Assembly: GCA_020439745.1 (NCBI GenBank)
Contig: JAGQSC010000009.1
Span: 186,001-250,000 of the forward strand
Reading direction: 5' to 3'
Origin: Acidobacteriota bacterium
GTDB taxonomy: Bacteria; Acidobacteriota; Holophagae; Acanthopleuribacterales; Acanthopleuribacteraceae
Length of the DNA stretch: 64,000 nucleotides
The notes below the pieces were generated by a model, which was given only the letters and a program-made list of their open reading frames with translations, was not told the origin of the DNA and did not search any database. Positions 1 to 64,000 of the stretch are shown here, piece after piece (position 1 is the first letter of the stretch; every line of letters starts with the position of its first letter). The position numbers were made by a program, and so were the translations under genes.

Positions 1-552
1 CTCGTCACTACTGTAACCCGTTATGCGACAGGCGGCAGGGTTTACCCATTGGATAATGCCCCTGGTATCGGTGATCACAATTCCGTTGGCGGCAGCATCC
101 ATGGCAATTCGTTGGAGATTCGACGTGGCATCCATTCGCGGCACTGCTCTTCGTATCGATGCTTCCACCAGCCCCGTTTGACCCATTACGGCAGGTAAAG
201 GGCTCAATGATATATCCACAGCGACATTGCGGCCATCGCGATGCTTGGCCTCAAGCACGGGTCGAGTGGTCATTGGCTTCACGGATGGGTTTTTAATGTA
301 TTCAGCTCTGAGTTCCGCATGTCGCTCGGGATTACCCGGAACCAAGGTTTCTACCTTTTGACCAATGAGCTCTTTGGGCTCATAGCCCAACAACTCCTGG
401 ACACGCGCATTGGCCGTCACAATAGAACCCCTACCATTCACAATAATAATGGCATCAGGGCTGTACTGGTAAATGGCATGTAGCATCGGCAGCGAGATAC
501 CAATGCGTTCCCCTGATGCAGTCAAGTCCGAGTTTTGGGCCGCTTGGTCCAT
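1..552 (-). CDS. PAS-domain sensor protein, C-terminal part beyond the window
   Basis: I translated this from the minus strand. It begins at the ATG at 552 with a GGAG Shine-Dalgarno about 8 nt upstream and stays open to base 1, so at least 184 residues are visible and the C-terminus is missing. Two PAS domains can be seen. The first, about residues 25-140, has the pattern YSPDAIIIVNGRGSIVTAN, then a GYEPKELIG turn and an EAKHRDGR strand. The second starts near residue 150 with GIVITDTRGIIQWVNPA. PAS domains bind small ligands or cofactors and signal to an attached output domain. The output (histidine kinase, cyclase or chemoreceptor) lies outside the window, so only 'PAS sensor protein' can be said. 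No membrane segment is visible in this part, suggesting a cytoplasmic sensor. Confidence 0.8.
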   Translation of the reverse strand, partial: MDQAAQNSDLTASGERIGISLPMLHAIYQYSPDAIIIVNGRGSIVTANARVQELLGYEPKELIGQKVETLVPGNPERHAELRAEYIKNPSVKPMTTRPVLEAKHRDGRNVAVDISLSPLPAVMGQTGLVEASIRRAVPRMDATSNLQRIAMDAAANGIVITDTRGIIQWVNPAACRITGYSSDE

Positions 553-668
553 CGTCTTAGCTCCATGTAAGTCCTGAGGCACTTATCGGAAGCGGTTCTC
601 AATTTCTTAAGCAGCAGAAAGCTTCATTGGGCAGGCTACATCGTTCATATTGAGTGTGGTTGAGCCAC

Positions 669-703
669 AAAGGGCCAAAGGGTGATGCCCTTTGGCCCTT
701 TTT
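669..703. terminator. intrinsic terminator behind the porin gene
   Basis: A perfect stem pairs 672-682 with 688-698 around a 5-nt loop. It is flanked by AAA (669-671) and a T-run (699-703), so it can act on the plus strand. Read on the minus strand it begins directly after the porin stop codon. Its position between the porin stop and the PAS gene start fits a terminator insulating the two genes. Confidence 0.75.
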
Positions 704-705
704 CT

Positions 706-1752
706 TCAGTACTGGTAACCAAATCCCGCGTTGAATTGGCGTTTCTCGCCACCAGCACCGTCTTCCCAACTTTCGTAATCGGCTTTGATGGCCAATTTGG
801 GAATCGGGAAGTAGGCCACACCGATGGTGATGACTTCACTTTCAGTTCCTGGCTTGTCGGCGAATCCATTGGGCACGCCGTCCTGTGTGTCGAATTTCTC
901 ATAGGTGACAAATGGTACTAATCTCTGTTTCTTGCCATGGAGCAGGTCATATCCGGCCGTCAGATAGAATCCGTATTGGTTTTCCCCGACACTTTGTTCC
1001 CCTTCAAGACCGAGATAATCATTGAGCGATTCGGGGTTGGAAACGGTAGACATGGCATAAGTCCCGCGCACATCAAATCCCGATTGTTGGAACTGGAAGT
1101 CCACATCCCATAATGTCAAGTTACTGTTGAAGTCCAGATCGCGGCCCTGGTCGATGCCACCGTGATAGAGTGTGGTACCCAGCTGCAAACCGGGCTGACC
1201 CCAAGTCAGTCGACCGAGGTAACCGGCTTCATTGGCGCTACTCTCGATGCCTTTCGATCGCCAGCCGCGGATGCCTTTGCTTCCGTCGTCACCTTCTGCT
1301 TTCACGCCCGCAATCACATAAGCCTGATAGTCAAAACCTTCCCCAAACGAACCAAACACTCCAAATCCGGGTTCCTGCCAAGTGGTAGGGATGATTGACT
1401 TTTCCGTGTAGGGCCGCTCGACCGAGAAAAAGAGATTGGGCTCGTGGTTCTGATTCAATTGACCCACAGGCAACAAGATCAGACCTGCCCTGAAGTTCAG
1501 GTTTTCGCGGTACGAATAGTCCAAATGGAGGAACTCGAATTCAGGTTCTTCAAAGGCGTGTTCCAAGTCTATTTCCATATCAAAGGACCAGCGATCGTCA
1601 AAGGCATAATTCATGCCCAATACAAACCGATGAAGGTCCAGTTCGTTGTCGGCATTGGTCGGTGCATTAAAATGCAGCTCGGCATACCCGTGAAAATGAA
1701 TCTCGCCAGCGAACAGCATGCTGGCCGCAAGTGTCAACAAAGTGGTGCGCAT
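706..1752 (-). CDS. Outer-membrane porin-like beta-barrel protein
   Basis: A 348-residue exported protein. The N-terminus is a classical signal peptide (MRTTLLTLAASMLFAG). The mature part is rich in alternating aromatic/polar strands (e.g. LDLHRFVLGMNYAFDDRW, YDLLHGKKQRLVPFVTYEKF) and ends in FGYQY, the terminal aromatic signature recognised by the BAM complex. These traits match porins of the phosphate-selective/OprO-like type, which let small solutes cross the outer membrane; the substrate cannot be read from sequence. I chose the start at 1752 over the in-frame ATG at 1800. It has a GGGG Shine-Dalgarno and gives a clean signal peptide, and the likely transcription start of the promoter at 1812-1840 falls near 1805, leaving 1800 almost no leader. 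An intrinsic terminator follows the stop. Confidence 0.75.
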   Translation of the reverse strand: MRTTLLTLAASMLFAGEIHFHGYAELHFNAPTNADNELDLHRFVLGMNYAFDDRWSFDMEIDLEHAFEEPEFEFLHLDYSYRENLNFRAGLILLPVGQLNQNHEPNLFFSVERPYTEKSIIPTTWQEPGFGVFGSFGEGFDYQAYVIAGVKAEGDDGSKGIRGWRSKGIESSANEAGYLGRLTWGQPGLQLGTTLYHGGIDQGRDLDFNSNLTLWDVDFQFQQSGFDVRGTYAMSTVSNPESLNDYLGLEGEQSVGENQYGFYLTAGYDLLHGKKQRLVPFVTYEKFDTQDGVPNGFADKPGTESEVITIGVAYFPIPKLAIKADYESWEDGAGGEKRQFNAGFGYQY

Positions 1753-1811
1753 ATACCCCATCCCAGATTTAAATTGATACTGAATCTCAATATCATTCAC
1801 AAACCAGCGGC

Positions 1812-1840
1812 ATTATGTGCGCATTCAACCCCATTGTCAA
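1812..1840 (-). promoter_or_regulatory. sigma70-type promoter of the porin gene
   Basis: On the minus strand TTGACA (1835-1840) is followed after 17 nt by CATAAT (1812-1817), close to the housekeeping consensus. The predicted transcript start is near 1805, about 50 nt before the chosen porin ATG. Confidence 0.65.
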
Positions 1841-1847
1841 GATGAGA

Positions 1848-1876
1848 TTGAGTTGCAATTTTAATTTTGCTATGAT
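1848..1876 (+). promoter_or_regulatory. sigma70-type promoter of the flavinylation operon
   Basis: TTGAGT (1848-1853), 17-nt spacer, TATGAT (1871-1876). The predicted start near 1883 lies just before the ATG at 1894. It is divergent from the porin promoter only 7 nt away, so both could share a regulator. Confidence 0.5.
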
Positions 1877-1893
1877 CCCCAGCGAGGTCGATC

Positions 1894-2424
1894 ATGCTTT
1901 TCTGGTTATTGATGCTCAACGGGAACCGAGACTTCTATTCGCACGACGAAGCCATGCTCAACTTGTTCCCACAACACACACAAAAGACTCTTGTCTGGGG
2001 GCATTGGGACCAGGTGCCGGTCACCCTTAAGAGGCAACTTGAGGCTGACCCGGAGTTGCGCGACGCGAGACTCGAGGGTGAATTTGAGGTCTATGCAGTC
2101 TCAAAGGAGCACCAGTTCCTGGGCTGGACCGTATTAACCGAAGAATTCGGCAAACATCAGCCCATGACCATCATGGTGGCTATTCGTCCCGATTACAGTG
2201 TGAGCGGCGCTTTGCTGGTTACGTTCCGAGAAAACCGCGGATATGGCATTAAGCACCCCAAGTTCCAAAAACAATTCAATGACAAAACGACTAATGACCC
2301 CATCGAAGTGGGTATCGACATCGTCCATGTGAGTGGGTCAACCATTTCCAGCAGAGCCATGGCGTTGGGTGTGCGTAAAGCACTGAGAGTAGTAGCCGAA
2401 CTGAACCATGCCGGTTATCCTTAG
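1894..2424 (+). CDS. FMN-binding domain protein (flavinylation substrate)
   Basis: A 176-residue protein with a short hydrophobic N-terminus (MLFWLLMLNG) that could act as an export signal. The C-terminal half carries the FMN-binding fold of RnfG/NqrC type, with motif SGSTISSRA at about residues 147-155. In this family the threonine (here Thr150) receives FMN through a phosphoester bond made by ApbE. The modifying enzyme is encoded by the next gene, whose start overlaps this one by 17 nt, which strongly supports the reading. The protein would carry one or two electrons outside the cytoplasmic membrane. A GAGG Shine-Dalgarno precedes the start. The partner that feeds electrons is probably the 4-TM protein two genes downstream (inference). 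Confidence 0.75.
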   Translation: MLFWLLMLNGNRDFYSHDEAMLNLFPQHTQKTLVWGHWDQVPVTLKRQLEADPELRDARLEGEFEVYAVSKEHQFLGWTVLTEEFGKHQPMTIMVAIRPDYSVSGALLVTFRENRGYGIKHPKFQKQFNDKTTNDPIEVGIDIVHVSGSTISSRAMALGVRKALRVVAELNHAGYP

Positions 2425-3265
2425 CCTACTACTACTTCAGACAAGCCATCTGCAAACAAGGTATCTGATGGGTACCCTGTTCACCATCGAAGTTCCCGCA
2501 GAAACCCCCAGGGAACTCGTCGAGGAAGCGTTTCAGATTGCCTCTGGGCTCGAAGAACTCGGAACGACGTACCAACCAAGCAGTCCGCTGATGCTCTTGT
2601 CTGCCGGTGATCCCAGCTTCTACCAACTACCCGAAGCGACCCGTAGTACCCTCCTCTCTGCGCTAGGTCGGGCCGTTACCTTTGCGCAGCAGTCAGGTGG
2701 GGCGTTTCATCCAGCGACACGGGCCGATGAACTGGCCTCAATCGAGGTGATGAGACGCGCTCTGAATGAGCTTCCTATCAGGCCCCTCCCTTGGGATCTG
2801 GGTGGCATGTTGAAGGGTACCGCAATCGACGCCATGGTTGCATTCTTTGAGTCAAAGGGAATATCCTGGGCGCTCGTCAATGGAGGCGGTGATCTGCGTT
2901 GGTATGGCAAAAACCAATGTATTATGATCCGCAAGCCCGGTGACACGCTCGAGGACGAGCCCCTCTTGTTTCTTTTCGCAGAACAAGGTGCATTGGCTAC
3001 TTCCGCCAATGATCGGCGATTTGTATCAGGCCATCACGGAAAACAGGGCCACATCAAACAAGCGGTCCCATTGGTGGATGAGGTGATTCAAGCAAGTGTC
3101 TTCGCCGAAACAGCCGAACTGGCCGATGTCTGGGCCACAGCAGTTTTCGTTGCCGGTATCACTTCTGCGAAGCAATGGTCCACACAATACAACTTCTCCA
3201 CAGCTATACTGCTAGGTAATCACCATCTCGTTACATGGGGATCTCATGATTTCGTCCGTCCCTAA
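2408..3265 (+). CDS. apbE: FAD:protein FMN transferase (ApbE family)
   Basis: A 285-residue protein with an N-terminal signal-like segment (MPVILSLLLLQ). It attaches FMN from FAD to a threonine of target flavoproteins in the periplasm. Family motifs in order: YLMGTLFTIEV near the N-terminus; DLGGMLKGTAID (about 130-141); NGGGDLRW; ALATSANDRR; and ADVWATAVFVAG near the C-terminus, where aspartate and threonine bind Mg2+. Length is slightly below the usual 300-350 residues but all core motifs are present. It overlaps the FMN-binding gene upstream and the membrane-protein gene downstream (20 nt), so the three are translationally coupled. Besides its neighbour it may also modify RnfD and RnfG encoded at 53-54.6 kb, since no second apbE is visible in the window. 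Confidence 0.85.
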   Translation: MPVILSLLLLQTSHLQTRYLMGTLFTIEVPAETPRELVEEAFQIASGLEELGTTYQPSSPLMLLSAGDPSFYQLPEATRSTLLSALGRAVTFAQQSGGAFHPATRADELASIEVMRRALNELPIRPLPWDLGGMLKGTAIDAMVAFFESKGISWALVNGGGDLRWYGKNQCIMIRKPGDTLEDEPLLFLFAEQGALATSANDRRFVSGHHGKQGHIKQAVPLVDEVIQASVFAETAELADVWATAVFVAGITSAKQWSTQYNFSTAILLGNHHLVTWGSHDFVRP

Positions 3266-3749
3266 GTGGCCCAAACGCGCCAGAGCCGCACTTTGGGCAC
3301 TGTTACTGCTAACCACGATCAGCGAAACGACCGCATTGGCGTTTTACACCCTTAGAATTGGTCACGACCATGAACAGGCCTATTTTCAAGGGACAGCTGA
3401 AGATGACGAAAGCGATGTGATCTTCTACCCCAAGTCCTTGATGGAGTTGTTGGAAGTAGCGCATCCCCACAGTTTCGGTTTTGTGATGTTCTGTGGACTC
3501 CTGCTTTTCATCGCGACAGCATTCCCAGTCTTTGAAAAATGGTACCTGGTCTGGGCTACCACTTTCACCTGTTCCGTGGTGGCGTTCATGGCACTGCCCT
3601 TTCTGATTCGCTTCGTTTCTGCAAGCTTATCCGGTGGATATGGGATCTGCGGAGCCCTGATCTCTGCCCACGTCTACGCCTTCATAGGTGCAGGCATCTG
3701 GTCGCTCACCAGACCAAAGCAAACAGAAAGCTCTGGGTCCACTTCTTAA
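3246..3749 (+). CDS. Four-TM membrane protein of the FMN/ApbE unit
   Basis: A 167-residue protein I cannot name. Four hydrophobic segments are visible at about 12-34, 76-97, 100-121 and 134-154. A polar loop with His40 and His42 lies between TM1 and TM2. An unusual HPH pair (His73, His75) sits at the start of TM2, and His142 lies in TM4. Intramembrane or interface histidines could ligate haem or contact quinone, but no known haem motif is certain. The gene is the last of a three-gene overlapping operon with an FMN-binding protein and ApbE. The likely role is therefore membrane anchor and electron donor for the flavoprotein (inference from context). Confidence 0.5.
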   Translation: MISSVPKWPKRARAALWALLLLTTISETTALAFYTLRIGHDHEQAYFQGTAEDDESDVIFYPKSLMELLEVAHPHSFGFVMFCGLLLFIATAFPVFEKWYLVWATTFTCSVVAFMALPFLIRFVSASLSGGYGICGALISAHVYAFIGAGIWSLTRPKQTESSGSTS

Positions 3750-3955
3750 ACAGTGTCTTCCATGTCATCTGTCTCAGCACCAAGAGGAAGCATATTATCC
3801 ACGGATTACGCGGATTTCACATATTTTCGGTTCGTGACTGAATCGGCCAAAACGTGTTGTTGATCACGGAAAACTCTCCGGCCAGGCACCATATTGCAAA
3901 GTGAAAAGGGCAACAGACCTTCTCATGATCTCCTAATCTCCTCCCCTCCTTTTTG

Positions 3956-3985
3956 GGCGGCTTTTTAGCCGCCTTTTCCTTTTTT
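3956..3985 (+). terminator. intrinsic terminator or leader attenuator
   Basis: Six-bp G+C stem 3956-3961 with 3968-3973, loop TTTTTA, then a T-rich tail (3974-3985). It lies 200 nt after the flavinylation operon and about 30 nt before the ATG at 4013, so it may end the upstream operon or attenuate the next gene. Bases 3750-3955 contain no gene that I can support. Confidence 0.7.
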
Positions 3986-4012
3986 GGGACGATCGTGTTT
4001 GAATGTGATTTC

Positions 4013-6061
4013 ATGCGGCACGCTCATCGATGGATCACCACTATCATTTGCCTGGTTTTTGTGGGGATGCGCGTGCCATGGCATGCCTCAGAGCAAAACG
4101 ATTACCGCCTCATGAACGACTCCCTATATCAACTTCAGCGAGTCATGGATACACGCACCACATGGCCAAAGGTTCATGGCACCGACCCCATGTTGCATTA
4201 TCCTCACGGCTATCAACTACATTGGCCCTCGATTTACCCACTGTTCTTGACCACGTTGACGTTGCCTTTCGAGGCCCAAAACGTTCATGATCTGGCACCA
4301 CGGTTGGCCTGGTTACCCATCGCCATCGGGTTAATCGCCATGATGCTCTGGATGTCATTCGTGGGTTGCCTCACTACATCGCGAACTTACTCATTGGCAA
4401 CCGGTCTATTCATCAGCATCTCGCCCTATGCAATCTCACTCTCGCGCTACGCAGAAATGGATCATCACCTCTACGTGGACCTGGCGCTAGCTATGATGGT
4501 GTGGGGATACACCTACAAAAAGTCATTCGTCCCATGGGCGGGTCTGGCCGTTGGCTTATCCTTCACGCCAGAGTTTTCCTTTTACGCCATCATTTTGGTA
4601 GGCATTTGGTCTTGGTACCACGGTCATGAACCGTCAAAACACATGATGATTCCCGGAATTGTTGCCTTTGCAGTCTGGTTCATCGATCAGGGAATGGAAA
4701 TAGGACCCATCCATTGGTGGTCCATCTATCGGCTCTCGTTGTTTCAAGTTTCTGTGTTCGCAGCCATAGCGCTTGCCGCTCTGATCACTCGTTTCGTGAA
4801 GTCTGCAGATATACTGGTTCCATCTCTCATTTGGTTTGCAGCCCTACTGGCGGGCATAACGGCCATCCTCCTCTCGGTCTCCGGAGGATTTGATTTGCTG
4901 TTGGATCGACTTGGTCATACGGGTCGATTGGCTATATCTGAGGAAAGCCCTATGCTGCGCTGGCCGTTGTGGCACAATCAGCCGATCGTCCTGCTAACAT
5001 TTCTTATCGCAGTCATCCAAGTCATACAGGTCATCAAGTACCTAAGCCGAGGAGAAAAGCGACGCTTCGCTGTGAACGGTCTGATTCTACTGACTTTGAT
5101 GGTGTCACTACGCGAGGTAAGACACTTTGGGGCCCTGCAATCGGCCTGTATCGCTGCAAGTGTGCTGGTTGTGTGGTCACTTCCCGCTCGCAGGGTGGCA
5201 GGACTCAATACACATGGCATCGCGGCGTTCTTTGGTTTGGTCTTTTTTGCGATTAGCTTGATTGGATTCAGGAAAGCGCTCAATCGAGAAAATGCGCTTT
5301 GGGCGCCCAGGGTAGATGAGGTCGTTTACACGGCATCGCAATACACACAACGAGATGACGGCATCATGGCAAGCTGGAGCCTTGGCCATCAAATACGCGT
5401 CCTCGCACATCGATCAGTTGTGGTGGACCCATTCAATTTCCCCGAGCCCATCGACCAACAACTCATCGATGTGTTCCTTGCCCCAGATGCTGCACACCTT
5501 CATCAGGGATTGACGGATAATAGCGCCACAGTTTTCATGGCTACCAACCCTATTTCTGTCATGGCTTCTGTCATGGAAGATGACGATCCGCGCTGGGTGG
5601 CGTGGTTTGCGCCAGGCGTGCAGCAACCGATTGCAGTTCGTCCTGAGATCCAAGCATCACCGGCATTCACTGCATGGTTCGGTGCTGGCGAAATCCCCAT
5701 TCCAGGACTGATGCCATTCTCTGTCAGTCGGTCTTTCGAGTCCGTAGAACTTTTCACGCCACAAGGCGTTATTGAACGTAAAGTCCCCGTGTGTACTGGA
5801 TTCCGCATGGTTCCTGGCGCCCGAATCTTGAGCGCTCCCGAAGACGATTTGGTGCTCATCACCAAACAGGGAAAACAGGTTCCAATCGCCAAATCAGAGA
5901 CCACGCATGAAGCTCTTTGGCATGTATCCATTCCAGCGCCAAGTGAGTTCGGACAGACCTATCGATTGCTTAGGGGTGATACTGAGGTCGATTTGCAGAT
6001 AAATACAGATCAGATTAAGTTCGGGCAGGAACTTGATCTGCGCAAGGCATCATCCCTTTAG
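4013..6061 (+). CDS. STT3/PglB-like GT-C membrane glycosyltransferase-like protein
   Basis: A 682-residue polytopic membrane protein with about 10-12 TM segments and a soluble C-terminal third. The first periplasmic loop (NDSLYQLQRVMDT ... DPMLHYPHGYQLHWPS) resembles the acidic catalytic loop of oligosaccharyltransferases. SRYAEMDHHLYVDL around Asp150-His151-His152 matches the DHH loop, and ASWSLGHQIRVLAHR near 453-467 aligns with the WWDYG region. In canonical STT3 the tryptophan-aspartate motif binds the acceptor sequon; here it reads SWSLG, so the acceptor may differ or activity may be altered. The family moves lipid-linked glycans to protein. I chose the start at 4013 because the earlier in-frame ATG at 3953 lies upstream of a terminator hairpin. 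No glycan-assembly genes lie next to it. Confidence 0.6.
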   Translation: MRHAHRWITTIICLVFVGMRVPWHASEQNDYRLMNDSLYQLQRVMDTRTTWPKVHGTDPMLHYPHGYQLHWPSIYPLFLTTLTLPFEAQNVHDLAPRLAWLPIAIGLIAMMLWMSFVGCLTTSRTYSLATGLFISISPYAISLSRYAEMDHHLYVDLALAMMVWGYTYKKSFVPWAGLAVGLSFTPEFSFYAIILVGIWSWYHGHEPSKHMMIPGIVAFAVWFIDQGMEIGPIHWWSIYRLSLFQVSVFAAIALAALITRFVKSADILVPSLIWFAALLAGITAILLSVSGGFDLLLDRLGHTGRLAISEESPMLRWPLWHNQPIVLLTFLIAVIQVIQVIKYLSRGEKRRFAVNGLILLTLMVSLREVRHFGALQSACIAASVLVVWSLPARRVAGLNTHGIAAFFGLVFFAISLIGFRKALNRENALWAPRVDEVVYTASQYTQRDDGIMASWSLGHQIRVLAHRSVVVDPFNFPEPIDQQLIDVFLAPDAAHLHQGLTDNSATVFMATNPISVMASVMEDDDPRWVAWFAPGVQQPIAVRPEIQASPAFTAWFGAGEIPIPGLMPFSVSRSFESVELFTPQGVIERKVPVCTGFRMVPGARILSAPEDDLVLITKQGKQVPIAKSETTHEALWHVSIPAPSEFGQTYRLLRGDTEVDLQINTDQIKFGQELDLRKASSL

Positions 6062-6718
6062 CGCTTCTCGTGCCCAAGACTGAACCATCGCCTGATAGAC
6101 TGGATACACATCCAAGTCATCACTAACTGTGATCGCCTCCAGGTGAGACTGTGCCTCAGCTTTTCGTTTCATATCCTTGAGTAAGAGCGCGAGAAAGTAC
6201 CGATTCAAAAGGAATTCGGGTGCCAATTCCACGGCGCGGTTGAGTAGCGAAAGTGCCTTCTTCTTGTCACCGGGCCCGACCGGCCAGGGCGGACATTGGT
6301 GATAAAACCGACCCATTAACCGCAGCGGCGCGCCAAAAAAGAAGTCTTCTTCCATTTCGAGCGCCAGGGAGCCGTGTTTCTCAATGGGTTTGATGTAGAA
6401 CAGCGACGACATGATGCCTTTGATGAGGCCGTGCGACCCCATGTTGGCTGCGTACCAAAGGTGCGCGGCCACGTCTTCTTCCGAAAAGGACACGGCCCGC
6501 TCTCCGGCCTTGACACCTTGTGCATGGAACTTCTCTTTATCCTCATCTGACGTGGCATATTCGCCCAACCAATAGAGTGCTTCGCTGAGCAAAGTCCAAG
6601 CGATACCATCATCCTCTTCATTTTCCAAATAAGTGTTTATCGCGTTCACGGCCTGAACCAAATGTGCCGGATGATCCTCTTCTCGTTCGTCAATCAAGTC
6701 GCGCCAAGTCTCGTACAT
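6050..6718 (-). CDS. TatT-like/TPR-type helical-repeat protein
   Basis: A 222-residue, fully helical protein without signal peptide. Repeat-like segments include HLWYAANMGSHGLIKGIMS (about 87-105), APLRLMGRFYHQCPPWPVGP and ALSLLNRAVELAPEFLLNRYFLALLLKDM. The order 'AAxxG ... GxxRLxGRxY ... P ... AVELAPxxLxNRxxLA' is that of the TatT family of TRAP-associated tetratricopeptide proteins and related RMD-1-like repeats. Such proteins act as scaffolds. There is no TRAP transporter nearby, so its partner is unknown. It converges on and overlaps the end of the STT3-like gene by 12 nt. The start has a GAGG Shine-Dalgarno. Confidence 0.5.
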   Translation of the reverse strand: MYETWRDLIDEREEDHPAHLVQAVNAINTYLENEEDDGIAWTLLSEALYWLGEYATSDEDKEKFHAQGVKAGERAVSFSEEDVAAHLWYAANMGSHGLIKGIMSSLFYIKPIEKHGSLALEMEEDFFFGAPLRLMGRFYHQCPPWPVGPGDKKKALSLLNRAVELAPEFLLNRYFLALLLKDMKRKAEAQSHLEAITVSDDLDVYPVYQAMVQSWAREALKG

Positions 6719-6792
6719 GTATCCTCACTTCAAGTGGGTCCCCTATTTTTATCTGATGTGGGTTAATTGTTCCAGCATTGATCAATCTGATC

Positions 6793-7677
6793 TCAATGTC
6801 TTCCAAAAACACAAGCAGCAGCGCCGAACTTACCGGATTCGGCACCTAGTTCTGCCGCAAACACGCGGGGTGTTTCTTTTGTCCCAAAGGTGTTCGCAAC
6901 AATCTCATGGCATTCTACGGACTGAAACAAAGGCTGCTCTGAAAGTCCGCCGCCCAACACGATTGCCTGGGGGTCAAAGACTGAAACAAGCATCCCTAGA
7001 AACCGGGTGTAAAGTGCACGGGTCTCGCTAAGCACCGATTCAGCCACCTTGTCTTGTGTCACCTCAAAAAGGGTTTGAGTTGTGGTCACGTGACGGCCCC
7101 CGCCACATTCGTGGTAGCGCGCCAATATGGATGGACCACTCAAATAGGCCTCCACACAGCCCTTGAGCCCGCATTTGCAGATTCGTCCCTGCACATTTAG
7201 GGGCAAATGACCTGGTTCAGGCGCCCATCCATGGGCACCTCGAAACAAGCGGTCGCCCAAAATCACGCCCGTGCCAATACCTGTACCGAGAATAACGCCC
7301 ACCACGTAAGAGAAACCCTTGGCAACGCCAAACTTGTGTTCAGCCAACGCCAGGCAATTCGCGTCGTTCTCAAAATAAAGGGGTCCCGAGAGGCGTGTGC
7401 TGAGCATGTCGCCAAGTTTGATGCCCTCAATCTGAGGCGAGTTTGGCGCATTCCTTAAGACACCCAGATGATCCAGACTCCCAGGAATACCAAAACCAAT
7501 ACCTTCCACCTGCACATCGCGCCTCAGGTCCATTGCCATGGAAACGATCATGTCCACGGTTGCATCGGTGGATTCAGGAACCGGAAACCGCAACGTGCGT
7601 CCTAATTCACCAGTGCTGCTAATCTGAGAAGCTTCTATTTTTGTGCCACCGATATCGAATCCCAGGGCCCAACGCAT
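6793..7677 (-). CDS. ROK-family sugar kinase (glucokinase-like)
   Basis: A 294-residue cytoplasmic kinase of the ROK family, which phosphorylates glucose, fructose or amino sugars with ATP. It starts MRWALGFDIGGTKIEA, where DxGGTK is the phosphate-binding loop. GIGFGIPGSLD and ENDANCLALAE (catalytic Asp) follow, then GVILGTGIGTGV and the ROK zinc signature EPGH...CKCGLKGCVEAYLSG with CxCGxxGCxE cysteines. There is no N-terminal helix-turn-helix, so it is an enzyme, not a NagC-type repressor. I chose ATG 7677 (AAGGTGA Shine-Dalgarno, 13 nt after the previous stop). It is the last gene of the Rieske/ferric-reductase operon although no functional link to redox is obvious. The substrate is not determined. 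Confidence 0.8.
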   Translation of the reverse strand: MRWALGFDIGGTKIEASQISSTGELGRTLRFPVPESTDATVDMIVSMAMDLRRDVQVEGIGFGIPGSLDHLGVLRNAPNSPQIEGIKLGDMLSTRLSGPLYFENDANCLALAEHKFGVAKGFSYVVGVILGTGIGTGVILGDRLFRGAHGWAPEPGHLPLNVQGRICKCGLKGCVEAYLSGPSILARYHECGGGRHVTTTQTLFEVTQDKVAESVLSETRALYTRFLGMLVSVFDPQAIVLGGGLSEQPLFQSVECHEIVANTFGTKETPRVFAAELGAESGKFGAAACVFGRH

Positions 7678-7690
7678 CAATTCACCTTGT

Positions 7691-8374
7691 TCAGCGCACG
7701 AGGGTAATCTGAGTGGGCGATGTCTCCAACACTTGCCACTCACCCTGCGTCCTGGCGATCCCTGTCACCGTAACGGGTACCGCAATACGATCCAAAATCT
7801 CGCGGTTAAGGGGTGTTCCAGCCGGGCCCACCAAAATGTAGGCCTCGTTTCCAACCATCAACATGGGAGGAATACCCCCGCTGATGCAACGAACCGCACA
7901 AGCTTGGTGCCCTCGCTTATCGCCCGGGTTCATGACGCCCAGATAACATTTGCTATCCACAATCTCGCCCACCAACGAGACCCGACGATCGGATGACGGT
8001 ATCGCCTGGAGTTTCCCTTCGCCTGTTCTGGTGCAGGAACGCACTTCGATCATCGTTCTTCCATTGCGGTAAATCAGCGAACCGTTCACTTTGACTTGTT
8101 TGCCGGCCATCGATTGATAGGATTTTTCCAATCCGAATTTGCCTTCGTTCACCAACAGATAATGGGACACGGCAACCGATCCAGGCCTAGAAACCCGCAG
8201 CATAGGTACGGGCTCCCAGACAAGCTCACCCTCAAAATTTTTTGTGATGCCGAACTCAAAGTGCGACTCTTCAAGCGGTTTCATGTGGTAAAGCCACAAC
8301 ATCGCTAGAAGCAGCGAGCAGACAAGCGACACCCAAACAAATAGAGACACGGCCTTCTTGTGGCGACTCGGCAT
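7691..8374 (-). CDS. Membrane-anchored cysteine-containing protein of the Rieske operon
   Basis: A 227-residue protein I cannot name. One TM helix (about 8-30) is followed by a mostly beta extracytoplasmic part. A first OB-like segment is GKQVKVNGSLIYRNGRTMIEV. A second domain runs VSLVGEIVDSKCYLGVM ... HQACAVRCISGGIPPML ... YILVGPAG ... VTVTGIARTQGEWQVLE, with three close cysteines and a histidine that could bind a metal. It directly follows the ferric-reductase/Rieske gene. The ATG at 8374 gives a normal anchor start. An in-frame GTG at 8407 overlaps the upstream stop (GTGA) and is the alternative. The role is probably as a partner of the Rieske protein (context only). Confidence 0.55.
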   Translation of the reverse strand: MPSRHKKAVSLFVWVSLVCSLLLAMLWLYHMKPLEESHFEFGITKNFEGELVWEPVPMLRVSRPGSVAVSHYLLVNEGKFGLEKSYQSMAGKQVKVNGSLIYRNGRTMIEVRSCTRTGEGKLQAIPSSDRRVSLVGEIVDSKCYLGVMNPGDKRGHQACAVRCISGGIPPMLMVGNEAYILVGPAGTPLNREILDRIAVPVTVTGIARTQGEWQVLETSPTQITLVR

Positions 8375-8403
8375 GCTGCCACCATAGCCCACATAAAAAT
8401 CAC

Positions 8404-9447
8404 TCACTTGGGCACCTCCGTGGGCGGCACTTGAGTGCCGGGCGGCAGTGGCTCCGCCTGAACAAACACGATGTCCCCTTCCAGCTTGGTACGAAATGTA
8501 GGGATCTTTTCGGTGAAAGGAGGAGGAGATTGACCCGAATCGGGCAAATACTGGTAGCCATGCCAGGGACAGGTGATGCACCCATCGATGATTTTGCCCT
8601 CGCCAAGGGGGCCGTTTTGATGTTGGCACACATTAGATACTGCACTGATTTTGCCGTCGTATCGAAAGACCGCGATTCGCTCACCGTGGCCGCAAACCAA
8701 CACCGCGCGATCCTCCGGGATATCTGACCATTTTCCACACGAAATCCAGGCGTTGTGCGTTTGGATGACGTCCAAACGGTGTTCCTTTCTGGCAGCGATC
8801 AAATGGATGGAAGTCAACCACACAGCGCCAAGTACGAGACTACCGAACCACAGAGGATGGGTTTCCACTTGCAAGATCCCGAAGACCACGTGTCCGACCA
8901 AGCATACATAAGCGACATAAACCAGGCTATGGAGCGTTTTCCACATGGGGGCTGTCAAATTGGCAAGCCAAAAATCGTGGCTCGTCGCAGCCATGGCGAA
9001 CAGGATCAACAAGGCCAATGCTCCCAGTGGCTGGAACGGAACCCACCCCTGATGCAGATAGGGCAATTCGCTGGTAAAGAGGCTGGCCAAAATGCCCATA
9101 TCGCCCAAGGCATGGAACTGGACAAGACTCATTGTGCCGTGGACGGCAGCCACTGTGAACATGATCACACCGAGATGGCGACGGTTATACAGCAGCGGCA
9201 AGAATCGATCACTGATCCGGCACAGGGGACCAATACTCAAGATCACGTGCAGCAGGATAAGTGCAGCTGTTCCAAATGCCCTGATTATCGCTGTTTCTAT
9301 TGTGATATGAGGGAACCAAGTAAATGCCAATCCCAAGAAAACAGCTAGGTAGGTTATGAGACCTGAAAGTACCACCATATCGTAGCGTTTCTTTTGTGGG
9401 TTCCACCCCACCGCTTGATAGCCCAGACTCAAGGGACACCTTCCCAT
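8404..9447 (-). CDS. Ferric-reductase-like transmembrane protein fused to a Rieske [2Fe-2S] domain
   Basis: A 347-residue fusion. Residues about 25-220 form six TM helices of the ferric reductase-like/cytochrome b type, with candidate haem histidines His67, His103, His173 and His186 and the family-like NRRHLGV turn. Residues about 230-330 form a Rieske domain with both ligand boxes intact: Cys274-x-His276 and Cys293-x2-His296 (CQH ... CPWHGYQY). Such a fusion could move electrons between a quinone or haem pair and an external acceptor through the 2Fe-2S cluster. The side of the membrane on which the Rieske domain sits is not certain. It overlaps the upstream 131-aa gene by 19 nt and is coupled to the downstream anchored protein. 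The donor and acceptor are unknown. Confidence 0.75.
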   Translation of the reverse strand: MGRCPLSLGYQAVGWNPQKKRYDMVVLSGLITYLAVFLGLAFTWFPHITIETAIIRAFGTAALILLHVILSIGPLCRISDRFLPLLYNRRHLGVIMFTVAAVHGTMSLVQFHALGDMGILASLFTSELPYLHQGWVPFQPLGALALLILFAMAATSHDFWLANLTAPMWKTLHSLVYVAYVCLVGHVVFGILQVETHPLWFGSLVLGAVWLTSIHLIAARKEHRLDVIQTHNAWISCGKWSDIPEDRAVLVCGHGERIAVFRYDGKISAVSNVCQHQNGPLGEGKIIDGCITCPWHGYQYLPDSGQSPPPFTEKIPTFRTKLEGDIVFVQAEPLPPGTQVPPTEVPK

Positions 9448-9824
9448 CGAGATTGATAGATGATTTCGCTGTCAGTCAGACTGTAAACAATCAGGAATCC
9501 TGGCTCCATAGGCGGTATTTCAGCCTTGTCGGCCACGTAGGCGCACAGAAAAATGGCGTCTTGAGGGAGCGCATGCCCACGGGGTTCGTGAGGCGACCAA
9601 TAGACCAAGGGATCCGAAGGAACCCGGTGCGAAATGAACAGGTAGATACGACCGTTGTTCGAATAGATATGGCCAAAATCAAATGGAACGATTGGCACTC
9701 CCACACGCTCTTCAGTGCCCAAAAACGACGTTCGCGATTCGAAACCCACGAAAAAGATTAGGGGCAAGAGGCAGACCCACAAGACCACAAACGCACCATG
9801 GCGCTTTCGTGCGCTGCGAATCAA
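9429..9824 (-). CDS. Small membrane-anchored protein of the Rieske operon
   Basis: A 131-residue protein of unknown family. It has one hydrophobic segment (about 10-28, VVLWVCLLPLIFFVGF) followed by a soluble part without cysteines in pairs or a known motif (e.g. NNGRIYLFISHRVPSDPLVYW). It sits between the 79-aa membrane protein (ATGA overlap at 9821-9824) and the ferric-reductase/Rieske fusion (19-nt overlap). Tight coupling suggests it belongs to the same complex. No function is claimed. Confidence 0.6.
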   Translation of the reverse strand: MIRSARKRHGAFVVLWVCLLPLIFFVGFESRTSFLGTEERVGVPIVPFDFGHIYSNNGRIYLFISHRVPSDPLVYWSPHEPRGHALPQDAIFLCAYVADKAEIPPMEPGFLIVYSLTDSEIIYQSRWEGVP

Positions 9825-10060
9825 AATGACCTACGATGAGCGTTTTGCTCAATGGGTGGGGGTATTTTTCGCCACCAACGATAAGCCAGCAACGGCCAAA
9901 AAAGAACACAACCTGGAGAAATCATCAGGCGGAATCCCCAGCTTCCAGCCGCAGCGGATGGATCGATTTTCTGCACACCTTTAAACAGAAAGGGCGTAGT
10001 AAATACCACGCCCAACGCAGTGTAGATCCAAATAATACGTTCCAACCAAATGGCTATCAT
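9821..10060 (-). CDS. 79-aa two-TM membrane protein
   Basis: A 79-residue protein with two hydrophobic stretches (about 4-26 and 42-62) joined by KGVQKIDPSAAAGSWGFRL, and a basic C-terminal tail (RWWRKIPPP). The KIDPxAxxxSWGFR loop looks like a conserved family signature, but I do not know a named family. Its start shares one base with the stop of the metallopeptidase gene (TAATG) and its end overlaps the next gene by 4 nt, so it is part of the Rieske operon. Possibly a small subunit or assembly factor. Confidence 0.6.
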   Translation of the reverse strand: MIAIWLERIIWIYTALGVVFTTPFLFKGVQKIDPSAAAGSWGFRLMISPGCVLFWPLLAYRWWRKIPPPIEQNAHRRSF

Positions 10061-10818
10061 TACTTGATGTAAGCCTCCATGATGCGCAGCCAGGCATCGG
10101 AAAAGCGCCTGAATTCACCGGGGCACTGGGCTGCCCGACCCTCGGGTAGGTCTTCGCCCACGAATTCCCAGTAGACTTCTGGATTGCTGCCAAAAACCCA
10201 GCAAATCAGGTTGTAGAAACGGGCGGGATTGAGCGAATGTTGGCTGACAAAAGGTATGTCGGCATACGATTCAGTATTTTCCTCATCTTTACCCGCCTGA
10301 TGTAAGAAAAACAGTGCGGCGTCAATGACTATTTGAGCGGTCTCCGGATTGGCATCAAGCAAGAACAACGTTGCCGAGAGCTGGTCCACAGCATCCTCTT
10401 GCCTCCCTGTGACCGGCAAATCCAACACATCCACCAAGGCATGACCCAACTCGTGATGCATGATGAATGTATAGGCGCCCATAGCCGCCTCATAGACTAC
10501 CGCTTCATCATCGTACATTTGTGCGAATGCACCGATCAGGTAGTCCAACATTTCCATGCACAAGACTATTGTTTTGGTCTCAGGGTTGTAAAACGCGTTG
10601 ACTTGCCCGCATTCACCGAATCCCACGGACACGTTATAGGGCAAAGCGATCAAGTTATTCCATTCATAAGTGATGGCTTCAAGATACTCGGCCTCATGGA
10701 GCATATTGGCCATCTCTCCGTAGTATTCCATCTTCCAGCGCACCACCACGAAGTCGCCCCTGTCTTGTAACACCGGTAAGGTAACTCCCATCACCAAGAG
10801 ACATATACTGCTAAGCAT
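10060..10818 (-). CDS. DUF4344-type putative exported metallopeptidase
   Basis: A 252-residue protein with an N-terminal signal-like segment (MLSSICLLVMGVTLP). A zinc-peptidase motif HHELGHALVD lies at 121-130: His122 and His126 as ligands, Glu123 as base, and acidic residues near 142-146 (EDAVDQ) as possible third ligand. The segment NAFYNPETKTIVLC ahead of it (about 74-87), and FYNLICWVFG late in the chain, resemble DUF4344 proteins. The substrate is unknown. It is the first gene of the six-gene operon running down to the ROK kinase, with a GGAGG Shine-Dalgarno. Whether it matures one of the operon's membrane proteins is open. Confidence 0.7.
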   Translation of the reverse strand: MLSSICLLVMGVTLPVLQDRGDFVVVRWKMEYYGEMANMLHEAEYLEAITYEWNNLIALPYNVSVGFGECGQVNAFYNPETKTIVLCMEMLDYLIGAFAQMYDDEAVVYEAAMGAYTFIMHHELGHALVDVLDLPVTGRQEDAVDQLSATLFLLDANPETAQIVIDAALFFLHQAGKDEENTESYADIPFVSQHSLNPARFYNLICWVFGSNPEVYWEFVGEDLPEGRAAQCPGEFRRFSDAWLRIMEAYIK

Positions 10819-10959
10819 TCACAGCCTCCATAACACCTTGTACAAGAATGGGTTCTGGATCCCATCGTCACTCAAAAAGGAGTTTGCGTCAAGGTGTTCA
10901 ACGTCTCCATGGAACATTGCCAAGAGCCCTCTTATCTCGTTCGTGGGACCGGCGTCAGA

Positions 10960-10988
10960 TTGACGAATGGCCGATGGACCTTTAGAAT
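10960..10988 (+). promoter_or_regulatory. sigma70-type promoter of the kds-pyrG operon
   Basis: TTGACG (10960-10965), 17-nt spacer, TAGAAT (10983-10988), five of six consensus bases in each box. The transcript would start near 10995, 24 nt before the kdsB ATG, with GGAGGG between them. Otherwise 10819-11018 holds no gene. Confidence 0.65.
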
Positions 10989-11018
10989 ACAGTTTTACCC
11001 CCGGAGGGTCCGCCAAAC

Positions 11019-14228
<3,210 letters not shown>

Positions 14229-14232
<4 letters not shown>

Positions 14233-15185
14233 GCCTGGAACGTGCCAAACGAGTTTTGAAGGTGGAGGCCGATGCCATCGCTGCACTGTCAGAGCGGTTA
14301 GATGAACGATTCGACCAAATGATCGATCTGATCCAAGAGACAAAAGGACGGGTAATCCTCACGGGTATGGGAAAGAGCGGCATCGTGTGTCGAAAGATAG
14401 CCGCCACCTTTGCCAGCACCGGAACCCCTGCTTTTTTTCTTCATCCTGCCGAAGCCATCCATGGGGACTTGGGCATGATCGTATCGGGCGATACGGTGAT
14501 TGCCATCTCCAATTCTGGCGAAACGCAGGAATTGGTTCGCTTGGTCGAATACATCAAACGTCAAGGTGCGTGTCTGGTGGCTATCATCGGCAAAATGGAC
14601 AGTACCTTGGGTCGTTATTCCGATTTTGCTTTTTGTTTTGAGATTGACGAAGAAGGCTGCCCGATCGGTTTGGCACCTATGGCTTCCACGACGACCACTC
14701 TAGCCATTGGCGATGCGATTGCTGCAGCACTGATGGAACGCAATGGATTCACACCACAAGATTTTGCTCGTTTCCATCCGGGCGGTAAGTTGGGAGCCCG
14801 CCTGTTGACGGTTGCGGAAGTCATGCATACGGGTACCGATCTCCCGCTCGTGGATGAAGAAACCCCACTCAGTCAGGCACTGATTGAGATGAGCCAAAAG
14901 CGACTGGGCATGACAGGTGTCCAATTGCGGAATGGTGATCTTGGATTAATCTCTGATGGTGATGTACGACGACTCCTGCAACAACACGGTTCGGATGCAC
15001 TACAGCAATCTTCCGGCTCCCTGTGTACACGCCACCCCAAAACCATTGGATCAACGAGTTTGGCGGTTGAAGCCTTAAATCTGATGGAACAAAACCACAT
15101 CACGGCCTTAATTGTCGCTGACGAGCCGGGTCAATACCTGGGCGTGATACACCTTCACGATCTGTGGAAAACCCAGATGATCTAA
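14229..15185 (+). CDS. kdsD: Arabinose-5-phosphate isomerase
   Basis: A 318-residue enzyme converting ribulose 5-phosphate to arabinose 5-phosphate, the KdsA substrate. It has an N-terminal SIS domain (about 40-170) with VILTGMGKSGIVCRKIAATFASTGTPAFFLHPAEA, SNSGETQELV and APMASTTTTLAIGDA. Two CBS domains follow (about 205-260 and 268-318). The order kdsB-pyrG-kdsA-kdsD leaves only the Kdo-8-phosphate phosphatase (kdsC), which often follows, missing from this operon. The gene converges with the DUF3179 gene, overlapping it by 4 nt. Confidence 0.93.
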
Positions 15186-16468
15186 GGTTGGTAGGGTATT
15201 TCCGGCATAAATGCGCGACGCGCAAACTCGTAGGCAAAGTGGCCTGGTACTCTTTGCAACATCGATCCGCTAACATCTTTGGGAAAGTCCATATCCAAAG
15301 CAGCGCTGCCTTTCTCCGATTCCAACCACCAGCTACCGTCCTTACGTGTCACCACATTGCCAGTCAACTCATAAACCCTTACCGAATAATTGTCTGGGTC
15401 CGTCAATAAAAGGACATCAGATTGCCCGACATGATCTACAAATACCGGGTTCTTGACAAGGAAATTCAAGCTGTACGCCTTTTGAGCGCCTGGCTTACGA
15501 AGCATCCAGACCCAATCCTTCTGGCCCTTGTTGTCGCCAGCATTCCAAACCGGAAACATGAGTTTGGGGCTTGAGAAATAGGCTCCATAGGCAGCACCTG
15601 GCTCGTAGTTCCTTTCGTATCCTGTATCAAGGGATAGCACCTGCGTGTTCGGATAACGCGAACGCCAGTCTTCCCAAGTCGTCCGTTCCACCGGCAACAC
15701 ATCCAGCTTTAATCCGTCATCCACTAATGGTCCAAACACGGGTTCGCCTGAAAACTGATGCCAAAGCGTATTCGTTTGGTGATCGTACATGAGTTTGTTG
15801 GATCGATACAAAAGACCTGATGAACCGAACGTCCAAAGACGACCCCCAGCCCTACTTGAATAGGCAATCGCCGATCCACACAAGGTGCAATACGCCAATG
15901 CAAAACGACGTGAACCCAATGTGTCATTGGCCATTTCATGCCAATCCATGATGCGAAGTGGATATGCTTTGGCCTCGCCTTGCCATGCCAAACCAAACAC
16001 CCATTCGTCCGCCTCAAGATAAGTGGCTTCCAATGCTGTAACGTGTTTCGGGTCAATCAACGCCGGAATCCCATCTTTCACCACCCCGCCCCACACGATT
16101 TCCTCCAAGCGAATGGTGGTGGGCTGAGGTTTTGAGAAAAACGCAGCCAGTCGTGAATCTATGGAGCTGAACAATTGGTAACGCAGACGCAAATATCCAG
16201 CGTTAGCCACAATGGATGGATTCGCACCCAAATAGGCCACCCAATCCAAATAGTCTCCACGACTTTCTCCGGTGAGATTGGAAACCAGAGAGCCAATGGC
16301 GTCTTGTGAGTCTGGACAAAATAACATCAATTCAATCAATGACGGGACGTAAGCGAGGTCCTCACTAGACGATACGCGAAGCATGGCTCTTCGCTGAGCG
16401 GCTATGTCAGCACTGCAAAGATCCAACAACCAGTCGGTTTGCAAGACAAGCACAAAACAAATCATCAT
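15182..16468 (-). CDS. DUF3179 domain-containing protein
   Basis: A 428-residue protein with a short hydrophobic N-terminus (MMICFVLVLQ). Residues about 125-410 match the DUF3179 family: VKDGIPALIDPKHVTA, EWVFGLAWQGEAKAYPLRIMDWHEM, FALAYCTLCGSAIAYS (paired cysteines), TFGSSGLLYRSNKLMYDHQTNTLW and FSGEPVFGP. The family is widespread and uncharacterised; the CTLCGS segment and conserved histidines hint at a metal or redox site. No operon partner is tight: the DUF1444 gene ends 52 nt upstream. Cellular location is probably the cell envelope. Confidence 0.75.
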   Translation of the reverse strand: MMICFVLVLQTDWLLDLCSADIAAQRRAMLRVSSSEDLAYVPSLIELMLFCPDSQDAIGSLVSNLTGESRGDYLDWVAYLGANPSIVANAGYLRLRYQLFSSIDSRLAAFFSKPQPTTIRLEEIVWGGVVKDGIPALIDPKHVTALEATYLEADEWVFGLAWQGEAKAYPLRIMDWHEMANDTLGSRRFALAYCTLCGSAIAYSSRAGGRLWTFGSSGLLYRSNKLMYDHQTNTLWHQFSGEPVFGPLVDDGLKLDVLPVERTTWEDWRSRYPNTQVLSLDTGYERNYEPGAAYGAYFSSPKLMFPVWNAGDNKGQKDWVWMLRKPGAQKAYSLNFLVKNPVFVDHVGQSDVLLLTDPDNYSVRVYELTGNVVTRKDGSWWLESEKGSAALDMDFPKDVSGSMLQRVPGHFAYEFARRAFMPEIPYQP

Positions 16469-16520
16469 GACAATACCCGATGAAACATAGTCACGATCGA
16501 CAGAAGCGGTTCATTTGACT

Positions 16521-17672
16521 TCAGGTCTTCTTCCCTTCCTGTGACTGAAATGGTTGCATACGCTTGATCTCAGGGTGGCTTGGAAATCGATGCGCCTCAT
16601 ATCTAGGTGGATAGGAGCTGGTTTTTTTCAATTGGTGGCTCATGACCGCAGAAAACGACGCCCACGTAACCGTAGCCAAGGCGGACGTCTCCTTGGAATG
16701 GTTGGGATCGATGAGCACCACCACATCAGCTCGTGGCAGGTGAGCCGACATGCCCTTAGTGAGCGCAGTAAACGCACACATCTCACCCCCTTCATTTTCC
16801 ATCACATCATAAGAGGCATAGTGCGTATCCGATTCCTCCAGCTGATGGAGGTCCTGCTGGTCGGAATAGAGCGCCACCATTTCCGAATACACCCGACGCA
16901 AATAACGCAGGCGAAGGCCAGGATTTGGATCCCATGGACGCACGCCCCCTTCAAACACAAACGGAATCATGGTGATCGGGCCCACCAGTTGCAGGGAATC
17001 CACTATTTCAAATGCGCGTTCCAAGGCGTTTGGAATAGCCGAGTCTGCGACGATGAGCGTATTCCGATCTGGAATGAAGACCACCCGCTGACCCGTCACC
17101 GGCACCTGATCCATGTAGTCCTCGAGCAATACCCTGGAGGAATCGTAGTCGTCCCCACAGTTAGACTGAAATAGCCCCTCTGCCAATTGGTTCCAGGACC
17201 CTTGAGTTGCACGCTCCAAGTTGAGATGAGCCATCTTGAAGGCTTCCTTGGGAGGAATTCCAGCTTGCTCCAGCGTCTTTTTAGAAAGGCTTTGCATAGT
17301 TTTCTCGCGATCCACCATGAGAATCTCGATGAGTGAATCGCTGAGCTTACGGTATACAAAGTCAGCTTCTTCCACATGCGCACGCAGTGTATCCAACAGA
17401 AATGCATTCCGAACACAGGGTCGAATGGCATCCAGGTAGGATTCGAATGGTTCCTCCTGTATGGCTGATTGAGTGCCTAGAGCCTCCAAAAACTGGGTCA
17501 GGATTTTCTTGCGACTCCAAAAGGAGGACGTCTTGTACAGAATCTGGGCATTCTGCAAATTGATCAAAGCCCCATTTTTGTGCGTCAACTGCATATCACG
17601 ACTGATGGTCCACGCTCCGGGCTCGACGCGGTTGACTATGTTGCAGCACATCCTGGTGAAGCGAGCACTCAT
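16521..17672 (-). CDS. DUF1444-like protein
   Basis: A 383-residue soluble protein. The order GIPPKEAFKMAHLNLERAT (about 147-165), SRVLLEDYMDQVPVTGQRVVFIPDRNTLIVAD (about 187-218), followed by a helical segment, resembles DUF1444/YtpQ proteins, whose biochemical role is unknown. No signal peptide or membrane segment is seen. I chose the start at ATG 17672 because AGGAG lies 5 nt upstream; in-frame ATG 17675 and GTG 17678 are alternatives. The gene runs in the same direction as the DUF3179 gene, 52 nt upstream of it. Confidence 0.55.
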   Translation of the reverse strand: MSARFTRMCCNIVNRVEPGAWTISRDMQLTHKNGALINLQNAQILYKTSSFWSRKKILTQFLEALGTQSAIQEEPFESYLDAIRPCVRNAFLLDTLRAHVEEADFVYRKLSDSLIEILMVDREKTMQSLSKKTLEQAGIPPKEAFKMAHLNLERATQGSWNQLAEGLFQSNCGDDYDSSRVLLEDYMDQVPVTGQRVVFIPDRNTLIVADSAIPNALERAFEIVDSLQLVGPITMIPFVFEGGVRPWDPNPGLRLRYLRRVYSEMVALYSDQQDLHQLEESDTHYASYDVMENEGGEMCAFTALTKGMSAHLPRADVVVLIDPNHSKETSALATVTWASFSAVMSHQLKKTSSYPPRYEAHRFPSHPEIKRMQPFQSQEGKKT

Positions 17673-17752
17673 CATCACTCCTAAACGAAAGCCATTCTAG
17701 CGGAGATCTGAGAAATAAACCGGGTCTCGGTTTAGAATCACCATCGGGTCGA

Positions 17753-18493
17753 TTAGTCGTCCAGACCTAGGTCGTCCAACGAGGGCTCGTGCCCGTACGC
17801 CTGATCGTATGGCCTGCCGGTTTGGTTGGAAATGTTTTGCGGTGCCAATCGCCGCATGAATAGGTCCACCAAGGTTGTCCCGGAGAGAATCGTTGCTTCT
17901 TGAAGTGCGGTGGCAAACCCAAACATGTTCACATCTCGCTCGCGGATACTGCTACCATACTCCAGCACCTCTCCTTGCCGACCAAACAACCCACCCTTCA
18001 GTCGAACGGAACACACACTGATGGTAGTGGTGCTCGGCATACCGTTTTGGTTGGTAAACCCACTGGGTTGCGTACGATTATTCTTCCCTATATCCCACCG
18101 AGTTACGATCAGAAACTGGTCTATGTTTTGATGCAGTGAATTGAGTTCTGCGCCGATCGCATGAGTGTCAAACCGGCCTTCTTGTAACGCCGAGGCCAGT
18201 CTCATGGCCACATCTTCATCGACCATGATGAATTCAGCAGGTACGAATTGGGTCATGTGCTGGGTCACGATTTGACCGATGGCCTCGCAATAACCCGCGC
18301 GATCACCATAGGCATCTTCAAAGCTGTTCTTGTACCCATCACGGTGGCCCTGATCCAACACAATCACGCCGACTTTCTGGGCCACTGGATATGATCCTTT
18401 CGACTTCAGGTGATGAGCATAGATTGGAGGTGGCAGAACCACGCACGAATTCGTCAATCCGATCATGGCCACCAATAGCACGTATTTCTTCAC
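17753..18493 (-). CDS. Lipoprotein of unknown function
   Basis: A 246-residue protein with a lipoprotein signal peptide: MKKYVLLVAMIGLTNSC, lipobox LTNSC with Cys17 as the lipidated residue. The mature part contains a folded domain with VGVIVLDQGHRDGYKNSF and a later segment FLIVTRWDIGKNNRTQPSGF, and an acidic C-terminus (SLDDLGLDD). I recognise no family. It is probably anchored in the outer membrane facing the periplasm. It is a single gene, divergent from the cytochrome gene at 18760. Confidence 0.6.
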   Translation of the reverse strand: MKKYVLLVAMIGLTNSCVVLPPPIYAHHLKSKGSYPVAQKVGVIVLDQGHRDGYKNSFEDAYGDRAGYCEAIGQIVTQHMTQFVPAEFIMVDEDVAMRLASALQEGRFDTHAIGAELNSLHQNIDQFLIVTRWDIGKNNRTQPSGFTNQNGMPSTTTISVCSVRLKGGLFGRQGEVLEYGSSIRERDVNMFGFATALQEATILSGTTLVDLFMRRLAPQNISNQTGRPYDQAYGHEPSLDDLGLDD

Positions 18494-18724
18494 TCAATTC
18501 TCCCTGACCCAGAAAATCATTCACTGAAAAGCCTAAACACCCATGAGGCCGTTAAGGAGTCCCCTTTGTCGAGGCCCAGATTAGTGCAATCTCTCATTAA
18601 TCAGCAATCGCTGTTTCGCTCATCTGGCCTGCCGGATGCTTGTTCACGCAGCGATGAGTCGATGAGCTTGCGCCCAAACCTGTAAACATTTTGACCCCCC
18701 ATCGGGTAAACCACATCGATGCAC

Positions 18725-18730
18725 TATAAT
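18725..18730 (+). promoter_or_regulatory. -10 element of the cytochrome-CRTAC1 operon
   Basis: A perfect TATAAT at 18725-18730. The nearest -35-like TTGACC (18691-18696) is 28 nt away, too far for a normal spacer, so an activator may be needed. The transcript would start near 18737. AGGAG lies 6-7 nt before the ATG at 18760. The rest of 18494-18724 contains nothing I can name. Confidence 0.4.
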
Positions 18731-18759
18731 GGCGCGCAGTCTGTTAGGCAGGAGTCGAC

Positions 18760-21564
18760 ATGTCCGTTCCAGAGAAAGGTCAGCCCAAGAAAAAATACGT
18801 GCCCGCTGTAGGTCCGCGACTCAAGAAACTTCTCGCGGTCGTCTTCGGCCTATTCGCACTTCTGGTTGTTAACTCGGTATACCTGAGCTCCATTACCATC
18901 GCCGGCACGCAATACCAAAACTGGTTTTATTTATTGAATTTTGCCCTGCATTTGGCGTTGGGATTGTTGATTGTCGTTCCTGTGATTGTTTTTGGCCTGG
19001 TCCACATACGCAACACCTATTATCGAAAGAATAGGCGCGCCATTCGTGCGGGTTACGCATTGTTCACGTTTGCAATCATTCTTCTGATCTCAGGTATTGT
19101 GCTTACTAGGCTGGATCTGTTTGGGTTCCGCTTTGAAGTGAACGATGCCACCACACGCAGTGTCGCCTATTGGGCCCACGTCATTTCACCTCTTCTGGCC
19201 ATCTGGCTGTTCGTATTGCACCGTTTGGCCGGGAAAAAGATCAAGTGGCGGGTGGGTCTCAGTTGGGCCATCGTAGCAGCTCTTTTTGCGAGCGGCATGC
19301 TCTATCTGCAAACACAAGACCCCCGCTCGTGGAATGTGAAAGGACCCGCATCCGGCGAACAGTATTTTTTTCCGTCCTTGGCGCGTACATCGACCGGAAA
19401 TTTCATCCCGCAACGCGTGTTGAAGAACGACCAGTACTGTCAGGAATGTCATACGGACGTCCACAAGACCTGGACCCAGAGCGTTCATAAATTCAGCTCG
19501 TTCAACAATCCACCCTATGAGTTCAGCGTCAAGGGCACCCGACGGGCTATGATGGAACGCGACGGCCATGTGCGCGGCTCACGATTCTGTGCCGGCTGCC
19601 ATGACCCTGTCCCCTTCTTTAGCGGTGCGTTCGACGACCCTAAATTCGATGATCCCAATTACGATCTCTCCAGTGACCCTACGGCACAAGCCGGCATCAC
19701 CTGCACCGTCTGCCATTCTATTTCCCATATCAATAGTCCTCGTGGCAATTCGGATTACACCATCACCGAACCCGTCCACTACCCTTTTGCGTTTTCAAAC
19801 AATGGGTTCTTGAAGTGGGTCAATCGGCAATTGGTGAAAGCCAAACCTGAGTTTCACAAGGCGACCTTTCTCAAGCCGCTCCATAAGACACCAGAGTTTT
19901 GCGGTACCTGCCACAAAGTCCACTTGCCGCCGGAACTCAATGCCTACAAATGGCTCCGAGGCCAGAACCACTACGATTCCTACTACTTAAGTGGGGTGTC
20001 TGGTCACACGCCTGCTAGCTTCTATTACCCACCCAAAGCACAAGAGAACTGTAATGGCTGCCACATGCCCTTAATCGAAGTGTCCAGCGAACCTAATTTT
20101 GCCGCCCAGGTGCGAGATGATACGGGATTAGTCAAAACGTTTGATCACATGTTCCCCACAGCCAACACGGCGATCCCTGTGCTGGTCAAAGACAAAATGC
20201 CGGACTTCGAATCAGTGATCCAAAAGCACATGAAATTTAATGAGGGTGTGGTTCGCGTCGATATTTTTGGCATTAAGGAAGAAGGACGCATTGACGGTGC
20301 GCTAATCGCCCCCATTCGCCCACAGGTACCGGCACTCCAGCCCGGAAAGACTTATTTGATCGAAGCGGTGATTCGTACCGTGAAGATGGGACATCACCTC
20401 ACTCAAGGTACGGTGGACTCCAATGAACTTTGGATGGACGTGGCGGCACGTATGGGTGATCAGACTATTGGACGAAGTGGGGCGCGCAGCGAAATCGATG
20501 GTTCCGTAGATCCATGGTCACACTTTGTCAATGTGTTTGTGTTAGATCGCGAAGGAAACCGCATCAATCGACGTAATGCCGAAGACATTTTCGTGCCTCT
20601 TTACAACAATCAGATTCCACCCGGCGGCGCCGACGTGGTCCACTATCGCCTGCAAGTCCCAGCCGATGCAGTGGGTGAACTGTCGTTCGAAGTTGCCCTG
20701 CGTTATCGGAAGTTCGACACGGAATACATGCGTTTTGTTACGGGCAACGCAGATTACGTCAACGAATTGCCCATCATGACCATGGCCACTGACTCGGTAA
20801 CCTTCCCAATCGCACCGGCCAAATCGGTTACGGCAGACGATTCACCGATCCCACTATGGCAACGTTGGAACGATTACGGGATTGGACTATTACTCAAAGG
20901 TAAGGGCGCAGAACGGCGACAGGCTCTTGCAGCCTTTGAGGAGGTGGAGAGATTGGGACGTCCCGAGGGTCCCGTGAATCAGGCACGAGTTTATTTGAAT
21001 GAAGGCTTGATTCAGACCGATGCGCCTGAGGCACTGGCACGAGCCCGTGAGTTGGGTGCGCATACTTGGTGGCTCCTATGGTTTGGCGGATTGGTAGCCG
21101 AGAAGAACGGTGACTACGAATTGGCCATCACTCAGTACCGCGATTTGGTCCGGGGTGGGTTCGAAGAGGCCGTTGGCAGAGGGTTCAACTTCGGAAATCA
21201 CACTGTGGTGCGTAACACCTTGGCCAATGCTTTGATGCAATACGCGTTGGCCAAGTCTGGTGAGACACAGGCAGCGCTATTTGACGAAGCCAAGTCCAAT
21301 TACGAAAAGTCACTCGCTATTGACCCTGAGAATCTGGCCGCCCATTGGGGACTGAAACAGCTCTACGGATTAATGGGTAACGAGGCTGAATCGGCCAAAC
21401 ACGGGGCACTGCACGCCAAATACAAGCCGGACGATAATGCCCGTGATCGTGCCGTGGCTGCCGCACGTCGCAAGTACCCGGCCGCCAATCATGCGGCCGA
21501 AGACGTGGTGATTTACGATCTCACGCCTAAGTCGGACCAGGCGTCTTTGGGAGGCATGAAATGA
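18760..21564 (+). CDS. Membrane cytochrome b-like/pentahaem c-type cytochrome with TPR tail
   Basis: A 934-residue multidomain protein. Five TM helices (about 24-44, 55-80, 96-117, 134-153, 165-182) contain His64, His140 and His154, which could bind b haem. A periplasmic part carries five CxxCH c-haem sites at 227, 277, 315, 381 and 431 (CQECH, CAGCH, CTVCH, CGTCH, CNGCH), arranged as in cytochrome c554-like proteins, with extra histidines as sixth ligands. A beta-rich domain follows (about 480-690), then a TPR-type helical region (about 710-900). It would pass electrons from the quinone pool outwards. The stop overlaps the start of the CRTAC1 gene (ATGA). The electron acceptor is unknown. 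Confidence 0.75.
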   Translation: MSVPEKGQPKKKYVPAVGPRLKKLLAVVFGLFALLVVNSVYLSSITIAGTQYQNWFYLLNFALHLALGLLIVVPVIVFGLVHIRNTYYRKNRRAIRAGYALFTFAIILLISGIVLTRLDLFGFRFEVNDATTRSVAYWAHVISPLLAIWLFVLHRLAGKKIKWRVGLSWAIVAALFASGMLYLQTQDPRSWNVKGPASGEQYFFPSLARTSTGNFIPQRVLKNDQYCQECHTDVHKTWTQSVHKFSSFNNPPYEFSVKGTRRAMMERDGHVRGSRFCAGCHDPVPFFSGAFDDPKFDDPNYDLSSDPTAQAGITCTVCHSISHINSPRGNSDYTITEPVHYPFAFSNNGFLKWVNRQLVKAKPEFHKATFLKPLHKTPEFCGTCHKVHLPPELNAYKWLRGQNHYDSYYLSGVSGHTPASFYYPPKAQENCNGCHMPLIEVSSEPNFAAQVRDDTGLVKTFDHMFPTANTAIPVLVKDKMPDFESVIQKHMKFNEGVVRVDIFGIKEEGRIDGALIAPIRPQVPALQPGKTYLIEAVIRTVKMGHHLTQGTVDSNELWMDVAARMGDQTIGRSGARSEIDGSVDPWSHFVNVFVLDREGNRINRRNAEDIFVPLYNNQIPPGGADVVHYRLQVPADAVGELSFEVALRYRKFDTEYMRFVTGNADYVNELPIMTMATDSVTFPIAPAKSVTADDSPIPLWQRWNDYGIGLLLKGKGAERRQALAAFEEVERLGRPEGPVNQARVYLNEGLIQTDAPEALARARELGAHTWWLLWFGGLVAEKNGDYELAITQYRDLVRGGFEEAVGRGFNFGNHTVVRNTLANALMQYALAKSGETQAALFDEAKSNYEKSLAIDPENLAAHWGLKQLYGLMGNEAESAKHGALHAKYKPDDNARDRAVAAARRKYPAANHAAEDVVIYDLTPKSDQASLGGMK

Positions 21565-23411
21565 CCGGACACCCACGGGACCACGAGGTGGATGAACTCG
21601 AAGCCGAGGAGCGGGACGATACAGTCATAGGCGTTGTCTTCTGGCGATCGCTTATGGTCATGATCGTAGTGGCCGTGGCGGTTGGAAGCTGGATATACCT
21701 CCAACGCAAGGAGAAGACTGAAGCAGAAGTGGTGGAACGAGGTGAAACGCCACTGCCAGCAAAACTGGAACAGGGCGAACCTCCGCCCCATTTACGCTTC
21801 ACTGATGTCACCGATACCTCAGGCATTGATTTTGTTCATGTCAACGGGGCCAATGGTGAGAAGCTCTTGCCGGAAACCATGGGAAGCGGACTGGCCTGTT
21901 TTGACTACGATGGCGATGGAGATCAAGATCTGTACTTCGCCAACGCCACACACTGGCCATGGTCCCCTGATCGCAATACCACTAAGGGTGCACTATACGT
22001 CAATCGAGGCGATGGGACTTTTGAAAACGCCACTGAGCGGGCGGGCTTGATTCATAGTGGATACGAAACCGGTGTCGCGGTTGGCGACATCGACCAGGAC
22101 GGCGACATCGATCTATTCATTGCGTCACTAGGATCGAATAAACTTTTTCGTAACGACAACGGCCGGTTCGTAGATGTCACCAAGCCAGCAGGCGTGGCCG
22201 GAGAAAGCGATCGATGGAGTACCAGTGCGGGTTTTGCAGATCTGGATAACGATGGTGATCTCGATTTGTTTGTGTGTAACTACGTGGCATGGACCAAGGA
22301 AATTGATCTGGACTTAAACTTCAGCATCAATGGCACCGATCGCGCATATGGTCCACCCACCAATTACCGAGGCACCTTCTCCTATCTCTACGAAAATCTG
22401 GGCAACGGCACGTTTCGCGACGTCTCCCAGACCTGGGGCGTGCAAGTGACGAACCCGGCAACAGGCGAACCGTTAGGCAAGGCATTGGCAGTGGCATTTG
22501 CCGATGCCGACCGAGATGGGCGCATGGATATCTTCGTAGCCAACGATACGGTCCAAAATTTTGCATTTCGAAATATGGGCGGACGATTCGAGGAAGTTGG
22601 GAGTCAGTCTGGATTAGCATTTGATCAAATGGGTAGTTCAACCGGCGCTATGGGCATGGATATCGGCGATTTCCGCAATCGCGGTGATTTGGCCGTCAGC
22701 GTCGCCAATTTCGCCAATGAGAGCACGTCTTTCTATGTCCAGCAAAGCACTAATCCCTGGCTCTTTAATGACATCTCAAATGCCACCGGTATCGGTTCTC
22801 CCAGTCGCTTGAAACTGAGCTTTGGACTGTTTTTCTTTGATGTCGATTTGGATGGTCGCCTCGACCTGTTTCAGTCAAACGGTCATTTGGAAACCGAGAT
22901 CAACGAAATTCAACCCAGCCAACACTATCGCCAACCCGCACAACTGTTTTGGAACCGGCTCTTTGACGGACAAACCGAGTTTGTGGAAATCGCTTCTGAG
23001 GCTTTGGGGGATTTGTCAAAACCCATAGTGGGACGTGGATCAGCATATGCTGATTTCGACGGCGATGGTGATTTGGATGTGGTAATGACACAGTCCGGAG
23101 GCCCACCACTATTCCTGCGCAATGACCTGGATAACGGTCACCACTGGTTGCGGGTCAAGTTAAAAGGCACCACCGACAATCGGTTTGGAATCGGAGCCTG
23201 GATTGAGTTGAAGGCGGGCGAAGAAACCCAACGACGTCAAGTGATGCCAACACGCAGCTATTTGTCACAAGTGGAGCTTCCGGTAACTTTCGGCCTTGGC
23301 AGCACTGGCACCGTCGATTCCTTAGTCGTTCAATGGCCCAACGGCACGCGTCAGGAAGTCGCCGTGGATGGCGTGGACACCACGATCGAGGTCACACAAG
23401 AATCTCGCTGA
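21561..23411 (+). CDS. Membrane-anchored CRTAC1-family FG-GAP/VCBS protein with ASPIC/UnbV domain
   Basis: A 616-residue protein anchored by one TM helix (about 28-46) and otherwise periplasmic. It has repeated Ca-binding blades with the D-x-D-x-D-G pattern (e.g. DYDGDGDQDLYFAN, DIDQDGDIDLFIA, DLDNDGDLDLFV, DADRDGRMDIFVA, DVDLDGRLDLFQ, DFDGDGDLDVVM), indicating a beta-propeller. The C-terminus (GIGAWIELKAG ... LVVQWPNGTRQEV) is the ASPIC/UnbV module. Its biochemical role is unknown; it may serve as a binding partner or enzyme. Four-nt overlap with the pentahaem cytochrome gene implies a stoichiometric complex (inference). Confidence 0.8.
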   Translation: MTGHPRDHEVDELEAEERDDTVIGVVFWRSLMVMIVVAVAVGSWIYLQRKEKTEAEVVERGETPLPAKLEQGEPPPHLRFTDVTDTSGIDFVHVNGANGEKLLPETMGSGLACFDYDGDGDQDLYFANATHWPWSPDRNTTKGALYVNRGDGTFENATERAGLIHSGYETGVAVGDIDQDGDIDLFIASLGSNKLFRNDNGRFVDVTKPAGVAGESDRWSTSAGFADLDNDGDLDLFVCNYVAWTKEIDLDLNFSINGTDRAYGPPTNYRGTFSYLYENLGNGTFRDVSQTWGVQVTNPATGEPLGKALAVAFADADRDGRMDIFVANDTVQNFAFRNMGGRFEEVGSQSGLAFDQMGSSTGAMGMDIGDFRNRGDLAVSVANFANESTSFYVQQSTNPWLFNDISNATGIGSPSRLKLSFGLFFFDVDLDGRLDLFQSNGHLETEINEIQPSQHYRQPAQLFWNRLFDGQTEFVEIASEALGDLSKPIVGRGSAYADFDGDGDLDVVMTQSGGPPLFLRNDLDNGHHWLRVKLKGTTDNRFGIGAWIELKAGEETQRRQVMPTRSYLSQVELPVTFGLGSTGTVDSLVVQWPNGTRQEVAVDGVDTTIEVTQESR

Positions 23412-23435
23412 AGACGTCAAGCGAGGACGTTCACT

Positions 23436-24227
23436 TCAATCTCCCTTACGGAGGTAAAGGGGTCGGAACCCGTTGCTGCGCACACGCCTAAACCAGTCCA
23501 CGAATCCATGGCACACCAACACCGCAGGGTTGTGGCTATTGAATCCGGTGGTCACCCCGTATTCCGGCTGTTCAACTTCTTCCCGGTAGGTATGAAAGAG
23601 ACGGTCCCAAACCATGAAGAATCCGCCGTGATTCCGATCGATGTAGGGGTCATTTCTAGCGTGGTGCACGCGATGGGCAGAAGGCGTATTCATCACACCT
23701 TCCAGAAACCCCAATTTGGGTATCAACTCCGTGTGCAACCACAATTGGTACAAAAGATTCAGCCCCAAACAAGCTGCCAACCACGTAGGCGGAAAGATCA
23801 TCGCCAAAGGTGCAAAATAAGGGACTGTGACAAGTGGTGAAAACCAATTTAGGCGCAAACTGGCCGACATATTCATGTAGGTACTGGAGTGATGCACCAT
23901 GTGAAACGACCAGAGAAAGGGTACCTCATGAGACCATCGGTGGTACCAATAATAGGCAAAATCCACCACTAGGAAGCACAAGGCAAAGGCAACTCCAGAA
24001 AACCTCAACTCGAACCACGCATGCGAATGCACCCAAACCATGACATCCGCCTGCAGGCTAAAGAAGAACGACTTTGAAACCAACATCCCAGCCAATACTC
24101 CAAAATTTGCTAAGGTCTCACGGCGATCATAGACCTTTTTCCTTTTGATCCCGGCAATCAGCCTTTCGGCAATCATCAAACTCAAGGCAAACAAGAATAT
24201 CCAAAGACGAAGTAGATTGGCATCCAT
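23436..24227 (-). CDS. Sterol desaturase/fatty acid hydroxylase superfamily protein
   Basis: A 263-residue integral membrane di-iron enzyme-like protein with about five TM helices. The histidine clusters are present: YYWYHRWSHEVPFLW (HxxxH), SFHMVHHSSTYMN (HxxHH) and TPSAHRVHHARND (HxxHH). These ligate the two irons that activate oxygen in sterol C5-desaturases and fatty acid hydroxylases. The substrate cannot be deduced. It stands alone, convergent with the CRTAC1 gene and divergent from the small exported protein gene. Confidence 0.82.
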   Translation of the reverse strand: MDANLLRLWIFLFALSLMIAERLIAGIKRKKVYDRRETLANFGVLAGMLVSKSFFFSLQADVMVWVHSHAWFELRFSGVAFALCFLVVDFAYYWYHRWSHEVPFLWSFHMVHHSSTYMNMSASLRLNWFSPLVTVPYFAPLAMIFPPTWLAACLGLNLLYQLWLHTELIPKLGFLEGVMNTPSAHRVHHARNDPYIDRNHGGFFMVWDRLFHTYREEVEQPEYGVTTGFNSHNPAVLVCHGFVDWFRRVRSNGFRPLYLRKGD

Positions 24228-24405
24228 CGCGAACCTCCCGATGGAGCCAAGATCAACTCCTTTTGTGACCGATTTATGATGGACACGTGAATCCCTAATT
24301 CAGTGCTTGATTCCTCATTTGGGGACCAATCTACGATGAATTGCCCGGCAAACGCTTGGCATTGGACTTGCCTCATGAAAGGCACCACACACCAAGGAGG
24401 TTAGT

Positions 24406-24945
24406 ATGATGTGGATGAAAATGGCGGCCCTTTCAGTTTGTGCAGCAGCATGGGTTCTGGGCGGCGGTACCCAACAAGAGGTACACGTGATCAAAAAGGC
24501 CGATCGTCAAACGGCTGTATTTGTGACATCAGATGATTCCGACACGGAAATGATGGTCAATATCGATGGTTTGAAAGACAAATTTGACCTCAGCTCCATG
24601 GAAGAAGGCGATGTCAACACCTACACGCTGAGTAATGGAGAAACGATCGAGATTAGTAAAGTAAACGGAGCGTTTCAGCTGGTTCACAACGGTGAGACCA
24701 TCGAAATACACAATGACCACGGCTTATCCAAAAACATGTTTGTGATGGGTGGCTTCAACCATGGCAGTGCAATTCGTATTTCTGGATTGAGCGACCTGGA
24801 TCAAGCACAGAAGGATGCCATCATCGACGCCATTCGCGCTCAAGGCATCGATAAAGAAGTTGTGTTTGAACAATCCGGTTCGTTTGTTTGGATTGAAGAC
24901 GATTCCGGCGACGCAACAGGCGTCAATGTCATCAAAGTCCATTGA
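24406..24945 (+). CDS. Small exported protein of unknown function
   Basis: A 179-residue protein with a signal peptide (MMWMKMAALSVCAAAWVLGGG). The mature part is acidic. It holds two similar NGETIEI strands (NGETIEISKVNG and NGETIEIHNDHG) and a later helix-rich segment (DLDQAQKDAIIDAIRAQGIDKEVV). I recognise no family. An excellent AAGGAGG Shine-Dalgarno 5 nt before the first ATG fixes the start and suggests strong translation. It is a single gene converging on the FAN1-like gene. Bases 24228-24405 hold no supported gene. Confidence 0.6.
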   Translation: MMWMKMAALSVCAAAWVLGGGTQQEVHVIKKADRQTAVFVTSDDSDTEMMVNIDGLKDKFDLSSMEEGDVNTYTLSNGETIEISKVNGAFQLVHNGETIEIHNDHGLSKNMFVMGGFNHGSAIRISGLSDLDQAQKDAIIDAIRAQGIDKEVVFEQSGSFVWIEDDSGDATGVNVIKVH

Positions 24946-24956
24946 AGGGATGGGGC

Positions 24957-26567
24957 CTAACTTCGGGCCCTAACTTCATACACAATGACCCGATAGCCCA
25001 ATTCGAGTAACACATGATGCCACAGTCTTTGACCCGGGCGAATTTGGTCCCCGGGTCCTTTTACTTCGACCATCACGGGAACATCTTGTCTGATCACAAG
25101 ATCAGGAAAGCCCGCACGAAGAGAATCGTATTCCTCCAGAAACATCTCAACGAGATCTGCCAATCGATGGCTGTGGGAACCAAACCAAATCTTGAAGTCA
25201 TTACATGTCAAGTCTGGCCTTGGTCTGAACAGGTGATCCAACGCACATGTATGCTGCCATTGTCGGCAAAATGCCTGCCAGCGAATCTCAGGCGTGGCCT
25301 TGAGAAACGAGTGTTTCCAGCGCTGCCAGGTTACGGCTCGACGGCGACAAAAACCAGGTTCACCTAGGTCCTGAGGACCCAGCTGGAACGGATGAAAAAA
25401 GGCACCCTCACTGGCGCAATACACAACATCCCAAGCCACTAGTCCAACCAAAGTGTGGATATAACTGTTTTCTGCAAAAACGCCACCGTAACCCCGTTCC
25501 AGGTAGCGGTGCTGGATCAGCTGTTCCACAGTCACCGCTTGTCCTTGATGTGCGTACAAGGCTTTTGTTCCCAAACGCGATTCAAGTCTATCGGCCCAAC
25601 ACTTTTTAACGGGTGCTTTTCGCATGACAGCATGCGGGTTGGGGTTCAGACCCAAGCGCTTTTCGACTTGAAATTGCCTAAGCCCCATTCTCAGTCGATC
25701 TTTCAAAGACCAATGATCAGAACGGCAGGATCGCATGACGTCGAACAATTCGCGAAATCTTCGTCGTTTGATTTCCAAAATCGCCAAACGTTCCAGCGCC
25801 TCGGGATGACAGGTGATTTCCACGAAACGGCGACAAATGGTAATGGCTTCGTCTTCCTGACCGTTCCGTTCCAATGACTTTGCTAAATCCATCAGCTTCC
25901 GGGCAATCCATATCACATGCCTACCGGGAATGCTTGCGTCGCGATAAGCACTTTCAATCTCCACATCATGCGTGTTCATGAGCCGCCATTTCAGGTACAA
26001 CTCCAAATGCTCTCGAGAGGCAAAAGCGGATGCATCACCCACCGAGTATCGGGGATATTTCAAGTAACCCAACGCGACTTTTGCAAATTCAGAAACATCC
26101 CGGCTCAAGCTGCCGAAATAGAGACATACCAGTCGGTCAAACAGTTCCGTGCCTTCAAGCACGACCCACGCTGTATTGACCGATTCCAATACAGCAGGGA
26201 GTCCAAGTGCCGATGCGCAGTCGTCTCGAGAAGCGCCGGGCAATGCCAATGCCTTACGTAGGTGAGCAAGGGGCAGATGACGAACCATATCTTTGTAATG
26301 ACGAGATTCAGGCTGGAAATGAACCAGTCCAGCGACAGATAGCGTGGCCAACGCTGCTTGGAAACGAGGCACGATGCCTTCGGCTTTGTGCTGCGGATGA
26401 CAAAGACCTTTGCGTTGATATAGGCGCACGTAAACCAGTTTGGCATCATCATCCATGTCACGAAACGCCACATAGATACGCCGCTCCGCTTCGGACCACC
26501 ATGACGCCGTTGTTGACCAAACCGTGTCCAGCACGTGCTCGAAATTGATCAATGCATAGGGCCTCAT
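24957..26567 (-). CDS. FAN1-like structure-specific nuclease (VRR-NUC domain)
   Basis: A 536-residue protein. The C-terminal ~120 residues form a VRR-NUC nuclease of the PD-(D/E)xK type: GFPDLVI (Asp489), MVEVKGPGD (Glu501, Lys503), Gln513 and Trp516 in the Q-x2-W signature. Upstream lie helical regions with TPR-like repeats (about 200-290) as in FAN1. FAN1 proteins cut 5' flaps and resolve interstrand cross-links with Mg2+ or Mn2+. Total length and the nuclease position fit bacterial FAN1 homologues. The ATG lies in the loop of an 8-bp inverted repeat (26556-26576). It follows the VWFA gene by 48 nt on the same strand. Confidence 0.8.
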   Translation of the reverse strand: MRPYALINFEHVLDTVWSTTASWWSEAERRIYVAFRDMDDDAKLVYVRLYQRKGLCHPQHKAEGIVPRFQAALATLSVAGLVHFQPESRHYKDMVRHLPLAHLRKALALPGASRDDCASALGLPAVLESVNTAWVVLEGTELFDRLVCLYFGSLSRDVSEFAKVALGYLKYPRYSVGDASAFASREHLELYLKWRLMNTHDVEIESAYRDASIPGRHVIWIARKLMDLAKSLERNGQEDEAITICRRFVEITCHPEALERLAILEIKRRRFRELFDVMRSCRSDHWSLKDRLRMGLRQFQVEKRLGLNPNPHAVMRKAPVKKCWADRLESRLGTKALYAHQGQAVTVEQLIQHRYLERGYGGVFAENSYIHTLVGLVAWDVVYCASEGAFFHPFQLGPQDLGEPGFCRRRAVTWQRWKHSFLKATPEIRWQAFCRQWQHTCALDHLFRPRPDLTCNDFKIWFGSHSHRLADLVEMFLEEYDSLRAGFPDLVIRQDVPVMVEVKGPGDQIRPGQRLWHHVLLELGYRVIVYEVRARS

Positions 26568-26576
26568 AGGCCCTAT
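26556..26576 (-). promoter_or_regulatory. inverted repeat enclosing the FAN1-like start codon
   Basis: Bases 26556-26563 pair perfectly with 26569-26576; the 5-nt loop 26564-26568 contains the start codon (26565-26567) of the FAN1-like gene. In mRNA this would be a stem with the AUG in the loop, and the only Shine-Dalgarno-like bases (AGGG) inside the stem. It could limit initiation or be a DNA operator. Confidence 0.4.
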
Positions 26577-26615
26577 CGCATCACGTGCTTGCGACAGCCA
26601 TTGTCTATGACAGCC

Positions 26616-28736
26616 CTAAAGTACCGAAAACGAACAGGACTGAACCGCCGCAACGCCCATCTCTGTGTTGAAGATTTGAAGATCCAATCGATAGTCACCC
26701 GATGGTACCTGGCTTAGATCAACCCGCGCCGAAAAACGAATGCAGTCAGTACCGAATGTGTCGGCAGCGGTTATGAAGCCGTCCACAAATGACGACGATT
26801 CGCCCGTGAGATTGAAACGAACGTTGTAATTTGAGGGGTCACCCTTGATGCCCGTCACGTGAAAAAGCAAATCCATGGGTTGTGCCGATATTTTGCTGCT
26901 GACCGCAGGGCTCATGAGCACGCCCTGCATGACCAGCGGGTCCAATTCCCTGCGCGGCTTTTGGGGTGCGGCTTCTGGCATGAACTTCTTCTTTGATTGC
27001 GATTGTTCGGGCACGTGATTGAGAGGGATCGTCGCAAAATCGTGCACCGTCGAGAAAACAATGGGGCTAATGGTCAATTGAGATCCCGCCGGAAGCACTT
27101 CCGCTTCCAATTCCTGCAATACAACTTCACCGGTATCCAGATTGCGCAGAAAGTACTTCAGACTGTGAGGAGGCACATCGGAAATCATCACATTGTAAAG
27201 CAACAGTTTCTCCAGATCTTTAGGCGGGGTCACCGTTTGCTGTAACAGATCATGAGGTCGATGTTGCCCATCAAATACCGCCAATCCCAGTTCGTAACCG
27301 CGCTTGGGGTTGGTATTCTTGGGAAGCGTCAGGTACATCGGTATCACATATTGGTCTTCGTGCCGAAACACATGATGACCAAAGTCCGAGTCCAAATCGT
27401 TACGCGTGGTGTCGGAATATAGCAGTGCCACCTCAAAAGACAATTGGCGATCTTCCTCATCCCATTTTCTGAACGGCTGTGGATTGGAAACATGCTCACC
27501 GTAGACCAATTTCCACCCCTTTTGAGGATCCACCAACTCCAAGTCAATGGAGCTGTTCTTATCTTTGGGGTCAACGGTATAGCCCAATGTGTAGTAATGC
27601 CTCGAACGCGCTGCCAAACGATCGACCTCACCCGCCATATCCTGGTAACCCAGATAGCGTGTGAAGAATCCTCCCGTGGCCTCACCCACTAGTCGAGGAC
27701 CCGTTTCAACTTGTGAATGTGTCTCAAAAAAACTGTTTTGCGCACCCGTAGTGGCGAACAAGCGACGAATGCGGGTGCGATGTTCGCGACTGACGTATCG
27801 TTCCAATAGGTTGGCGATGCGTAAAGAGTCACTAAAGTTGACGCCAGCTGCATACGTTTCACGCACCCCAACCTCCTCCGGTGGCGTATGCAAAAACGAA
27901 TACAGAGTTACATTGGCGGCATTCATAGCTCGAACCGCGTCGTCCATGTCCCGCGCCGTGGTTACATGCTGACCACCGCTGGATTGTATGTAAGAACCAC
28001 CTGTAAATAGATAGATTGCACGGCTCCCTGGAGACTCTCCGAGAATACGACTTAGGATGGCTAACGATTGGCGAAATGATCGGGCATGGATCAATTTTTG
28101 TCGCTCCTTCTCGTCGACTTCCTGAATCACTTGGTCGGCGGCGTTTTGCAGCAGCTGCGCTTCGCCCGGGCCACCAGTACTCGTATTCACCTGACCTTCA
28201 AAGAGTTCGTACTGGGTAAAAATGCGCGATTGGTGGTGGCGCAGTTTGAGTTGAAAATAGCCGGTGTACTTTGCGTTTCCAACTGCGGTCTGAATTGCGG
28301 CCTTGTCGGATGTGAATTCAGACAAATGGATGAGTTGCTCTTCCATTTGAACCACTTTGACGAGGTCATTGTCATCCACATGATGTTCCACGAATTGCTG
28401 AACCGCATCGATCATGGGCTCAAAGGCTTCCTGGACCATATTGCTGGAATCAATCATGATCACCATTGATCTTCCAAAATGCGGGACAGCTTTGTCGTCC
28501 GTCGAGTAGAACTGAAGGACATGACGTACATCGTCCATGTCGACTTCCTCAAATGTTGACAAGTCGCGATGGGACTTGCCCTCGCGGATCAGGAAATCAT
28601 CTTTGCTCAATCCCTTAATGGGTTCACCGTCTTTGTCCACGACATGGACACGAACCTGACGTAAAACCACTTGAATCTCTTCTTGAACCTGCCCGACCGC
28701 AGACAGACAACACAACAAAAACACCGATCGAATCAT
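26616..28736 (-). CDS. Exported VWFA-related domain protein
   Basis: A 706-residue protein with signal peptide (MIRSVFLLCCLSAVGQ). It opens with VRVHVVDKDGEPIKGLSKDDFLIREGK, the beta-sandwich head of 'VWFA-related' proteins abundant in Acidobacteria. A von Willebrand A domain follows (about 85-340) whose first strand MVIMIDSSNMV replaces the usual MIDAS DxSxS with DSSNM. The C-terminal part is beta-rich. Such proteins are thought to act outside the cytoplasm in adhesion or complex formation; function unknown. It lies between the PilZ gene and the FAN1-like gene, all on the minus strand. Confidence 0.75.
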   Translation of the reverse strand: MIRSVFLLCCLSAVGQVQEEIQVVLRQVRVHVVDKDGEPIKGLSKDDFLIREGKSHRDLSTFEEVDMDDVRHVLQFYSTDDKAVPHFGRSMVIMIDSSNMVQEAFEPMIDAVQQFVEHHVDDNDLVKVVQMEEQLIHLSEFTSDKAAIQTAVGNAKYTGYFQLKLRHHQSRIFTQYELFEGQVNTSTGGPGEAQLLQNAADQVIQEVDEKERQKLIHARSFRQSLAILSRILGESPGSRAIYLFTGGSYIQSSGGQHVTTARDMDDAVRAMNAANVTLYSFLHTPPEEVGVRETYAAGVNFSDSLRIANLLERYVSREHRTRIRRLFATTGAQNSFFETHSQVETGPRLVGEATGGFFTRYLGYQDMAGEVDRLAARSRHYYTLGYTVDPKDKNSSIDLELVDPQKGWKLVYGEHVSNPQPFRKWDEEDRQLSFEVALLYSDTTRNDLDSDFGHHVFRHEDQYVIPMYLTLPKNTNPKRGYELGLAVFDGQHRPHDLLQQTVTPPKDLEKLLLYNVMISDVPPHSLKYFLRNLDTGEVVLQELEAEVLPAGSQLTISPIVFSTVHDFATIPLNHVPEQSQSKKKFMPEAAPQKPRRELDPLVMQGVLMSPAVSSKISAQPMDLLFHVTGIKGDPSNYNVRFNLTGESSSFVDGFITAADTFGTDCIRFSARVDLSQVPSGDYRLDLQIFNTEMGVAAVQSCSFSVL

Positions 28737-28794
28737 TCATACCTCAATGCGTGGACGGTTTGGACGCAGCCATTTGTGGATTATACGAAGGAAC

Positions 28795-29172
28795 TCAGGG
28801 TGTAGGTTTCCCCTTCCCTTCACGAGCCTCACGCACTGTGACCGATAACAGGTTTTCTAGTGAATCCACTTGTTGCTCTACCAAATCTACGAATTCAATA
28901 CCGCAGCCGGTTATTTCGCCCAGTGGATAGGTATGGGCTATTCGACCCTTGGGGATCATGATCTCATAAGTCTTCAATGTGAATCGGATATCCGAAATTG
29001 GATCGTGGCGCTTGAACTGAGACACATCGGGAACGGCGATAAACATCCCACCGGCTGAAAGGCGCACAATCATCTGCTCGTTAACCTGCTCACCATTCCA
29101 GTGAAAGGAACAGGTGAATGATTCGTCATCGCCAAATACATAGCGTTTGAATTTACGACGCTCGTCTCCCAT
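28795..29172 (-). CDS. PilZ-domain protein
   Basis: A 125-residue soluble protein. The N-terminus ERRKFKRYVF gives the RxxxR c-di-GMP-binding arginines. The second half-motif is RLSAGGMFIAV, a variant of D/NxSxxG in which aspartate is replaced by arginine, so binding may be altered. The rest (GRIAHTYPLGEITGCGIEFVDL) completes the PilZ beta-barrel. PilZ proteins read out c-di-GMP. It is 34 nt downstream of rfbB and 58 nt upstream of the VWFA gene on the same strand, so co-transcription is likely. Confidence 0.75.
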   Translation of the reverse strand: MGDERRKFKRYVFGDDESFTCSFHWNGEQVNEQMIVRLSAGGMFIAVPDVSQFKRHDPISDIRFTLKTYEIMIPKGRIAHTYPLGEITGCGIEFVDLVEQQVDSLENLLSVTVREAREGKGKPTP

Positions 29173-29206
29173 GCACTCCTACAATCGACCGTTTGAAGGG
29201 AATACT

Positions 29207-30253
29207 TTAGTCTTGAATCAACCCGAGCCGATCCAACCGGTAGTTTCCAGTGAGAATACGGTCTATCCAGTAGCTGTTCTTAAGATACCAATCCACAGTT
29301 TTTGCAATGCCAGATTGGAACGACTCCCGCGGGACCCAGCCGAGCTCATTCTTGATTTTAGTGATGTCCATGGCGTATCGACGATCGTGTCCCGGACGAT
29401 CTTTCACAAACGTAATCAAAGCTTCGTGTTTGGTTTCCCCACCTTGGCGCTGATCCATCAAGCCACAAATGGTCTTGACCACATCAAGGTTGGTCAATTC
29501 ACTTTCGCCGCCAATGTTGTACGTTTCGCCCAGTCTTCCACGGCTTAGCACCTGCAGAATAGCCTCACAATGATCCGTCACATACAGCCAGTCACGAACA
29601 TTGGCACCGTCGCCGTACACGGGAATCGGTTGTCGGTTCAGAGCCTTCAAAATAACGACAGGTATCAGTTTCTCCGGGAATTGAAACGGTCCGTAGTTGT
29701 TGGAACAATTCGTGGTTACTACCGGCAGTCCATAGGTATGGTGGTAAGCCCGAACCAGATGATCCGAAGCCGCTTTGGACGCAGAGTAGGGTGAGTTAGG
29801 CGCATAAGGTGTGGTTTCCATGAAAGCACCTGTTGATCCCAATGACCCGTATACCTCGTCGGTTGAAACGTGCAAAAACCGAAAACTCTCAGGCTGACCT
29901 TGAGCCTTGAAGTATTTCAACGCAGCTTCCAACAGTTGAAAAGTCCCAACAATATTGGTCTCAACAAATGCAGCCGGTCCGTCTATGGATCTGTCCACAT
30001 GACTTTCGGCCGCAAAATGAACCACCGCATGTACCTGCTCGTCCTCCATAAGCTGAAGGATCGAAGCTTGGTCACAGATATCCATGTGAACGAAACGGTG
30101 TTCTGGGTGCTGCGCTACCGCAGTCAGATTGTCGCGATTACCGGCGTAGGTGAGTTTGTCCACATTGATCACACGATGCCCCTGTGCCAATGCGACATGC
30201 ACAAAATTCGATCCGATAAAACCGGCGCCGCCGGTCACGAGCATACAACCCAT
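29207..30253 (-). CDS. rfbB: dTDP-glucose 4,6-dehydratase
   Basis: A 348-residue short-chain dehydrogenase-type enzyme that converts dTDP-glucose to dTDP-4-keto-6-deoxyglucose using bound NAD+. Motifs: VTGGAGFIGSNFVH (Rossmann), HFAAESHVDRSI, STDEVYGSLG (catalytic Thr-Asp-Glu), YSASKAASDH (Tyr-x3-Lys), NCSNNYGPFQFPEKLIP and VRDWLYVTDHCEAI. It makes precursors for dTDP-rhamnose or other deoxysugars of cell-surface glycans. The usual partners rfbA, rfbC and rfbD are absent next to it. A GGAG Shine-Dalgarno precedes the ATG; the YciO gene ends 16 nt upstream. Confidence 0.92.
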   Translation of the reverse strand: MGCMLVTGGAGFIGSNFVHVALAQGHRVINVDKLTYAGNRDNLTAVAQHPEHRFVHMDICDQASILQLMEDEQVHAVVHFAAESHVDRSIDGPAAFVETNIVGTFQLLEAALKYFKAQGQPESFRFLHVSTDEVYGSLGSTGAFMETTPYAPNSPYSASKAASDHLVRAYHHTYGLPVVTTNCSNNYGPFQFPEKLIPVVILKALNRQPIPVYGDGANVRDWLYVTDHCEAILQVLSRGRLGETYNIGGESELTNLDVVKTICGLMDQRQGGETKHEALITFVKDRPGHDRRYAMDITKIKNELGWVPRESFQSGIAKTVDWYLKNSYWIDRILTGNYRLDRLGLIQD

Positions 30254-30269
30254 GATTGCTCCTTAGGGG

Positions 30270-30890
30270 TCAGGATTCTAGTAGACTTATGTCGCCCTTG
30301 CCAGCACGCAGTATTTCCACCTGGTCGTCTACAATGGAAACCACGGTGGAAACTTCGGGATAAATGAATTCGCCGTCAATGGCCATGTCAACTTGCATAT
30401 GAGCTAAGCGATCCTTGATTTCACGCATATCCATGCAAGGCTGGTCATCATCTGCGGTTTGACAGGTTGTCGAGATAATGGGATGACCCAATTGGCGAAC
30501 CACTTCAAGTATGACAGGATGATCAGGCACGCGAATACCCACTTGACGCCGTTTGTTCTGTAGGAGTTTGGGTACCAAGCGAGAGGCAGGCAAGACAAAA
30601 GTGTAAGGACCAGGTAGTAGCCGTCGCATCAATTTGTAGGCTTTGTTGGATACCAAGGCGTAATCAGCAATGTTCTTCAAATCATTGCAGATGAAGCTCA
30701 TAGGCTTGGCCGCGTCCATACGTTTGATGCGATAGATCTGGTCCATCGATTTCTTGTGATGAATACTGCAGCCCAGGCCATAGCAAGTATCCGTAGGATA
30801 AGCCAAAATGCCGCCCTGGTTCAGGTACGCCACAACCTGATCCAATAACCGCTGCTGCGGCGTAATTGGGTGAATATTCACAACTTGCAT
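30270..30890 (-). CDS. YciO/Sua5/YrdC-family protein (L-threonylcarbamoyladenylate synthase-like)
   Basis: A 206-residue protein of the YrdC fold. Motifs GGILAYPTDTCYGLGCSI, IYRIKRMDAAKPMSFIC and LLPGPYTFVLPAS match the family that makes threonylcarbamoyl-AMP for the t6A modification of tRNA. Details (RRQVGIRVPDHPVI, ISTTCQT) resemble the YciO subgroup, whose cellular role is less clear than that of TsaC. Whether this is the cell's t6A enzyme cannot be told here. It lies just downstream of the tRNA-His gene and 16 nt before rfbB. Confidence 0.8.
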   Translation of the reverse strand: MQVVNIHPITPQQRLLDQVVAYLNQGGILAYPTDTCYGLGCSIHHKKSMDQIYRIKRMDAAKPMSFICNDLKNIADYALVSNKAYKLMRRLLPGPYTFVLPASRLVPKLLQNKRRQVGIRVPDHPVILEVVRQLGHPIISTTCQTADDDQPCMDMREIKDRLAHMQVDMAIDGEFIYPEVSTVVSIVDDQVEILRAGKGDISLLES

Positions 30891-30979
30891 AACCGCGTTA
30901 CTATAACGGACACCGGTCCGATTACGCCATCAGAAATAGCCGCTTCGGATTGGGCATCTTGCCGTGACCAGCTTGAAAA

Positions 30980-31056
30980 TGGGGAGAATGACGGGGCTCG
31001 AACCCGCGACCGCCGGAGCCACAATCCGGTGCTCTACCAACTGAGCTACATCCTCC
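30980..31056 (-). tRNA. tRNA-His (GTG)
   Basis: On the minus strand a full cloverleaf can be drawn. The acceptor stem is 31055-31049 with 30990-30984 (7 bp, one G-U), with the extra G-1 (31056) facing C73 (30983), the hallmark of tRNA-His. The anticodon loop is TTGTGGC with anticodon GTG at 31022-31020, and the T-arm is GCGGG-TTCGAGC-CCCGT. The 3' CCA is encoded (30982-30980). Confidence 0.95.
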
Positions 31057-31069
31057 ACTGCCGGCAGGA

Positions 31070-31098
31070 AGAATACTCAAATTGAAGGTCAATTGCAA
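31070..31098 (-). promoter_or_regulatory. putative promoter of tRNA-His
   Basis: On the minus strand TTGCAA (31093-31098), 17-nt spacer, TATTCT (31070-31075). The predicted start near 31063 lies 7 nt before the mature tRNA 5' end. Four of six consensus bases in each box. Confidence 0.4.
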
Positions 31099-31103
31099 GG
31101 GCA

Positions 31104-31835
31104 CTATTCACGTACTGGAATGACGATGACTTGATCAATGTCGATGGTATTGTCGTCAATCCCGTTGAATTCCATGAGTTCCTCTACATCCCATTCAAAC
31201 AACTTCGCGATGCTGTACAGTGTATCTCCTGGCTTGACGAGGTACTCGTGGACCGGCTTTGTACGTACCGGTCGCTGGGCCAGGTAGTCGTTGCCAATTA
31301 GAGCCGCGGCTTTTATTTTGGGAACAAAAGCCTGCGTTTCTTCGCGCAAGAAATCCCTCACTTGATGCCATTGACTGCCATGTAAGGCCATGGCCCGCCG
31401 CAGATCGCCTTCTCCCAGGTTATACGCCGCAAGCGCAAGGTCCCAAGAACCGAATTTCTCAAACAAATAGGACAAGTATTTGGCGCAGGCATCGGCTGCG
31501 CGAAAGGGATTGTTGCGCTCGTCTCGGTGACCGTCAACGACCAAGCCAAATGCAACCGCCGTTTCCGTTTTGAATTGGAACATGCCTTGGGCACCCGAGG
31601 GATTCGAATCTGAAGGTTTAAAGCCGCTTTCAACCAGAGCCACCCACACGAGGTTTTCGGGAACACCATGATCCTTAAAAATGCGTTTAAAACGCGGCAC
31701 GTAGAACTCGCTTCGTTTGAGCGCCCGCTGTGTGGGCTCAGCGCGCGTTTCCAGCAAATAGGCTCGCCACGTCTGGACAACTTCGGAGTGAGGTTCCAGG
31801 TTGAATTGGCAGAAGATCAAAAGCACGATCCACAT
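31104..31835 (-). CDS. Lytic murein transglycosylase with LysM domain (MltD-like)
   Basis: A 243-residue envelope enzyme cleaving the glycan strands of peptidoglycan. The SLT domain (about 50-180) has VWVALVESGFKPSDSNPSGAQGMFQFKTETA with the catalytic Glu of the ES motif, plus NPFRAADACAKYLSYL and LALAAYNLGEGDLRRA. A C-terminal LysM (EYLVKPGDTLYSIAKLFEWDVEELMEFNGI) binds peptidoglycan. I chose ATG 31835, which starts MWIVLLIFCQF as a short export signal and lies 13 nt after the upstream MFS stop; in-frame Met codons further upstream lie inside that gene. It is shorter than E. coli MltD, with one LysM only. Confidence 0.82.
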   Translation of the reverse strand: MWIVLLIFCQFNLEPHSEVVQTWRAYLLETRAEPTQRALKRSEFYVPRFKRIFKDHGVPENLVWVALVESGFKPSDSNPSGAQGMFQFKTETAVAFGLVVDGHRDERNNPFRAADACAKYLSYLFEKFGSWDLALAAYNLGEGDLRRAMALHGSQWHQVRDFLREETQAFVPKIKAAALIGNDYLAQRPVRTKPVHEYLVKPGDTLYSIAKLFEWDVEELMEFNGIDDNTIDIDQVIVIPVRE

Positions 31836-31848
31836 CGGATCGAGCTTA

Positions 31849-33138
31849 TCATGCTTTGCGACTTGCCAGTCGGATTCCTTCCCCTTCATCCACACCCTGA
31901 AGCACCCACCAGCCTGCAACCAGCAGCAGGATGACCGACGCCACGCCTGCTCTTTGCGTGTCAAAGATACCCGTAAACAATCCGAACATGGTCGGTCCCA
32001 AAAAAGCCGTAGCTTTGCCCGAGAATGCAAAGAAACCGAAGAACTCATTCTCCTTGTCGTCTGGCACCATACGCCCCATCAAAGACCGGCTGGCAGACTG
32101 GTTCGGTCCAGAGAATATGCCCACCAAAATGCCACCGATCCAAAAGACGGTTGCGTTGGGCGCGGTCACGGCAATGATGGTGGCAACCAAGAGTCCCACC
32201 AGGCTAATTTGAATGGTCATCTTCCCTCCCAGAACATCATCCATGAAACCCATGGCAAATGCTCCAGCACCCGCAGCGATATTCAAAACAATGCCAAACA
32301 CCAGGATCTCTTTGATCTCAAAACCGAAGGTACCCGTTGCATAGATACCGCCAAAGGCAAATACCGTAATCAAACCATCGTTATATAACAACCTTGCGAT
32401 CAGGAACCGCATGATTTGCCGGTACTGCCGCAAATCACGAAATGTCTGTACGAGTTGGGACATGGAGTCCTTCACGATAGAGGAAGATTCCCTGGGTTGG
32501 GGTTTTTCCTCAGGAACCCAGAGAAAGATGGGTATGCTGAACACCGCGAACCAGACCGCTGTCAATAGGCAGGTAGCACGTACGCTCTGCTCGGTTGAGA
32601 AGCCAAACCATGGCTGTTCAGGTTGTATGAATCCCACCAAAGCCACAACCAGGGCAAGTAAGCCGCCCACGTACCCAAGTCCCCATCCAATCCCAGAAAT
32701 ACGACCCACTTTCTCTGCGGGAGCAATATCAGGCAGAAACGCGTTGTAAAACACCATGCCCATCTCAAAGGCGATGTTTCCCACCACAAAAAGCGTCAAG
32801 GCACCCATAATCTGACCTGGCAGCACAAAGAACAGCCCGGCCGTGGCAAGTACACAAATCAAAGTCGTGGATAGCAAAAGACGTTTTCTTAATCCGCCCA
32901 AGTCTGCCAGTGCGCCCATAAAGGGTGACAATGCCGCCACAACAATGGCCGTGATCGTGACACCGCGAGACCAATAGATGGTTCCGGTGTTCGAATCAGG
33001 CGCAATCTCAGCGGTAAAGTAGGACGCGTAGATAAAGGTAACGATCAAAGTTGTAAACGGTGAATTGGCGAAGTCATAAAGGCACCAACTCCACACGGCC
33101 TTGCGATTAGTTTGCACTGCTTCCTCGCTTTCCAACAT
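31849..33138 (-). CDS. MFS transporter, Atg22/UMF1-like
   Basis: A 429-residue inner-membrane permease with 12 TM segments. The opening AVWSWCLYDFANSPFTTLIVTFIYASYF and the segment NAFLPDIAPAEKVGRISGIGWGLGYVGGLLAL are typical of UMF1/Atg22-like proteins, in fungi vacuolar amino-acid exporters. PNQSASRSLMGRMVPDDKENEFFGFFAFSGKATAFLGP is the second-half signature. The substrate in bacteria is unknown. I chose ATG 33138, at the start of the conserved part; the in-frame ATG at 33198 would reach 28 nt into the divergent PilZ gene. It is followed by the lytic transglycosylase gene after 13 nt. Confidence 0.8.
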   Translation of the reverse strand: MLESEEAVQTNRKAVWSWCLYDFANSPFTTLIVTFIYASYFTAEIAPDSNTGTIYWSRGVTITAIVVAALSPFMGALADLGGLRKRLLLSTTLICVLATAGLFFVLPGQIMGALTLFVVGNIAFEMGMVFYNAFLPDIAPAEKVGRISGIGWGLGYVGGLLALVVALVGFIQPEQPWFGFSTEQSVRATCLLTAVWFAVFSIPIFLWVPEEKPQPRESSSIVKDSMSQLVQTFRDLRQYRQIMRFLIARLLYNDGLITVFAFGGIYATGTFGFEIKEILVFGIVLNIAAGAGAFAMGFMDDVLGGKMTIQISLVGLLVATIIAVTAPNATVFWIGGILVGIFSGPNQSASRSLMGRMVPDDKENEFFGFFAFSGKATAFLGPTMFGLFTGIFDTQRAGVASVILLLVAGWWVLQGVDEGEGIRLASRKA

Positions 33139-33170
33139 CTTTTGGCATGAGTTTCTGCTAAAATACTGAC

Positions 33171-33506
33171 GTGGCTCAAGAACGACGTCAATACGCAAGA
33201 ATCGATGAACGGCACTTGGTGGCCTACATCGCGTTATCTAATGCGAAAGAAACCCTTGATGAAGGGGTAGCCCTCACTTCGGATTTTTCGCAGCACGGGC
33301 TCCAATTGCGCCTGCCTCGCCTGGCTCGCGTCGGTGACCAGATGGAACTCACCTTCAACATCAAACAGGAGCTTTTTCCTGTCATCGGCGAGATCGTCTG
33401 GGTGAAGCCTTGTGACCTCGGGTGCGATGTGGGCGTCCGTATCGTTCGAGTGGCCAATGAGTTTGAATCTCGGGTCCTCGAAATGCTGCAGGGCTCTGAA
33501 TCCTAG
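33171..33506 (+). CDS. PilZ-domain protein
   Basis: A 111-residue protein that is almost only a PilZ domain. ERRQYARIDERH gives the arginine motif. SDFSQHGLQLRL stands for the D/NxSxxG half, with His before Gly. GEIVWVKPCDLGCDVGVRIV closes the barrel. It likely binds c-di-GMP and modulates a partner. The start codon is GTG with no evident Shine-Dalgarno, but the conserved N-terminal arginines leave no later start. It is divergent from the MFS gene, and its end overlaps the GNAT gene by 4 nt. Confidence 0.7.
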   Translation: MAQERRQYARIDERHLVAYIALSNAKETLDEGVALTSDFSQHGLQLRLPRLARVGDQMELTFNIKQELFPVIGEIVWVKPCDLGCDVGVRIVRVANEFESRVLEMLQGSES

Positions 33507-34036
33507 ACAAGCAATGACAACGCCTGGGTTGTGGTTCCATCTGCAATGAACTCTGTTTCCGGGAACACGCGCAGTAACAACGAGCGTATGCGCTGATTCT
33601 CTGCCAGGAACAGCGAACGAAACTTCTCAATGCCTCGTTCTTTTGCGGCTTTCCCCACATGATGGAGCAATAGCTTACCCAAGCCTTTTCCCTGCCAGGC
33701 GTCCAGCACGGTCACCGCAGGCTCCGCAATTTGAGCATCGTCAACGTCACGTACGAATCGCGCGACGCCCAGCCCTTTCCCTTCACTCCCATCGGGATTG
33801 AGCAAACCGGCACCAATTGCATAGTGATTGATCTCGTCCATTTCTGTCAAAAACACCAGTTCGGAGTCGCTGAGCCCATGTTTGGGCGTGAAAAAACGTT
33901 CATATCGCGACAAAAACGACAGTTCCCTCATTCCGTCGGCAAGGTTTTGTTTGTCGGTCGGATACAACGTCCGCAAAAGGATGGGCGTGCCATCGGTTAG
34001 GGCCATACGTTCCAAGTAATCATGAGCATATTTCAT
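33503..34036 (-). CDS. GNAT-family acetyltransferase
   Basis: A 177-residue protein. The core has FVRDVDDAQIAEPAVTVLDAWQGKGLGKLLLHHVGKAAKERGIEKFRSLFLAENQRIRSLLLR, in which QGKGLGKLLL is the acetyl-CoA pyrophosphate loop. The N-terminal half (DYLERMALTDGTPILLRTLYPTDKQNL) resembles the GNAT domains found beside or within acyl-CoA synthetase-like protein acetyltransferases (Pat type). The target is unknown. Its start overlaps the stop of the MnmC-like gene, so it is the last gene of a four-gene operon with the ABC exporter pair. Confidence 0.75.
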   Translation of the reverse strand: MKYAHDYLERMALTDGTPILLRTLYPTDKQNLADGMRELSFLSRYERFFTPKHGLSDSELVFLTEMDEINHYAIGAGLLNPDGSEGKGLGVARFVRDVDDAQIAEPAVTVLDAWQGKGLGKLLLHHVGKAAKERGIEKFRSLFLAENQRIRSLLLRVFPETEFIADGTTTQALSLLV

Positions 34037-35193
34037 GACGTAGTCGCTTCGTGCTGTTTCAGGCTGCGAATCATCGCTTGACGGGCAAATCGTAACGGCT
34101 CAAGCGTTCGATCGACTTGTAATAGGCCTTGAACCAGGCCGACCAAATGGCGAGCAGCAGCAAAACACGTGGTTAGCCCACGGGAACCATGACCTGCAGA
34201 GACATAAAGATTGGGCCAATAGTCCACTTGGTCCCGGTTAAAACGTGCGACTGCCCGTTCACCACCGGCCAACCACGTTTCCATTCTAGGTACCATACCT
34301 ACGATGGGTAGACGATCAGGAGTGGTATGGCGAAAGGCAACTCTTCCTTGGTCACAATCAATCGAGGGTGCCCCAAATGGCGCAGCCCATGTCCCGATTT
34401 GTCGCAACAACTCTCGATTTCGTTCCGGACGCAGCTCTTCGTCCTCGATGTCCCGATCAAACGTGGCACCGGCCACATGGAATCCGCAATGAGCGGGTGT
34501 CACGTAGCCATCTGCACAAATAGCCGCCTTTAGGGCCTTTGTCTTTGGGGTCGCCCGCACATAAGCAATCTGACCGCGAACACGACTCTGGGGCAACCAG
34601 TTAAGCTGATCCAACTGGGCACATTCATAAGATGCGGCAACAAAAACATTCATGGCGGTGATGGGAGTATCCGTCGTTTCCAACCGCCAACTGCCATCTA
34701 ATCGCTCGATTTTGTTGACCCTCAGATCACATTCACGCCTGATCCGATGATGGTTGGCCAGGGCATCACAGAGCGAGGCTACCTGAACACAACGACCATT
34801 CGGGAACCAGAAGCCTCCTTCTGACAGCGCAATTCCGGTATGTTCCGACAAGTCTTGGGCTCCAAGCCACAAGCCCATTTCAGTGCATTCAACGGCCACT
34901 CGCGTTAGCCGGCGATTGGTGGGTAATTGAGCCACCCCCCGAGAAAGCGCGAAGCCATGCTGATCGGCTAATTCGTCCAAGATCTGGCAACTGATTTCAA
35001 AACCCTTCCCATAGACGCTACTAGCTCCGGAGTCTCGATCTGACAAATAGGGCATCAAGATCCCTTGGGGGTTTCCAGAGGCAGCTTGACCCACCCCTCC
35101 CCGTTGCTCGATGAGTAATACATCGGCCCCTGCCTCAGCCAGGGCATAGGCTATGGAACAACCAGCCAACCCACCCCCGACGACCACGTTCAC
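34033..35193 (-). CDS. MnmC FAD-oxidoreductase domain protein, stand-alone
   Basis: A 386-residue FAD enzyme. It begins VNVVVGGGLAGCSIAYALAEAG (dinucleotide fold), followed by GQAASGNPQGILMPYLSDRD, the MnmC hallmark (ASGNxQGxLxPxLS), and ends with the flavin motif SAGHGSRGLTT. In tRNA wobble-uridine modification this domain (MnmC(o)) converts cmnm5(s2)U to nm5(s2)U; the methyltransferase half that is fused in E. coli is absent. The start is GTG 35193, overlapping the ABC gene stop as GTGA. An in-frame ATG at 35409 lies inside the upstream gene. A D-amino-acid-oxidase-like role is a weaker alternative. Confidence 0.72.
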   Translation of the reverse strand: MNVVVGGGLAGCSIAYALAEAGADVLLIEQRGGVGQAASGNPQGILMPYLSDRDSGASSVYGKGFEISCQILDELADQHGFALSRGVAQLPTNRRLTRVAVECTEMGLWLGAQDLSEHTGIALSEGGFWFPNGRCVQVASLCDALANHHRIRRECDLRVNKIERLDGSWRLETTDTPITAMNVFVAASYECAQLDQLNWLPQSRVRGQIAYVRATPKTKALKAAICADGYVTPAHCGFHVAGATFDRDIEDEELRPERNRELLRQIGTWAAPFGAPSIDCDQGRVAFRHTTPDRLPIVGMVPRMETWLAGGERAVARFNRDQVDYWPNLYVSAGHGSRGLTTCFAAARHLVGLVQGLLQVDRTLEPLRFARQAMIRSLKQHEATTS

Positions 35194-36941
35194 GGTAAGA
35201 GTTGACCTTCCATTTTTTGCTCCGATGCGCGCACTAACTGGGCGTACTTGCCATTTTTCGCCATTAACACTTGGTGGTTGCCATCTTCTTGAATGCGTCC
35301 ATCTTCCAGCACCAGGATCCGATCTGCGGATTGAATGGTCGATAATCGATGAGCCACAACAATCACAGTCTTGTGCTTGAAGATTTCGGCCACCGCCTCC
35401 TGAATCCAAGCTTCCGTAAGCGAATCCACACTCGCAGTAGCTTCATCCATTAACAGAATGGGCGTTTCATGAGCCAGCGCCCGAGCAAACACGATCAACT
35501 GAAGCTGACCGATGGACATGTTTCCGCCGTTCTCTTTCAGAACATGGTCCAACCCGCCATCGATCTGGTTGAGCATATGTTCTGCTTTCACCAACCTGAT
35601 CGCCTTCATAATCACATCATCGTCGATTTCAGGATTGAACATACGGATGTTGTCTCGAATGCTGCCCGGAAAGACTTCGAAATCCTGGTGCACAACGGCC
35701 ACCGAGGAACGAATGGCGTGATGACTCAAGTCGGCTAATTCAAACGAACCCAATTGGATCTGGCCCGAATAACCATCATAAGTGCGCGTCAGCAACTTAC
35801 CTATGGTGGATTTGCCACTGCCCGTCCGTCCAACCAAGGCCAAGACCTGCCCGGGCTTAACCGAAAACGTAATATCCCGAAGCACATAGGGATTTTCAGG
35901 AGCGTACTTAAAGGAAACATCCTTAAAGGTCACAGTGGCGGCATCCACTTTGGAGAGCTTACCCTCCGACACCCTTTCTTCTTCACGAAGCAATTCGAAG
36001 ATTCGCTGAAGCGCGGCAAGCGCCTGCTGAATGACGGTGAATTTGCTGCTCAGGTCGCGAATGGGCACATATATTCGATCCACCAAATTGATGTACACGA
36101 TGGCCACACTCAATTCGATAGGGCCCATAAACTCGCTGGTGCTCCAAAGCAATACCAGCGCTACCGAATAAGCGGATACCGCGTCAATGACCGCATAAAG
36201 AGAGGCATCGTAAACGTTGCTCCAGATACATGCCTGGCGGTATTCGCGGTTTACATTCTGAAAACGTCTGCCAGTTGTCTGCTGCTGGCCGAACATTTGC
36301 ACCACTTCAACACCATTGATGCCTTCGGCCATGACTCCGTTTGCTTTGGCCAACGCGACTCGAATTTCGAGATATTTTTCTCGAATTCTATGTCCGCACC
36401 AACGCACCGTAAACACGACAAATGGAACCGTGATCAACATGACTGGAGCCAACCGGAGTTCCAACCGCAGCATGACAAACAACACACCGATAATGGTCAA
36501 GATATCAACCGCAATTGTTGCAATTCCGGCTCGAAGAGTTTCCCCCAACGATTCGGTGTCGTTGATGGTGCGTGTCATCAATCGGCCAATGGGTTCACGG
36601 TCAAAATAGGCTTGCCTCAGTCGAATCACATGGTGGAAGACCGTCTCACGCAAACGATTGATCGTCTTCAGAAAGGCGATGCTCAGAATATAGTTGAATC
36701 CGCTACGTGTAAGATATTCCAAGACGACGAACGCCAGGAAAATACCCGCATAAAACAATAGACCTTCGGCATTCTTGGCACCAATTTCATCCAATGCATC
36801 CTTCAAAATGAAGGGTCTGCCAAGATCAAACACGAGCGTAAATGCCATTAATAGAAATGAGGCGTAATAGCTTCGCCGATCAGGAACACAATGTCGCCAA
36901 AAGCCCTTCAGTAGTTGATTTGTTCCTTGAACACGACTCAT
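35190..36941 (-). CDS. ABC exporter half-transporter (degenerate signature motif)
   Basis: A 583-residue protein: six TM helices (about 25-320), then an ATPase domain. Walker A VGRTGSGKST, Q-loop VHQDFEVF, Walker B ILLMDEATASVD with catalytic Glu and the H-loop AHRLST are intact. The signature motif reads MSIGQLQ instead of LSGGQ. Together with the partner encoded upstream (overlap 36938-36941), this is the hallmark of a heterodimeric exporter with one catalytic and one degenerate ATP site, as in MdlA/B- or TM287/288-type pumps. The exported substrate (lipid, peptide or drug) is unknown. Confidence 0.88.
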   Translation of the reverse strand: MSRVQGTNQLLKGFWRHCVPDRRSYYASFLLMAFTLVFDLGRPFILKDALDEIGAKNAEGLLFYAGIFLAFVVLEYLTRSGFNYILSIAFLKTINRLRETVFHHVIRLRQAYFDREPIGRLMTRTINDTESLGETLRAGIATIAVDILTIIGVLFVMLRLELRLAPVMLITVPFVVFTVRWCGHRIREKYLEIRVALAKANGVMAEGINGVEVVQMFGQQQTTGRRFQNVNREYRQACIWSNVYDASLYAVIDAVSAYSVALVLLWSTSEFMGPIELSVAIVYINLVDRIYVPIRDLSSKFTVIQQALAALQRIFELLREEERVSEGKLSKVDAATVTFKDVSFKYAPENPYVLRDITFSVKPGQVLALVGRTGSGKSTIGKLLTRTYDGYSGQIQLGSFELADLSHHAIRSSVAVVHQDFEVFPGSIRDNIRMFNPEIDDDVIMKAIRLVKAEHMLNQIDGGLDHVLKENGGNMSIGQLQLIVFARALAHETPILLMDEATASVDSLTEAWIQEAVAEIFKHKTVIVVAHRLSTIQSADRILVLEDGRIQEDGNHQVLMAKNGKYAQLVRASEQKMEGQLLP

Positions 36942-38683
36942 GCTGAATCCTGCTGAGCCTTTGCGATGGATTGGTAGTAGCCAGGTAATGCCATGAGTTC
37001 CTCATGGGTACCCATGGCTTCCGTTTTACCCTGATTCAATACCAGAATCTGGTCCGCCCATTTGACCGCAGAAACACGGTGTGAAGCGATGACGACACAG
37101 CGGTTCTTGGCAAACGACTTAAGGTTGGCAATGATCCGTTGCTCGGTTTCGTGATCCACGGCGGAAAGCACATCGTCCAACACATACACATCGGCATTCT
37201 TAAGTAGGGCACGGGTTAACGATATCCGTTGGCGTTGGCCCCCTGACAGCATGATGCCTTTCTCACCTACCTGGGTGTCCAGCCCTTCCGGAAACACATC
37301 CGGATCGAGATCAAAACCGCAGAGATCCAGAGTTTGGATGAGTTGTTCATCATGATCCTTGCTGTCAAGTTCGGCGCCAAGTGCAACCAACAAGTTCTCA
37401 CGCAAAGTCGCCGAAAACAAAAAGGCCTTTTGGGGTGCAAAAGAAAACATGCTGCGGTATTCATTGAGACGAAAATCACGCGCGTCGTGATCGCCCACAA
37501 AAACGCTGCCCCGATCGGGATCATTCAAACGAAGAATCGTCTCGATGAGGGTGGTCTTTCCGGAACCCACGGCGCCCACGATGCCCATCACCTTGCCTGG
37601 TTCAAGTGAAAATTGAATGCCATCCAAGACCTTTTCAGAATCGCTGTATTGCCACTGTAAATGATTGACGACCAACGGCAGCGATGGTTGGTCTTGGGGC
37701 GAGGTAATGGATTCCGGCTCGATTTCGGCCAGGAGAATTTCGTCCAATCGTTCCATGGCAGGTACGGCTCGGTTGAAAACGTTTAGCATCCAGCCCAAGC
37801 TCAGCAACGGGGGCATCACCATGGCGATATATCCCATAAAGGCCGTGATTTCACCCATGGTCACCTGACCATCGATCGCCCGACTACCGGCTAACCACAA
37901 CACCAAAAAAGCCGCCAGGTTACCTACCACCTGCACCAAAGGCATGATGAAGGCACGCACCTTTGTCAGAGTCATATTCGTGTGGAGGTAGTTTTGGTTT
38001 GATTCGAGAAACGCACGCTCAAAGGCAGGCTCGGCACAGTAGCTCTGAACGGCCGAAACACCTTTATACGAAGCCAGGCAAAGCGACGATAGTTGTCCCA
38101 ACTGCGTGTTGGCGACGCGCCAGAACCCAAACATATACTGAATGCTGCTTTGAATAATGACAAAAGCGATCAACATGGGAATCGCCAATGTGACTGTCAT
38201 GCGCACGTCCATGCGCAACATGGCACCAATCCCCAAGGCGAAAGCTGTGCCCACATTGGCAACCTGTAAGAATGCATATCCGTAGGCAGCCCTCACATAG
38301 CCGATATCATTGGAACATCGACTTACCAAATCGCCCGTCTCGTGGTTGCGATAAAACACACGGGTCAAATAGAGTAGACGACTGAAATAATCATTGCGGA
38401 CACGGTACTCAATCAGTCGTCCGGGCGTGAACACAAGTAAACGCGATGTGATCCGAATCAGGATCATGCCTGTTGCAAGAAGAGCAATGCGCACCAGACT
38501 CGTCCATATGATCTCAGAAGTGGGACCCTGAAGTTCGAACGCATCTATGGCGTTTCGGGTAACTTCAATAATCGCCACAGCAAGAAACTGCGTGACTGCC
38601 ACCAACGCAAATCCCCCGATGTACCACCACGCATAGGGCTTTACGTAACGTTTAGAGAAAGAATAGAACCGGCGCACAACCAC
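36938..38683 (-). CDS. ABC exporter half-transporter (Asp in place of catalytic Glu)
   Basis: A 581-residue partner of the next ABC gene: six TM helices and an ATPase domain. Walker A GAVGSGKTT and the consensus signature LSGGQRQRIS are intact. Walker B reads VYVLDDVLSAVD, an Asp where the catalytic Glu is expected; the H-loop is SHRVSA. This is the complementary degeneracy to its partner: the site formed by this Walker B and the partner's MSIGQ signature would be nearly inactive. The start is GTG 38683. It opens a coupled four-gene operon (two ABC genes, MnmC-like, GNAT). Confidence 0.88.
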   Translation of the reverse strand: MVVRRFYSFSKRYVKPYAWWYIGGFALVAVTQFLAVAIIEVTRNAIDAFELQGPTSEIIWTSLVRIALLATGMILIRITSRLLVFTPGRLIEYRVRNDYFSRLLYLTRVFYRNHETGDLVSRCSNDIGYVRAAYGYAFLQVANVGTAFALGIGAMLRMDVRMTVTLAIPMLIAFVIIQSSIQYMFGFWRVANTQLGQLSSLCLASYKGVSAVQSYCAEPAFERAFLESNQNYLHTNMTLTKVRAFIMPLVQVVGNLAAFLVLWLAGSRAIDGQVTMGEITAFMGYIAMVMPPLLSLGWMLNVFNRAVPAMERLDEILLAEIEPESITSPQDQPSLPLVVNHLQWQYSDSEKVLDGIQFSLEPGKVMGIVGAVGSGKTTLIETILRLNDPDRGSVFVGDHDARDFRLNEYRSMFSFAPQKAFLFSATLRENLLVALGAELDSKDHDEQLIQTLDLCGFDLDPDVFPEGLDTQVGEKGIMLSGGQRQRISLTRALLKNADVYVLDDVLSAVDHETEQRIIANLKSFAKNRCVVIASHRVSAVKWADQILVLNQGKTEAMGTHEELMALPGYYQSIAKAQQDSA

Positions 38684-38746
38684 CTCGTTCGGTCAAAACC
38701 GAGTGCTATCATAGCCCATTTATGCATCCCTGGCAGTCTGCCTTCC

Positions 38747-38776
38747 TTGACCAGCAATTCGAGCCAACGCTATACT
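38747..38776 (+). promoter_or_regulatory. sigma70-type promoter of gltX
   Basis: TTGACC (38747-38752), 18-nt spacer, TATACT (38771-38776); predicted start near 38783, about 43 nt before the gltX ATG. The region 38684-38746 between the divergent ABC gene and this promoter has nothing else I recognise. Confidence 0.6.
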
Positions 38777-38825
38777 TCATCGCCATTTGCGCCCTGTTCC
38801 GGGGCATTTCACGAGGAAATATTCC

Positions 38826-40310
38826 ATGACCGTACGCGTTCGAATCGCTCCCTCTCCCACCGGCTCACCTCATGTGGGAACCGCATATATTGCTCTGTTC
38901 AATTATTGCTTTGCCAAGTCTCAAGGTGGCTCGTTTATCGTACGCATTGAAGACACGGATCAAGAGCGATCTGACCCCAAATACGAGCAGATGATCATGG
39001 ACGCTCTGCGCTGGACCGGACTCAGCTGGGACGAAGGGCCAGATATTGGAGGCCCCCATGGTCCGTATCGACAAAGCGAACGCACGTCCATTTATAGGCA
39101 GCATGCCGAGACGCTGTTGGCCAAAGGTCACGCATACCACTGTTTTTGCACACCTGACACGTTGCAAGCCATCCGTGCGGTGCGGTTTTCTCAGGGCCTA
39201 TCCACCGGTTATGATGGCCGATGCGCGCGTTTGACCGCAGAAGAGGTATTGCGCCGCCTGCGCGAGGGTGAGGATCACATCATACGCATGCTCGTTCCCG
39301 AACAAGGCGCCTGCGTGATCCATGATCCGCTTCGCGGAGAAGTGACCTTCGACTACAGCGTCATTGACCATCAGGTCCTGCTCAAATCCGATGGATTTCC
39401 CACATATCACTTAGCCAACGTGGTGGATGATCACTTGATGGGTATTACCCACGTCATTCGCGGCGAGGAGTGGTTGCCCAGCCTGCCCAAACACCTGCTG
39501 CTCTATCAATATTTTGAATGGGACGCGCCCGTGGTCTACCATCTACCGCTCCTGCGCAACGAAGACAAATCGAAACTCTCAAAACGAAAGAACCCAACTT
39601 CTATCCTCTATTATCGCGATTTGGGCATTATTCCCGAGGCACTGCTTAACTTTTTGGGGTTGATGGCGTATTCGATGCCCGGCGAACGCGAAGTGTTTCA
39701 ACTAGAAGAGATGGTCGCAGGCTTTGACATCAAGCGAATGAGTTTATCGGGACCCGTTTTTGATCTGCAAAAGTTAAGTTGGGTCAACCAACAACACCTT
39801 GCGCAGTTGACGGCTGATGAACTCATGAAGCGATTGATTGATTGGAAGCTGAATCCCGAATACATGGCGCAACTAATGCCAATGGTGGCCAAGCGCATGC
39901 ACCGCCTGGGTGACTTCATGGAATTGTGCGACTTTGTGTTTTATTCAGATGTCAAGGTGGAGGCTGAGGATATGGTCCCCAAGAACAGGGATCAGGACGG
40001 TACTCGGGATATGCTGCAGATGTTCGTTTGGGAATTAGAGAAGGTGATCGACTTCCATGAAGAAGCCATTGAGCAAGCCTTCAAAACGGTGGCCCAAATC
40101 GAGAACTGGAGTCTGCGCGAGATCACACAGGCTGTGCGTATCGCCGTCACAGGAAAGGTGGTGGCTCCGCCCCTGTTCGGCGTGATGGCAGTCATCGGTT
40201 CAGATGTCTGTCGCAACCGTTTGATGCATGCCATTCAGCTACTGGCACCGCTTGGTAAAAAGAAACTGGCCAAGTTGCAGGAGCACTACGAGAAAAACCG
40301 CATCAGTTAG
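38826..40310 (+). CDS. gltX: Glutamyl-tRNA synthetase
   Basis: A 494-residue class I aminoacyl-tRNA synthetase charging tRNA-Glu. The HIGH-like box is PSPTGSPHVGTAY near the N-terminus, followed by IVRIEDTDQERS. The KMSKS-like loop is DKSKLSKRKNP (about residue 250), preceded by HVIRGEEWLPSLPKHLLLY. The C-terminal helical anticodon-binding part is present, and length is normal. I set the start at ATG 38826 after GAGGAAA; the in-frame ATG at 38787 would add 13 residues ahead of the conserved TVRVRIAPSPTG start. The acyl-CoA dehydrogenase gene begins 8 nt after the stop. Confidence 0.95.
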   Translation: MTVRVRIAPSPTGSPHVGTAYIALFNYCFAKSQGGSFIVRIEDTDQERSDPKYEQMIMDALRWTGLSWDEGPDIGGPHGPYRQSERTSIYRQHAETLLAKGHAYHCFCTPDTLQAIRAVRFSQGLSTGYDGRCARLTAEEVLRRLREGEDHIIRMLVPEQGACVIHDPLRGEVTFDYSVIDHQVLLKSDGFPTYHLANVVDDHLMGITHVIRGEEWLPSLPKHLLLYQYFEWDAPVVYHLPLLRNEDKSKLSKRKNPTSILYYRDLGIIPEALLNFLGLMAYSMPGEREVFQLEEMVAGFDIKRMSLSGPVFDLQKLSWVNQQHLAQLTADELMKRLIDWKLNPEYMAQLMPMVAKRMHRLGDFMELCDFVFYSDVKVEAEDMVPKNRDQDGTRDMLQMFVWELEKVIDFHEEAIEQAFKTVAQIENWSLREITQAVRIAVTGKVVAPPLFGVMAVIGSDVCRNRLMHAIQLLAPLGKKKLAKLQEHYEKNRIS

Positions 40311-40318
40311 GAGCCCTT

Positions 40319-41467
40319 ATGGATCAGCTACTCAGTGTCGCACGCGAATTCATCGTTTGGCTTGAGGCCTACGAGCGACCCTTCGTGAACGACGAACATC
40401 TGGACATTGAGCTCATAAGACATCGGGCTAGGTCACTTGGGCTGTGGGCACCTCACTTGCCGAAAGACCATGGCGGCTTGGGTTTGTCTTTGACTGACTT
40501 TGCTCAATTGAGTGAGATTTTGGGTCGAAGTCCTCTGGGTCATCTGGCATGTAATTGCCAAGCCCCCGATATCGGTAACATGGAGTTATTGCTCGAGTAC
40601 GGCTCGGAGTCGCAACAAAGACAGTTTTTTGAACCGCTCGCCTCAGGTCAGGTCCGTAGCTGTTTTGCAATGACTGAACCGCATCAGCCCGGTTCCAACC
40701 CAACCATGCTGGCGGGAAAAGCCGAAAAAGATGGTTCCGACTATGTCATCAACGCCCATAAATGGTTTGCTTCAAGTGCCGACGGATCCGCATTTGCCAT
40801 TGTGATGGCGAAAACCAATCCCGAAGCTAAACCTTATCAGCAATACAGTCAGATTCTTGTACCCACAGATACACCTGGTTTCGAACGGGTGCGCAACATT
40901 CCCGTCATGGGTCATGTGGGCTCAGGCTATTTCAGTCATGCCGAAGTTCGTTTTACCGACTGTCGGGTACCCCAATCACATTTGATTGGCGAAGAAGGCA
41001 GTGGTTTTGCCCTCGCCCAACAAAGATTGGGTCCCGGAAGGATCCATCATTGCATGCGTTGGATAGGCATCGCTCAGCGCGCTTTGGACATTTCCTGCAC
41101 CTATGCTCAATCGCGCGCCATTACTCCGGACGAAGTCCTGGCCGACCGCCAAGTGGTTCGACATGCATTAGCCCGCTCTCACGCCGAAATACAGGCAAGC
41201 CGACTGATGGTTTTGGATGCGGCCGGTCAGGTAGACAGGCTGGGTACTCGAGGCGCACGAGTGGCGATATCGACCATCAAGTTCTTTGTAGCGGGTATGC
41301 TCCAACGCGTACTGGACCGTGCCATACAGATTCACGGTGCACTTGGACTCACCGACGAGACGTTGCTCTCTTACTGGTATCGACATGAACGCGCCGCGCG
41401 TATTTACGATGGGCCTGACGAAGTTCATATGGATGTCGTGGCTCGGGACCTGCTCAAGAAATCCTAG
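40319..41467 (+). CDS. Acyl-CoA dehydrogenase (ACAD10/11-like)
   Basis: A 382-residue flavoenzyme introducing an alpha-beta double bond into acyl-CoA. Motifs: LGLWAPHLPKDHGGLGLSLTDFAQLSEILGRS, CFAMTEPHQPGSNPTMLAGKAEKDGSDYVINAHKWFAS (FAD/substrate region), RLGPGRIHHCMRWIGIAQRALD, and IQIHGALGLTDETLLSYWYRHERAARIYDGPDEVH. The catalytic-base position near the C-terminus (YDGPDEVH) is as in ACAD11-type enzymes. An APH-type kinase gene lies close by at 42723, the domain fused to this enzyme in ACAD10/11. It is probably co-transcribed with gltX (8-nt gap). Confidence 0.85.
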   Translation: MDQLLSVAREFIVWLEAYERPFVNDEHLDIELIRHRARSLGLWAPHLPKDHGGLGLSLTDFAQLSEILGRSPLGHLACNCQAPDIGNMELLLEYGSESQQRQFFEPLASGQVRSCFAMTEPHQPGSNPTMLAGKAEKDGSDYVINAHKWFASSADGSAFAIVMAKTNPEAKPYQQYSQILVPTDTPGFERVRNIPVMGHVGSGYFSHAEVRFTDCRVPQSHLIGEEGSGFALAQQRLGPGRIHHCMRWIGIAQRALDISCTYAQSRAITPDEVLADRQVVRHALARSHAEIQASRLMVLDAAGQVDRLGTRGARVAISTIKFFVAGMLQRVLDRAIQIHGALGLTDETLLSYWYRHERAARIYDGPDEVHMDVVARDLLKKS

Positions 41468-42639
41468 GTACGTTTCCAATACCAGGGTTCGTTATTGCGC
41501 AGGTATCGTCCATTCTCGAACCCTAAAAAAAAGAACGGAACGAGCGGGTGATTGACTTCCTGTAGACTGTCATCCAATTCCAAATTGGATTGCGCCGCAT
41601 AGGTCGTCGCTTTCGAGTCATCCACCAGAATGTGATACCAAGGCTGCATCCTGTCGGGATGGGTTAGATTGGCTTGGTACCATTCATCATCAGCCATGCA
41701 GTTGGGGTCCACATCCACGATCACACCGCGGTATTCATAGCGGTTGTGTCGCACCAAACTTCCTGGCTTGAAAAAAGGCTCTTGAGCAGGGTCCACCACC
41801 CGAATCGGATAGTTTTGCGGTTCGGTATGTTCCAATAACATCTCAACCAACTGCACCTTTTCCAGATTGCCACGACGGTCATATGCGTTATTCAGATTGC
41901 GCAGCACACGCTTCGCGATATCCATCAAGGTAGGTGGATTTCGCAACAGCGCCACAAAATCCACGGCTGGTGTGAAAAACTGCTGTGCCAACTCTCCCGG
42001 TGTTAGCATCCTGCCTTCGTTGTAGCAATCAAATATGATGGTGGATCCGCCAATCGCGGACTTAGCCAGGAAATGACCCGGTAGATTGACCCCGTCAATT
42101 TTCAGGCCTAATCGACGCGAGACCAAAATGAAGAGGCTTGTCAAGCTTATGGGTATGCCCTTTTTCTCGTTGATCACGTAACACAAGTTGGAATTGAGTG
42201 GGTTGTCATAATCGTCCCGTGCACCGCGATACCCCTTATGCAAAAACAAGAAACGGGAAAGTTCTATCGGATCTGGGACGGCGGAGACTCGGCGATACTC
42301 TTGAGCAATTTCGTCCAATTGACGCCCGATAGGCTGGTAAGGGTACTCATCCACCTGCATATTACTGATGAAATCGAGCACCATTTCCAGCCGATGCATC
42401 CCCCCACCTGCGCTGAGAATACGCCTCCATGATTGACTGAGGCTTTCACTCAAATACTCGTGTTGGATGAGATGCAATTGGTATTGTTGCTCTGGTGAGA
42501 GGTCCAGTCCCAACTGGGACAGAATCTCTTCAAGAAACGGACAGTATTCCCTTAGGCTGGAGCGGATATGCATGCGTACATCCTCCGACTCCGCTTCCAA
42601 GAGGGGAATCATGTACTTAATTTCGCGGGGATCGCGCAC
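41464..42639 (-). CDS. SirB1-type transglutaminase-like protein with C-terminal YccV/HspQ-like domain
   Basis: A 391-residue cytoplasmic protein of two parts. Residues about 70-270 are SirB1-like (Transglut_core2): FLFLHKGYRGARDDYDNPLNSNLCYVINEKKGIPISLTSLFILVSRRLGL, GVNLPGHFLAKS and ILRNLNNAYDRRGNLEK-type repeat. The transglutaminase Cys is not clearly in place (NLCYVI may hold it). Residues about 285-385 are YccV/HspQ-like: FKPGSLVRHNRYEYRGVIVDVDPNC ... QPWYHILVDD. The same pair of domains occurs in the animal F-box protein FBXO21. HspQ promotes Lon-dependent degradation in enterobacteria, so a role in protein quality control is possible (inference). Confidence 0.72.
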   Translation of the reverse strand: MRDPREIKYMIPLLEAESEDVRMHIRSSLREYCPFLEEILSQLGLDLSPEQQYQLHLIQHEYLSESLSQSWRRILSAGGGMHRLEMVLDFISNMQVDEYPYQPIGRQLDEIAQEYRRVSAVPDPIELSRFLFLHKGYRGARDDYDNPLNSNLCYVINEKKGIPISLTSLFILVSRRLGLKIDGVNLPGHFLAKSAIGGSTIIFDCYNEGRMLTPGELAQQFFTPAVDFVALLRNPPTLMDIAKRVLRNLNNAYDRRGNLEKVQLVEMLLEHTEPQNYPIRVVDPAQEPFFKPGSLVRHNRYEYRGVIVDVDPNCMADDEWYQANLTHPDRMQPWYHILVDDSKATTYAAQSNLELDDSLQEVNHPLVPFFFLGFENGRYLRNNEPWYWKRT

Positions 42640-42722
42640 CCTGTGCCCTTTCCTGTCCTAGTTCTCACCCCATAAATTGGTGTTTGGATGATGCAAAGTC
42701 AAACGCTATGTCGAGGTTCTAT

Positions 42723-43784
42723 TCAAATTTTTTGACGGTCCATGGCGCGGACCGCTAATTCGCCGCAGGCGTGAATCACGTGAATCAATTGGCCGAAGCG
42801 CGGGTCCGACGTGTGACCGGCTTTGAACCGCGCATAGATTTGCTGTGCAATCACCGCCACTTTAAACAGTCCGTAGGCCAGATAAAAAACTGGATTCTTG
42901 ACTTCACGTCCGCTCTCCAATTGGTAGGCATCCACCAATTCACGGCGAGTCATATTTCCCTGCACCCATGTCAAGCCGTAGTGTTTCAATGCGGGCGGGT
43001 CATGTTCCTCGGCCCAATAACCCAGGCTGGTACCCAAATCCATCAGGGGGCAGCCAATCGTTGCCATTTCCCAATCCAGCACGGCCCGTACCTCACTCAG
43101 GTCAGTAGGACTAAGCACCAGATTGTCATATTTGAAATCATTGTGGATCAGCGAAATGCTGGACTCGTTCGGCGGATCCTCGGCAAGCCACTCAATCACA
43201 GTATCTAGCGTCCTAATCTCATCGGTTTGTGCTTTGCGGTAGCGTTTCGTCCATCCATCGATCTGCCGCTTTACGTATCCTTGTGGGTGGGACTGGGCCA
43301 TCAACGCTGTTTGACTCATATCCAACTTGTGGAGGTCGCTTAAAGTGGCCACAAATGACCGGCTGAGTGGATCAAAAGGAACCGTAACGCCATTGGGAAC
43401 ACGATTGCGAAGAATGACGCCTTTCACCCGCTCCATCACGTAAAACGGAGCGCCAAGAACCTGTTCATCCTCACAGTAGACCAGGGGTGCTGGTACCTTC
43501 GCGCCTAACTGGTGTAAATCATTGATGACGCGGTACTCCCGCCCCATGTCGTGAGCAGACTTGATATTGGCCCCAAATGGAGGCCGGCGGAGCACATACT
43601 CCCCTTCGTCGCATATCAACAAATAGGTCAGATTTGAGAATCCGCTGGGAAACTGTTTCACCGAGACCAAGTTGCAATAGGGACGCAGAAAAAAGCCTAG
43701 CTTCTGAGTGTCTAGGGATTCGCCCGGTCTAAAGTCTGATGCGCGATCGGTGATATCAGTAATAAGATTCTCCTTCTGCTGCAT
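42723..43784 (-). CDS. Aminoglycoside-phosphotransferase-fold kinase (ACAD10/11-type)
   Basis: A 353-residue kinase-like protein. The N-lobe has FPSGFSNLTYLLICDEGEYVLRRPPFG, and the C-lobe catalytic motif is LIHNDFKYDNLVLSP (HxDxxxxN) followed by VLDWEMATIGCPLMDLG (metal-binding Asp-Trp-Glu). This subgroup is the N-terminal domain of ACAD10/11. There it phosphorylates 4-hydroxyacyl-CoA, whose phosphate is then eliminated with the help of the dehydrogenase domain. Here kinase and dehydrogenase are separate genes on opposite strands with one gene between them. The true substrate is inferred, not shown. It overlaps the upstream membrane-protein gene by 29 nt. Confidence 0.78.
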   Translation of the reverse strand: MQQKENLITDITDRASDFRPGESLDTQKLGFFLRPYCNLVSVKQFPSGFSNLTYLLICDEGEYVLRRPPFGANIKSAHDMGREYRVINDLHQLGAKVPAPLVYCEDEQVLGAPFYVMERVKGVILRNRVPNGVTVPFDPLSRSFVATLSDLHKLDMSQTALMAQSHPQGYVKRQIDGWTKRYRKAQTDEIRTLDTVIEWLAEDPPNESSISLIHNDFKYDNLVLSPTDLSEVRAVLDWEMATIGCPLMDLGTSLGYWAEEHDPPALKHYGLTWVQGNMTRRELVDAYQLESGREVKNPVFYLAYGLFKVAVIAQQIYARFKAGHTSDPRFGQLIHVIHACGELAVRAMDRQKI

Positions 43785-44589
43785 TGCAACGGATTAGCCA
43801 AGCAACTGCGACCGCCTGCATGGCAAAGGTCAACCCCAAGACACAGGCCCATTGAACCCATGCAGGGCGTTTCGCGACCTGTGGCACACGCAACAGTGCG
43901 ATCATCATCCAGGCAGCCCCGGATACTGCGACGGCCACTCTATTTACATCGACGAAGAAGATACAGATAGCCCAAATAAGCACCCAAACCGAGGCAAGTG
44001 CCCACGATGCGCCTGTAATATTCACTCTTAACAAATGGCAAGCAGCCAAGCCCGCCGCGATGCTCGCCAGAATCCCGAAATATTGACCGGCTAAGACACT
44101 GCCATCCAGTGTGGGTACCAGAGAAGCACCCAAACAATTCAGCATAACCGCACAAAGTCCAAGTAGCAGATGGTCCTTTGCGCTGCGCTCCGACCAGACG
44201 CCAAAGGCAATCAAGAAGCCAGACACCGCAATCAAACCGACAAATCCCCACATCGAGTAATGCTGCTGAAGTGGATCCAAGACCAGCCAGCCACAAACTG
44301 CACCCATAAGCGGCCAAGAAACCCAAGACCATTTGAGAAAACGGGTCACATAACCCAAGACCCAGGCGATCAGGGCTATCCAATTAAGCCATTGCGTGGC
44401 CGTTTCGGGGGGAAACTTGAATTTGCCACCGACCACGCTGCCAGCGATCAAAAAAGCGATACCCACACCTAAGCCGGACCACCATGCGGCGGTCCGGTAT
44501 TTGGGGAACAAGCGAGGGACCACAGCGGCCGCGATGCATACGATGCAAAACGGTAGTAGTCCCGCCTGTAAGATCTGTTTGAGGATCAA
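43756..44589 (-). CDS. Polytopic membrane protein of unknown function
   Basis: A 277-residue, very hydrophobic protein with about nine to ten TM helices (e.g. LPFCIVCIAAAVVPRLF, WWSGLGVGIAFLIAGSVV, WALASVWVLIWAICIFFV) and short loops. I recognise no transporter or enzyme motif. The start is fixed only by the first ATG (44589). The gene end overlaps the kinase gene by 29 nt, and the YceI gene ends 5 nt ahead of it, so all three are probably on one minus-strand transcript. Confidence 0.5.
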   Translation of the reverse strand: MILKQILQAGLLPFCIVCIAAAVVPRLFPKYRTAAWWSGLGVGIAFLIAGSVVGGKFKFPPETATQWLNWIALIAWVLGYVTRFLKWSWVSWPLMGAVCGWLVLDPLQQHYSMWGFVGLIAVSGFLIAFGVWSERSAKDHLLLGLCAVMLNCLGASLVPTLDGSVLAGQYFGILASIAAGLAACHLLRVNITGASWALASVWVLIWAICIFFVDVNRVAVAVSGAAWMMIALLRVPQVAKRPAWVQWACVLGLTFAMQAVAVAWLIRCNAAEGESYY

Positions 44590-44594
44590 GGCCG

Positions 44595-45155
44595 TTACTG
44601 CTTGACCGTCTCCAACGAAACGATGATTTTCACTTCATCACTCACACCCTCAAGCAGGAAAGACATATCGAAGTCGCTTCGCTTGATAGTGGCTGTTCCA
44701 TGAAAACCACGTCGGAACCCGCCCCAGGGGTCATTCCCACTGCCTACTTCTTCAATCTCAAAGGTGGCTGGCTTGGTCACACCATGTAAGGTCATATCAC
44801 CGTTAATGGTGTAACCACCCTTGTCATTCTTGGTGGCAGACTTGGCTTTGAAAGAGATATCCGGGAACTGCATCACATCGAAAAAATCCACGCTTTTGAT
44901 GTGTTTGTCACGCTTGGCGTGTTGTGTGGTCACACTATTGGCATTGATCTTTACCTGCATGTCGGACAACTGTCCCGTTTCGGCGTCATACTGAAACGCG
45001 CCTTCAAACTCGGTAAACTGCCCATATGCATACGAGACATTAAGATGCTTGACCGAAAACAGAATCATGGAATGAACGGGGTCCACCTTGTAAGACTCGC
45101 CAGCCAAAATCGAAAACGAAGCGATGGCGATCATGAGGGAAACGAATAAACGCAT
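44595..45155 (-). CDS. YceI-family periplasmic lipid-binding protein
   Basis: A 186-residue exported protein with signal peptide (MRLFVSLMIAIASFSILAG). YceI fold: YKVDPVHSMILFSVKHLNVSYAYGQFTEFEGAF, HAKRDKHIKSVDFFDVMQFPDISFKAKS and GDMTLHGVTKPATFEI. The family forms a lipocalin-like barrel that binds polyisoprenoids or related amphiphiles and is often stress induced. I chose ATG 45155 (AAAGGAC Shine-Dalgarno); the in-frame ATG at 45212 has a poor N-terminus. It is divergent from the TetR gene, and the operator at 45246-45265 lies between them, so TetR may control it too. Confidence 0.85.
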   Translation of the reverse strand: MRLFVSLMIAIASFSILAGESYKVDPVHSMILFSVKHLNVSYAYGQFTEFEGAFQYDAETGQLSDMQVKINANSVTTQHAKRDKHIKSVDFFDVMQFPDISFKAKSATKNDKGGYTINGDMTLHGVTKPATFEIEEVGSGNDPWGGFRRGFHGTATIKRSDFDMSFLLEGVSDEVKIIVSLETVKQ

Positions 45156-45245
45156 AGTGAAGTCCTTTCTTGAGGGTGGCCGGTGCCACTGTCGAATTCG
45201 GCATTGTAGCAAACTTTTTTTGTCACTTGATGATTCTCGCTTGAC

Positions 45246-45265
45246 AACCTACCTATTGGTAGATT
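45246..45265 (+). promoter_or_regulatory. TetR operator site 1 within the tetR promoter
   Basis: Palindrome AACCTACC (45246-45253), TATT, GGTAGATT (45258-45265), one mismatch between the arms. It begins at the last base of a consensus TTGACA -35 box (45241-45246) and ends before the likely -10 region (about 45263-45268), a classical repressor position. A nearly identical copy lies at 45904-45923. Confidence 0.65.
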
Positions 45266-45288
45266 AGTTTGTACGTCAAGGAGTGCGC

Positions 45289-45858
45289 ATGACGCTCGCC
45301 GTAGATACCCGTGAACAAATATTGGAAACCGCCCGCGATCTGTTGCAGCGGTTGACCTATCACGCCTTCAGCTATAGCGACATCTCAGCTGAGGTCGGTA
45401 TACGCAAAGCCAGCATTCACTACCATTTCCCTACCAAGGAAGACCTGGGTGTGGCCATTGTGGATGTGTACCTGGACGAATTCTTCACGTGGCGGGCCAA
45501 TCTGGAGGCCAACAGAATATCGCCTCTGGCTAAACTGCAAGCGTATTTCGAGATGTTTGGCTGTATTGCCACCGACAAAATCTGTCCGTTGGGTACGCTT
45601 TCGGCCTCAGTTGCCGGATTACCCGAACGCCTTCAGGAGAAACTGAGAGAGTTGATTTACACCCATCGAGCCTGGCTACGCGAAACGCTCAAGCTGGGTC
45701 AGGAGTGTGGCGAAATCATCTCGGACCAACCCCACGTCGAACTTTCGGCGCTGGTGGGCTCATCGTTATTGGGCGCGCTTCAAATTGCTCGAGCCACTGG
45801 CACCCGCGAAATTTACGACGCAGTCGTCAACCAACTTAACCGGACCCTCAAGGCATAG
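45289..45858 (+). CDS. TetR-family transcriptional regulator
   Basis: A 189-residue repressor. The N-terminal helix-turn-helix is TREQILETARDLLQRLTYHAFSYSDISAEVGIRKASIHYHFPTKEDLG. The C-terminal ligand domain has DKICPLGTLSASVAGLPERLQEKL, a pattern with a cysteine near the ligand pocket seen in NemR/AcuR-type regulators, some of which sense electrophiles through cysteine. The start is ATG 45289 because AAGGAG (45278-45283) lies 5 nt upstream; the in-frame GTG 45283 overlaps that site. Matching palindromes before this gene and before the TPR gene indicate self-regulation and control of the next gene. Confidence 0.85.
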   Translation: MTLAVDTREQILETARDLLQRLTYHAFSYSDISAEVGIRKASIHYHFPTKEDLGVAIVDVYLDEFFTWRANLEANRISPLAKLQAYFEMFGCIATDKICPLGTLSASVAGLPERLQEKLRELIYTHRAWLRETLKLGQECGEIISDQPHVELSALVGSSLLGALQIARATGTREIYDAVVNQLNRTLKA

Positions 45859-45903
45859 TCCCCCAATGTTTTGCTCGGCCCACCTACCTACTAATCGGTC
45901 ATA

Positions 45904-45923
45904 TACCTACCTTCTGGTAGATC
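45904..45923 (+). promoter_or_regulatory. TetR operator site 2 before the TPR gene
   Basis: TACCTACC (45904-45911), TTCT, GGTAGATC (45916-45923). It shares ACCTACC-N4-GGTAGAT with site 1, and the match extends to AGT on the right. An extra ACCTACC half-site lies at 45882-45888. The site is 16 nt before the ATG of the TPR gene and would cover or follow its promoter. Confidence 0.65.
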
Positions 45924-45939
45924 AGTAAAAGGAGCCTTT

Positions 45940-46239
45940 ATGTTACTCGCCGTTCTTTTCTTTCATTTCGCTGAACCCATTCAGCCCATCATCGATCAGC
46001 CAGCCACACAGCAAATGGAGATGTTGGATTTAGCCAAAACCGCCATGGCGGAGAAGCGTTGGGCCGACGCCCACGAATTGCTCAACAAAGCCAAGAAGCT
46101 AGACAAGAAGAACCCCGAAGTCTACCTGCTGCTGGGCGACCTTCAGGCAGCTCTCAACAAGCCCTCCATGGCCAAGTCCTACTACAAGAAGGCAGAAAAA
46201 CTGGGCGTGAACATCGACGCCTACCTCGCCAAACTGTAA
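45940..46239 (+). CDS. Small exported TPR protein
   Basis: A 99-residue protein with a short hydrophobic N-terminus (MLLAVLFFHFAEP), probably an export signal, followed by about two TPR units: AKTAMAEKRWADAHELLNKAKKLDKKNPEVYLLLGDLQAALNKPSMAKSYYKKAEKLG. TPRs mediate protein contacts; the partner is unknown. AAAAGGAG lies a few nt before the ATG. It lies 81 nt after tetR and carries the second TetR operator, so it is very likely the main target of that repressor. Confidence 0.7.
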   Translation: MLLAVLFFHFAEPIQPIIDQPATQQMEMLDLAKTAMAEKRWADAHELLNKAKKLDKKNPEVYLLLGDLQAALNKPSMAKSYYKKAEKLGVNIDAYLAKL

Positions 46240-46251
46240 TCCCCTTTTTAA

Positions 46252-46280
46252 TTAACACCTCGGCGCGTTCGCTATATCAT
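46252..46280 (+). promoter_or_regulatory. promoter of the sirtuin gene, possibly giving a leaderless mRNA
   Basis: TTAACA (46252-46257), 17-nt spacer, TATCAT (46275-46280), five of six consensus bases in each box. The predicted +1 near 46287 falls at the start codons (46285 or 46291), and no Shine-Dalgarno is present. Confidence 0.5.
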
Positions 46281-46311
46281 AGGCATGGTGATGTCTGTGA
46301 GCGAACGCGCC
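46262..46311 (+). promoter_or_regulatory. 12-bp perfect inverted repeat over the sirtuin start
   Basis: Arm 46262-46273 is the exact reverse complement of 46300-46311; the 26-nt spacer holds both candidate ATG codons. A T-rich run (46312-46320) follows. In read-through RNA from the TPR gene this could terminate or block the start. In DNA it could be an operator overlapping the promoter. Confidence 0.5.
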
Positions 46312-47076
46312 TTTTCTTTTGAACCTGCCCTCATCCAAGATTTGATTGGGGCCAAACGCATCCTGTTCATAACTGGAGCCGGCATTTCAGCCGAGTCGGG
46401 TCTACCCACTTATCGAGGTGTCGGCGGACTTTATGAAGATGTCGACACCCCTGACGACTTGCCCATTGAGACGATCTTGTCAGGACCCATGTTTCAACGC
46501 CGGCCCGATCTGACTTGGCGCTACATGCTGCAACTCGAGGAAGCCTGCCGCGGTGCAAGCTATAACCGTGCACACGAAGCCATTGCCAGGTTTCAAGAAC
46601 ACTTTGAGGTGGTGGTTCTAACCCAAAACGTAGATGGCTTTCACGGCGACGCCGGCTCACAAAATGTGATCGAAATCCATGGCAATCTAAGGCGGATTCA
46701 GTGCATTCGATGTTCTTTTTGTGAGCAGGTCCCCAACTACGCGCATCTACAAGGCCCTACCCCACGATGTCAGGTCTGTGGAGATGTATTGCGACCTGCG
46801 GTCGTACTGTTCGGTGAAATGCTGCCCCCTGATGCGGTGGACCGAATGGTCACCGAATTGGAACGCGGGTTTGATCTCATCTTCAGCGTGGGAACGTCAG
46901 CGCTGTTTCCCTACATTGCGGAACCTGTTTGGTTAGCCGCAGAACACGGAATCCCCACAGTGGAGATCAATCCGGTCGCCACGGATTTATCGTCGGCGGT
47001 TCGATACCGCATATCCGCACAGGCTGGTGATGCCTTGCAACGCTTGTGGCGCGCATGGCAATCTCAGGCAAGCTGA
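46285..47076 (+). CDS. Sir2-family NAD-dependent protein deacylase
   Basis: A 263-residue sirtuin removing acyl groups from lysines with NAD+. Motifs: LFITGAGISAESGLPTYRG (29-44) for NAD; LTQNVDGFH (112-120); catalytic His132 in EIHGN; zinc cysteines Cys140, Cys143, Cys162 and Cys165; SVGTSALFPYIAEP; and EINPVATDL near the C-terminus. Length fits CobB-like enzymes. ATG 46291 is an equally good start. Neither has a Shine-Dalgarno, and both lie inside an inverted repeat, so expression control is unusual. An acyl-CoA synthetase gene lies 1.2 kb downstream, but a link between the two is not shown. Confidence 0.88.
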   Translation: MVMSVSERAFSFEPALIQDLIGAKRILFITGAGISAESGLPTYRGVGGLYEDVDTPDDLPIETILSGPMFQRRPDLTWRYMLQLEEACRGASYNRAHEAIARFQEHFEVVVLTQNVDGFHGDAGSQNVIEIHGNLRRIQCIRCSFCEQVPNYAHLQGPTPRCQVCGDVLRPAVVLFGEMLPPDAVDRMVTELERGFDLIFSVGTSALFPYIAEPVWLAAEHGIPTVEINPVATDLSSAVRYRISAQAGDALQRLWRAWQSQAS

Positions 47077-47103
47077 GGGCTCATCAAAATAAACACGAGG
47101 CGA

Positions 47104-47124
47104 GGCACTGGGTAACCCAATGCC
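47104..47124. terminator. weak hairpin between convergent genes
   Basis: GGCACTGGG (47104-47112) and CCCAATGCC (47116-47124) pair with one mismatch around a 3-nt loop. It lies between the convergent sirtuin and methyltransferase genes. There is no clear T-tract, so it is only a possible bidirectional terminator. Confidence 0.3.
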
Positions 47125-47135
47125 CCGTTCAGTGA

Positions 47136-47861
47136 TTAGTTCTTTTCGAATAAATAGACGAAGCGGCTGGTTTTTCGCCGAATAGACGCGTCAAAAACAG
47201 ACACACTGCCATCATCACTCGCACTTTTAAGTACATCGCTGGATTTGACGAACTTGAAGCCAAACCCTTCAATTGCCTTCTTGGCGAATGAAGGTTCAAT
47301 GCGGTGTAGTTCTTGCGCCGATGCGCTTCCCGTTCCCGCAGCGGCTGCATGGTCCACAATACACAGTTTGCCTCCTGGCTTGAGTGCCTTGTGTAGCTGA
47401 CCCATGAAGTCCTCGGCGTCTATGGACCAGCCTTCATCTTTGTAATAGATGTCGTGAAACCCCAGAATGAAAAACACAGCGTCGTATTGGTTCTCGCCCA
47501 ATTCCAAGGCATCGGTTTCACGAGTTACCACAGTCACGTTCTTGAGTCGTTCACCCATCTTCCTTTGGTCCAATTCCTTTTGCACGAATGGCAAATAGGC
47601 TTTGTTGTTCTGACTGAGAACATGTCCCTTTTCTCCCACCACAGCGGACAGCAACTCGGTGTAATAACCACCACCAGCCAAGATATCGGCAACCACCATA
47701 CCGGGCTCTATCCCAAAGAAGGCCAGAATCTCGCCCGGCTTGCTTGTCTTGTCTCGCTCTAAGTCCGACTCCAGACGACCAGGCGATTTGAGTGCCTGTT
47801 CAATAACGGCATTGCCCGCAAACATCCACAAACTTGAAAACAACAACAGTGCTATACGCAT
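47136..47861 (-). CDS. Exported class I methyltransferase-fold protein (COG4798-like)
   Basis: A 241-residue protein with a signal peptide (MRIALLLFSSLWMFAGNAV). After ALKSPGRLESDLERDKTSKPGEILAFFGI comes a SAM-binding fold: VVADILAGGGYYTELLSAVVG (motif I, GGGYYTE), DALELGENQYDAVFFILGFHDIYY and LKPGGKLCIVDHAAAAG. Predicted methyltransferases with signal peptides form a known but uncharacterised group. SAM is cytoplasmic, so the export is puzzling. A GGAGG-like Shine-Dalgarno precedes the ATG. It is convergent with the sirtuin and divergent from the zinc-ribbon-like gene, with a 7-bp A+T-rich palindrome (47880-47896) between them. Confidence 0.7.
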   Translation of the reverse strand: MRIALLLFSSLWMFAGNAVIEQALKSPGRLESDLERDKTSKPGEILAFFGIEPGMVVADILAGGGYYTELLSAVVGEKGHVLSQNNKAYLPFVQKELDQRKMGERLKNVTVVTRETDALELGENQYDAVFFILGFHDIYYKDEGWSIDAEDFMGQLHKALKPGGKLCIVDHAAAAGTGSASAQELHRIEPSFAKKAIEGFGFKFVKSSDVLKSASDDGSVSVFDASIRRKTSRFVYLFEKN

Positions 47862-47941
47862 CGACGCCTCCCTTTATGTGAGAAAACAATTTTCTCTACG
47901 ACATGCACATGAATTCGTTGCAACGATTACAGTTTGGTAAC

Positions 47942-48163
47942 ATGCGTATTGAGGTGAAGATGAACCAGGAACCCACATGCCGATGCGGTTTTGACCGCCA
48001 CCATCCATGGGTGGTGGAAAAACCCCGCTACAGTCCATCAAAGTGGTTGGCCGTGTTGACGGGAATCAGTGTCATTCCCAAAACCGTCGTGGTCGCCTGT
48101 GATCAATGTGGCTTTGTGTTTGAGGAAAGCGACGACCTCGAACGCCGTAAACGTATGATTTGA
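47942..48163 (+). CDS. Small zinc-ribbon-like protein
   Basis: A 73-residue protein (67 if the ATG at 47960 is used; GAGGTG lies just before it; an in-frame ATG also exists at 47903). It has a CRCGFDRHHPWVV head and a CDQCGFVF tail separated by a segment with SPSKWLAVLTGISVIPKTVV. The two CxC/CxxC pairs plus HH could bind one zinc. I do not know a named family. It ends in a basic cluster (ERRKRM). It precedes the acyl-CoA synthetase gene by 67 nt; function unknown. Confidence 0.5.
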   Translation: MRIEVKMNQEPTCRCGFDRHHPWVVEKPRYSPSKWLAVLTGISVIPKTVVVACDQCGFVFEESDDLERRKRMI

Positions 48164-48230
48164 TGCGGTTGCAAAAAACCAAGTCCCAAAGTAGGCTTGA
48201 GTCCAATCCATACCGCACAGGGACCTTTGA

Positions 48231-50015
48231 ATGAGCTACAAATCCATCCCCCATCTATTTTTTGAGGCATGCGAGCGATACCAAAAGACGGAAGCAGTCT
48301 TGGTTAAGACCGACGGACACTACAGTCCGTATTCACACCGCTTCTTTGCCCAAAGAGTCAAAACATTCGGCAGAGGTCTCATGGCCATGGGTCTCAAGCC
48401 CAAGCAGCATTTTGCCATCCTCTCCGAGACGCGCTTCGATTGGGCCGTTGCCGATTTGGGAATCCTGTCGGCGGGTGGTGTTTCGGTCCCGATCTACGAC
48501 ACACTCACACCTAAGGAAATCCGTTACATCCTGCACGACAGCGAGTCGGTGGGCGTCATCGTGTCCAATATGGACCAGTTTGAAAAAGTGCAGTCCATCA
48601 AAGCGGATTTGCCACAGTTGATTCACGTCATCGTGATGGATCCCGCGGAATCGCTTGGGGACGCAAAGTCCATGAAAGCGGTCGAAATCCTTGGCAGCGA
48701 TACGGACAATGAGGCGGCCCTTGAGGCACGCATCGAAGCCATTGATCGGCAACAATTGATGACCCTGATCTACACCAGCGGAACAACTGGTGATCCTAAA
48801 GGCGTCATGCTTTCCCATCATAATCTGCTGTCGAACATCGAAGGGGTGATCGACGCCGTTCCCTACACGGAAGCGGATATTCACCTTGCCCACCTACCCT
48901 TGAGCCACGTTCTGGAACGCATGTCCGGTTTCTACTTGATGATATGCGCTGGAGTCACGATTGCCTATGCCGAGAGCATGGCCACTATTCGCGACAATTT
49001 GCTTGAAGTACGTCCCACAGTCATGGTTTCGGTGCCAAGACTATTTGAAAAGATCTATGCCGGCATACACGATGCCGTTAAGTCAGGTAGCTTCATCAAA
49101 CGGACCATGTTCAAATGGGCCACCTCCGTTGCCCGCGACGCCGTTCCCTATTTCGTGGCCGGAAAACCACTTCCCGGACTCTTGGCCACCAAATACAAAA
49201 TGGCGGACAAGGCCGTATTCGCCAAGGTGCGAGACCGAACAGGCGGAAGGCTGCGCTACCTGATTTCCGGTGGCGCACCACTCTCCAAAGAAATTGGCGA
49301 GTTCTTCCTGGGTATCGGCATCAAGATCCTTGAGGGATATGGACTCACAGAGACGTCACCGGTGTTGTGCGTCAACAGACCCGACAAAAACAAACCAGGT
49401 ACCGTCGGACCCGCAATTCCCAATGTAGAGATCAAATTCGCGGATGATGGTGAGATCCTGGCCAAGGGACCCAATGTCATGATGGGCTATTACAACAATC
49501 CCAAAGCGACTGCAGAAAGTATTGTGGACGGCTGGTTTCACACCGGGGACATCGGCGTCATGGACGATGATGGCTTTGTCCGCATCACCGATCGCAAGAA
49601 GGAAATCATCGTCACGTCGGGTGGCAAAAACATAGCCCCCCAACCCATCGAGAACGCCCTCAAACTGAGCCCCCTCATCGAGAATGCCATCCTTATCGGC
49701 GATCGCCGTAACTATGTGACGGCGCTCATTGTCCCACCTTGGGAAACCGTGGCCCAATGGGCCCCTCAACACCAGTGGCCAACGGACCCATTAACATTGT
49801 GCGCTCATGCTGGCTTCCGCAAAGCCATCACCGACGAAATTGCGTTTCGACTCAAGGATTTCGCCCGCTACGAGAAGGTCAAAAAATTTGAAATCCTCCC
49901 GGATCCACTCTCGGTAATTAATGGCGAACTCACCCCAAGCCTGAAAATCCGCCGCAAGATCATCAACCAACGTTATGCCCAAACCATCGAACAGCTCTAC
50001 GCAGAAAGTGAGTGA
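48231..50015 (+). CDS. Long-chain acyl-CoA synthetase (AMP-forming)
   Basis: A 594-residue enzyme activating fatty acids with ATP and CoA. ANL-superfamily motifs: YTSGTTGDPKGVMLSHHNLLS (phosphate loop, about 183-203), PLSHVLERMSGFYLM, RYLISGGAPLSKEIGEFFLGIGIKILEGYGLTETSPVL, GWFHTGDIGVMDDDGFVRITDRKKEIIVTSGGKNIAP and the C-terminal lysine region ELTPSLKIRRKII. Start MSYKSIPHLFFEACERYQ. It belongs to the FAA1/FadD15-like long-chain group by size and motif spacing. A VOC gene follows 12 nt later. Together with the acyl-CoA dehydrogenase and 4-hydroxyacyl kinase candidates, it points to fatty acid catabolism. Confidence 0.9.
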   Translation: MSYKSIPHLFFEACERYQKTEAVLVKTDGHYSPYSHRFFAQRVKTFGRGLMAMGLKPKQHFAILSETRFDWAVADLGILSAGGVSVPIYDTLTPKEIRYILHDSESVGVIVSNMDQFEKVQSIKADLPQLIHVIVMDPAESLGDAKSMKAVEILGSDTDNEAALEARIEAIDRQQLMTLIYTSGTTGDPKGVMLSHHNLLSNIEGVIDAVPYTEADIHLAHLPLSHVLERMSGFYLMICAGVTIAYAESMATIRDNLLEVRPTVMVSVPRLFEKIYAGIHDAVKSGSFIKRTMFKWATSVARDAVPYFVAGKPLPGLLATKYKMADKAVFAKVRDRTGGRLRYLISGGAPLSKEIGEFFLGIGIKILEGYGLTETSPVLCVNRPDKNKPGTVGPAIPNVEIKFADDGEILAKGPNVMMGYYNNPKATAESIVDGWFHTGDIGVMDDDGFVRITDRKKEIIVTSGGKNIAPQPIENALKLSPLIENAILIGDRRNYVTALIVPPWETVAQWAPQHQWPTDPLTLCAHAGFRKAITDEIAFRLKDFARYEKVKKFEILPDPLSVINGELTPSLKIRRKIINQRYAQTIEQLYAESE

Positions 50016-50027
50016 TTCAGCAAACCA

Positions 50028-50399
50028 GTGATCAGCCACCTGGACCACTTGGTACTCACCGTTTCAGATATTGAGGCATCTGTCCATTTCTACACGCGCG
50101 TTTTGAAAATGACTCCCATTACCTTTGGTCATGGGCGCAAGGCGTTGGTATTCGGCCGTCAGAAAATCAACCTGCAGTTGCTTGGTCAGGAATCACGTAA
50201 CCGAGCCCAGGTAGGATCAGGCGACTTGTGTCTGATCACAAATTGGTCCATGGATCGTGTGATCCAACACCTCACGGAACAAGACGTCGACATATTAGAG
50301 GGCCCCTGCACGCGTTCGGGTGCCCAGGGTCCCATCCAATCCGTTTATTTTTGCGATCCCGATCGGAATCTCATCGAAATCAGCAGCTACGAAACCTGA
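50028..50399 (+). CDS. VOC-superfamily (glyoxalase-fold) protein
   Basis: A 123-residue single VOC domain. HLDHLVLTVSDIEASVHFYTRVLKMTPITF gives the first beta-alpha-beta unit with a metal-binding His; KINLQLL and VYFCDPDRNLIEISSYE give the second with the metal-binding Glu. It resembles glyoxalase/dioxygenase-like proteins of the 'virulence protein' subgroup. The start is GTG 50028. It is 12 nt after the acyl-CoA synthetase gene, probably in its operon, and convergent with the ferredoxin:NADP reductase gene. Substrate unknown. Confidence 0.8.
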   Translation: MISHLDHLVLTVSDIEASVHFYTRVLKMTPITFGHGRKALVFGRQKINLQLLGQESRNRAQVGSGDLCLITNWSMDRVIQHLTEQDVDILEGPCTRSGAQGPIQSVYFCDPDRNLIEISSYET

Positions 50400-50423
50400 A
50401 TCTGAGATTTCCATGCATCTGAA

Positions 50424-51296
50424 CTAATACAACAGTTCGTGCCAGCGTTCGCCAGCAATCAATTCATTGCGCCTCCGAGTCCATTTCTTCTCGCCGCCTG
50501 CGATATGAACCATTGCCTTTTCAAGGGTAGGCACCATGGTTTCCAGACCCGCAATGTAGACAAATGTGTTCGGGGCACAAAGCAACTGCCATACCTCTTC
50601 CGAGTTGGCTTCCAGCGCCTTGTCAATGTCCACAGGATCGTTGAGGTGAGGTCTAGGGCTGACCGCATGAAAGGCACGGAATGTCTCCTCGTCATAGTAG
50701 TTGGTTAGGTCGTTGTTGCGGTCGTTTTGATAGAGCAGTTCGAGACCACTACGCGCGCCGTAAAACAAGCGGACCTGACCCGTCCAGCCGCCGACATCCT
50801 TGTAAATGCGTTTGATGAATGCCCTAAATGGCGCAATGCCCGTCCCTACGCCAATCATGATTAGGTTACTTGACTCATCCTCGGGGATCGGAAACGGCAT
50901 CGGATATGGTCCCGTTAGAGTGACAGGATCGCCCACGTGACGATTACATAGAAAATGCGAGGCGATACCCGGATACCGTTCCCCGTTGACGGGGTCCACA
51001 TAATCACAGCGACGAACGCAGAGATCCATGTGAATATGGCCATGAGACTCCGTACATTCGGCGATCGTATACAAACGCATGTGGTTTGGATTGCCGAATT
51101 GGTGGGGTCCCTCAATCAACACACCCACGGTTTGACCGGCTGCACAGCTAAACGGGGTGCGTTCCACCTTCAAGGTCAATTGATGTACGTCCTCGGGTGA
51201 CTGCGTAGGTGTGAGCCTCACATTCATGGTGACCGTAGCCCGAATGGGATCGCTGATATCGTAATCTCGTTGAAGTTTCACCTGCGCCTCCTTCAT
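50424..51296 (-). CDS. Ferredoxin--NADP+ reductase (plant-type FNR)
   Basis: A 290-residue flavoprotein. The FAD domain contains HMRLYTIAECTESHG (RLYxIA for FAD) and GIASHFLCNRHVGDPVTLTGPYP. The NADP domain has LIMIGVGTGIAPFRAFIKRIY, VRLFYGARSGLELLYQND and FVYIAGLETMVPTLEKAM. It ends ERWHELLY with the C-terminal tyrosine that stacks on the flavin in plant-type FNR. It would exchange electrons between ferredoxin reduced by PFOR and NADP+. It is the last gene of the rnf operon, overlapping the ferritin-like gene by 4 nt. Confidence 0.88.
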   Translation of the reverse strand: MKEAQVKLQRDYDISDPIRATVTMNVRLTPTQSPEDVHQLTLKVERTPFSCAAGQTVGVLIEGPHQFGNPNHMRLYTIAECTESHGHIHMDLCVRRCDYVDPVNGERYPGIASHFLCNRHVGDPVTLTGPYPMPFPIPEDESSNLIMIGVGTGIAPFRAFIKRIYKDVGGWTGQVRLFYGARSGLELLYQNDRNNDLTNYYDEETFRAFHAVSPRPHLNDPVDIDKALEANSEEVWQLLCAPNTFVYIAGLETMVPTLEKAMVHIAGGEKKWTRRRNELIAGERWHELLY

Positions 51297-51757
51297 GTCT
51301 CAAGCATCGCATTAAGCTGCTTAATGTGACTCTGTTCTTCTTCGATGATGGCTTCCATCATGTGTTGGTCGTTGGTGTTGATGAGGCGACTGAGTCCCTC
51401 GTAATATTCAATGGATGCGCGTTCTCGAAGAACCGCGAAATCTATGGCCTGCTTCAGGGTATTGATCTCTGCGATATCAGCCAACACTGCCTTTCTGTCA
51501 AATACGTTCGACTGAGTCAGTGCGCGTAAATGGGCGAAATAGGATTCGTTAAAGAACTCTGCCGGCTGATAGCGATCCAGTCGCTTGGCCATCCGTCCAA
51601 AGAAGCCGCCATGTTCGCGTTCCTGGCGGGAGAGGTCTTCGAAAAACGCCGCGATTTTGCCCTTGAATTTGCCTGCAAGTGCACGATAGAACTGCTCTCC
51701 GTCATCCTCGATTTGGATCGCAAACTGAATAAACTCCTCGGCTGCGTAGCTACTCAT
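51293..51757 (-). CDS. Ferritin-like/rubrerythrin-type di-iron protein
   Basis: A 154-residue four-helix protein. Iron-binding glutamates appear in two ExxH-type pairs: EDDGEQFYRAL and SRQEREHGGFF in the first half, RERASIEYYEGL and EEEQSHIKQL in the second. No C-terminal rubredoxin domain is present. Such proteins detoxify peroxide or store iron, a sensible companion to oxygen-sensitive PFOR and Rnf. A perfect AGGAGG Shine-Dalgarno lies inside the preceding 46-aa gene, whose stop overlaps this start (ATGA). The FNR gene follows with a 4-nt overlap. Confidence 0.82.
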   Translation of the reverse strand: MSSYAAEEFIQFAIQIEDDGEQFYRALAGKFKGKIAAFFEDLSRQEREHGGFFGRMAKRLDRYQPAEFFNESYFAHLRALTQSNVFDRKAVLADIAEINTLKQAIDFAVLRERASIEYYEGLSRLINTNDQHMMEAIIEEEQSHIKQLNAMLET

Positions 51758-51894
51758 GGTTCCTCCTCGGCTGCTCGATCACATCCGTCACAGTGCTTGA
51801 TGCAGCCACAATGTTCGGTTGGGTTCTTCAATTGCAAGAATCCCCAAAGCGCGACGATCAGGCAGACAAAGCCCAAAGCCAAAATGGTTTTCAC
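51754..51894 (-). CDS. 46-aa membrane-anchored cysteine-rich protein between rnfA and the ferritin gene
   Basis: I found this small gene by reading the minus strand between rnfA and the ferritin-like gene. It starts with GTG at 51894, overlapping the rnfA stop as GTGA. It ends with TGA at 51756-51754, overlapping the next start as ATGA. The product has one TM helix (about 3-22, ILALGFVCLIVALWGFLQL) and a soluble tail HCGCIKHCDGCDRAAEEEP with four cysteines in C-x-C-x3-C-x2-C spacing plus two histidines. That could bind a metal or small Fe-S cluster. Coupling on both sides within the rnf operon argues that it is real and works with the Rnf complex. I know no named family. Confidence 0.7.
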   Translation of the reverse strand: MKTILALGFVCLIVALWGFLQLKNPTEHCGCIKHCDGCDRAAEEEP

Positions 51895-52472
51895 GATCCA
51901 CCTCCCATACCGGCAAAACCCATAAACGCCGTCGACAGAATGCCGGCCACCACAAGCGCCAAAACCGTCCCTTTAACCGATTTCGGCGTATCTGAAAGGT
52001 CCAAGTGTTGACGCATGCTCGCCATTAACACCAATACAAGGAAAAAGCCCACACCTGCACCCAATGCATAGGTGACACATTGCAGGAAGCGGTATTCCCG
52101 CGCGGTCTGAAAAAGCGCCACAGCCAAAATGGCACAGTTGGTGGTGATCAAAGGTAAGAAAATACCCAGGCTGCGGAACAAGGCGGGGCTCAATTTCTTG
52201 ATGGCCATTTCCACCAATTGAACGGTTGACGCGATCACCACAATGAACGAAATCAGACGCAAAAACTCCACCCCTAATCCTGTTAACAGTGCATTTACAC
52301 CAAAGGCGCAAACTGAGCTGACCAGCATGACAAATATGACCGCTCCACCCATGCGGGCGCTGGTGTTCACCTCGCGCGTCACACCAAGGAACGGACAGAT
52401 TCCCAGGAAATACGCAAGGATAAAGTTATTGATCAGACATGCGTCTAGAAAAAGTGGGAACAACTGGCTCAT
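51891..52472 (-). CDS. rnfA: Rnf complex subunit RnfA
   Basis: A 193-residue, six-TM inner-membrane subunit of the ion-translocating ferredoxin:NAD+ oxidoreductase. Motifs: INNFILAYFLGICPFLGVT (with the conserved Cys binding the intramembrane iron centre together with RnfE), LRLISFIVVIASTVQLVEM and PLITTNCAILAVAL. Length is standard. It overlaps rnfE (52469-52472) and the 46-aa gene (GTGA). Confidence 0.93.
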   Translation of the reverse strand: MSQLFPLFLDACLINNFILAYFLGICPFLGVTREVNTSARMGGAVIFVMLVSSVCAFGVNALLTGLGVEFLRLISFIVVIASTVQLVEMAIKKLSPALFRSLGIFLPLITTNCAILAVALFQTAREYRFLQCVTYALGAGVGFFLVLVLMASMRQHLDLSDTPKSVKGTVLALVVAGILSTAFMGFAGMGGGS

Positions 52473-53059
52473 GTCGCCCTCCCTTTTCTCAACTCAATCA
52501 ACCACAACCAGCCGGCCAACGTGAAGAACCCTCCGGGGGGCAATACCATCAAAACCCACGGCTCAAAATGCGGGCCTAAAACGTGCCACCCGAACAAACT
52601 TCCTGAGCCAAACAGTTCGCGGACCCCACCCAGGCACAACAACCCAAAGGTAAATCCAAGACCCATACCCAAAGCGTCTTTCATGGCATCGAGCACTCCG
52701 TTCTTTGAGGCGAAGGCTTCCGCCCGACCAAGAATGATGCAATTGACCACGATCAACGAAATAAATGCGCCCAGAGCCTTATGCAATTCCACGCTAATAG
52801 CCTGTATCACATAATCCACGGCAGTCACAAACGTCGCAATAATCAGAATGAAACTGGCGATGCGCACCTGTTTGGGGATCAAGTGCCGCAGCAGCGACAC
52901 CAAGGTTGATGACATCACAAGCACGAATAGCGTGGCCAGACCCATCGCCATACTGTTGATCGCTGTGTTGGTGACCGCAAGCACAGGGCACATACCCAAA
53001 ACTTGCACAAACACCGGATTCTCACGCCAAAGTCCCTTTGAAAAGGTGTCAGCTGTCAC
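52469..53059 (-). CDS. rnfE: Rnf complex subunit RnfE
   Basis: A 196-residue, six-TM subunit pairing with RnfA. Motifs: NPVFVQVLGMCPVLAVTNTAINSMAMGLATLFV with the iron-centre Cys, and LIVVNCIILGRAEAFASKNGV. I set the start at GTG 53059. It overlaps the rnfG stop as GTGA and has an AAGGAGG Shine-Dalgarno 5 nt upstream; the in-frame ATG at 53092 lies inside rnfG and would overlap it by 37 nt. Length then matches the family. Confidence 0.92.
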   Translation of the reverse strand: MTADTFSKGLWRENPVFVQVLGMCPVLAVTNTAINSMAMGLATLFVLVMSSTLVSLLRHLIPKQVRIASFILIIATFVTAVDYVIQAISVELHKALGAFISLIVVNCIILGRAEAFASKNGVLDAMKDALGMGLGFTFGLLCLGGVRELFGSGSLFGWHVLGPHFEPWVLMVLPPGGFFTLAGWLWLIELRKGRAT

Positions 53060-53643
53060 GGCGACCTCCTTTTCTTGAGTTGAGGTACCCAAAGGGCCGT
53101 GCTATCTGACAATCCCTTCACCACAGCTCGGGAGCTAATGGTTGCCCCGGAAATGGCATCCACTTGCCATTCATGAAGACGTTGGCCCGGCTTTACGAAC
53201 TCGACCTGATGGACCAGCGCATCGTTTTCAACCGGAACGGCGATGTTGGAAACGTGTTCGAGAAAGATTGCGTCTTTCTCGATCTTGTCGCCCAGGCCCG
53301 GGGTCTCTCGACTGGACAAGACTTTCATTCCTGTGACCGATTCACGGTTTGGATCGTAACCGTATATGAACGCGATCACATCTTGGAAACCTCGGGTTTC
53401 ACAAACCACCGCATACCCCTGCAGCTCGTTACCGGCATTGCGTACCTCAAAAGCTTGAACGCCCTCCCATTCCAGCGGTTCTTGGGTCACCCCGCCAGGC
53501 ACCACTTGCAACACGGCTTTCTGCAGATAGGCGGCATGGTTAGCGGCAATACGAGGCGCCGTTGTCTGAGCGACCAACGTCAGTATCAAAGCACAGGCCA
53601 CGCCAAGCCCTGTAAGCACACCTACCAACCGCAATGACGTCAT
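53056..53643 (-). CDS. rnfG: Rnf complex subunit RnfG (FMN-binding)
   Basis: A 195-residue periplasmic flavoprotein with one N-terminal TM helix (about 4-26). The FMN attachment motif is DAISGATISSRAVVKGL near residues 165-182, with Thr of SGAT as the site modified by ApbE. The ETPGLGDKIEKD box is also typical of RnfG/NqrC. It takes part in the electron path from ferredoxin to NAD+. It overlaps rnfD (53640-53643) and rnfE by 4 nt. Confidence 0.93.
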   Translation of the reverse strand: MTSLRLVGVLTGLGVACALILTLVAQTTAPRIAANHAAYLQKAVLQVVPGGVTQEPLEWEGVQAFEVRNAGNELQGYAVVCETRGFQDVIAFIYGYDPNRESVTGMKVLSSRETPGLGDKIEKDAIFLEHVSNIAVPVENDALVHQVEFVKPGQRLHEWQVDAISGATISSRAVVKGLSDSTALWVPQLKKRRSP

Positions 53644-54635
53644 GGTTGGCCCCCAAATGCCTTTGGTTGCGTGAACCGTTCCAGTAAGGGCACGGTGGCG
53701 TTGGCGATCAAGATGGCGTACATCACGCCCTCAGGTAATCCGCCCCAAAACCGAATGGCACAGATCAGAAAGCCTATGAGCACCCCAAACAGCCATATAG
53801 CACCGGTCGTAACGGGCGACGTCACCATATCGGTGGCCATGAACCAAGCGCCCACCATCAAACCGCCAGATCCCAGCATGAACAGACCGTCTGGATAGTT
53901 TGCATTCAATTGGTTCGCCACGCCCGAAATCACGAATACACTCCCCATTACGGCAATTGGAATACGCCAATCCAACATGCGACGCAGGGCCAAATACGCA
54001 CCACCGGTCAGTACAAGCACCGATGCCGTTTCTCCAATACAGCCCGCAGTCTGGCCCAGGAAGAGGTCACTAATATGGCTAGACATGTGATCAAATTTCA
54101 AAAGTCCTAGAGGCGTGGCGCCTGATATGGCGTCTAGCTGGGGACGAGCAAAGGGAATCGTCCAGGACCCAGCCAGAAACGACTGAAACCGGTCACTGAG
54201 AAACGGTGGCGTCCAGCGCGTCATCGCCGCGGGAAAGGCGGCTTGAAGGAACGCTCGGCCTACAAGGGCCGGGTTGAACAGATTTTGTCCCAGCCCGCCA
54301 AAAGCATGCTTGCCCAATCCAATCGCAACCAACGAACCCAACGCGGCCATCCATAATGGGACCGACGGCGGTAAGGTCATGCCCAGCAACAATCCGGTAA
54401 TCACCGCAGACCCGTCACTGAGAGAGCCTAGGCGATGGAATCGGGATGTGAACCCGAAATCAGCCAAACAGGCTGCACCCACACACACCACCAATACGCT
54501 CAACGCAGATAGACCAAAGCTCCAAATGCCCCACAGGGCAGCCGGCAATAGCGCCCAGCACACATGCCACATGATGTAGGCTGTGGTTCGCTCGGAATTC
54601 AGGTGCGGTGCGCCCTTTAATAACAAGGCCTTCAT
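53640..54635 (-). CDS. rnfD: Rnf complex subunit RnfD (FMN-binding)
   Basis: A 331-residue, multi-TM subunit. Motifs: GLGQNLFNPALVGRAFLQAAFP, the flavinylation site LDAISGATPLGLL (Thr carries FMN), MVGAWFMATDMVTSPVT and GGLPEGVMYAILIANATVPL. The start is ATG 54635, overlapping the rnfC stop as ATGA; the in-frame ATG at 54731 lies inside rnfC. Order and lengths agree with rnfCDGEA operons. Confidence 0.94.
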   Translation of the reverse strand: MKALLLKGAPHLNSERTTAYIMWHVCWALLPAALWGIWSFGLSALSVLVVCVGAACLADFGFTSRFHRLGSLSDGSAVITGLLLGMTLPPSVPLWMAALGSLVAIGLGKHAFGGLGQNLFNPALVGRAFLQAAFPAAMTRWTPPFLSDRFQSFLAGSWTIPFARPQLDAISGATPLGLLKFDHMSSHISDLFLGQTAGCIGETASVLVLTGGAYLALRRMLDWRIPIAVMGSVFVISGVANQLNANYPDGLFMLGSGGLMVGAWFMATDMVTSPVTTGAIWLFGVLIGFLICAIRFWGGLPEGVMYAILIANATVPLLERFTQPKAFGGQP

Positions 54636-55930
54636 ACAGCCACCGGTTGCTTGCGCAAATCTAATTTTGCCTGCCTGAAGTACTGCACCAGAGGTATTTT
54701 CGAGGGACACACAAACGCACAGCTGCCGCATTCAAAGCAGTCGCGCAGACGATATTGCACGCAGCCGTCCAAATCACCACCTCGGGCGCTACGCATGATG
54801 GCGGCAGGGTTCAACGACATAGGACAGGCCTGGACGCAATAACCGCATCGAATGCAGGGACCTGACTCATGGTCTTGAGCGGTCTTGAACGCCAACACGC
54901 CGCTGGTCCCCTTCGTGATGGGTAGCTGCAGGTCGGCCACAGAAACGCCCATCATGGGTCCACCTAAAATGACTCGTTGACAGTCAGGCACCACGCCAGC
55001 AGATTGCAATAGAAACCCAACGGGTGTGCCAATTGGAACCAGGTAGTTGCCCGGTTTTTCCACGGCATCTCCCGCCACGGTGACGATCCGTTCAACCAGT
55101 CCCAAGCCTTTGGGGACCAATCGGGCAATCATCGCGGCAGTCTGAACGTTAGCAACCACCACGCCCACGTCCATAGGTAAGCCACCGGCGGGCACCTCCC
55201 GTCTTAACAAGGCGCGAATGAGCATTTTCTCTGCGCCTTGAGGGTACTTCACTTGAACCACGCGAATATCCACACAATTATTGCTGGCCCGTTCCAATGC
55301 CTTGACCGCATCCATTTTGTTGGCTTCCACCCCAATCACAACCCGCTCTGCCCCAAGCACCTTTTTCATCAACAGGGAACCCGAAACGATGTCATCAGGC
55401 CATTCCAGCATGGCGCGATGGTCAGCTGTCAGATAGGGTTCGCATTCGGCACCGTTAATCATCACGGTGTCCACATTGCGACCATCAGGGACCTTGAGCT
55501 TGACGTGGGTCGGAAAAGCCGCACCCCCTAAGCCTACAAGGCCACTTCTTGCTACGGCATCCACCCACTGTCCGGGATCGTTCAGGTCGGGCGGTGCTCG
55601 AAAGGGAACATGTTCCTGTCCTGCACCCGGCTCTGAAGCCAACACGATTCCCTGAATCCGTTGCCCTTGAGGGGTCGCCAACCAGCCAATCTTTCGAACC
55701 GTACCCGTCACTGGCGCATGGATCGATGCCGAAACGAATGATCGACCCTCCGCGATCAGGCTTCCCCGCTCCAATCGCTGACCTACCTTCACCACACATT
55801 GAGCTGGCGCCCCAATGTGTTGACCAAGCGGGATATGCAATTCCGGGGCAAATCCCAGTCGTCTCACAGGCATCTCGGCCGTGGTCTTGAGTTGTGGCGG
55901 GTGTACACCCCGTGCGAAGGTCGGGAACAA
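54632..55930 (-). CDS. rnfC: Rnf complex subunit RnfC (NADH-interacting)
   Basis: A 432-residue soluble subunit. N-terminal RnfC barrel (PVRRLGFAPELHIPLGQHIGAPAQCVVKVG), a Rossmann-like NAD/FMN region (GLVGLGGAAFPTHVKLKVP, NGAECEPYLTADHRAML), an SLBB-like part, and two C-terminal [4Fe-4S] motifs: CIRCGYCVQACP and CFECGSCAFVCP. It exchanges electrons with NAD(H). The PFOR gene ends 7 nt upstream, so electrons from pyruvate and Rnf are tied in one transcript. Confidence 0.94.
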   Translation of the reverse strand: MFPTFARGVHPPQLKTTAEMPVRRLGFAPELHIPLGQHIGAPAQCVVKVGQRLERGSLIAEGRSFVSASIHAPVTGTVRKIGWLATPQGQRIQGIVLASEPGAGQEHVPFRAPPDLNDPGQWVDAVARSGLVGLGGAAFPTHVKLKVPDGRNVDTVMINGAECEPYLTADHRAMLEWPDDIVSGSLLMKKVLGAERVVIGVEANKMDAVKALERASNNCVDIRVVQVKYPQGAEKMLIRALLRREVPAGGLPMDVGVVVANVQTAAMIARLVPKGLGLVERIVTVAGDAVEKPGNYLVPIGTPVGFLLQSAGVVPDCQRVILGGPMMGVSVADLQLPITKGTSGVLAFKTAQDHESGPCIRCGYCVQACPMSLNPAAIMRSARGGDLDGCVQYRLRDCFECGSCAFVCPSKIPLVQYFRQAKLDLRKQPVAV

Positions 55931-55937
55931 AGTATCC

Positions 55938-58900
55938 TCAGTTGTACTTACTGGCTCGCTTGATGAGGCTTTCCAGATCTGACTCCTGTGGATCTGTGGG
56001 CAGGCCAGGATGGATCACCTGGGCTGTACACTTTTCGGCAGCCTTTACCAAGTCGCGATAGGGCCCGCCTTTGGCATTTTGCACAAATGCTTTGCCCCCT
56101 TCGTTGTAGGCGAAAATTGTGGGGTTGATCTTGATGCATTCGTCACATGAGGTACAGGATTCTGTCTCGATCCAGGCGGCCATATCGCCATAATCGTTGC
56201 TGGCTTCGACTGCGCTTGCGGGTTCGCCGCCAACTTGGGGTTGAGCGGCGTCATCACCCAACATGCGCCACAGGCCCGCCGTAAGTTTTTGAAACGTCTC
56301 CTCGCGTACACGCCTTTCGACATCCGCCATTTGAACTGGTTTTTCATCGCGTCGCGCCACCGCTCGCAACATGGTCCAGAACCCCTTGCGTTCCTCACAC
56401 GATCGCACCATCACCTCGGAGACCATAACGCGTTGCAGGTTACCTTGCGGGTCCGTAGCCCATATGTAGGGGTACTTTCCGGAGCGATCATCGCATTCGA
56501 TGAACTCGTGAAGTGGGACCATCGCATCACTCCATGCATCGCGAGGCGCATAGCGGAAGTGCTTGCGAAAACGTCCTTCGGTGACGGCAAAGTCGGCGAA
56601 TGTCATGACAATCTCCATTGTCTTTTCGCGACCGTGCTCCATGTATTTCAGTGGGTAGGTAGGCCAATCGCTATCGATATTGGGATTACCATCCAAGTCG
56701 AAACAGGCATGGGCTGTGTCACCCTTGTCAGGGTCGTAACTGAATATGGGGTAGGCCCGGGAATGTACCGCCAATCTGGCCTGCCTCGTACCCAAATCGT
56801 CACCGATCCCATGTTCCGGCTGACAGGATGTGTAGATGTTGAACAATGCGGGACGATGACTATTCAGGCCCTTGATGAACCCTTCGATCATATGGTTGGC
56901 ATTGGATATGGTGCTCTGGAGAACGAAAGCCGTTCGGTGCGCCATGGCGATCAGACCAATCTCCTTACGGACCTCTTGTTTGCCCTGAATGGCCTTGCCG
57001 TATTGGGCCATGTCAGATACCTGGCCCATAAATCCAGAGGTGCATGCCTGTCCTCCGGTATTGGAGTACACCTGCGTGTCGAGAACGATCACCTTGATCG
57101 GTTTACCGGACATCAAGGCACGGCTCAGGTTCTGGAAGCCGATGTCGTACATGGCACCATCGCCGCCCACCACGCAGACGGGCGGACACATTTGCCACTC
57201 CTCTTGAGTGAAATGCTGCCAGTTAAACGTCGTAAATTCAGCATCGTGTTGATGAGGATGGTAGCCGCCATTGAGTTCCAGCTTGGCTTTACGCACCCAA
57301 GCAAAGCCTTCAGCCATCTTGGCCATGTGCCCTTCAAACACGCCCATAGCCATGGAAGGACTGTCTTGAAACAGATGGTTGGCCCACGGAAAAGGATAGG
57401 GATTGAAGGGGTACGTACTTCCCCAAACCGAACTGCAACCTGTTGCATTCAGGATACCCATCGAGCTTCGTCCTCTGCCCGTGGTGCCTTGCGTGTAGGC
57501 ATGCAGCATCTGCTTGAGTTGAGCAATCATCTGCGTGGTCCGTTTTAGCCATGCGGGGTCGACAGGTTTTGAACCCTTGGCTTGCTGGGTCTTCTCGGCG
57601 ATTTCCGCAAGGGTCAGATCGTGATCGGATGCACCATCCGCGATCTGACGCATCACGTCGCTGTCGGAAAGGTCCAGAGTTTTCGTGAGCTGCAGTTGAA
57701 CATGCTGTTCGAGCGACTGAATCAGGTCTCGCAGCTGTTGAACATAGGCCGCCACACGTGGTTGCATGAGGGCTTCTACCGTGCCGACAAACAAGTGGAT
57801 GGCCGTCTTTTCTGAACAGCCAAGACACGCACCATCACCGCTACTCAAAGCCAGGTAGTTTTGTTTATCCAGCAGGATCGTTTCCAGGGCCCCAATGCCT
57901 TGGTCCAGATCATCCACACGAATGTAGTCTTTAGGTGTCGTCGGCAAGTCTAGCCAGAACGACCAATCTCGTTGCAGCTTCGCGACGCTGGTTTCCGACT
58001 GAGAAACGGTGCGCAAAGCGTCGTCGTCACACACCTCCACACATTCCATACAGCCCTTACAGGTGTAGGGGTTTACGGTGATGCTCAGCAGACCGCCGGA
58101 CCCCTTCTGCCGTTTTTCGGGGATGGTGTAGTAGGGGCGCGTGAGGGCAAATTTGAAGCCGTCCAATTCACGATCGATAGCTGCGATGGCTTGTTCCGCA
58201 CCACCTTCTCGGCGTTCCTGGTTCATGGCTTCCTGGATCAAGCTGTGCACGTCACTCCCATTCTCTGATGTTTGAGCCAATGACTTTAGGCGACGTGCCA
58301 ACGACATCCCCGTTTTTTGCAGATCGGTTACATCGTCACTTTGTTTCTTGACCCGACCGACGGCCGTCTCGAACACAGCCCCAATCTCAGTCACGAGCCC
58401 AGGAATGGCGGTATCTGGACAGGCCGTATAGCATTTACCGCACGCTGTACAGTTCTCCGGGATCCACTCGGGATGCTGAAAACGAATCCCCGTCATATCG
58501 CGGAACACGCCCGTGGATGCGGGTATCAGGCTCATACTGACAAATGGATCGGCGAGGTTGTCGTTGCCTTTGCCAGACAGATAAAAGGCACCGGTTCGTT
58601 CCCAGAAACTGTGAATATCGGTACTGGGGTCTTTCCCTTCAGGTTGAATGCGGAGCATGACCGGGGCTTTGGCAATAGCCAAGGCAGTTTGACCTTGCTG
58701 TTGCGGCTTTTCAGTGATCTCGCGGATCTCATCGTAGCCGCGACGAACAACTCGCATGTTGTCTTCTACGACACGGGCTCCTTTGCTGCCAAATTTGTGC
58801 TGCAGCTGATCGCGAATGGATTCAAACAGCTGCGCCTCATCCAAACCCGCGCGTTCTTTTACATCTGAGACGGCAAAGAACGCACCTTGAAAAGCGTTGC

Positions 58901-60791
58901 CCTGCATACGCAACTGTAAATCTGAATCCGTGGCCTCCTCACGAGCAATCTTGAACGCGTCGATGGCATAAAGCTTGATCTCCAATTCGCGGATGAGGTC
59001 CTGATAGACCTTCGGAATCGAGGACCAAACAGCCTCAGGCGTATGCAGATCGCTCTGAATAATGAACACGCCGCCCCGTTTCAAACCAGCCAGCGCATTG
59101 GTGTGCTTGAAGACATTGGGATCCGGCGAAAGTACAGCATCCACAAAGAAATACTCGCAATTGATGCGGATAGGTTCCGGCGATGCAGACAGATAATAGG
59201 TGGTCGGTTGACCTTTTTTTTCAGACCCATACTTGGGATTCGCCTTGATGTGATAACCCAACATGTCAAACAGCGTCATGGCAAGATTCTTACCCGTCGT
59301 AATGGCGCCCCAGCCGCCCACCGAATGAATGCGGACCGTCAAGCTACCTTGGGGCATTAGGTTGGGGTTTTCGGACCCGTGAACAGCCAACTCAGCTACC
59401 CGCGGATACGCGTCACGAATGGCTTGCTGATGAATCTCCTGCTTAGGTGTAGCAGAATCCTCACGCAGGAAGTCGATCGACAAATAGAACATCTTCTTGC
59501 GTCCACCCTCTGGAAGCATGTTCTCAACAGCACCAATAATGCCTTCCGGTTGCAAATCGCGGCTCCCCATTCCAAAGGAACCGGAAAACAGTGGCGGCAT
59601 GTCTTTCAGAGACTTAAAAACGGGATACTCGGGGTAAGGCAGATTCTTTCCATCCAACCCGTTCTCCATGCATTTTCCCAGTGATCCGCGAATCTCGCGC
59701 ATTAGCGGCAAATCTGACGCTAGGGGTTGGTCTAACCGTTCAAGGACCGTCACACCCTTGCGACCTTGCAGGATTCGTCCCACCAAATCGCCGGGGAAGG
59801 GGCGGAACATGGTCATGTTCACGACGCCCACCTTAATTTTGCGGGTGGCACGAAGGTAGTCCACCACTTCCTCGGCGCTGGGAATCAAGCTACCCTGGCC
59901 CACAATCAAATAGTCGGCGTCCTCGCAACGGTAGGTGCTCACGCGTTCATAAGACCGACCGGTCAGCTCACCGAACTCGTGGAAACAGCGGTCCGTGATC
60001 TCGCGGATATGGTCAAAAAAGAAAGGCCTTTGCGCCGCAACACTTTGCATATAGGCGTCTTGGTTCTGAACCACGCCGGCCATTACTGGGTTGTCCACCG
60101 TCCAAAGCACGGGAATTCGTCGGCGTTTGGGTCCATAAATCAAGCGCTGGGCGGGCGTTGGGCAGTCGATCATGTCGTCAGGCCGACCCAAATACGCCTC
60201 AATCAGCTCACGCTCGGGCAGGAGCATAGATTCGATCAAGTGGGTTGTGAGAAACCCATCCTGAGCCACGATGCCTGGAGTCAATGCCAATTCCGCAATC
60301 TTGTGGGCGATGATGTTCAAATCACACGCCTGCTGCGCGTTCTTGGCGAACACCTGAAAGAAACCCGTATCGTCAACACAGTGATAATCATCGTGACCGG
60401 CATGCACGTTGAGCGTTGATTTGGTCATGGCGCGAGCACCTATGTTCAGCACATAGGTCAATCGTTTCCCCACCGCCGCATACAGCGATTCGTGCATGTA
60501 GGCAATGCCCTGGCCTGACGAAAAATTGGCTGCCCGAAGGCCCGTCATGGCTAGTCCGGCCGTGACCGCGGCAGCTGCGTGTTCACCTTCGGGTTCAATA
60601 AAGATCAGAGGACGATTAGATATGTTGATGTGCCCCTTGGCTGCTGCTTCGGCAAAATACTCTCCCATCTGAGTGGAAGGCGTGATGGGATATGCTCCAG
60701 CGGCATCGGTCGATTCCCGCTCGCACATGATGACAGCTGTATTACCGTCCATGGCGACACGTGTTCCTGGATATTTGGCTTGAGTTTTCAT
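55938..60791 (-). CDS. Giant pyruvate:ferredoxin oxidoreductase (PFOR-like), 1617 aa
   Basis: Converts pyruvate and CoA to acetyl-CoA and CO2, reducing ferredoxin, with TPP and Fe-S clusters. Domain order as in single-chain PFOR: alpha (1-430; YPITPSTQMGE, EPEGEHAAAA), gamma (about 485-700; GGWGAITTGKNLA), delta with Cys781/784/787/791 and Cys911/914/917/921, and beta with Cys989/992, Cys1119, GDGAMYDIGFQNLSRAL (TPP/Mg) and Cys1323. Three additions explain a length about 400 residues above usual: about 120 residues between the delta clusters; about 100 helical residues in the beta domain after Cys992; and a C-terminal ferredoxin-like domain (1540-1617) with Cys1546/1549/1552 and Cys1588. AAAGGAA Shine-Dalgarno; sits between rnfB and rnfC. 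The 2-oxoacid specificity is inferred. Confidence 0.88.
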   Translation of the reverse strand: MKTQAKYPGTRVAMDGNTAVIMCERESTDAAGAYPITPSTQMGEYFAEAAAKGHINISNRPLIFIEPEGEHAAAAVTAGLAMTGLRAANFSSGQGIAYMHESLYAAVGKRLTYVLNIGARAMTKSTLNVHAGHDDYHCVDDTGFFQVFAKNAQQACDLNIIAHKIAELALTPGIVAQDGFLTTHLIESMLLPERELIEAYLGRPDDMIDCPTPAQRLIYGPKRRRIPVLWTVDNPVMAGVVQNQDAYMQSVAAQRPFFFDHIREITDRCFHEFGELTGRSYERVSTYRCEDADYLIVGQGSLIPSAEEVVDYLRATRKIKVGVVNMTMFRPFPGDLVGRILQGRKGVTVLERLDQPLASDLPLMREIRGSLGKCMENGLDGKNLPYPEYPVFKSLKDMPPLFSGSFGMGSRDLQPEGIIGAVENMLPEGGRKKMFYLSIDFLREDSATPKQEIHQQAIRDAYPRVAELAVHGSENPNLMPQGSLTVRIHSVGGWGAITTGKNLAMTLFDMLGYHIKANPKYGSEKKGQPTTYYLSASPEPIRINCEYFFVDAVLSPDPNVFKHTNALAGLKRGGVFIIQSDLHTPEAVWSSIPKVYQDLIRELEIKLYAIDAFKIAREEATDSDLQLRMQGNAFQGAFFAVSDVKERAGLDEAQLFESIRDQLQHKFGSKGARVVEDNMRVVRRGYDEIREITEKPQQQGQTALAIAKAPVMLRIQPEGKDPSTDIHSFWERTGAFYLSGKGNDNLADPFVSMSLIPASTGVFRDMTGIRFQHPEWIPENCTACGKCYTACPDTAIPGLVTEIGAVFETAVGRVKKQSDDVTDLQKTGMSLARRLKSLAQTSENGSDVHSLIQEAMNQERREGGAEQAIAAIDRELDGFKFALTRPYYTIPEKRQKGSGGLLSITVNPYTCKGCMECVEVCDDDALRTVSQSETSVAKLQRDWSFWLDLPTTPKDYIRVDDLDQGIGALETILLDKQNYLALSSGDGACLGCSEKTAIHLFVGTVEALMQPRVAAYVQQLRDLIQSLEQHVQLQLTKTLDLSDSDVMRQIADGASDHDLTLAEIAEKTQQAKGSKPVDPAWLKRTTQMIAQLKQMLHAYTQGTTGRGRSSMGILNATGCSSVWGSTYPFNPYPFPWANHLFQDSPSMAMGVFEGHMAKMAEGFAWVRKAKLELNGGYHPHQHDAEFTTFNWQHFTQEEWQMCPPVCVVGGDGAMYDIGFQNLSRALMSGKPIKVIVLDTQVYSNTGGQACTSGFMGQVSDMAQYGKAIQGKQEVRKEIGLIAMAHRTAFVLQSTISNANHMIEGFIKGLNSHRPALFNIYTSCQPEHGIGDDLGTRQARLAVHSRAYPIFSYDPDKGDTAHACFDLDGNPNIDSDWPTYPLKYMEHGREKTMEIVMTFADFAVTEGRFRKHFRYAPRDAWSDAMVPLHEFIECDDRSGKYPYIWATDPQGNLQRVMVSEVMVRSCEERKGFWTMLRAVARRDEKPVQMADVERRVREETFQKLTAGLWRMLGDDAAQPQVGGEPASAVEASNDYGDMAAWIETESCTSCDECIKINPTIFAYNEGGKAFVQNAKGGPYRDLVKAAEKCTAQVIHPGLPTDPQESDLESLIKRASKYN

Positions 60792-60806
60792 GGAACATTC
60801 CTTTCG

Positions 60807-61670
60807 TTAGGCAGAGCGTGGGGGCAGTGCTTCTTTTCGTCGCAGTCGTGGTGCTTCAGCACCATATTCGGGACCATTTGTTCCCATCCACAACATGGCA
60901 CCCGTAGGGCAGCGTTCGGTGGCATTTTTATGGCTGTGCGGCAGCGTCATATCAATGACCGGTAAGGGTCCGTCCATATGGACCAGGTCGGGCGCATCCA
61001 TGGCACATTTTCCACAGGCGGTACACCCTACTTCGCAAACTTCAAGAACGCGGTCGCCCTCTTCTTGACTCTTACACGCCACCCACAGGCGGCGGGACTC
61101 AGTTTGCAGACTAAACAAGTCCTTTGGGCAAATATCCACACAATCACCACAGGCCGTACAACGAGCCTCATGGACAACCGGCAATCTAAAGGGCGACATA
61201 TGAATCGCATTGAAGTTACAAACCACCTGGCAATCACCCAACCCCAGGCAGCCCCAGCTGCAGGACTTACCAGCACCACCAACCATGGATGCCGCACGAC
61301 AGCTACTTAGACCTCGATAAAGGGCGTGTTGATAAGCTGCGTTTGTACCTCCCGCGCAGGCGAGTCTTGCCACTTTGCGATGGGCGGTCCCGGCAGCTAC
61401 TCCCAGATAGGAAGCGATGTTTTGGCGATCCAGATCCGAGGAAACGGTGCATTTGACCGGTTCACTTTTCTGGCTTACCAGTGCTTCGGCAAATGCCCGA
61501 CATCCCGGAAATCCACAAGCCCCGCAATTGGCTTGGGGCAGCATGCCATCGACCATATCGATACGAGGATCTTCATCCACATAAAACAGGCGTGCCGCGG
61601 CGGCTAGCACGGTTCCAAGTGCCAATGTGAGGCCGCCCAGAGCGGCGATGGAAGTAAGTACAGTATCCAT
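60807..61670 (-). CDS. rnfB: Rnf complex subunit RnfB
   Basis: A 287-residue ferredoxin-type subunit with an N-terminal TM helix (about 5-28). The Fe-S domain is NCGACGFPGCRAFAEALV ... C (Cys49, 52, 57, 74). It is followed by a cluster-like Cys137/141/147/151, then CTACGDCVDICP (171-181) and CTACGKC (216/219/222) with Cys254. It accepts electrons from reduced ferredoxin, supplied by the PFOR encoded 16 nt downstream. It is placed first in the operon instead of last as in many rnf operons. The ATG has no Shine-Dalgarno, and a TATAAT lies only 6 nt ahead. Confidence 0.9.
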   Translation of the reverse strand: MDTVLTSIAALGGLTLALGTVLAAAARLFYVDEDPRIDMVDGMLPQANCGACGFPGCRAFAEALVSQKSEPVKCTVSSDLDRQNIASYLGVAAGTAHRKVARLACAGGTNAAYQHALYRGLSSCRAASMVGGAGKSCSWGCLGLGDCQVVCNFNAIHMSPFRLPVVHEARCTACGDCVDICPKDLFSLQTESRRLWVACKSQEEGDRVLEVCEVGCTACGKCAMDAPDLVHMDGPLPVIDMTLPHSHKNATERCPTGAMLWMGTNGPEYGAEAPRLRRKEALPPRSA

Positions 61671-61675
61671 ATCCG

Positions 61676-61681
61676 ATTATA
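61676..61681 (-). promoter_or_regulatory. -10 element of the rnf-PFOR operon
   Basis: A perfect TATAAT on the minus strand, 6 nt before the rnfB ATG (61670). No good -35 box is seen at 16-18 nt. The predicted transcript start coincides with the start codon, suggesting a leaderless message or an unused motif. The region 61682-61881 holds no gene I can support. Confidence 0.35.
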
Positions 61682-61881
61682 AGACTCGCTAATCCGACAT
61701 CACTTACAATTTAAGCGGGAAACCCCACCTAAAGCAAGCTTTTCACGCTAGCAAAAACGCGAGTTGCTCCACGCTTATCAACTTTACTCAGGCGCTTGGC
61801 ATTGAAAGTGAACCTGCCTTACAGTACCCAACAGCCATCGCCACAAATGGTTCAATAAGGATTAAGGACATAAACTCGACA

Positions 61882-62589
61882 ATGTACACAGCACAGAAGC
61901 TCGCTCATGCCTTACAACAGCTCGCGAATACCGCCATCGCGACACATTCACAACGATTTTTCAAAACCGGGCCAGGTGAATACGGTGAAGGTGATTTGTT
62001 TCTGGGCATCCGCGTCCCCGTGCTGAGAAAACAGGCCCGGATATTTAAAACGATGCCAGCGAGCGAGGTCGTGCAGGCCCTGCACTCGCCACACCATGAA
62101 ATAAGGCTGTGTGCGCTGCTTGTGTGGGTCCTACAGTTCCAAAAGGCCAATGACTCTGACAAAAAGATCATATACGACCTTTACATGGCCAACACGAGAT
62201 ATGTGAACAATTGGGATTTGGTCGATACGTCAGCACACCCAATTGTGGGTGGATACCTGCAAGACAAGTCCCGAGACCCACTGGTTCGGTTGGCGCAATC
62301 CGATTTGTTGTGGGAGCGGCGAATTGCCATGATCGCTACCTATCACTTTATTAAGCAGTCTGATTTCCAAGACGCCTTACGAGTGGCCGGTATCCTGGTT
62401 GCCGACCCCCAAGATCTGATTCAAAAAGCAGTCGGATGGATGCTTCGCGAAGTGGGCAATCGCAATGGGTCCTTAGAGCGAGCTTTTCTCAAAGCGCATT
62501 ACCGAGATATGGGCCGAACGGCACTCCGCTACGCCATCGAGAAGTTCCCACCCGAAGAACGATTGCGGTGGCAGTCTGGAAAGATCTGA
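61882..62589 (+). CDS. DNA alkylation repair enzyme (AlkD-like HEAT-repeat glycosylase)
   Basis: A 235-residue all-helical protein of HEAT-like repeats. Motifs: FFKTGPGEYGEGDLFLGIRVPVLRKQAR, a nucleic-acid-binding head typical of AlkD; NNWDLVDTSAHPIVGGYL with the catalytic Asp and Trp; ERRIAMIATYHFI; and IQKAVGWMLREVGNR. AlkD removes 3- and 7-alkylated purines without base flipping. Length matches the family. The only Shine-Dalgarno-like AAGGA is 13 nt upstream, so translation may be weak. It is a single gene divergent from the rnf operon. Confidence 0.9.
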   Translation: MYTAQKLAHALQQLANTAIATHSQRFFKTGPGEYGEGDLFLGIRVPVLRKQARIFKTMPASEVVQALHSPHHEIRLCALLVWVLQFQKANDSDKKIIYDLYMANTRYVNNWDLVDTSAHPIVGGYLQDKSRDPLVRLAQSDLLWERRIAMIATYHFIKQSDFQDALRVAGILVADPQDLIQKAVGWMLREVGNRNGSLERAFLKAHYRDMGRTALRYAIEKFPPEERLRWQSGKI

Positions 62590-62681
62590 TCTACATGTCT
62601 AACATGCCATTTAGGTCAACGGATTCGAGACGGCAGACGGACAGAATTGAATCACCAGCCAAATCTAGCTAGCATGTGCCG

Positions 62682-64000
62682 ATGGATCTCCAACCCCTCA
62701 ATCACATCGAATTGTTACTACCGTTGGGTGAGACCCACATGTCCTCGGTGTATGAGGCTCGCGACAATCAGTTAAACAGAACCGTGGCTGTCAAGTTACT
62801 ACATACCAAGCGAACGGACTCACGTTCGACTGAGCGCTTCATCCGCGAAGCTCAAATCGCGGCGGGGCTCAGTCACCCCAACATCGTGGGCATACACGCC
62901 ATAGGTCTTATCGACGATCAGATTGCCATTGTTATGGAGTACTTGGGTGGTGGAACCTTAAATGAACAGAACATGACTACGGAGTCAGCAGTTGCCCTGG
63001 CCTTACAAATCACCTCGGCCCTGGACCACGCCCACCTCGCAAATTTGGTCCATCGCGACATCAAGCCACAGAACATCTTGTTCGACAGCCAAGGGACACC
63101 AAAGTTGGTCGACTTCGGCATCGCCAAAGCGTTTGGCATGACTCAGTTGACAGCCGATCGGACCTTCCTGGGTACGCCCCAATATGCCAGCCCTGAACAG
63201 GCCAAGGGTGAACCACTTGACCATCGATCCGATCTCTACAGCCTGGGGGTTGTGCTGTACGAACTCATTTCTGGACATCCACCCTTTGAAAGCGATGATC
63301 CCCTCGCCTTGCTCTATCAACATGTGCACGAAGATCCGCCCGCTCTGAACACCGACCCAGATCTAGCGGACATTGTTGCAACACTACTCCAAAAACAACC
63401 CGAAAAACGATTTCAAACAGCGCGTGAGCTTGCTGCGCGACTGAAGGCATGGCCGACAGCTCCTCCCCCTCCACCCATCTACCCCCCCACGCGTAGGACG
63501 TTCCCCATCAGAGCTCGAATTCGAGTTGCGTTAATTATTGTGGCGATCTTAATGATTCCGACTTACTTTGTCGTCTCGCAAAGAAAGCCAAAATCGGTGC
63601 CTGACACGATCAGCATGGTGCCACGTGATGAACCAGCAGGCATAAAAACGCTCATTCAGGCGATTGAGTTCAGACCAATTCCTGGAGGTGCTTTTACCAT
63701 GGGCACTCGAGTACACCGCGACCATGACGCACGAGAAACTCATGAAGTGGCACTCAGCCCATTTCGCATGAGTGCTACTGAGATAACGCAAGAGGTCTGG
63801 CAAGCTGTGATGCAGAACAATCCATCCTGTCAAAAGGGCCACGCGTTACCGGTTGAAAATGTAAGCTACAAAGAAGTGATGATCTTCATTGAAAAACTAA
63901 ACGCCATCGGCGTCGGGACTTATCGATTGCCCACCGAGGCTGAGTGGGAATACCGTTGCCGCGCCGGGGATCGGGGATCAGGTGACGTGTTCAGACGAAC
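62682..64000 (+). CDS. Ser/Thr protein kinase fused to a formylglycine-generating-enzyme-like domain, truncated by the window end
   Basis: An open frame of at least 439 codons, running off the window. The kinase domain (about 10-265) has Lys38 in VAVKLL, Glu56, HRDIKPQN with Asp126 and DFG 144-146, then GTPQYASPEQAKG and SDLYSLGVVLYELISG. The glycine-rich loop is degenerate (LPLGETHMSSVYEA lacks two of three glycines). A proline-rich linker and a TM helix (about residues 282-302) follow. The extracytoplasmic part begins an FGE/SUMF1-like fold: IPGGAFTMGT, FRMSATEITQEVW and YRLPTEAEWEYRCRAG. Such fusions are common in Acidobacteria, Planctomycetes and myxobacteria, where the FGE-like domain often acts as a sensor or binding module. 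Confidence 0.85.
   Translation, partial: MDLQPLNHIELLLPLGETHMSSVYEARDNQLNRTVAVKLLHTKRTDSRSTERFIREAQIAAGLSHPNIVGIHAIGLIDDQIAIVMEYLGGGTLNEQNMTTESAVALALQITSALDHAHLANLVHRDIKPQNILFDSQGTPKLVDFGIAKAFGMTQLTADRTFLGTPQYASPEQAKGEPLDHRSDLYSLGVVLYELISGHPPFESDDPLALLYQHVHEDPPALNTDPDLADIVATLLQKQPEKRFQTARELAARLKAWPTAPPPPPIYPPTRRTFPIRARIRVALIIVAILMIPTYFVVSQRKPKSVPDTISMVPRDEPAGIKTLIQAIEFRPIPGGAFTMGTRVHRDHDARETHEVALSPFRMSATEITQEVWQAVMQNNPSCQKGHALPVENVSYKEVMIFIEKLNAIGVGTYRLPTEAEWEYRCRAGDRGSGDVFRR

Follow-up and report, generated by a model that had tools for sequence, protein, structure and literature searches.

Judged by architecture, the nearest functional analogue of the cytochrome described here (P0001) is CbcL, whose haem number and domain order differ from those of P0001 and for which we know of no CRTAC1 partner. 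CbcL is an inner-membrane cytochrome of Geobacter in which a b-haem membrane part is joined to a multihaem c part and which is linked to quinone, as is predicted for P0001; it is a bc-type menaquinol-oxidising cytochrome (PMC12307469), and the two proteins are likened by their build. Another described protein, the low-potential pentahaem cytochrome c552 of T. tepidum (PDB 5ze8), shares with P0001 the pentahaem domain and the Ig-like fold; however, its structure comprises 385 residues, has no membrane or TPR part and is 17% identical to P0001. MccSep/ExtKL (PDB 9wt8, NF040886) is a distant relative of the haem region, and its Ig-like domain has a conserved GH loop as that of P0001 does, but MccSep carries Sec in this loop (GHxxxxGU), whereas P0001 has neither Sec nor Cys there. 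As for the partner protein (P0002), the same combination of a propeller and a UnbV/ASPIC domain is found in murine CRTAC1 (PDB 9etn), with the difference that P0002 has a membrane anchor and that its gene is coupled to one for a cytochrome. A precedent for a link between CRTAC1 and cytochromes exists in other bacteria, where genes for multihaem homologues of the hydrazine synthase subunits have CRTAC1 genes beside them (PMC12758564), even though the cytochrome families involved are different.

The window, i.e., the whole stretch of 64,000 nucleotides that was analysed, lies on contig C51 of a host assembly of 5.1 Mb. It harbors a pair of genes whose domain anatomy, as seen in the sequence and in the structural models, is the following.

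18725..18730, + strand: TATAAT, candidate -10 element about 30 nt before the P0001 ATG (sequence match)
18760..21564, + strand: cytochrome gene (P0001), 934 aa, with a predicted dihaem b membrane domain, a pentahaem c domain, an Ig-like beta domain and a TPR part
18814..19311, + strand: TM domain of P0001, residues 19-184, five TM helices, with invariant His64/His140 and His82/His154 as predicted b-haem ligands
19408..20169, + strand: pentahaem domain, residues 217-470, CxxCH at 19438, 19588, 19702, 19900 and 20050
20245..20811, + strand: Ig-like beta domain, residues 496-684, motif GHxxTxGTxDSNxxW including His545 (AF2 model, 5ze8 alignment)
20854..21495, + strand: TPR superhelix, residues 699-912 (AF2 model, structural matches)
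21561..23411, + strand: CRTAC1-family gene (P0002), 616 aa, its start overlapping the P0001 stop
21621..21704, + strand: N-terminal membrane anchor of P0002, residues 21-48, one TM helix
21783..23141, + strand: FG-GAP beta-propeller of P0002, residues 75-527 (Pfam, structural match)
23187..23366, + strand: ASPIC/UnbV domain of P0002, residues 543-602 (68.7 bits, cut-off 23.4)

The two genes overlap by 4 nt (ATGA), and both flanking genes are located on the opposite strand, so that the pair stands alone at this locus. The preliminary description of this DNA had recognized a five-TM/pentahaem/TPR cytochrome with a beta domain, the stop of which overlaps the start of a membrane-anchored FG-GAP/UnbV gene. 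Both parts of this description were confirmed: the ORF lies where it had been placed and has the five TM helices, the five CxxCH motifs, the beta domain and the TPR part, and the second gene shows the ATGA overlap, one TM helix and the Pfam domains. The pair is real and widespread and represents an apparently undescribed variant of the quinone-linked b/c cytochromes; a literature search that covered few of the subscription papers found no publication on it. Elsewhere in the window (51891-61670, minus strand) lie Rnf-type genes (an Rnf-Nqr membrane subunit, an RnfC-like and an Fe-S protein), together with a rubrerythrin gene and the gene for a pyruvate:ferredoxin oxidoreductase of 1617 aa, in the same genome that has four haem-copper oxidase matches.

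Five hydrophobic segments precede residue 185 of P0001 and correspond, in the AF2 model (pLDDT 89, pTM 0.84; the AF2 models are cofactor-free protein chains), to helices 19-48, 55-86, 92-115, 130-156 and 163-184. The only His among the first 200 residues are those at positions 64, 82, 140 and 154, which are invariant in the alignment of 66 homologues and form two pairs, 18 residues apart in helix 2 and 14 apart in helix 4; the cytochrome b-like nature that had been proposed for the membrane part is thus well supported. The domain is predicted from these residues to carry two b haems, with His64/His140 and His82/His154 as the respective ligands. In a wider alignment (A5), His64/His140 are always retained, while the His82/His154 pair is incomplete in all seven aligned members of subfamily C, which fits two separate b haems and also implies that transmembrane transfer would not be general in the family. 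For some of the TM domains in the family there are matches to DUF4405, Ni_hydr_CYTB or Cytochrom_B561 with values of about 1e-4; P0001 itself scores 15.1 bits against Ni_hydr_CYTB and stays below the Pfam cut-off (30.1). A profile search of the PDB with the TM domain of P0001 alone retrieved only weak, unrelated membrane proteins.

P0001 contains exactly ten Cys, all embedded in the five CxxCH motifs (residues 227, 277, 315, 381 and 431), and no CxxCK. Its residues 217-682 match the T. tepidum c552 structure (Z 15.3, 341 residues, rmsd 4.0; VIA-align), and a profile search agrees on 5ze8 (E 1.4e-10), followed by cytochrome c554 and MccSep; with Foldseek alone, the best rows for P0001 were only TPR matches. 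The cytochrome does not correspond to a known nitrite, hydroxylamine or tetrathionate enzyme, its best structural relative being c552. NrfA and the octahaem nitrite or tetrathionate reductases were ruled out on the basis of the absence of CxxCK and the confinement of all ten Cys to CxxCH; a hydroxylamine oxidoreductase-like octahaem protein was ruled out on the number of haem motifs, only five; and MccSep/ExtKL identity was ruled out by a score of 15.6 bits against the NF040886 cut-off of 250 and by the GHxxxxGU loop, in which P0001 has Thr551 at the position of Sec and thus neither Sec nor Cys. The bis-His ligation of all five c haems would need five distal ligands. The non-motif His 243, 366, 463 and 545 are invariant across the subfamilies, and a fifth, His375, is invariant (66/66) in subfamily A, to which the window's protein belongs, and only there; outside this subfamily, one c haem may be open or otherwise ligated.

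The partner P0002 contains six FG-GAP_3 stretches (130.1 bits against a Pfam cut-off of 26.9), and its AF2 model (pLDDT 90) matches murine CRTAC1 with Z 41.5 over 459 residues, the next best score being 31.2. The lower matches include the fungal aldos-2-ulose dehydratase (Z 27.9) as well as many non-enzymatic propellers (LGI1 with Z 31, others with 25-27). In the P0002 family, His442 and many acidic residues are invariant. The host genome contains 125 FG-GAP_3 matches. On another contig (L115:12257-19899, G000:C6), CRTAC1-like proteins alternate in tandem with proteins of about 640 aa free of haem motifs, and this run is an expansion of CRTAC1 in the host genome not tied to the cytochrome.

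A split version of the cytochrome was disclosed by a tblastn search of plasmids, which retrieved P0001 homologues in Shinella (pShin-02) and on a Nitratiruptor plasmid (the L167 and L168 operons). The order of the genes is imelysin, DUF4405 or a short membrane protein, pentahaem cytochrome and FTR1 permease. The split pentahaem protein aligns over its whole length with the P0001 family (hhalign, E 2.4e-46), and the split membrane proteins align with the P0001 TM domain (E 7e-8 and 4e-6), having His 84/102 + 163/177 and 40/58 + 118/132, i.e., the same 18/14 spacing that P0001 has in common with the DUF4405 neighbours. Since the pentahaem and DUF4405 parts are homologous, stand in the same order and keep the same His spacing, P0001 looks like the fusion, visible at the level of the alignments, of a two-gene b/c module to which a TPR tail was added. 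The difference is that in Shinella and Nitratiruptor there are two genes with FTR1 as a partner, whereas P0001 is one chain with a TPR tail and with CRTAC1 instead. No FTR1 gene adjoins the pair and none was matched in the host genome; membership in an FTR1/imelysin iron-uptake operon was therefore rejected, and the split operons suggest a way of working rather than membership. No orthologues of the Shinella cytochrome were retrieved from Acidobacteriota at E 1e-40, in a search run without a positive control. In the imelysin-DUF4405-pentahaem-FTR1 operon, the cytochrome is a possible haem-based electron partner of the FTR1 iron permease; a literature search that covered few of the subscription papers found no publication on a multihaem cytochrome in FTR1/imelysin operons.

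In order to assess the conservation of the pair, GTDB species genomes were scanned, yielding at least 554 confirmed relatives of the cytochrome. The best 80 of these, i.e., those closest to P0001, derive mostly from MAGs recorded under the names Planctomycetota, Acidobacteriota, Verrucomicrobiota, Latescibacterota and Pseudomonadota, and all 80 have five CxxCH. Among the 68 of them with at least 1.5 kb of downstream sequence, a CRTAC1 gene lies within 150 nt downstream in 60, and in 42 of these 60 it overlaps or touches the cytochrome gene. In a set of 40 divergent loci, CRTAC1 is directly downstream in 26 of the 32 membrane-type members, while in the soluble, TM-less members it is located upstream, downstream or is absent. 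The membrane-type members without an adjoining CRTAC1 include those at loci L080, L086, L089, L130, L131, L136, L144, L158 and L165. In the sampled Acidobacteriota, relatives of the cytochrome are present in 87 of 297 genomes (about 30%).

The analysis of the phylogenetic trees revealed a corresponding history of the two genes. In the CRTAC1 tree (n = 74), the sequences paired with cytochrome subfamilies A, C and E form clades (support 100/93, 100/97 and 99/94, respectively), and the other CRTAC1 sequences of the host genome fall outside them. The subfamilies branch alike in the cytochrome tree, as ((A,B),C) and a separate E, and this tree repeats many of the inner joins, as an example that of the window and OFTM365 near the planctomycete L026. 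The pairwise distances of cytochrome and CRTAC1 correlate with r 0.92 over 45 pairs (none of 2000 permutations was as high); within A, C and E the correlation is 0.60, 0.64 and 0.89, and shared vertical descent alone would also produce some correlation. The conservation across genomes that had been expected of the coupling was thus borne out by the survey, both in the close (60/68) and in the divergent membrane-type loci (26/32), and by the matching trees; the pairing goes far beyond what chance would give. In both trees, the window's pair is placed among planctomycete pairs, which suggests that the cytochrome/CRTAC1 pair was transferred as a unit. The search of viral contigs and phages retrieved no relatives, and a mobile-element reading was dropped for this reason.

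The same genus contains a second, shorter cytochrome/CRTAC1 pair (L120:3729-7552 on contig C51 of the host genome, G000, and L126:7003-10823 in G001), whose cytochrome has five TM helices and five haems, one motif being CX4CH, and no TPR; this type often co-occurs with the longer one in other Acidobacteriota genomes. Two further proteins recur near the pair: a TPR/FG-GAP/UnbV protein of 850-1300 aa (hereafter, the giant) and an amidase. One or the other is found in 21 of 120 loci, the commonest order being amidase-giant-cytochrome-CRTAC1. In the host genome, they occur together on another contig (C56:65.7-69.8 kb), where the giant (L114:13733-17822, G000:C56) adjoins an amidase of the nitrilase superfamily. 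The giant has a conserved C-terminal domain of about 430 aa with no Pfam match and the motifs SCPxxFxWNG and GWxKDxD. Counted without regard to kinship and with the membrane and soluble types assigned by hand from the best matches, a giant homologue is present in 61 of 64 Acidobacteriota genomes with a membrane-type cytochrome against 33 of 233 others; in the genomes with a soluble cytochrome there is no such tie (9/23). The amidase, counted in the same way among the 297 Acidobacteriota genomes, is present in 25, all of which have the giant. It is proposed that, in some lineages, giant and amidase belong to the same module as the pair.

As regards the promoter region, a perfect -10 without a -35 had been noted and taken as a sign of an activator. 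The first part stands: TATAAT is present at 18725-18730, and no sigma-70 -35 element was found 16-18 nt from it. The idea of an activator was rejected as unsupported, because the upstream region is unconserved in the two nearest relatives, L043 and L030, neither of which keeps the TATAAT; this is a consensus match only, and two other genes of the window share it upstream. The copies in the window are at 18725-18730 (+), 28780-28785 (-) and 61676-61681 (-). Since the motif is rarer than expected (3 observed against 11 by shuffles) and each copy is directly upstream of a same-strand ORF, the three may be real -10 elements.

On the whole, P0001 is rather probably a transmembrane electron-transfer protein made of a single chain, to which P0002 is dedicated as the partner in the periplasm. 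A b haem near the periplasmic side (His64/His140) and another near the cytoplasmic side (His82/His154) would conduct electrons between the quinone pool and the five c haems that the pentahaem/Ig-like domain would carry in the periplasm. A docking arm would be provided by the TPR tail, and the membrane-anchored CRTAC1 propeller, being co-translated, would either present a substrate or metal ion to the chain of haems or position the next redox protein there. What we infer in proposing this scheme is that haem is bound, which side of the membrane each part faces, that quinone is the redox partner and that P0001 and P0002 form a physical complex. The c-type cytochrome assembly genes and the four haem-copper oxidase matches of the host genome count in its favour; the incomplete second b-haem pair of subfamily C, the c haem without a conserved distal His beyond subfamily A, the membrane-type members without a CRTAC1 neighbour and the soluble relatives without a membrane part, which they have lost or never had, count against it.

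The direction of the flow might be either. Since the module also occurs in cultured planctomycetes of a kind usually grown as aerobic heterotrophs, and since its split homologues lie in iron-permease operons, we lean slightly towards the quinone pool receiving electrons from a reductant in the periplasm. The opposite, a quinol-oxidising outward branch as in CbcL, would lead from quinol through the b haems and the periplasmic c haems to an acceptor in the periplasm or at the surface, and the CRTAC1, TPR and giant proteins would form an envelope-spanning scaffold. Even though P0001 has in principle the same build as that menaquinol-oxidising bc-type cytochrome (PMC12307469), and its TPR and propeller parts suit docking, the surveyed neighbourhoods contain no recurring outer-membrane porin-cytochrome conduit. 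Moreover, the module is present in planctomycetes that are not known for metal respiration, Rhodopirellula and Gimesia among them, and outward flow appears rather unlikely.

Two other explanations would place a catalytic site within the pair. The pentahaem domain might itself be the enzyme, a haem without a conserved distal His reducing or oxidising a small molecule with CRTAC1 as an accessory subunit. Such a catalytic, non-bis-His haem is suggested by the four invariant non-motif His available for five haems beyond subfamily A, by the Sec of the related MccSep in its Ig-like domain and by the CRTAC1 genes beside hydrazine-synthase-like multihaem genes; however, His375 would allow five bis-His haems in subfamily A, there is no CxxCK, and the Sec position is a Thr, which leaves this reading fairly improbable. 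Alternatively, CRTAC1 might be the enzyme, with a metal site in the propeller that converts a substrate such as a sugar, and the cytochrome only collecting the electrons. The matches of P0002 to metal-dependent aldos-2-ulose dehydratase propellers, the invariant His442 with its many invariant acidic companions and a soluble-type homologue in Granulicella, accompanied by CRTAC1 genes beside glycoside hydrolase genes, argue for this, but many non-enzymatic propellers, LGI1 among them, score nearly equally, there is no recognisable redox cofactor site, and we know of no established enzyme activity for CRTAC1; this explanation is unlikely.

Acidobacteriota and Planctomycetota are rich in CRTAC1/UnbV propellers, to which, to our knowledge, no role has been assigned in bacteria. 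With one CRTAC1 firmly coupled to one membrane cytochrome, the function of CRTAC1 becomes testable via a redox partner or substrate. It is conceivable, even if we would not count on it, that the pair forms the centre of a widespread periplasmic redox complex not yet described, together with the giant and, in some of the lineages, with the amidase, and that the CRTAC1 propellers are working subunits of a redox enzyme in it; if true, bacterial CRTAC1 proteins would thereby be given their first function. The pair would represent a quinone-linked electron route, with relatives in nearly a third of the sampled Acidobacteriota, that is now annotated merely as "multiheme cytochrome" or "TPR protein".
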